Source: a virus
Virus record (IMG/VR): IMGVR_UViG_3300025301_000108
Location: 1 to 24,609 of that record
DNA length: 24,609 bases
Strand: one strand, 5' to 3'
Shown here: positions 1-24,609 of the stretch, one piece after another
Numbering within the stretch: position 1 is the stretch's first letter
Layout: each line of letters opens with the position of its first letter
Made by a program: the position numbers and the translations under genes
The notes under the pieces: model-generated
Told to the model about the DNA's origin: nothing
Seen by the model: the letters and a program-made list of their open reading frames with translations, nothing else
The model's database searches: none

Positions 1-1
1 A

Positions 2-2059
2 CAAGGGCTAGTTATTGCGCTACCAAAAGCTCCTAAAGAAGTATACAAAGATCCGAAGAACAAATGGGTGAAATTCGAGTATCCCAAGGAGTTAAAAAGA
101 ATTAAAAATATATTCGATTGGAGAAACTATCCGGAAAGCAGTAAAGAAAAATGGTACGATTACATAGACGAAGAGTTTAAAAGAAGGGAAGAAGGATTCT
201 GGTTTATGAATAATGGTAAACCAACCTGGATAACAGGTACGCAGTACATGTACTTACAGTGGAGTAAGATTGACGTAGGTGCTCCAGACTTTAGAGAGGC
301 AAACAGATTATTTTATATATTCTGGGAAGCTTGTAAAGCAGATAAAAGATGTTACGGAATGTGTTACCTTAAAAACAGACGTTCTGGATTTTCTTTCATG
401 TCATCAGCAGAAACAGTTAACTTAGCCACCCTAGCGAGTGATAGTAGATATGGAATATTATCTAAGTCTGGTGCTGATGCTAAAAAAATGTTTACAGACA
501 AAGTAGTTCCTATATCAATTAACTATCCTTTCTTTTTTAAACCTATTCAAGATGGTATGGATAGACCGAAATCAGAATTAGCATATAGAGTTCCAGCTAG
601 TAAGTTTACAAGGAAAAAAATTACGGCTAATGAAAAGCTTGAGGACATTAAAGGTTTAGATACAACTATTGACTGGAAAAACACTGGAGACAATAGTTAT
701 GATGGTGAAAAACTAGCTTTATTAGTTCATGATGAATCTGGTAAGTGGGAGAGACCTGATAATATTTTAAATAACTGGAGAGTTACAAAAACATGTTTAC
801 GGTTAGGTAGTAGAATTATTGGTAAATGTATGATGGGCTCAACTTCAAATGCTTTAGATAAAGGTGGAGAAAACTTTAAAAAATTATACAATGCCTCAGA
901 TGTCACAAAGCGAAATAGAAATGGTCAGACAAAGTCTGGCTTATACTCTTTGTTTATCCCAATGGAATGGAACTATGAAGGATTTATTGACGAGTTTGGA
1001 GTTCCAGTCTTTACTACTCCTGATATCGATAGACTCACACCAGACGGTGAACTAATAGATGTAGGTGTAATAGATAACTGGCAAAACGAAGTAGATGGTT
1101 TAAAAGATGACCAAGATGCTTTAAACGAGTTTTATCGCCAGTTTCCAAGAACTACAGAGCACGCGTTTAGAGACGAGACTAAAAATAGTATATTTAACTT
1201 AGTTAAAATATACGAGCAGATAGACTACAACGAGGAGATGTCAAACACTCTTGGTATTACTACGGGTAATTTTCAATGGGTTAATGGAATCAAAGATTCT
1301 CAAGTAATATTCTACCCAGATCCAAAAGGAAGATTTAAAGTAAGTTGGGTTCCGCCTCAACAACTACAAAACAAAGTTGTACTTAAAAACGGTATCAAAT
1401 ATCCTGGTAACGAACACATGGGAGCTTTTGGTTGTGATAGTTACGATATATCAGGTACAGTAGATGGAGTTGGATCAAAAGGAGCCTTGCACGGTTTAAC
1501 GAGATTCAGCATGGAAGACGCTCCGGCTAACAGTTTCTTTTTAGAATACTTGTCTAGACCACCAACGGCAGAGATGTTCTTTGAGGACGTTCTAATGGCT
1601 TTGGTATTTTACGGGATGCCTATACTCGCAGAGAACAATAAACCTCGTCTCTTGTATTATCTGAGACGTAGAGGGTATAGAGGGTTTAGTATGAATAGAC
1701 CTGATAAGTTGTGGAACAAACTATCTGTTGCGGAGAAAGAAGTGGGTGGTATACCTAACTCTTCAGAAGATATTAAACAAGCTCATGCTGCGGCGATCGA
1801 GATGTATATACAAGATCACGTTGGAATGAAACGAGATGGAACGTTTGGAGATTTATACTTTAATGAGCTACTAAACGATTGGGCGGGGTTTGATATAAAC
1901 AAAAGAACAAAGCATGATGCGTCAATAAGTTCTGGTTTAGCTGTTATGGCTAACAATAGACATTTATATAGACCTAACGCTAAGGTTGAAAAACAACCAC
2001 TAAATATAAACATTTCCAAGTATACTAATACCGGAAGTAATTCACAAATAATCAAATAA
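2..2059 (+). CDS. terL: Terminase large subunit, 5'-truncated by window edge
   Basis: This is the packaging motor ATPase and headful or site-specific nuclease that docks on the portal. The frame is open back to base 2, and an in-frame GTG at 68 is preceded by 22 further sense codons, so the true start lies upstream of the window. Counting residues from the GTG at 68, a degenerate Walker A-like stretch KNRRSGFS lies at 102-109. A Walker B, LALLVHDES, follows with catalytic-type D222 and E223. The C-terminal RNase H-like nuclease shows GCDSYDISG with D457 and a late acidic site, HDASISSG, with D617. The order ATPase then nuclease, and the portal gene six bases downstream, fit TerL. The Walker A lacks the usual GK[ST], as in many terminases. 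The family call is secure; the exact packaging type is not inferable. Confidence 0.94.
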   Translation, partial: QGLVIALPKAPKEVYKDPKNKWVKFEYPKELKRIKNIFDWRNYPESSKEKWYDYIDEEFKRREEGFWFMNNGKPTWITGTQYMYLQWSKIDVGAPDFREANRLFYIFWEACKADKRCYGMCYLKNRRSGFSFMSSAETVNLATLASDSRYGILSKSGADAKKMFTDKVVPISINYPFFFKPIQDGMDRPKSELAYRVPASKFTRKKITANEKLEDIKGLDTTIDWKNTGDNSYDGEKLALLVHDESGKWERPDNILNNWRVTKTCLRLGSRIIGKCMMGSTSNALDKGGENFKKLYNASDVTKRNRNGQTKSGLYSLFIPMEWNYEGFIDEFGVPVFTTPDIDRLTPDGELIDVGVIDNWQNEVDGLKDDQDALNEFYRQFPRTTEHAFRDETKNSIFNLVKIYEQIDYNEEMSNTLGITTGNFQWVNGIKDSQVIFYPDPKGRFKVSWVPPQQLQNKVVLKNGIKYPGNEHMGAFGCDSYDISGTVDGVGSKGALHGLTRFSMEDAPANSFFLEYLSRPPTAEMFFEDVLMALVFYGMPILAENNKPRLLYYLRRRGYRGFSMNRPDKLWNKLSVAEKEVGGIPNSSEDIKQAHAAAIEMYIQDHVGMKRDGTFGDLYFNELLNDWAGFDINKRTKHDASISSGLAVMANNRHLYRPNAKVEKQPLNINISKYTNTGSNSQIIK

Positions 2060-2064
2060 TAAAT

Positions 2065-4482
2065 ATGGCAGAGTCTGGCATTAAAAGTTATTTCCCGAGT
2101 CAAACTGTAAGTGATGCTGAGAAGCTGAGCTATGATTATGGTTTGAAAGTAGGTAAAGCAATAGAGCAAGAGTGGTTTAACGACAGTAGAAATAATAGTA
2201 AATATAGATCTAATCATGCTGATTTTCACAATTTAAGACTATACGCTAGAGGTGAACAGTCTATACAAAAATATAAGGATGAGTTATCTATAAACGGTGA
2301 TTTGTCCTATTTAAATTTAGACTGGAAGCCAGTTCCAATTATATCTAAGTTTGTTGATATAGTTGTTAATGGTATGGCTGAAAGAATTTATGATATAAAA
2401 GCGTATTCTCAAGACCCATACGGTTTAAAAGAAAGAACTGATCACGCAGAGGCCATGCTTTCTGATATTAGCATGAGACGGTTCAATGCTCTTACAGCTT
2501 CTTTTGGCATGGACACCACAAGAAGCAACGAGAGTGATTTACCAGAAACCCCAGAAGAAGTAGAACTTCACATGCAGCTTAATTACAAGCAAGCGGTTGA
2601 AATAGCTCAAGAACAAGCTTTAAACGTTTTGTTTGACGGAAACAATTACGAGTTAATAAAGAAAAGGTTTTATTACGATTTAGCTGTTCTTGGTATAGGT
2701 GCTGTAAAAACAAACTTTAACACATCAGAAGGAGTTACTATAGATTACGTTGATCCAGCAAATTTAGTATACTCATACACAGAATCCCCTTATTTTGAAG
2801 ATATTTATTACGTTGGTGAGGTAAAAACTATTCCGGTAAATGAGCTAGCAAAACAATTTCCTCATTTATCCGAAAGCGATCTTGAAGATATAATGAAAAA
2901 CAAATCTTACAATAGATCTAATTACAACTCTAGACATAACTACGATAAAGAAGACAATAACACTATTCAAGTTTTATATTTCAACTATAAAACTTACATG
3001 AATGAAGTTTATAAAATAAAAGAAACAAAAACTGGAGCTGAAAAAATAATACCAAAAGATGATTCATTTAATCCACCGCAAGAAAAAGAAGGTGGATACA
3101 GTAAAGTGCTGAGATCTATTGAGTGCTTGTATGATGGTGCTATGATTTTAGGTACAAGTAAATTGCTTAAGTGGGAAATGGCTAAAAACATGATGCGTCC
3201 TAAAAGTAATTATACTAAAGTTAAAATGAATTACTCTATTGTAGCGCCTAGATTATACAATGGTAAAATAGATTCATTGGTAAAACGTGTAACTGGTTTT
3301 GCTGATATGATTCAATTAACGCATTTAAAAATACAACAAGTGTTATCAAGGTTAACTCCTGATGGTGTTTATTTAGATGCTGATGGTTTGGCTGAGATAG
3401 ATTTAGGTAACGGTACAAACTACAGTCCGCAAGAAGCTTTAAACATGTTCTTCCAAACTGGCTCGGTAATTGGTAGGTCATTCACCTCAGAAGGTGATAT
3501 GAATCCAGGTAAAGTACCTATTCAAGAAATTACATCTGGATCTGGCGGAAACAAACTACAAGCTCTTATAGGTAATTACAATTATTATCTACAAATGATA
3601 AGAGACGTAACCGGGCTCAACGAGGCTAGAGATGGTAGCACTCCGGATAAAAACGCTTTAGTTGGTGTTCAGAAAATAGCAGCAGCTAACTCAAACACAG
3701 CAACAAGGCATATACTACAGGCAGGTTTATTTTTAACCGCCGAAACAGCTGAGTGCTTATCTTTGAGAATATCTGACATTATAGAGTACTCTCCAACTAA
3801 AGACGCTTTTATAGAATCTATAGGTGGTAGAAACTTATCTACTTTAGAGGAACTTAGTAAAATGCACTTGTATGATTTTGGAATATTTTTAGATTTAATG
3901 CCTGATGAAGAAGAAAAAATGTTGTTAGAAAATAACATACAAGCAGCGCTACAACAGGGTAACATAGAGCTAGAAGACGCTATTGATCTTAGAGAAATAC
4001 GTAACATTAAACTAGCTAATCAATTGCTAAAAATAAGAAGATCTAAAAAAGAAGAAAAAGATAGACAGCTTCAGTTAGAAAATATTCAAGCTCAAGCAGA
4101 TTCTAATGCTCAAGCTGCTCAAGCTGCTTCTCAAGCTGAGATACAAAAAAATCAAGCCTTAGACCAAAGTAAAGCTCAATTAGAGCAAATGAAGGCTGAG
4201 TTAGAGGCTGCTAAAATGCAGCAAGAGGTTATGCATAAAAAAGAGTTGATGGCACTAGAGTTTGAGTATAGCATGCAACTTAAAGGTGTTGAGGTTGGTG
4301 GCATGAAAGACAGGGAAAAAGAAAAAGAAGATCGTAAGGACGAAAGAACAAAAATACAAGCAACACAACAATCAGAAATGATTGACCAAAGAAACAGTGG
4401 AAAACCACCTAAAAACTTTGAATCCGCAGGTAATGATATACTAGATGGAGGGTTTAATTTAGGTGCGTTTGACCCTAGTTAA
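2065..4482 (+). CDS. Portal protein
   Basis: This is the dodecameric head vertex through which DNA is packaged and ejected; it contacts TerL, scaffold and neck proteins. The product is 805 residues, long for a portal but similar to crAss-like and other Bacteroidetes podovirus portals. The N-terminal third carries a conserved-looking block, VPIISKFVDIVVNGMAERIY (about residues 90-110). A second block, TGLNEARDGS followed by DKNALVGVQK, begins at residue 516 and resembles the crown-proximal helix region of such portals. From about residue 650 to 770 the protein is a Gln/Ala/Glu/Lys-rich helical stretch predicted to be coiled coil, compatible with the barrel of P22-type portals. The tail end holds a FESAGND motif (785-791) that recurs in the next gene. 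It starts five bases after the TerL stop; no other start is competitive. Identity rests on position, size and these blocks. Confidence 0.9.
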   Translation: MAESGIKSYFPSQTVSDAEKLSYDYGLKVGKAIEQEWFNDSRNNSKYRSNHADFHNLRLYARGEQSIQKYKDELSINGDLSYLNLDWKPVPIISKFVDIVVNGMAERIYDIKAYSQDPYGLKERTDHAEAMLSDISMRRFNALTASFGMDTTRSNESDLPETPEEVELHMQLNYKQAVEIAQEQALNVLFDGNNYELIKKRFYYDLAVLGIGAVKTNFNTSEGVTIDYVDPANLVYSYTESPYFEDIYYVGEVKTIPVNELAKQFPHLSESDLEDIMKNKSYNRSNYNSRHNYDKEDNNTIQVLYFNYKTYMNEVYKIKETKTGAEKIIPKDDSFNPPQEKEGGYSKVLRSIECLYDGAMILGTSKLLKWEMAKNMMRPKSNYTKVKMNYSIVAPRLYNGKIDSLVKRVTGFADMIQLTHLKIQQVLSRLTPDGVYLDADGLAEIDLGNGTNYSPQEALNMFFQTGSVIGRSFTSEGDMNPGKVPIQEITSGSGGNKLQALIGNYNYYLQMIRDVTGLNEARDGSTPDKNALVGVQKIAAANSNTATRHILQAGLFLTAETAECLSLRISDIIEYSPTKDAFIESIGGRNLSTLEELSKMHLYDFGIFLDLMPDEEEKMLLENNIQAALQQGNIELEDAIDLREIRNIKLANQLLKIRRSKKEEKDRQLQLENIQAQADSNAQAAQAASQAEIQKNQALDQSKAQLEQMKAELEAAKMQQEVMHKKELMALEFEYSMQLKGVEVGGMKDREKEKEDRKDERTKIQATQQSEMIDQRNSGKPPKNFESAGNDILDGGFNLGAFDPS

Positions 4483-4509
4483 AATTATTAATTATTATTA
4501 TATTATATT
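4483..4509 (+). promoter_or_regulatory. A/T-only leader of scaffold gene
   Basis: The 27-base gap between portal and scaffold contains only A and T and ends in TATTATATTATATT directly before ATGG. The same 18 bases, including the start codon, occur at 7256-7273 before the 282-residue gene. No Shine-Dalgarno element or recognisable promoter is present; it is probably an initiation-enhancing unstructured leader. Confidence 0.5.
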
Positions 4510-5688
4510 ATGGAAGAAGAAAATGAAAAAGTAGTCGAAGAGATTACACAAGAAACGACTAAACAAGTCGACGAAAGTAAATTTGAATCTGCTGGAGATG
4601 ACAGCGTTGTAAAAGTAGATTTAAGCAAACCAATAGAACCAGAGCAAGATGAAGTTAAAGAAAATAACGCTGACAACAGCGGAGTGGTTGCAGAGTCTGA
4701 AAATGCCGAGCCCACACAAGAACAAAAAAAAGTACAACCGGAAACTGAAACACAAGAAACTCCAGCATTAGAAGAAATTACTGAAGAAGAAGTTGAAGAA
4801 GTTGAAGAACAGATTGAAGAGGCTGTAGCAGAAGCTGAGGCTACTGGAGAGCCATTACCAGAAAATATCCAAAAGTTAATAGACTTTATGGATGAAACTG
4901 GAGGTGATTTAAGTGATTATGTTAAGCTTAACCAAGATTATTCACAACTAGATGATACTAGTTTACTACACGAATATTACAAGCAAACAAAACCTCACTT
5001 AAACAATGAAGAAATTAACTTCCTTATGGAAGACACGTTCTCATTCGACGAAGATATAGACGACGATAGAGATATACGTAGAAAGAAATTAGCGCTTAAA
5101 GAGCAAGTTGCCAGCGCTAAAAGCCACTTAGACGGGCAAAAGTCTAAATACTATGAAGAGATTAAAGCTGGAAGCAAACTCACGGGTGAGCAACAAAAAG
5201 CAATTGATTTCTTTAATAGATACAACAAAGAGTCAGAAGAAACTCAAAAAACAGTTAAAACAAACTCTGATATTTTTACACAGAAAACAAATAATGTTTT
5301 TAACGACAATTTCAAAGGTTTTGAATATAACGTCGGTGACAAAAAATACAGGTTTAATGTAAACAATGCTGAAGAGGTTAAAAACACTCAGAGCGATATA
5401 AGCAATTTCACCAAAAAGTTTTTGGATAAGAACTCTGCTTTAAAAGACGCTAAGGGTTATCATAAATCTCTATATACAGCAATGAACGCAGATGCTGTTG
5501 CAAAACACTTTTACGAACAAGGAAAAGCTGACGCTGTGAAAAATAGCGCTGCTACATCTAAAAACGTAAATATGAACCCAAGACAAAGTCATGGAGTTAT
5601 AGATGCGGGAGGAGTTAAGGTAAGAGTGTTAGGCGAAAGCTCTTCTGATTTTAAGTTTAAAATTAAAAACAATAAATTTAAAAAATAA
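4510..5688 (+). CDS. Scaffold-like head assembly protein
   Basis: The probable role is internal scaffolding during procapsid assembly, inferred from its position between portal and major capsid protein and from composition. The 392-residue product has a very acidic, Glu/Gln/Thr-rich and probably disordered N-terminal third (about 1-120). A charged helical middle follows, with runs of Asp/Glu and Lys (about 120-260). The C-terminus is strongly basic and ends in KIKNNKFKK. An acidic/helical protein with a basic C-terminal hook is typical of phage scaffolds, whose basic tails bind the capsid protein. FESAGDD at residues 25-31 echoes the portal C-terminus. No protease domain is evident. It is preceded by a 27-base A/T-only leader. 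A head-maturation or minor capsid role remains possible. Confidence 0.72.
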   Translation: MEEENEKVVEEITQETTKQVDESKFESAGDDSVVKVDLSKPIEPEQDEVKENNADNSGVVAESENAEPTQEQKKVQPETETQETPALEEITEEEVEEVEEQIEEAVAEAEATGEPLPENIQKLIDFMDETGGDLSDYVKLNQDYSQLDDTSLLHEYYKQTKPHLNNEEINFLMEDTFSFDEDIDDDRDIRRKKLALKEQVASAKSHLDGQKSKYYEEIKAGSKLTGEQQKAIDFFNRYNKESEETQKTVKTNSDIFTQKTNNVFNDNFKGFEYNVGDKKYRFNVNNAEEVKNTQSDISNFTKKFLDKNSALKDAKGYHKSLYTAMNADAVAKHFYEQGKADAVKNSAATSKNVNMNPRQSHGVIDAGGVKVRVLGESSSDFKFKIKNNKFKK

Positions 5689-5704
5689 TTAAAAAAACAA
5701 AATT

Positions 5705-7198
5705 ATGGCAATTACAAATGGTCCTTTGTTAAATAGTGTACCTGCTCCACAGCAACAAACACTAGTAACAAACTACTTAGATTTCAACCAAGATATGGGT
5801 TGGGCTCAACAATATTTACCAGACCTAATGGAGCAAGAGGCTGAAGTTTTCGGACCGAGAACTATTTCAGGTTTCTTATCACAAGTTGGGGCTGAAGAAG
5901 CGATGTCTGCTGATCAAGTTATTTGGTCTGAACAAAGTCGTTTACACCTTTCTTATAAAGGTCACATCCACCACGTTACAACAAATGGTGGTCAAATTGA
6001 TATCGATTCTGATATTGATGAAGCTTCTGGTTTTACAGCCACTAAGCACGGTATTAGAATTAATGATACTGTTATCGTTGCTAATTCTCAAGGAGTAGTT
6101 AAATGTTTAGTATCAGCTGTTAGTGGTGCTAGAATAGACGTTAAGCCTTTTGAAGCTGCTTCTTTAAACGCTGCTGGTATAACTAGCACTGGTACTTCAA
6201 AAGAAACAACTATATTAGTTTATGGTTCTGAGTACGCAAAAGGTGTTGGTTATAACCAAAAAGGTGCTGCTTCTACAGTAGAATCAAGAGGTGCTAACGA
6301 ACCAGATTTTAAAACTTTCAGCAACAAACCAATTATAATGAAAGATTACTACGAGGTATCAGGTTCTGATACAGCTAGAATTGGTTGGGTTGAAACTACT
6401 GGTGAAACTGGTCAATCAGGTTACATGTGGTACTTAAAAGCTGAAGCTGATACAAGAGCTAGATTTACTGATTACTTAGAAATGGCAATGTTAGAAGGTG
6501 AAAAAGGTTTAGATGCAACTGCTGAAACTGCTGTTGATGATTTCCTTTATGGTGCTGATGGTGGTGAGAGAGTTGGTACTGAAGGTTTATTCGCTGCCAT
6601 TACATCTAGAGGTAATATTACTTCTGGTGTTACTGGTGTTAATGCTGCAACTGATTTAGCTGAGTTTGACGCTATCTTAGCTGAGTTTGACAAGCAAGGT
6701 GCTATTGAAGAAAACATGATGTTTGTAAACAGAGCTACTTCGTTAGCAATGGATGACATGTTGGCTTCTATGAATTCTTACGGAGCTGGTGGTACTTCTT
6801 ACGGGGTATTTGATAACTCTGAAGATATGGCATTAAACTTAGGTTTCTCTGGTTTCAGAAGAGGTTCTTATGACTTCTATAAGTCTGACTTCAGATACTT
6901 AAATGACTTAGCAACAAGAGGTGGTATTAATGCTGCAGCTGGTGCAAATGCGATTAGAGGGGTTATTGTTCCTGCTGGAACTTCAACTGTTTATGATCAA
7001 ATGCTAGGTAAAAACTTAAAGAGACCATTCTTACACGTTAGATACAGAGCTTCTCAAACTGACGATAGAAGAATGAAAACTTGGGTTACTGGTTCTGTTG
7101 GAGCTGCTACATCTGCTTTAGATGCAATGCAAATCCACATGTTATCAGAAAGATGTTTAGTTACACAAGGTGCTAACAATTTCATGTTAATGAAATAA
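5705..7198 (+). CDS. Major capsid protein
   Basis: This is the shell-forming coat protein, presumably of HK97 fold, acting in the virion head. The 497-residue product opens with a flexible N-arm (MAITNGPLLNSVPAPQQQ). A helical segment follows, DFNQDMGWAQQYLPDLMEQ (about 24-42), then mixed alpha/beta sequence rich in Gly, Ala and Thr. It lacks signal or membrane segments. Support comes from its position right after the scaffold-like gene, its length, and a codon pattern distinct from neighbours: glycine is mostly GGT and alanine mostly GCT, as expected for the most highly expressed structural gene. A strong hairpin terminator follows 17 bases after the stop, another common trait of capsid genes. 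The start ATG at 5705 follows an A-rich leader lacking Shine-Dalgarno complementarity. I recognise the role from context more than from a diagnostic motif. Confidence 0.88.
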   Translation: MAITNGPLLNSVPAPQQQTLVTNYLDFNQDMGWAQQYLPDLMEQEAEVFGPRTISGFLSQVGAEEAMSADQVIWSEQSRLHLSYKGHIHHVTTNGGQIDIDSDIDEASGFTATKHGIRINDTVIVANSQGVVKCLVSAVSGARIDVKPFEAASLNAAGITSTGTSKETTILVYGSEYAKGVGYNQKGAASTVESRGANEPDFKTFSNKPIIMKDYYEVSGSDTARIGWVETTGETGQSGYMWYLKAEADTRARFTDYLEMAMLEGEKGLDATAETAVDDFLYGADGGERVGTEGLFAAITSRGNITSGVTGVNAATDLAEFDAILAEFDKQGAIEENMMFVNRATSLAMDDMLASMNSYGAGGTSYGVFDNSEDMALNLGFSGFRRGSYDFYKSDFRYLNDLATRGGINAAAGANAIRGVIVPAGTSTVYDQMLGKNLKRPFLHVRYRASQTDDRRMKTWVTGSVGAATSALDAMQIHMLSERCLVTQGANNFMLMK

Positions 7199-7215
7199 GC
7201 ATTTATTATATTAAA

Positions 7216-7247
7216 GACCGGGGCTTCGGCCTCGGCCTTTTATTTTA
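7216..7247 (+). terminator. Intrinsic terminator after the capsid gene
   Basis: The GC-rich arms 7216-7224 and 7229-7237 pair through at least seven base pairs (one G-T wobble) around a TTCG loop closed by C-G, the extra-stable cUUCGg tetraloop. The 3' arm runs directly into TTTTATTTT. In an AT-rich window this hairpin stands out sharply. It probably ends or attenuates the head transcript and may stabilise the 3' end of the capsid mRNA. Confidence 0.85.
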
Positions 7248-7269
7248 TTAATTTATATTATATTATATT
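7248..7269 (+). promoter_or_regulatory. A/T-only leader of the 282-residue head-region gene
   Basis: Between the capsid terminator and ATG 7270 the sequence is purely A and T and ends in the same TATTATATTATATT as the scaffold leader. No Bacteroidetes-type TAnnTTTG box is seen, so transcription probably comes from read-through of the upstream hairpin. Confidence 0.45.
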
Positions 7270-8118
7270 ATGGCAAAAAAACAAAAAACAAAAAAGGTTG
7301 TAGAACCTTTAATAGAAAAAGACTTTGAAGAAGTTATGGTGGAAACACCTATGGTTGAAGAACCAAAAGCAAGAGAAAGAAAAGTACCGTCTAATGAGTG
7401 GGAAATAAAAGATAGAGTTTATTATTTAAAAGGAAGAGCAAAACCTCTATCTAGATCAATTAAAGCTACTAATATTTATTATTTTGACGAAGAAAAAGGT
7501 TACGAAAGAGAACTAAAGTATTGTCAAAATCAAAAAACACCGTTTGTTGACGAAATGAAAGGAGACCAAAGACTAGAACACATTATATTTAGATCTGGAA
7601 GTTTATTTGTTCCAAAAAACCAACAAACTTTACAAAAGTTGTTAAGTTTATATCACCCTCATAAAGATCAAATTTATCACGAGTACAAACCAGCAGCATT
7701 GGCAGCTGATGAAATTGACACTTTAAACATGCAGGTAGACGCGTTGGTTGCGGCTAGAAATATTGACATAGACATGGCTGAAGCTATTATGCGTGTAGAG
7801 AAAGGTTCTGAGGTGTCTAACTTGAGTTCTAAGGAACTTAAAAGAGATTTACTAGTATTTGCTCGAAACAACCCTAAACTCTTCTTAGAGTTAGCGGATG
7901 ATGAAAATGTAATGCTAAGAAACTTTGGTATTAAAGCTGTTGAAAATGGGATACTAAGATTATCTTCTGATCAAAGAAACTTCTTATGGGGTTCTAACGG
8001 AAGAAAGTTAATGGTTATACCATTTGACGAGCACCCATACACTGCACTAGCGCATTGGTTTAAAACTGATGAAGGTATGGAAATCTTTTCTAATATTGAG
8101 AAAAGATTAAATCAATAA
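7270..8118 (+). CDS. Head-region protein of unknown function
   Basis: I do not recognise a named family. The 282-residue product starts with a Lys-rich then Glu-rich low-complexity tail (1-40). A compact region with PSNEWEIKDRVYYLKG and IIFRSGSLFVPKNQQTLQKL follows (about 43-130). The C-terminal half is helical (about 140-282) and includes KLFLELADDENVMLRNFG and SSDQRNFLWGSNGRKL. The regular spacing of conserved-looking blocks suggests a folded two-domain structural or assembly protein rather than an orphan. It sits directly after the capsid gene and is bracketed by two UUCG hairpins, so it may be expressed at a level separate from its neighbours. A capsid accessory, decoration or completion role is inferred from position only. 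No membrane segment or catalytic motif is visible. Confidence 0.75.
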   Translation: MAKKQKTKKVVEPLIEKDFEEVMVETPMVEEPKARERKVPSNEWEIKDRVYYLKGRAKPLSRSIKATNIYYFDEEKGYERELKYCQNQKTPFVDEMKGDQRLEHIIFRSGSLFVPKNQQTLQKLLSLYHPHKDQIYHEYKPAALAADEIDTLNMQVDALVAARNIDIDMAEAIMRVEKGSEVSNLSSKELKRDLLVFARNNPKLFLELADDENVMLRNFGIKAVENGILRLSSDQRNFLWGSNGRKLMVIPFDEHPYTALAHWFKTDEGMEIFSNIEKRLNQ

Positions 8119-8127
8119 CAAAATAAT

Positions 8128-8156
8128 ATGGTTGCCCTTCGGGGCAGCCATTTATT
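8128..8156 (+). terminator. Second UUCG hairpin, probable intrinsic terminator
   Basis: Bases 8128-8137 and 8142-8151 form a ten-base-pair stem with one G-T wobble around a TTCG loop closed by C-G. It is followed by a short T-rich tract (TTTATT), weaker than that of the first terminator. It lies in the 51-base gap after the 282-residue gene. An open frame beginning inside it (ATG at 8128) would translate the hairpin and is not the real start of the following gene. Confidence 0.75.
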
Positions 8157-8169
8157 AAAATTTAATTTT

Positions 8170-8334
8170 ATGGAAAACAAATCAAAGGGTCTTGGAGACT
8201 CAATAGAAAAATTCACAAAAGCAACTGGAATACACAGTTTGGCTCAAGCAAGTGCAAAACTACTTGGAAAAAAGGGTTGTGGTTGTGGAAAAAGAAAGGA
8301 TACTTTAAATAAAAAGTTTCCTTATAAAAAATAA
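8170..8334 (+). CDS. 54-residue CxC mini-protein
   Basis: This is a small basic protein: a helical N-terminal part (KGLGDSIEKFTKATGIHSLA), then GKKGCGCGKRKDTLN with C37 and C39, ending in FPYKK. The layout 'GD-helix, short Gly/Lys linker, closely spaced cysteines, K-R-x-x-LN' recurs in small proteins beside head and tail genes of many tailed phages; from memory these are uncharacterised. The ATG at 8170 is chosen because the longer frame from 8128 runs through a hairpin, whereas 8170 follows a TTTAATTTT leader like those of neighbouring genes. Two cysteines alone cannot make a classical zinc site, so metal binding would need a dimer or a partner. Role unknown; a virion-assembly accessory is the likely class. 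Confidence 0.78.
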   Translation: MENKSKGLGDSIEKFTKATGIHSLAQASAKLLGKKGCGCGKRKDTLNKKFPYKK

Positions 8335-8343
8335 AAAATAATT

Positions 8344-9093
8344 ATGGTACTTATAGATACGGTTTATCAAAGAGTTTTAGCGTTAGCCAACAAGGAGCAA
8401 AGAGGATATATAACTCCTCAAGACTTTAACTTATTTGCTAACTTAGCTCAAATGGAAATATTTGAACAGTACTTTTACGACTTAAATCAATTTAGTAGAA
8501 TTCACGGTAACGACACTGTTTACTCTGATATGGTTAGCTTGTTAGAAGAAAAAATACAAATGTTTGAAGAGTATATGACACCAGCTGACACTAATCCGTT
8601 TATAGACGCTGCAGACAGTACCAGTAAAACATACCTGTTAAACGCCTTTCCTTTAATAGACGTGTATAGATTTGACCAGCTACACCTTAATGATAAAAGA
8701 GTTGAAATACTTAACAACAAAGATTTTAATAGATTTTCTAGATTTAATGCTAACGACGCTCCTTTATATAAAGCCACTACCGATAGACCTGTAGCAACAA
8801 TATCTAAATCTTCAACAGACACAGAGTTTAGGCAGATATCTTTAAGTCATGCTGGTAGCTTAGCTATATCGTATATTAGAGTGCCAGCAAGGGTTAATTG
8901 GGGTTTTACCGCTATAGGTACTGATTCTTTTTATGATCCAACTATATCTAATAACTTTGAATTACATGAATCTGAGCAAGCTGAATTGACTTATAGAATA
9001 CTAGTTTTAGCCGGCGTGTCAATTCAAAAGCAAGACGTAACGCAGGTCGCAGCCGGAATGCAGGGAGCAGCGGTTCAACAAGAAAAAAAATAA
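8344..9093 (+). CDS. Probable neck or head-completion protein
   Basis: The 249-residue product has a helical N-terminal block, TVYQRVLALANKEQRGYITP, then DFNLFANLAQMEIFEQYF (residues 6-44). A mixed middle follows, with a short beta-rich segment around ISLSHAGSLAISYIRVPAR (about 166-184). An acidic helix, HESEQAELTYRILVLAGV, and a Gln/Ala-rich tail close it. I recognise the general look of a protein found between capsid and adaptor genes in environmental podoviruses but not a named family. It starts nine bases after the mini-protein and ends four bases before the adaptor-like gene, so the three are almost certainly cotranscribed. A ring or connector protein at the portal-tail interface is the best guess from position; nothing catalytic is seen. 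Confidence 0.72.
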   Translation: MVLIDTVYQRVLALANKEQRGYITPQDFNLFANLAQMEIFEQYFYDLNQFSRIHGNDTVYSDMVSLLEEKIQMFEEYMTPADTNPFIDAADSTSKTYLLNAFPLIDVYRFDQLHLNDKRVEILNNKDFNRFSRFNANDAPLYKATTDRPVATISKSSTDTEFRQISLSHAGSLAISYIRVPARVNWGFTAIGTDSFYDPTISNNFELHESEQAELTYRILVLAGVSIQKQDVTQVAAGMQGAAVQQEKK

Positions 9094-9097
9094 ATAA

Positions 9098-10405
9098 ATG
9101 GGATTAATAAACAGCACAGATCAACAATATTACGTTGGAGATGATTTTGGAAATTATCAATTTGTTTCACTAGAAGCTATTATCAATCAATTTATGATTG
9201 CTTACGTTGGAGAGCAAAAAATTATATCTAAAGTAAAAAGATCTGACGTAGCGTTTCACGCTCAAAGAGCTTTAGCAGAATTATCTTTTGATACTTTTAA
9301 ATCGTTTAAATCACAAGAAATATCAGTTCCAGCTTCGCTTCAAATGATATTACCTCAAGACTACGTAAACTACACTAAAATTAGTTGGGTAGATTCTTCT
9401 GGTATTAAACATCCTATATATCCAACAACTAAAACTTCAAATCCTACTTCGATATCTCAAGATTCAAATGGAGAATACCTTTCTATTATAAGTGGTTTTA
9501 AAGAGGGTTTAACTACAGATGAAACAAATATTACTTACGCTAGTACAATAGCGCATGATACCACTAACAGTCAAGCTGACTTTACTGCAGCAGCTCAATT
9601 TGATCAGTTAAACTGGAACAACGTAAACAACTTTGAGGTTGGTAAATATTACACGTTGACTTACACTATAAGTAATGTGCCTTACTTAGATCCAATTTCA
9701 ACAGCGGTAGTTGCACAAGTAAAACCCAGAATAATTGACAACTTTGATAATTATGTTGATTTTACTGCACAATCAAAAAACGGAACATATACTCAAACAG
9801 TAGTACTTGGTGTAAACAATTTAGCTTTAAACCACGAAAATAGATTTTATTTTCAAGTTTCCACTATCACAGCATTTACTGGTAGCATATCAAACGTTAA
9901 GCTAGTAGAAAATGTTAATTTAAGTGTTGATAACGGTGGTTTAAACTCAGAATCATCAACTTGGTCAAGTTACAAATCTCAAACTCCTTCTGAAAATAAC
10001 AACGATAATTATGAAGATGATACTTATTGGCCGCTAGAGGGAACAAGATATGGCTTAGACCCTCAACACGCTCAAACAAACGGCTCTTTTTATATAGATC
10101 AAAATTCAGGAAAAATTCATTTTAGCTCTAATATTAGTGGAAAAACTGTAATATTAGATTATGTAAGTGATAATCTTGGTAGTGACAATGAGATGAGGGT
10201 GCATAAATTTGCAGAAGAAGCTATGTACAAGTGGATAGCTCATGCTGTGTTATCTACAAGGGTAAACATTCCAGAGCAATTGGTTATGAGGTTTAAAAAA
10301 GAAAGGTTTGCTGAGGTTAGAAAAGCAAAATTAAGATTATCAAACATTAAACTAGAAGAATTAACTCAAATTTTAAGAGGTAAATCAAAACAAATAAAAC
10401 ACTAG
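9098..10405 (+). CDS. Tail adaptor-like protein with beta insertion
   Basis: The probable role is as an adaptor ring joining portal to short tail (function comparable to P22 gp4 or T7 gp11), inferred from position and layout. The 435-residue product has a helical N-terminal region in which KVKRSDVAFHAQRALAELSF is followed by a conserved-looking beta stretch, SVPASLQMILPQDYVNYTKI (about 75-95). The C-terminal helical bundle contains KFAEEAMYKWIAHAVLSTR and PEQLVMRFKKERFAEVRKAK. Between them, about 140-277, lies a Thr/Asn-rich beta segment ending in FTGSISNVKLVE, which looks like an inserted jelly-roll of carbohydrate-binding-module type. Its stop is TAG, the only one in the window, and the next gene starts three bases later in the same frame. 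Confidence 0.75.
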   Translation: MGLINSTDQQYYVGDDFGNYQFVSLEAIINQFMIAYVGEQKIISKVKRSDVAFHAQRALAELSFDTFKSFKSQEISVPASLQMILPQDYVNYTKISWVDSSGIKHPIYPTTKTSNPTSISQDSNGEYLSIISGFKEGLTTDETNITYASTIAHDTTNSQADFTAAAQFDQLNWNNVNNFEVGKYYTLTYTISNVPYLDPISTAVVAQVKPRIIDNFDNYVDFTAQSKNGTYTQTVVLGVNNLALNHENRFYFQVSTITAFTGSISNVKLVENVNLSVDNGGLNSESSTWSSYKSQTPSENNNDNYEDDTYWPLEGTRYGLDPQHAQTNGSFYIDQNSGKIHFSSNISGKTVILDYVSDNLGSDNEMRVHKFAEEAMYKWIAHAVLSTRVNIPEQLVMRFKKERFAEVRKAKLRLSNIKLEELTQILRGKSKQIKH

Positions 10406-10408
10406 TAC

Positions 10409-13400
10409 ATGCCAGAACTTAAGCATCATTTCGCCGGTGGTAAAATGAATCTAGATCTTGATGAAAGACTAGTTCCCAACGGAGAATACAGAAAAGCATT
10501 TAATATTCAAGTTTCATCTTCAGAGGGGTCCAACGTTGGTGTTTTACAAAACCTACTTAGTAACGAGAAGGTATTGGGGCAAAGTAATACTATTGAAAAC
10601 GAAAACGTTGTTTACCATTGTATAGGTTCTATAGCAGAAGAAAAAAACGATGCTTTATATTGGTTTGTTAAACCAGAAGTTGGATCGTTATTTGCATATA
10701 CTGATTTCTTCAACTTTAACCCAACTTCACCACAATTAACAACTTATCCAGTTGACAATCTTTTTGATTGGACACCTTACACCGGAACTGGTTTTAGCCA
10801 AAGGGTAAAAACCCTAGTGGGTCAAGACATGATAATACAATATGTAAGAGGAGCAGTTAGACCTGTTGTTGTAGATCAATTTGAAGTTGTTTGTGGTAAT
10901 AAAGACTCGCAACACAGTTTGCCTACTTATCCATCCGGTGGTAATCCTTGGGAAACAAACGGGGAAATAAAAATGGAACTTTATGTCGACGCGTGGAATG
11001 CGGTGGAAGTTGGTTGGAATCTAGAGGGTTACACAAAAGGAACCGCTACCGATGGTTCAAGTTCTCAACTTACGCCAACTTCAAATATTGAAATAACTTC
11101 TAAATATATAGATGATAATGGTGATTATTATATTGGATTAAAAAACACATACAATTTTTCACCACCTATTAATACCTCTTTTAATTCTTTATATAACGAT
11201 ATATCTAACTTTGGCGCTGGTCCACAGGGTTTTGTAAAAGCTTTTTATTTTAAAAACAACACCCCAGCTCTTAATTTTAGAAGAGTTAAACATATAACTG
11301 GTGTGAACGTGATAGATGATATGATGTTTTGGACGGATGGTTATGATGAACCTAAAAAAATAAATATTACTAGGTCCATAAATGGTACAGAGTATGACGC
11401 ATCGCTTCCTACCTACTTGTTAAACGACGCAAGAAACATAGATAAATTTGATAAAATTAGACTAGAAAAAGACCACGTCACTGTTATTAAAAAATCCCCT
11501 AATAATCCACCTGCCTTACAACTAGTAACTGGAAGAGAGATAAAACAAACTGTTATTACCATATCTGGCGTTCAACACTTGTTGTTTGAGTCATACGCTG
11601 GAGTCTTTAACACTGGGGGTAATCACCCAACCACTCAGACAGATGACATTGTTTGGCTTGACGTGAGCGGTAGTGGAACGCAAGACACGAGTGTTAGAAA
11701 TTTAAGTGGTGTAATGCCAGGCTCAGAGTTTCTTTTAAATATAACGGAAAACTCAGAGGGTATAAGTACCGCTACTGATCATTTAACCTTTAAATGGGAT
11801 ATTGGTGACACCGTTGTTTTTAAAGAGTTTGATCAAACTAACACTGACCAACCACCATTGCCGTTAACAGATTACTCTATAAAAGGCGAAATAATTAGTA
11901 TGAGTAATTCTTCTGCTAATTCTACTCCAACAAACACGCTACAAGTAACAATAAGAGTTTCTGAGGTAAGTGAAACGCCCGCTGTTGCTAGTGATATCTC
12001 AAATGGTGAGTTAAGGTATGTTATTGATAAGTTTGATGAGGATAAAAACATTTTTGAGTTTAAATATCCTAGGTTTGCTTATAGATACAAATATGAAGAC
12101 AATGAGTACTCTCACTTTTCGCCATTTACAGAGCCAGCGTTTATTCCCGGCGCACTTGATTATCATCCAAAAAAAGGTTGGAACTTGGGTATGGCAAACA
12201 GAATAGAGTACATAGTAGTTAAAAACTTTAAGCCAGACGATATACCGCTTGATGTTGTTGAGGTTGATATTTTATATAAAGATGATTTATCGCCAAACAT
12301 TTACGTTATTGACACGATAAAAGCAGATGCCCAGAAAGACATATTAACAGCAAATTGGGCAGATAACCATCCTTTAGGTATTAATTTTGGACCGGGACAA
12401 CCTATAAACTACTGGCAGTTAAACGCGTATAAAATAACAGACGAGCAAATAAAATACGTTTTGCCTTCAAACCAACTTTTACGAATATATGATAACGTTC
12501 CTAGAAGAGCTAACGCTCAAGATATTACTGGTAATAGAATTGTATATGGTAATTATTTACAAAACTTTGATTTAATTGCAGCAGAGTTTGGTAACCCATC
12601 GTTTAACCCTAGTATTATACACTCTATAATAGATGGTAGTGCTGACTTTGGTTGGAGTGGAATTTTTGGTACGTATGAGCCACTTAGAAAAAATAGTAAA
12701 AGATCTATAAAATCTTTAAGAGAATATCAGTTAGGAGTTGTGTTTATTGATGAGTTCGGTAGAGAAACGCCCGTGCTATCAAATAGAACAAGTACTTTTA
12801 AAGTTTCAAAAAATCTTTCAGATCAAAACAACAAGTTACAAGTTGGAACAAGGTTTAGCCCACCTAGCGGAAACTTTGCTCCAATGAAGTATTTTAAATT
12901 CTTTATAAAAGAAACCTCTGGAGAATACTATAACATGGCTATGGACAGGTGGTATGACGCAAAAGACGGAAACGTTTGGATGTCATTTCCATCTAGTGAT
13001 GTGAACAAGTTAACTATTGATAGTTTTTTAATACTAAAAAAAGCAGCCGAAACAAATGAGTCTGTCGCAGAGCACCCGGCTAGATATAAGGTTCTAGCAA
13101 TCGAAAACGAAGCTCCGGATTATATAAAAACTACATACACTTTAATAGATAATAGATCTCATGGTGGTGATGTATTTAATGCTGGTACATTAAACATACC
13201 TAGATCAGGTATTAGTAATTTTGAATTGAATTTTCAAGAATTTTACAACACAAGTGCTTCAAACCTACACACTCAATTTCAAAACAAAGGTAATGATGAT
13301 TTTTACGTGCAGTTTGAATTGTTAGGTGCGCTTTCTAAAAAATACAAAATAAGCTCAATTACGTCTGACATTATATATGATAACACAACTGGTATAGCAA

Positions 13401-16400
13401 GTAATTTAACAACCTCTAAATATTATATAAAAACATCTTTAGCCTTTACTGATGAGGTTAACATGATTCTTGACGACCCAACAGGTGTAAGCCCAACGGG
13501 TGTTTTAGCTAACGCTAGAATGAGGTTGTTTAGAGCAAAACCAGAAAATAAACCAGAGTTTGATGGTAGATTTTTTGTAAAAATTTTTACAGATGATATA
13601 TTTGAAAAATATATTAAATCAGCTTACGATCCAATAAACGACGCAAACTTTTTAATAGGTCCAGAACTTAAGTTCTATTATATGAACGACGAGCATCACC
13701 TTATGCACGGTGGTGGAATTAGAGCTAATTCTACAGATTTCCAAGACGGTAACGGTTCGACTTATCACCCTGGAACTGGTTTTCCGAAAGAAAATGAGGT
13801 TAATCAATGGATGTATGATTTATTAGACGTAAACTCTCCAAACACAGTGTCAAACGCTGGGGACCGGTGGTTGGGTCTTGGTCCATGGACCGGATCAACA
13901 AGTTATACAAATGGCCATAAAATGGACAATGCCTACTCAGCCTCTAGACACATAGGTGGACCGCATGGGGAGCACAACGGTACAAGTGTAAAATTAGGAT
14001 TACGCCATTTTGCTGCTTTTTTTAGAAACTATGAGCACGCTGGACACGGGACTAACAGTGTGGGTTATAACGGTGGACATAACGACAGTTATACAAATTA
14101 TGATTTAAGACATAATGGTAATGCGCCAGCTAGCGGTAATCTTGCTGGTCAGTGGAATAAGCACCTTGGTAGCGCAGGTAGTGGCGCCCTTGATCCTGAA
14201 GATTGTTTTTCTTGGATATACAAGTTTCAGTATGGTACCACAAGTAACGACACAAGATGGAGAGAAGAGTATAACAATTACACCACTATTCCTTGGAAAA
14301 GTTTTGATCCAATGCTCGGTGATACAAACTGGCTGGCTTTCTCAAACGCAAATTTAGGTACATCTTATACAACAACTAATGTTTACGGTACCACGCTTAA
14401 CACTTGGTCCATAATTGCCATATCACCATTTGGTTCGCAATATGGTATTGCAGAAAAAGATTTACTTTGGGACACTTGGTGGCGTACTGATGGTTTAAAA
14501 AAGAGATCTGATGACCGGGCTAGAGATTCAGAGGTTTGGTATATGAATGAAGGCCGTTTTGCTGGCCGCGAGTATCACACAAACAATAAACAATGGATTT
14601 CTTTATATGGAGCGTCAAGAGGTTATGGTATAAAACCCCAATCTAATGAAATCATATTTGACTTGACATTAGGTGGTCTTTATGGGGAGCCAATAGATTC
14701 AATGGATGGAACAACAGGGATGAATGATCCAGATTTTTTTGAAATAGGTAAGTCAGGTGGTAATTCGATGTATCAAGACCAGACCACTGTTAATATTGTT
14801 AGCCAACTAAAACCAGGATCATATTTTAAACTTAAAGAAGACCCAACGGACTCTATGTATCAAATAGTTTCTGTTACAGAAAAAAATCTTTATAATTACG
14901 CGAGAACATCTAAAGGTGATAGCAACCAAGGTGGTTGGTTAAACGCCGCGATAACAAATAACAATGGCACACCAAAGCAATCTTTTCATGGGCTTGGGGA
15001 TGGTAGTGCTAATAATTTTGTGGACTGGACTTATACTGATAATCTTTTTTCTGGAAGTTTAATGGTTGCCAACAAGTGGTTTGGTGATTGGTGGTGTGCG
15101 TCAGATGTTGGCTTTGGTTTGACACCGAATACCATATCTAATAATTTTGAAACGATTTCCGCAATAGGCTTGTTTAACACGGAAGACGACAGCGGAAACT
15201 ATATACCTCAATCTCAAGGATACATTAACTGGAGTAAAAATAATAGTCATGGAAGTCAGTTATCGTGTAACTATAGTAAAATGTGGAGGATACGCGCTGT
15301 TAATATTGATGAGGCTAATCCAACCTTAATGCAATGGAATCCAACCGGTAGTAACACGGGTAATTTTGGACCTATAACAAATGGTACTAGTATAGATATT
15401 AGCGTTACTGAAAGCGTGGGGGCACCAAGTTCTCAAGAATGTGATTTGATAAGTGGTGCCTACGGTTTTTACACAGACTCGATAGTTAACACCGCGGGAG
15501 ACACGCTACAACAAGGTATGATCTTAACCCACCTTCAAGCCGCTGGTCCAACTAGTGTTGATTTTGACGAGATAATATCAAGCAGTTCTGATCATTCTAG
15601 TAAACTATATTTACAAGTTGGAAGAATTGTTCCAGATAGTACGCACACTCCTGATGGGTTTTTTGTTGAATTAGTTGGTTATATAAGACCACTAACAGTA
15701 AATGACACGCACGTTCTTAGTGATAGCACATGTATTTTAACATTTAAGCAGGCTAAGATGAATGGTTATAGTCTTAACTCTGTTAATAAAATATCAGCCA
15801 ACACAAAGTGGTCTCCATTTTATGACACAGCTACAACTGGTGGTGGCTTACAAGCCATTGGTTATACTCTTCAGTTTTTAATACCAGAAGAAGACGGTGA
15901 AGCACCTCTTTCTGATAATCCAGCTGTTTGGGAAACAGAACCTGAAGATGGGCCAGAGTTAGATATATATTACGAGGCCAGTCCACGTATACCAATAAAA
16001 TTAGAAAAAGACACTTCTAACGATTGGATTCCTACTAGGTATTCTAACAATTTAAATCTTACTAACAACACATACCCTGGTTTGAGTCTTGGTGGTATTA
16101 ATCAAAAAATACACAATCCTTATGGTTCTTATTCTAACTCTGTTATATTAACGCCTTTTTCAGGTCCTTATGCTAGTGGCTTTTTATCATCACCAAATTC
16201 CCTCGGCTCTGGAAGCGCTGGTTTAGCAGACACTTATGACGATTTTCTTGAAATAGTACGTGTTGACGGCGATATACTTACGTTAAGATGTGACAAACCT
16301 AATCTTATAGATGCGTGGGTAAAAAGTGCTGCTAACGGTATGATCCCAGCCCCACTGGATAAAATTATAAACATAGGAAGACCTGATGGCATTATTTTTA

Positions 16401-17815
16401 AAACTAAAATATTAGCACATAACATCGCTACAACAAACACTTTTATTTCTGGTGCCGCTGGTGGTATTACTGATATTGGAGGACTAGAACCTTATGTTGA
16501 TTGGGCTGACCCTAATTTTGGTGATGGGCACGAGAATTGCTTTAGAATTAAAATTACAGACGAGGTTTACGGTAATTGGCGTGGAAGTAAGAGTGGTTCT
16601 TCAATACATTTAAATTGGTATAATTGTTATTCTTTTGGAAATGGAGTAGAGTCAAATAGAATTAGAGATAATTATAACACGCCTTTTATATCTAACGGTG
16701 TTAGAGTCTCCACAACATTTGCTGATTACGCGCAAGAAGAAAGAAAGTACGGTTTAATATATTCTGGTATTTATAATTCTACAAGTGGGGTTAATAGTTT
16801 AAATCAATTTATACAAGCTGAAAAAATTACAAAAGACGTAAATCCAATGTATGGTAGTATTCAAAAACTACACTCTAGAGATACTGATTTAGTTACTTTT
16901 TGCGAGGATAAAGTTTTAAAAATACTAGCAAATAAAGACGCTGTGTTTAACGCTGATGGAAACCCTCAATTAACAGCTAATCAAAACGTACTTGGTCAAA
17001 CAATACCTTTTGTTGGCGAGTATGGTATATCAAGAAATCCAGAATCATTTGCGTCGGAATCTTACAGGGCGTATTTTACAGATAAGGTGAGAGGCGCTGT
17101 TTTAAGATTATCTAAAGACGGTTTAACCCCAATATCTGATGCTGGTATGAAAGATTGGTTTAAAGATAATTTAAAAAAATCAGAAAGTATAATTGGTAGT
17201 TACGATGATAAAAAAGATGAATACAATGTTTCTTTAAGACTTACAAACGCAGACTTAGAGTTGTTTAGTGTAAACCAACCTTACTCCATAAATCAACCAG
17301 TTGTTGTTAGTTATGATGAAAGAGTTAAAGGTTGGACTAGCTTTAAAACATTTGGAGAAATGGAAAGCGGAGTTAGCATGGCTAACAATTACTACACGTT
17401 TAAAAACGGAATGATGTGGATGCACCATTCTGAAGAAGGTAGCTATAATACTTTCTACGGTCAAGAATTTGTTTCAGAGGTAAACGTGTTGTTAAACGAT
17501 GAGCCTAGTGTAGTGAAAAGCTTTAAAACTATTGGTTACGAGGGTAGTGAAAGTAAAATTCCAAATAGAGTTGACGGGACAAATACAACTGAAGATCTTT
17601 ACACAAGAAAGGGTTGGTATTCATACAAAATGACTACTGATTTAGAAGTCGGTAGTTTTGTTTACTTTACAGAAAAAGAAGGAAAGTGGTTTTCAAGAAT
17701 AAAAGGAACAAACAAGCTTACTGATGTTGGTGGTTCAATAATTGGATTTGATACTAGTAGCTTTGCAAACCAAGGTATTGGACGGGTTAGCGTGGGTGAT
17801 ATTACTTATTTATAA
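10409..17815 (+). CDS. Giant tail hub/stabilization-like protein (2468 residues)
   Basis: The N-terminal signature FAGGKMNLDLDERLVPNGEY with KAFNIQVSSSEGSNVG (residues 8-44) is, from memory, characteristic of the 'stabilization' or hub proteins of crAss-like and related podoviruses, functionally likened to P22 gp10. Further blocks of that family are FWTDGYDEPKKINI (around W308), a PRFAYRYKYEDNEYSHFSPF block (about 550-575), and a C-terminal domain from residue 2138 on with KDVNPMYGSIQKLHSRDTDL and YFTDKVRGAVLRLSKDGL. It probably forms the tail hub beneath the adaptor. The length greatly exceeds the roughly 700-1500 residues I associate with such proteins. The excess includes a Gly/His/Trp-rich region at about 1090-1450 and a beta-rich region to about 2100. 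No enzyme motif is evident. The ATG at 10409 follows the adaptor stop by three bases. Confidence 0.82.
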   Translation: MPELKHHFAGGKMNLDLDERLVPNGEYRKAFNIQVSSSEGSNVGVLQNLLSNEKVLGQSNTIENENVVYHCIGSIAEEKNDALYWFVKPEVGSLFAYTDFFNFNPTSPQLTTYPVDNLFDWTPYTGTGFSQRVKTLVGQDMIIQYVRGAVRPVVVDQFEVVCGNKDSQHSLPTYPSGGNPWETNGEIKMELYVDAWNAVEVGWNLEGYTKGTATDGSSSQLTPTSNIEITSKYIDDNGDYYIGLKNTYNFSPPINTSFNSLYNDISNFGAGPQGFVKAFYFKNNTPALNFRRVKHITGVNVIDDMMFWTDGYDEPKKINITRSINGTEYDASLPTYLLNDARNIDKFDKIRLEKDHVTVIKKSPNNPPALQLVTGREIKQTVITISGVQHLLFESYAGVFNTGGNHPTTQTDDIVWLDVSGSGTQDTSVRNLSGVMPGSEFLLNITENSEGISTATDHLTFKWDIGDTVVFKEFDQTNTDQPPLPLTDYSIKGEIISMSNSSANSTPTNTLQVTIRVSEVSETPAVASDISNGELRYVIDKFDEDKNIFEFKYPRFAYRYKYEDNEYSHFSPFTEPAFIPGALDYHPKKGWNLGMANRIEYIVVKNFKPDDIPLDVVEVDILYKDDLSPNIYVIDTIKADAQKDILTANWADNHPLGINFGPGQPINYWQLNAYKITDEQIKYVLPSNQLLRIYDNVPRRANAQDITGNRIVYGNYLQNFDLIAAEFGNPSFNPSIIHSIIDGSADFGWSGIFGTYEPLRKNSKRSIKSLREYQLGVVFIDEFGRETPVLSNRTSTFKVSKNLSDQNNKLQVGTRFSPPSGNFAPMKYFKFFIKETSGEYYNMAMDRWYDAKDGNVWMSFPSSDVNKLTIDSFLILKKAAETNESVAEHPARYKVLAIENEAPDYIKTTYTLIDNRSHGGDVFNAGTLNIPRSGISNFELNFQEFYNTSASNLHTQFQNKGNDDFYVQFELLGALSKKYKISSITSDIIYDNTTGIASNLTTSKYYIKTSLAFTDEVNMILDDPTGVSPTGVLANARMRLFRAKPENKPEFDGRFFVKIFTDDIFEKYIKSAYDPINDANFLIGPELKFYYMNDEHHLMHGGGIRANSTDFQDGNGSTYHPGTGFPKENEVNQWMYDLLDVNSPNTVSNAGDRWLGLGPWTGSTSYTNGHKMDNAYSASRHIGGPHGEHNGTSVKLGLRHFAAFFRNYEHAGHGTNSVGYNGGHNDSYTNYDLRHNGNAPASGNLAGQWNKHLGSAGSGALDPEDCFSWIYKFQYGTTSNDTRWREEYNNYTTIPWKSFDPMLGDTNWLAFSNANLGTSYTTTNVYGTTLNTWSIIAISPFGSQYGIAEKDLLWDTWWRTDGLKKRSDDRARDSEVWYMNEGRFAGREYHTNNKQWISLYGASRGYGIKPQSNEIIFDLTLGGLYGEPIDSMDGTTGMNDPDFFEIGKSGGNSMYQDQTTVNIVSQLKPGSYFKLKEDPTDSMYQIVSVTEKNLYNYARTSKGDSNQGGWLNAAITNNNGTPKQSFHGLGDGSANNFVDWTYTDNLFSGSLMVANKWFGDWWCASDVGFGLTPNTISNNFETISAIGLFNTEDDSGNYIPQSQGYINWSKNNSHGSQLSCNYSKMWRIRAVNIDEANPTLMQWNPTGSNTGNFGPITNGTSIDISVTESVGAPSSQECDLISGAYGFYTDSIVNTAGDTLQQGMILTHLQAAGPTSVDFDEIISSSSDHSSKLYLQVGRIVPDSTHTPDGFFVELVGYIRPLTVNDTHVLSDSTCILTFKQAKMNGYSLNSVNKISANTKWSPFYDTATTGGGLQAIGYTLQFLIPEEDGEAPLSDNPAVWETEPEDGPELDIYYEASPRIPIKLEKDTSNDWIPTRYSNNLNLTNNTYPGLSLGGINQKIHNPYGSYSNSVILTPFSGPYASGFLSSPNSLGSGSAGLADTYDDFLEIVRVDGDILTLRCDKPNLIDAWVKSAANGMIPAPLDKIINIGRPDGIIFKTKILAHNIATTNTFISGAAGGITDIGGLEPYVDWADPNFGDGHENCFRIKITDEVYGNWRGSKSGSSIHLNWYNCYSFGNGVESNRIRDNYNTPFISNGVRVSTTFADYAQEERKYGLIYSGIYNSTSGVNSLNQFIQAEKITKDVNPMYGSIQKLHSRDTDLVTFCEDKVLKILANKDAVFNADGNPQLTANQNVLGQTIPFVGEYGISRNPESFASESYRAYFTDKVRGAVLRLSKDGLTPISDAGMKDWFKDNLKKSESIIGSYDDKKDEYNVSLRLTNADLELFSVNQPYSINQPVVVSYDERVKGWTSFKTFGEMESGVSMANNYYTFKNGMMWMHHSEEGSYNTFYGQEFVSEVNVLLNDEPSVVKSFKTIGYEGSESKIPNRVDGTNTTEDLYTRKGWYSYKMTTDLEVGSFVYFTEKEGKWFSRIKGTNKLTDVGGSIIGFDTSSFANQGIGRVSVGDITYL

Positions 17816-17823
17816 AAAACAAT

Positions 17824-19800
17824 ATGAGTTATTCAAAAAAAAATTTTTTAGATACTTACAATAGATTAGGTATAGAGAATTTACAACGTCAACTAGATGT
17901 AGGTATTCCTAGTTCTAATAATTATACCCCAAACCTTGATTTTTTAAACAGTGCTTGGGAAGATTATTTGTTATACGGTTGCAATTCTTTAAATGGTAAG
18001 ATAATAGAGCTTAACGGGCAGCTGTCGAGCGTTGGCATTAACACTCCTAGTTATAACTTAAACAAAGCACAGACTACTTTTTTTGAGCAGATAGAGGTTC
18101 AGTGTGGTTGCACTAAAGATAACCCAACAATAACACGTACTGCCTTATCCGCGCCAATAGTAAAGGTAATTAAAAAAGTTGAATTTAACAGTGATAGCCT
18201 ACCAGAGACAGGTGGTAAAAAAATTATTGATGTTATTGGAGACAACGAAAGTGTATTTAGCATTTTTGTAACAAACAGTAGCGGTGAGTTTTATGATTTT
18301 GAAACCCATGGTTTTACTTCTACTCAAAAGATATTAAAAAATGCGGTAATAACAGGTGGTAGAAAAGATATTACTGTTAATTTTCCAAGTGTTATAACAA
18401 CAGATATTGTAGATGGTGATTTTAGTGGTGGCGCTACGGCTATAACAATGGATACTGCTGTTGCAACTAAAATGAAAGTGGGAGATAGAGTTACTGGTAA
18501 CGCTGTTTTAAACGCTGGTAGTTTTACTGTTGCTTCGTTAGATAGCACGAATGTTTTTTCTTTGTCTGCTGCCGCCGCTATAGACGACAACACTCCTTTA
18601 AATTTTTCTGGAAACGAGTCTTATGAGGTAACGGTCGTGGCAAACGCAGAACACAACACGGTACATGCTAACTACTCAGAGGTTAGGCATGCTGATAACT
18701 CTATCGATATAAACAACAGCACGGGTTCTAACTCAGCTAATCTAACAAAAAAAATATTTCAATATAAAAATAACGTTGTAAATATAAAAGCTATAACGCC
18801 AAACTCTTTAACTACTTTTACTAGTTTTACTATTGTAAATGAAACTATCACAATAAACAAAAGAGGTGGTACGGTCAAAGTTCCTTTTACTATTACTTGG
18901 ACTGCTAACGCCGCAAAGGCGGTTTATATAAAAACACAGCCAACAATAGAACACATGTCTACCTTTGTAACTCGGACTGTTGGCGCGGCAGCGTTACCAA
19001 TCGTAGGTGAAGACGTTAGTGGATCTACTTTTTACAGATGGCCCTTGGACAATGTTGTCGGGCTGACGAATCGCATGAGGATAGCTCCAGATACAAACGT
19101 TACAGCTTTTTCAATAATTAGCGATTATATAGATGAAACTGAAATAAAAAGTTATAGTGAGGAGCAGTTGTCAAGAAAAACAACAACAGGCCCAACAAGT
19201 CAAACAACACCTCTTCGTGGACCAATTAGTTCTAGCTCACTTTTAAAAACCTCTTACGCTAATGTTGAGGTTCCTGGAGTAGAGTTTACTGGTGATCCTA
19301 CTGTGGTGGATGGGGTTGTGACTTCTCAAGCTGGTAATATTGTTTTAAACAAAAAGCAAGTGGACGCATTAAAAGGTGATGCTATAAAAATTGTAGCCGA
19401 CGGGCCTAGTTTAATAAACGCTTTAACTGGATATGAGTTTAAAGTAACAAACTTAAAGGCCGAGCTAACTAAACCTACTACAACAACCGTGGAGGCTACC
19501 AGCGCACACGCTACTATAAGAGTGGCTGACAGGGAGGGTGTTATTAATAATGTTTCTAAAGTTAGTGGTATAGGTATAGATTCTTCAGTTAAAAACCCAA
19601 CACTTACAACTGGTGGCGGTTTAGATGGTGAGGGTGACTGGATTATGGATACAGTTCAAACTTTAGAAAACGGTATTACGTTAACGCTAGAAAACACAGG
19701 TAGAATAGTAACAATAACTGGAGAAATTGAATTTACAAAAATTGGTGATAATGACGTGGATATATTTTTTGATATAGAACAGTTTTTAGGTACCGCATAA
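17824..19800 (+). CDS. Beta-rich tail-region structural protein
   Basis: The 658-residue product begins with a helical/loop region that would pack against the tail (1-90, with NSAWEDYLLYGCNSLNGKII) and a CxC pair at C94 and C96. It then becomes beta-rich. Residues about 200-263 form a module of the type 'I-T-M-D..KVGDRVTG...SFTVASLDS..FSLSAAAA', which I recall as a repeated structural module in marine phage virion proteins. Around 320-375 an Ig-like stretch is suggested (TITINKRGGTVKVPFTITWT). The C-terminal 140 residues include GDAIKIVADGPSLINALTGY and end in a beta domain, LTLENTGRIVTITGEIEF. It lies eight bases after the hub gene. A tail fibre, spike or hub-decorating role is likely; no collagen-like repeats or lyase motif is seen. 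Confidence 0.72.
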   Translation: MSYSKKNFLDTYNRLGIENLQRQLDVGIPSSNNYTPNLDFLNSAWEDYLLYGCNSLNGKIIELNGQLSSVGINTPSYNLNKAQTTFFEQIEVQCGCTKDNPTITRTALSAPIVKVIKKVEFNSDSLPETGGKKIIDVIGDNESVFSIFVTNSSGEFYDFETHGFTSTQKILKNAVITGGRKDITVNFPSVITTDIVDGDFSGGATAITMDTAVATKMKVGDRVTGNAVLNAGSFTVASLDSTNVFSLSAAAAIDDNTPLNFSGNESYEVTVVANAEHNTVHANYSEVRHADNSIDINNSTGSNSANLTKKIFQYKNNVVNIKAITPNSLTTFTSFTIVNETITINKRGGTVKVPFTITWTANAAKAVYIKTQPTIEHMSTFVTRTVGAAALPIVGEDVSGSTFYRWPLDNVVGLTNRMRIAPDTNVTAFSIISDYIDETEIKSYSEEQLSRKTTTGPTSQTTPLRGPISSSSLLKTSYANVEVPGVEFTGDPTVVDGVVTSQAGNIVLNKKQVDALKGDAIKIVADGPSLINALTGYEFKVTNLKAELTKPTTTTVEATSAHATIRVADREGVINNVSKVSGIGIDSSVKNPTLTTGGGLDGEGDWIMDTVQTLENGITLTLENTGRIVTITGEIEFTKIGDNDVDIFFDIEQFLGTA

Positions 19801-19810
19801 TAAATATAAT

Positions 19811-20194
19811 ATGCCATATACAACAGAAGGATTTATGAATGTAGATTACAACATTAACGAATCATTAGCTATTAATGATTTATTGTGGTGTACTTGCACA
19901 ACTCCAGCGGGTGGAGAAAATTGGAACAACAATATTGGGGGTTCTATTAACTGGGGTGTTGTAACTGAAATAAACCCTACTAATATAGGTTTTAACTTTA
20001 CGGCTGTAAGTAGCACTGGCTTTCCAACAGCACCTTGCCCTGGCACTTGGTTTGTTTCTTTTACTAAAAACGCAGCTTCACAAAAATCCTCAATAAAGGG
20101 TTATTATAACTTAGTTAACTTTGTAAATGATGACAATGATCACGAAGCAGAGTTGTTTGTGGTTAATTCCGAAGTTACTCCTAGTAGTAAATAA
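19811..20194 (+). CDS. Small beta protein of tail module
   Basis: The 127-residue product is predicted to be mostly beta, rich in Asn, Thr, Gly and aromatic residues. It has a CTC pair at C27/C29, a later C75-like cysteine in TAPCPGTWFVSFTK, and a C-terminal strand-turn-strand, KGYYNLVNFVNDD followed by EAELFVVNSEVTPSSK. Similar C-termini (GYY..V.F.N, then AELF.V.SE...SSK) are familiar to me from small proteins beside tail genes of environmental Bacteroidetes phages, without assigned function. It begins ten bases after the 658-residue gene and is followed by the 51-base gap holding a palindrome. It may be a small tail-decorating or trimeric head domain; this is inference only. Confidence 0.68.
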   Translation: MPYTTEGFMNVDYNINESLAINDLLWCTCTTPAGGENWNNNIGGSINWGVVTEINPTNIGFNFTAVSSTGFPTAPCPGTWFVSFTKNAASQKSSIKGYYNLVNFVNDDNDHEAELFVVNSEVTPSSK

Positions 20195-20207
20195 AGAGCA
20201 AAAACTG

Positions 20208-20221
20208 TGACTATATAGTCA
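20208..20221. promoter_or_regulatory. Perfect 14-base palindrome
   Basis: TGACTATATAGTCA is its own reverse complement. It lies 13 bases after the stop of the small beta protein and is followed by A/T-rich DNA without a proper T-tract. It could be a protein-binding site or a weak hairpin; I see no promoter elements next to it (no TTTG-containing Bacteroidetes -7 box). Confidence 0.4.
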
Positions 20222-20225
20222 TAAA

Positions 20226-20245
20226 ATTAAATTAAATTAAATTAA
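20226..20245 (+). repeat. Four tandem ATTAA copies abutting a start codon
   Basis: Four exact copies of ATTAA run directly into the ATG at 20246. This leader has no purine-rich Shine-Dalgarno element. Such unstructured A/T leaders are expected to support initiation in Bacteroidetes; the exact repeat could also vary by slippage and tune leader length. Confidence 0.7.
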
Positions 20246-20656
20246 ATGAAAGATAAATTAATGTTTAGGCCTTTAAATAAAAAGGACTACGAGACTATTT
20301 GTAAGTGGTGGAAATGGTGGAGATGGCCAGAGTTGCCAAGAACGGCTTTGCCAAACAACGGAGAGGGTGGTTTTATGGTGGAAAAAAACAACATACCAAT
20401 AGTTAGTGGGTTTTTGTATATATCTAACTCTAAAATGGCTATGTTAGAGTGGATAGTATCTAATCCAGATTATAGAGAGAAAGATAGACAAAAAGCTATA
20501 GAGCTTTTAATAAATAAAGTTGAAAGTTTTTGTAAAGACGTAGATGTTAAGCATGTTATAACTTTGGGGAGAAACAAACATTTAATAGAAACGCATAAAA
20601 AACTTGGGTGGCACGTGGATAAAAAGTCATCATACGAAATAATAAAAAATATATAA
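20246..20656 (+). CDS. GNAT-type acetyltransferase-like protein
   Basis: The predicted fold is that of Gcn5-related N-acetyltransferases, which transfer acetyl from acetyl-CoA to amines. The 136-residue product is a normal length for a single GNAT domain. It begins FRPLNKKDYETI (beta1-alpha1). The central strands GGFMVEKNNIPIVSGFLYIS lead to MLEWIVSNPDYREKDRQKAI, corresponding to beta4 and the acetyl-CoA pyrophosphate loop/alpha3. The canonical Q/RxxGxG/A is degenerate here (YREKDRQKA). A late VITLGRNKHLIETHKKLGW matches the beta5-alpha4 region with its typical 'xxxxYxKxGF' ending. A striking Trp cluster, WWKWWRW, occupies residues 21-27. Similar short GNAT-like genes occur within structural modules of environmental phages, from memory; their substrate is unknown. 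Given the weak CoA loop it could also be a non-catalytic structural derivative. It sits two bases before the first ejection-like gene. Confidence 0.75.
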   Translation: MKDKLMFRPLNKKDYETICKWWKWWRWPELPRTALPNNGEGGFMVEKNNIPIVSGFLYISNSKMAMLEWIVSNPDYREKDRQKAIELLINKVESFCKDVDVKHVITLGRNKHLIETHKKLGWHVDKKSSYEIIKNI

Positions 20657-20658
20657 GT

Positions 20659-21558
20659 ATGGCAGTAGCAACAGGAACAGCAATATTAATCGGGGGTGTT
20701 ATAGCCGGTGGCGCAGCAATTTATGGCGCTAATCAAGCTAGTAGTAACATGGATGATGCTAATGTATTGGCAGAGGCTAACATGACTTTGCAACAACAAA
20801 TTGCAAATGACCAATTAAAGTTTCAAAAAGCAGAGGCCGCAAAGTTAGAAAAGCAAAAGGATATTTATAGAAGCATGCAGTTTACAAACCCGTATGCAAA
20901 TGTAAAAAATCAATATGCTGACTTAAAAAATCCATACGAAAATTTAAGTATGGAAAACGTTATGGAAGATCTAACGGTTAATACAAAACAAGCAGAATTT
21001 CAAACGCAGCAAGGTGCACAGCAAAGGGCTAACATAATGCAAAGCATGCAAGGCGCTGCTGGTGGTTCTGGTATAGCGTCTTTAGCGCAGGCTATGGCTG
21101 GCCAAGGCGCTTTACAAACACAACAAATTTCAGCTCAAATAGGTCAACAAGAAGCTGCTAACCAAAGGTTGAAAGCACAGGGAGCACAAGATGTAATGCG
21201 TAGACAACAGGTTAAAATGGCTGGACAAGGAGCTGTTGATATGACTAGAGCGCAAGGAGAGGCCGCTGCTGATATGGCGAGACGTGGTGGTGAGGCTAGC
21301 ATGCAAGAAATGGAAATGAGTAGGCAAGCAACTTTACTAGGTATTCAAATGGGTCAAACTTCTGGTGCAAACGCAGCTTTACAACAAGCGTATGCTAACC
21401 AAATGGCCGCAGGAGCAAACCAAGCAAATCTTTACGGTCAACAAGCAGCCGCTCAATATGGTATGGCAGGTGATGCAATTGGAGCTTTTGGTAGTTTTGC
21501 AGGTGCTTATGGTGGTGCTGGTACTGGTACTGGTACTGGTACTAGTACTGTGGGATAA
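20659..21558 (+). CDS. Probable internal virion/ejection protein A
   Basis: This is likely packaged in the head and ejected with DNA, comparable in role to T7 gp14 or P22 gp7/gp20; inferred from composition and context. The 299-residue product starts with a glycine-zipper hydrophobic helix, TAILIGGVIAGGAAIYGA (about 6-23), able to insert in a membrane. A helical segment follows, then a three-fold heptad-like repeat at residues 77-97. From 110 onward it is almost wholly helical and extremely rich in Gln, Ala, Met and Gly, including MQGAAGGSGIASLAQAMAGQ. The end is a Gly/Thr repeat (288-297). The lack of cysteine and the low-complexity helical content are typical of ejection proteins. Two further long genes of the same type follow. 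Confidence 0.72.
   Translation: MAVATGTAILIGGVIAGGAAIYGANQASSNMDDANVLAEANMTLQQQIANDQLKFQKAEAAKLEKQKDIYRSMQFTNPYANVKNQYADLKNPYENLSMENVMEDLTVNTKQAEFQTQQGAQQRANIMQSMQGAAGGSGIASLAQAMAGQGALQTQQISAQIGQQEAANQRLKAQGAQDVMRRQQVKMAGQGAVDMTRAQGEAAADMARRGGEASMQEMEMSRQATLLGIQMGQTSGANAALQQAYANQMAAGANQANLYGQQAAAQYGMAGDAIGAFGSFAGAYGGAGTGTGTGTSTVG
20887..20949 (+). repeat. Three tandem seven-residue repeats within ejection protein A
   Basis: Residues 77-97 read NPYANVK, NQYADLK, NPYENLS: three copies of N-[PQ]-Y-[AE]-[ND]-[VL]-[KS]. The DNA copies have diverged at synonymous sites, so the repeat is maintained at the protein level rather than being recent. Confidence 0.8.
21520..21549 (+). repeat. GGTACT hexanucleotide repeat encoding Gly-Thr
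   Basis: Four perfect GGTACT copies (21520-21543) plus one AGTACT copy encode GTGTGTGTST at the C-terminus of ejection protein A. Because the unit is six bases, slippage changes length without breaking the frame. Confidence 0.85.
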
Positions 21559-21582
21559 TTAAAAAATTAAACAAATATAAAT

Positions 21583-23454
21583 ATGGCAAAAAAAGGAGGA
21601 TATGGAGCAGACACAACGTTGGTAAGCGCGGCTTTTAGGTTAGGGCAGTCTTATGTTCCAAAAGACTATTCAAGTATTTTTGCAAAGCAATACGAGGGTA
21701 TGATTGCTGGTTACAAGGCTAGGTATGAGGCTATGGGTGAAGGTATGAAGTCAATTGGCGAGGGAACTGGAAAACTTTTAAGAAGAGATGCCGATATAAA
21801 GGATAAAAGAGCTGAAGAGCTAAATGAACTAGACCAGGGTTTAGGTTTTGATGATGAAATAAATCAAATTGCAACCGACTACAACGCGGCAGTAAACAAA
21901 GAACAAAAAACCGCTTACGATAATAACGATATATTTCCAAATAAGGCAGTTTTTGATGCTGAAAAATTACAGTTTGAGAGCATAAAAAATCAAATTGAAA
22001 AACTTAATAAAAAAGGAATATTTCTTGGAAAGAAAGGGAAGCAAAAAAGAGTAGATCTTATACGAGAAGCCGTGAAGTTAAGGGAGCATATTAACACAAC
22101 CAGAGGTAATGACGCAGCTTATAACGAAGCTGTTAATAGTTTGCTTGTTGATCAAACGTTAACACACAAAAATAATGCTGATTTACAATTTTTACTTGCA
22201 GAAAAAATAAAAAAAGACGGGGATTTAAGAGATATAGGTGTTACGGTGTTTTTTAAAGATGGTAAAAAACATTATAAGTATCCAGTTGGATTAGCCGCTA
22301 AAATCTACAATAAAATTCAAAAAGATAAAGAGGTTGATCTGGAAGAAAAATATCGTGACGAGTCGCTTTTAGGAGAGGTTACCGTAGGGGGTGGTGATGG
22401 TGGTGAGATAGAATATCTTACTGTAAGTGAAGATCAGTTGTATGAAGGTGTTGTATATAAGGACGATGCGTCAAGGAATACTATCAGAGATGGTCACGTA
22501 AAAGAGGTTACAGATGCCGCGTCAGAACTTAATGCAACTAAAAACTTAGCTGTAAAAAATTATAGCGACATAAAAATACGAACAAAAGAAAATATAGAAG
22601 CAACCTTAGAGGATTCGTCAAGTTATCAAAACTTAACAAACGAAGGTATTTTAATAGGAAACACAAAGGTTAGTTGGAGTAAAGAATTAAACGATGGTCT
22701 AGCTATTGACGAAATTATCATTAATCAGGAGGGTTTGGGTAGTGATATTCTTACGATGGCGGATTTAGATGGTGATGGTGTTATAGATGAAACTGAATTT
22801 GAAAAGTTAAAGGCTGAGAAAGGTAAGCACGATGAGGCTAGGGCTCTAATAATAGACAAGCTTTTAAATCCTCAAACGCCTCAAGAAAAAGAGCTTTCAA
22901 TAGACGCTTACAGTGAGTTTATTTCTGATAAAGCAGAGCAAGTGTTTAATTACACTAGAGAGCAAATGGGTTATGTTTATAATAACGAAAATCAAACTTG
23001 GACAATGCCAAATGATAAAGACCCTATATGGAAACAACTTGGATTTAGCAATATAGATCAGTATCAAAAGTCTGATTATTATAAAGCCAATGTTTTAGGA
23101 CAAGAATTTGTTGGTGGTAAAGCTCAATACCAAATTGGCGGTCCTTCTGGTGAGGTGGTAAACCCGGCAAAAGGACAACCAATGCCTACCGGGTACAAAT
23201 ATGATAAAAAAGGTAATATTCTTTTTGATGATAGTAAGTTTTTAAAAGATATTCAAACAGGAAAACAAACAAAAGATTACTTTGGGAATAGATATGAGCC
23301 AGTAATGAGAGGCAAAAAGGTTGTGGGTTACAAAATATACGATTCTATTGGAAAGGATAAGTATATAACGTATAACTCTGTTGCACAAATATTAGGCTAC
23401 GGCTACCAAGCTGGTTTAAAAGTAGAATTTGACCCAAATAATTACAAAAAATAA
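21583..23454 (+). CDS. Probable internal virion/ejection protein B with EF-hand
   Basis: The 623-residue product is mostly charged helix. The N-terminal segment, SAAFRLGQSYVPKDYSSIFA then YEGMIAGYKARYEAMGEGMK (about 10-60), resembles the start of internal virion proteins. Long Lys/Glu/Asn-rich helices follow (60-250). A canonical EF-hand calcium loop, DLDGDGVIDETE, lies at residues 394-405 with D at loop positions 1, 3, 5 and 9, G at 6 and E at 12, flanked by suitable helices. The C-terminal 150 residues are more beta-like (YFGNRYEPVMRGKKVVGYKI). No transglycosylase or peptidase motif is visible. Its place between the glycine-zipper protein and another long helical protein suggests a set of three packaged proteins. 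A tail-associated scaffold role is the main alternative. Confidence 0.72.
   Translation: MAKKGGYGADTTLVSAAFRLGQSYVPKDYSSIFAKQYEGMIAGYKARYEAMGEGMKSIGEGTGKLLRRDADIKDKRAEELNELDQGLGFDDEINQIATDYNAAVNKEQKTAYDNNDIFPNKAVFDAEKLQFESIKNQIEKLNKKGIFLGKKGKQKRVDLIREAVKLREHINTTRGNDAAYNEAVNSLLVDQTLTHKNNADLQFLLAEKIKKDGDLRDIGVTVFFKDGKKHYKYPVGLAAKIYNKIQKDKEVDLEEKYRDESLLGEVTVGGGDGGEIEYLTVSEDQLYEGVVYKDDASRNTIRDGHVKEVTDAASELNATKNLAVKNYSDIKIRTKENIEATLEDSSSYQNLTNEGILIGNTKVSWSKELNDGLAIDEIIINQEGLGSDILTMADLDGDGVIDETEFEKLKAEKGKHDEARALIIDKLLNPQTPQEKELSIDAYSEFISDKAEQVFNYTREQMGYVYNNENQTWTMPNDKDPIWKQLGFSNIDQYQKSDYYKANVLGQEFVGGKAQYQIGGPSGEVVNPAKGQPMPTGYKYDKKGNILFDDSKFLKDIQTGKQTKDYFGNRYEPVMRGKKVVGYKIYDSIGKDKYITYNSVAQILGYGYQAGLKVEFDPNNYKK
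22762..22797 (+). other. EF-hand calcium-binding loop in ejection protein B
   Basis: The twelve codons give D-L-D-G-D-G-V-I-D-E-T-E, matching the EF-hand loop consensus at every ligand position, including the invariant Gly at 6, hydrophobic at 8 and Glu at 12. Only one such loop is visible, so pairing would require dimerisation, or the site is a single dockerin-like calcium loop. Confidence 0.85.
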
Positions 23455-23458
23455 TTAA

Positions 23459-24609
23459 ATGAACGAGGAATATTTAACAAACCTACACCAACACTTAGGT
23501 GTTACAGATGATTATGGAACTTGGATAAGCGCTGTTAAAGACGATGATGATTATTTAACTAAACTACACTCTAGTTTAGATATTGAAGATGACTTTGATA
23601 CATGGAAAAATAGTGTAATGGGAAAGACAAACGGCTCTGCGGATGCGACTCCAGATGTAGGGCCAATCGTTACGGAGTCAGGTTTGGACGTTGGCACTTT
23701 GGGTTTACCAGAGACGTCTGAAGGGCTTAACACGACTCTACTTGCTATTTCTAACGGTGTTACAAAAAACCACGTTAAAGTTAAAAGTAGGTTAGCTGAA
23801 GAGTATTTTAGTTTAGATAACTTTAAGCAATCAAGAATGAAGGCTGGAAGTGGACTTTCTTTCCAAGGATACGCTAGATCAGAAGAAGATGATTTAAAAA
23901 GTTGGTTTGGAGAAGAAAAATACGAACAGTATTTACAATACAAACAAAACGAAGTTTTTGATTCAAAATGGGTGGATGACGAAATAGTTAAACAAATTGT
24001 TGGTAGTGTTAAACAAGAGGAGGTTGAACAGTATATTAGAAGGCTTGATATAGGTGATATTAAACCTGATTTTAAGGGGCATAAAGACATGGTTGCAGAT
24101 GCTAGAAAAGCGATGCAAGAGGGTGTATTCAATATATTTGATCCTGAAGATGCTAGTATTACTGGTGATGGTCAAAATTGGTTAAAGCAGTATATGGATG
24201 CGTTAGCTGTCGATAAGGCTAAAGAGACTAAACAGAAAGAACTAGGTAAAACTAGTGTTTTTTTTGGAGATAGAGCTACTGATGAGGAGATTATGAAACT
24301 TAGGGTTCAAGATAGTGCGGCTGAAAAAGTTTTAGCTGATTATTTTAACCACAAGTTTGCTGGATACCAAAAAAAATCAAAAGATTGGAATAGTAAGTAC
24401 AATGACTACGTTGAAGTTAACAAGACATATGAACCACAATTTAACCGTATAGGCGCGTCTATAAATGCCCTTGGAAAAGTTGATGAATATTCGTCTAAAG
24501 AAAAAATTGAGCAATACAACAGTTTAGTTGCTGAAGGAGATGCTTTGAAAGCAGAGTACGAAAAAGCTTTGTCAGATAAAAATCTTAGTTTTGAAGATAT
24601 ATCTAACGA
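23459..24609 (+). CDS. Probable large ejection protein C, 3'-truncated by window edge
   Basis: An open frame starts at ATG 23459, four bases after the preceding stop (TAA then TTAA), and stays open through about 383 codons to the window end. The visible part begins with two tandem 27-residue repeats (residues 4-55) with the pattern YLT-x-LH-x-x-L...DD...TW...V. An acidic linker follows, then long charged helices (EEKYEQYLQYKQNEVFDSKW, DEIVKQIVGSVKQEEVEQYI). Large proteins opening with such short acidic LH/TW repeats and continuing as long helical polypeptides are, from memory, the giant internal proteins that close the structural module in Bacteroidetes phages. They sometimes carry peptidoglycan hydrolase or polymerase-like domains further on; none is visible in this portion. 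Role as an ejected or cargo protein is inferred. Confidence 0.8.
   Translation, partial: MNEEYLTNLHQHLGVTDDYGTWISAVKDDDDYLTKLHSSLDIEDDFDTWKNSVMGKTNGSADATPDVGPIVTESGLDVGTLGLPETSEGLNTTLLAISNGVTKNHVKVKSRLAEEYFSLDNFKQSRMKAGSGLSFQGYARSEEDDLKSWFGEEKYEQYLQYKQNEVFDSKWVDDEIVKQIVGSVKQEEVEQYIRRLDIGDIKPDFKGHKDMVADARKAMQEGVFNIFDPEDASITGDGQNWLKQYMDALAVDKAKETKQKELGKTSVFFGDRATDEEIMKLRVQDSAAEKVLADYFNHKFAGYQKKSKDWNSKYNDYVEVNKTYEPQFNRIGASINALGKVDEYSSKEKIEQYNSLVAEGDALKAEYEKALSDKNLSFEDISN
23468..23623 (+). repeat. Two tandem 27-residue repeats at N-terminus of ejection protein C
   Basis: Residues 4-30 and 31-55 align with a period of 27: EYLTNLHQHL pairs with DYLTKLHSSL, and DDYGTWISAV with DDFDTWKNSV. Shared positions are YLT, LH, L, DD, TW and V. 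The copies differ at many synonymous and non-synonymous sites, so the duplication is old. Confidence 0.88.

Follow-up and report, generated by a model that had tools for sequence, protein, structure and literature searches.

What is the histidine-rich segment in the middle of a very long structural protein of a probably marine virus, and what might it do? The protein (P0001) is encoded in a 24,609-nucleotide stretch of viral DNA from IMG/VR (record IMGVR_UViG_3300025301_000108, positions 1 to 24,609), referred to here as the window. An earlier interpretation made from the letters of the window, the sequence-only reading, described it as a hub protein carrying a single Gly/His/Trp-rich insertion. 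To answer this question we considered the identity of the protein, the behaviour of the segment across relatives, and the predicted structure and conservation of its histidines.

Identity of the protein and its gene setting

Judged from its sequence, P0001 is a homologue of the crAss-like muzzle, a tail-tip protein, because Pfam and PHROG matches and the gene layout agree on this identity. The crAss_MUZ_C domain (PF25729) was matched at residues 2344-2432 with 42.5 bits against a curated cut-off of 27, and a profile comparison aligned residues 2141-2379 of P0001 with residues 1055-1279 of gp44 from phiCrAss001 (probability 95%, E 3.1e-8). Upstream ORFs have PHROG matches to terminase and portal, the ORFs at 5705-7198, 8344-9093 and 9098-10405 match PHROG 'virion structural protein' families, and the layout from the portal onward is that of phi38:1 and elemoF. 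By gene order, the ORFs between portal and muzzle would have capsid and ring-type tail roles, giving the succession terminase, portal, capsid/ring-type tail genes and muzzle that is seen in crassviruses. When a model of residues 825-1886 was searched against the viral structure library BFVD, the only match at E ≤ 0.001 was the muzzle of Virus NIOZ-UU157 (E 6.1e-23), a match whose TM-score is low (0.21) and whose rmsd is large. The phage is probably a marine relative of the gut phage crAssphage, its marine origin being suggested by named relatives from seawater and Baltic Sea records. The hub, or trimeric fibre, of the sequence-only reading thus gives way to a muzzle, reported as a hexamer in phiCrAss001, and the statement that no family is recognised fails for the protein, which has Pfam and PHROG matches, while it stands for the segment alone, which has no Pfam match.

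According to the passages on gp44 in PMC10172136, the phiCrAss001 muzzle forms a hexamer at the end of the tail and is composed of a ring-joining domain, a propeller and two Ig-like domains, with a 'crass' domain inserted in the second Ig-like domain (IG2). In those passages the crass domain is placed at the tail tip, where the authors think contact with the cell surface likely, and length variation among muzzles is attributed to insertions into the crass and IG2 regions; the docking idea recurs in the corresponding part of a review (PMC10136315). P0001 is expanded in its middle: its anchor-to-anchor length of 1062 aa exceeds that of every one of the 69 relatives, out of 78, that had both anchors (597-980 aa), the other nine running off their end. 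The segment would correspond to the IG2/crass region of gp44, an equation that rests on position because the middle of P0001 has no significant alignment to gp44 (IG2 region against the middle, profile probability 6.8% at best). Features of the protein are collected in Table 1.

Table 1. Coordinates of features of the muzzle protein P0001 in the window.
Feature	Coordinates	Strand	Evidence or remark
Muzzle (tail-tip) protein, crAss-like (P0001), 2468 aa	10409..17815	+	PF25729 E 8.8e-11; PHROG 14478 E 3e-117
Residues 825-1886, expanded middle region, by position the putative IG2/crass region of gp44	12881..16066	+	Length; AlphaFold pTM 0.64
Residues 1089-1361, the His/Trp/Gly-rich stretch at the heart of the finding, fast-evolving	13673..14491	+	
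HHLMH, in which H1096 and H1100 form the HxxxH recurring in relatives	13694..13708	+	
H1120, third subclade-invariant His	13766..13768	+	
Residues 1180-1214, second and third His clusters of the sequence-only reading, not conserved	13946..14050	+	
Residues 1204-1208, FFRNY, conserved island within the variable region	14018..14032	+	
Residues 1370-1500, conserved core including the end of the interval first described	14516..14908	+	G1407, D1478; pLDDT mostly >65
Residues 1501-1612, second variable loop	14909..15244	+	
Residues 1881-2060, third variable loop	16049..16588	+	By position the putative gp44 G-H insertion
crAss_MUZ_C domain, residues 2344-2432	17438..17704	+	Pfam match

Several observations concern the C-terminal end of the muzzle and the genes beyond it. 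A repeat, A.NY...A...DGSC, occurs in 1-10 copies in the muzzles of 32 of 57 complete relatives (for example L034, L016 and L018); all 105 copies lie in C-terminal extensions, beyond the conserved C-terminal core, and none is present in the window protein or in L090-L093. The 127-aa ORF at 19811-20194 of the window resembles the muzzle C-terminal end of some relatives, with 12 matches at E ≤ 0.01 in 10 contigs (best 7.6e-11, L113), as if the terminal domain were here a separate gene. Between it and the muzzle gene, the 658-aa ORF at 17824-19800 has no family match; relatives sharing 37-47% identity with it were listed at no fewer than 25 loci, a number that counts some contigs twice, and it is possibly a fibre or tip protein. 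In the structural gene block, the 136-aa ORF at 20246-20656 matches an unnamed PHROG strongly (E 4.1e-33) and a PHROG acetyltransferase weakly (E 8.6e-5).

Composition and turnover of the segment among relatives

The interval originally singled out, residues 1090-1450, does correspond to 13676-14758, with its three histidine motifs at the positions given for them. Compared with the rest of the protein it is enriched in Gly (47/361 vs 165/2107, P 0.0013), His (15/361 vs 29/2107, P 0.0009) and Trp (14/361 vs 34/2107, P 0.007), one-sided Fisher P values that are flattering as the interval had been picked for its composition; the enrichment also proposed for Asn (P 0.35) and Tyr (P 0.22) was not found in it. 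Scanning the whole protein in 120-residue windows, we found that the best His window (11 His from residue 1094) was equalled by 0.2% of 2000 shuffles, compared to 4.4% for the best Trp window and 13.9% for the best Gly window, and therefore only His is locally unusual in P0001, Trp being marginal and Gly unremarkable. Nor is the interval a single insertion: the variable stretch extends from residue 1089 to about 1361-1368 (273 aa in P0001), and residues 1370-1450 contain conserved core columns with pLDDT mostly 65-96. In alignment A1, the core positions W1377, G1407 and D1478 are conserved in 44, 60 and 59 of 60 rows, respectively.

Relatives were taken best-first from IMG/VR, some of them near-identical or the same contig fetched twice. 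The first scan, with search patterns built from the window protein alone, found 101 related stretches, of which the best 80 were kept; 78 of these loci had a fitting start (L071 and L074 were dropped), 57 ending in a stop codon and 21 running off their end. The later scan found at least 528 related stretches, and again the best 80 were taken. Deduplication at 80% core identity gave 48 representatives, window included. A k-mer filter left 60 rows in alignment A1; 48 of them, without those whose domain is shortest, make up A2. In A4 the window stands with 29 relatives selected mainly for closeness or for a similar architecture. Where each region begins and ends in the relatives was read from a single MAFFT alignment. 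L089 (NZMJ01000002.1), a contig binned as a Maricaulis MAG, also encodes a muzzle relative and is perhaps of phage origin and misbinned.

A stretch occupies the same place in every one of the 57 complete relatives; its length there is 68-233 aa (median 134), versus 273 aa in P0001. In the 48 deduplicated proteins, the window's among them, the stretch exceeds the core of the same protein in His content in 46 cases, in Trp content in 46 and in Gly content in 47; Ile, Val and Lys are depleted in it. Family-wide, over nine regions, His is highest in the stretch (3.71%; next 2.67%), Trp reaches 3.21% in 1362-1500 versus 3.09% in the stretch, and Gly is higher in both 1501-1612 and 1362-1500. At the sequence level, relatives therefore carry at this position a stretch with the same His/Trp/Gly bias and with different sequence and length.

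Two of the search results could be explained if this phage alone had recently acquired a foreign domain in its muzzle: blastp against the first 78 relatives, partials included, mostly aligned the flanks and, across 1160-1320, only L061, and the segment alone as query retrieved no locus. The later search, however, recovered L090 (IMG/VR contig 3300030098_004514), a protein of 2457 aa that aligns with P0001 end to end at 51% identity, segment included, and L091-L093, which also cross the segment; all four had been missed in the first search. A search with the subclade profile A3 gave no full-segment relative beyond L090-L093, those contigs being the four best of 70 listed loci. Together with the same-place stretch in all 57 complete relatives and its shared bias in nearly all deduplicated ones, the alignment of L090 already contradicts a foreign domain, which we regard as extremely unlikely, and an insertion unique to this phage was rejected on the same grounds.

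The segment turns over quickly. Its median identity is 0.29 over the 60 closest pairs out of 114, pairs that are not independent of one another, compared to 0.56 for residues 287-824, 0.60 for 825-1088 and 0.80 for 2081-2280. Two other loops are as variable in the same 60 pairs, 1501-1600 (0.23) and 1881-2060 (0.30), so the segment is not unique in this respect; the latter loop would by position be the G-H insertion described in the gp44 passages of PMC10172136. In four of five close pairs omega for the segment was 0.24-0.31, the highest of six regions in those four, and the fifth pair (L063/L067) had no amino-acid change in the segment (omega zero). These values indicate relaxed purifying selection; being below 1, they do not point to positive selection. 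The stretch changes faster than most other parts of P0001 and yet is constrained by purifying selection. A diversity-generating retroelement was tentatively set aside, a reverse transcriptase (PF00078) being found in none of 18 records with a match, which may be fragments, and in 3 of 14 genomes of the control. Near the N-terminus, residues 81-286 (10649-11266) form another poorly conserved stretch, without a His bias; each 40-residue bin across 81-280 was covered by about 10-35 of the first 78 relatives.

Predicted structure and the histidines

Structure was predicted for the monomer, and yielded no confident fold for most of residues 1101-1367. An AlphaFold model of residues 825-1886 (60 sequences) had a pTM of 0.64; its pLDDT stays under 50 for most of 1105-1367 and 1501-1612, with an island of about 60-75 at 1197-1210, which includes FFRNY. 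A second model, of residues 1046-1500 (30 sequences, closest relatives included), failed at 1101-1200, 1211-1280 and 1293-1364 and was better over 1370-1500. A sequence search of the PDB with the protein or the middle-region alignment gave no match, Foldseek of the model against the PDB found no chain at E 0.001, and the best VIA-align hit (Z 7.5 over 92 residues) was within the range of common arrangements, gp44 not being among the 50 rows listed. Pfam searches over the 60 members of A1 gave only scattered weak matches, the most frequent in 3 of 60.

The low pLDDT of both models (below 50 through most of 1105-1367 in the first and most of 1101-1364 in the second), combined with the large length variation among relatives, is what would be expected of a disordered, low-constraint linker that merely spaces out the core. 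We consider a linker unlikely: a thin alignment alone is also expected to give low pLDDT, the composition is Trp-rich, omega is 0.24-0.31 in the four pairs given above, and the region retains the conserved islands HxxxH and FFR.Y, the latter with F1205 in 51/60, R1206 in 37/60 and Y1208 in 28/57 of the A1 rows.

The sequence-only reading had proposed that the clustered histidines coordinate metal. Within the subclade formed by the window and L090-L093, which amounts to about three lineages as L091-L093 are alike, the only segment histidines that are invariant (5/5) are H1096, H1100 and H1120. Of 101 distinct proteins, the window's among them, 35 have an HxxxH motif at 26-70 residues beyond FDGRFFVK, versus 106 of 7950 random windows drawn from the same proteins; H1120 is His in 6 of 22 aligned rows of A4 and 0 of 15 of A2. 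L090-L093, the four closest relatives, lack every histidine of 1180-1189 and 1208-1214; these are also rare elsewhere (in A2, H1186 3/19 and H1213 2/47), and metal clusters at these two sites were rejected for this reason. H1200 is common, within the subclade, to the window and L091-L093 only. H1252 is aligned with His in 8 of 10 rows of A2, seven of them His-Leu in L009-like proteins, but in 0 of 2 rows of A4, in 1 of 21 of A1 (the window itself) and not in L090-L093. HxH does not occur anywhere in P0001, and is present within the region in 9 of the 48 representatives.

These counts bear on whether the histidines coordinate iron or zinc, stiffening the tip on the model of the T4 long tail fibre with its HxH needle. 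Such a metal-binding tip would draw on the local His enrichment, which is real, on the three invariant histidines, on the recurrence of HxxxH and on H1252 as aligned in A2. We nonetheless think it quite unlikely, given the loss of the second and third clusters in L090-L093, the lack of any HxH in P0001, the 66 of 101 distinct proteins without HxxxH, and the description of the phiCrAss001 muzzle, in the part of PMC10172136 that concerns it, as a hexamer rather than a trimeric needle. Most of the histidines look incidental, part of a surface composition rather than metal-binding, and a structural role is more likely for H1096/H1100, which would sit at the base, where the core gives way to the variable region. 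A three-His site at the base of the region is possible. It is very unlikely that H1096, H1100 and H1120 of the six subunits bind metal at the base of the muzzle tip, keeping the tip closed and acting in the trigger on host contact; if true, a crAss-like lineage would have a gate pinned by metal, akin in principle to HxH fibre tips and yet distinct from them.

Proposed role and comparison with known systems

We favour the reading that the segment is a fast-evolving, host-contacting part of the muzzle tip, and consider it probable, with the contact itself deduced. The host-contact guess of the sequence-only reading was in this sense a sensible one, as the position of the segment is that of the tail-tip domain thought to touch the cell. 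Six copies of P0001 would form an assembly at the tail end, as in phiCrAss001, with the variable stretch exposed at its tip; because most of the region is without a confident model, this exposure is something we infer. There the stretch may contact host surface molecules, its aromatic, His and Gly residues being suited to glycan or protein contacts, and host contact could then help to trigger gate opening. Beyond the length variation through crass/IG2 insertions that is already published (gp44 passages, PMC10172136), our analysis adds that turnover of the sequence in this clade leaves two short motifs and the His/Trp/Gly composition in place. A defined fast-evolving stretch of the muzzle, and not only separate fibres, may thus encode host recognition in a widely sampled crAss-like group, and the stretch is a concrete target for host-range mapping.

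The long tail fibre tip of T4 (gp37), with the HxH iron sites described in the relevant part of PMC11705849, likewise has histidines in a tail-tip protein, but P0001 lacks HxH, belongs to another protein family and differs in its reported oligomer. Closest to P0001 is L090, which keeps HHLMH and H1120 and lacks the histidines of 1180-1189 and 1208-1214. The muzzle of Cellulophaga phage phi38:1 (gp097, 1324 aa, Pervagoviridae) is encoded in the same gene order as in the window and is homologous on both sides of the middle (residues 187-505 with P0001 543-910, E 7.2e-51; residues 861-1219 with P0001 2065-2460, E 4e-118). Between these matches it has about 356 aa versus about 1155 aa in P0001; no counterpart of the segment was found in this ordinary-length homologue, which has no room for it, and the alignment of relatives bears out the earlier description of a variable accessory region in a tail protein. 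The phi38:1 group in turn aligns with the N-terminus of gp44 by profile (probability 86%). The phiCrAss001 muzzle gp44 (PDB 7qok, 7qol, 8ckb) has 1371 aa versus 2468 aa in P0001, no significant sequence match in the middle and, over residues 453-904 (His 1.5%, Gly 6.0%, Trp 2.7%), no comparable His or Gly bias. With P0001 it shares the C-terminal profile match and a gene position after the portal, the major head protein and the tail tubular/ring genes.
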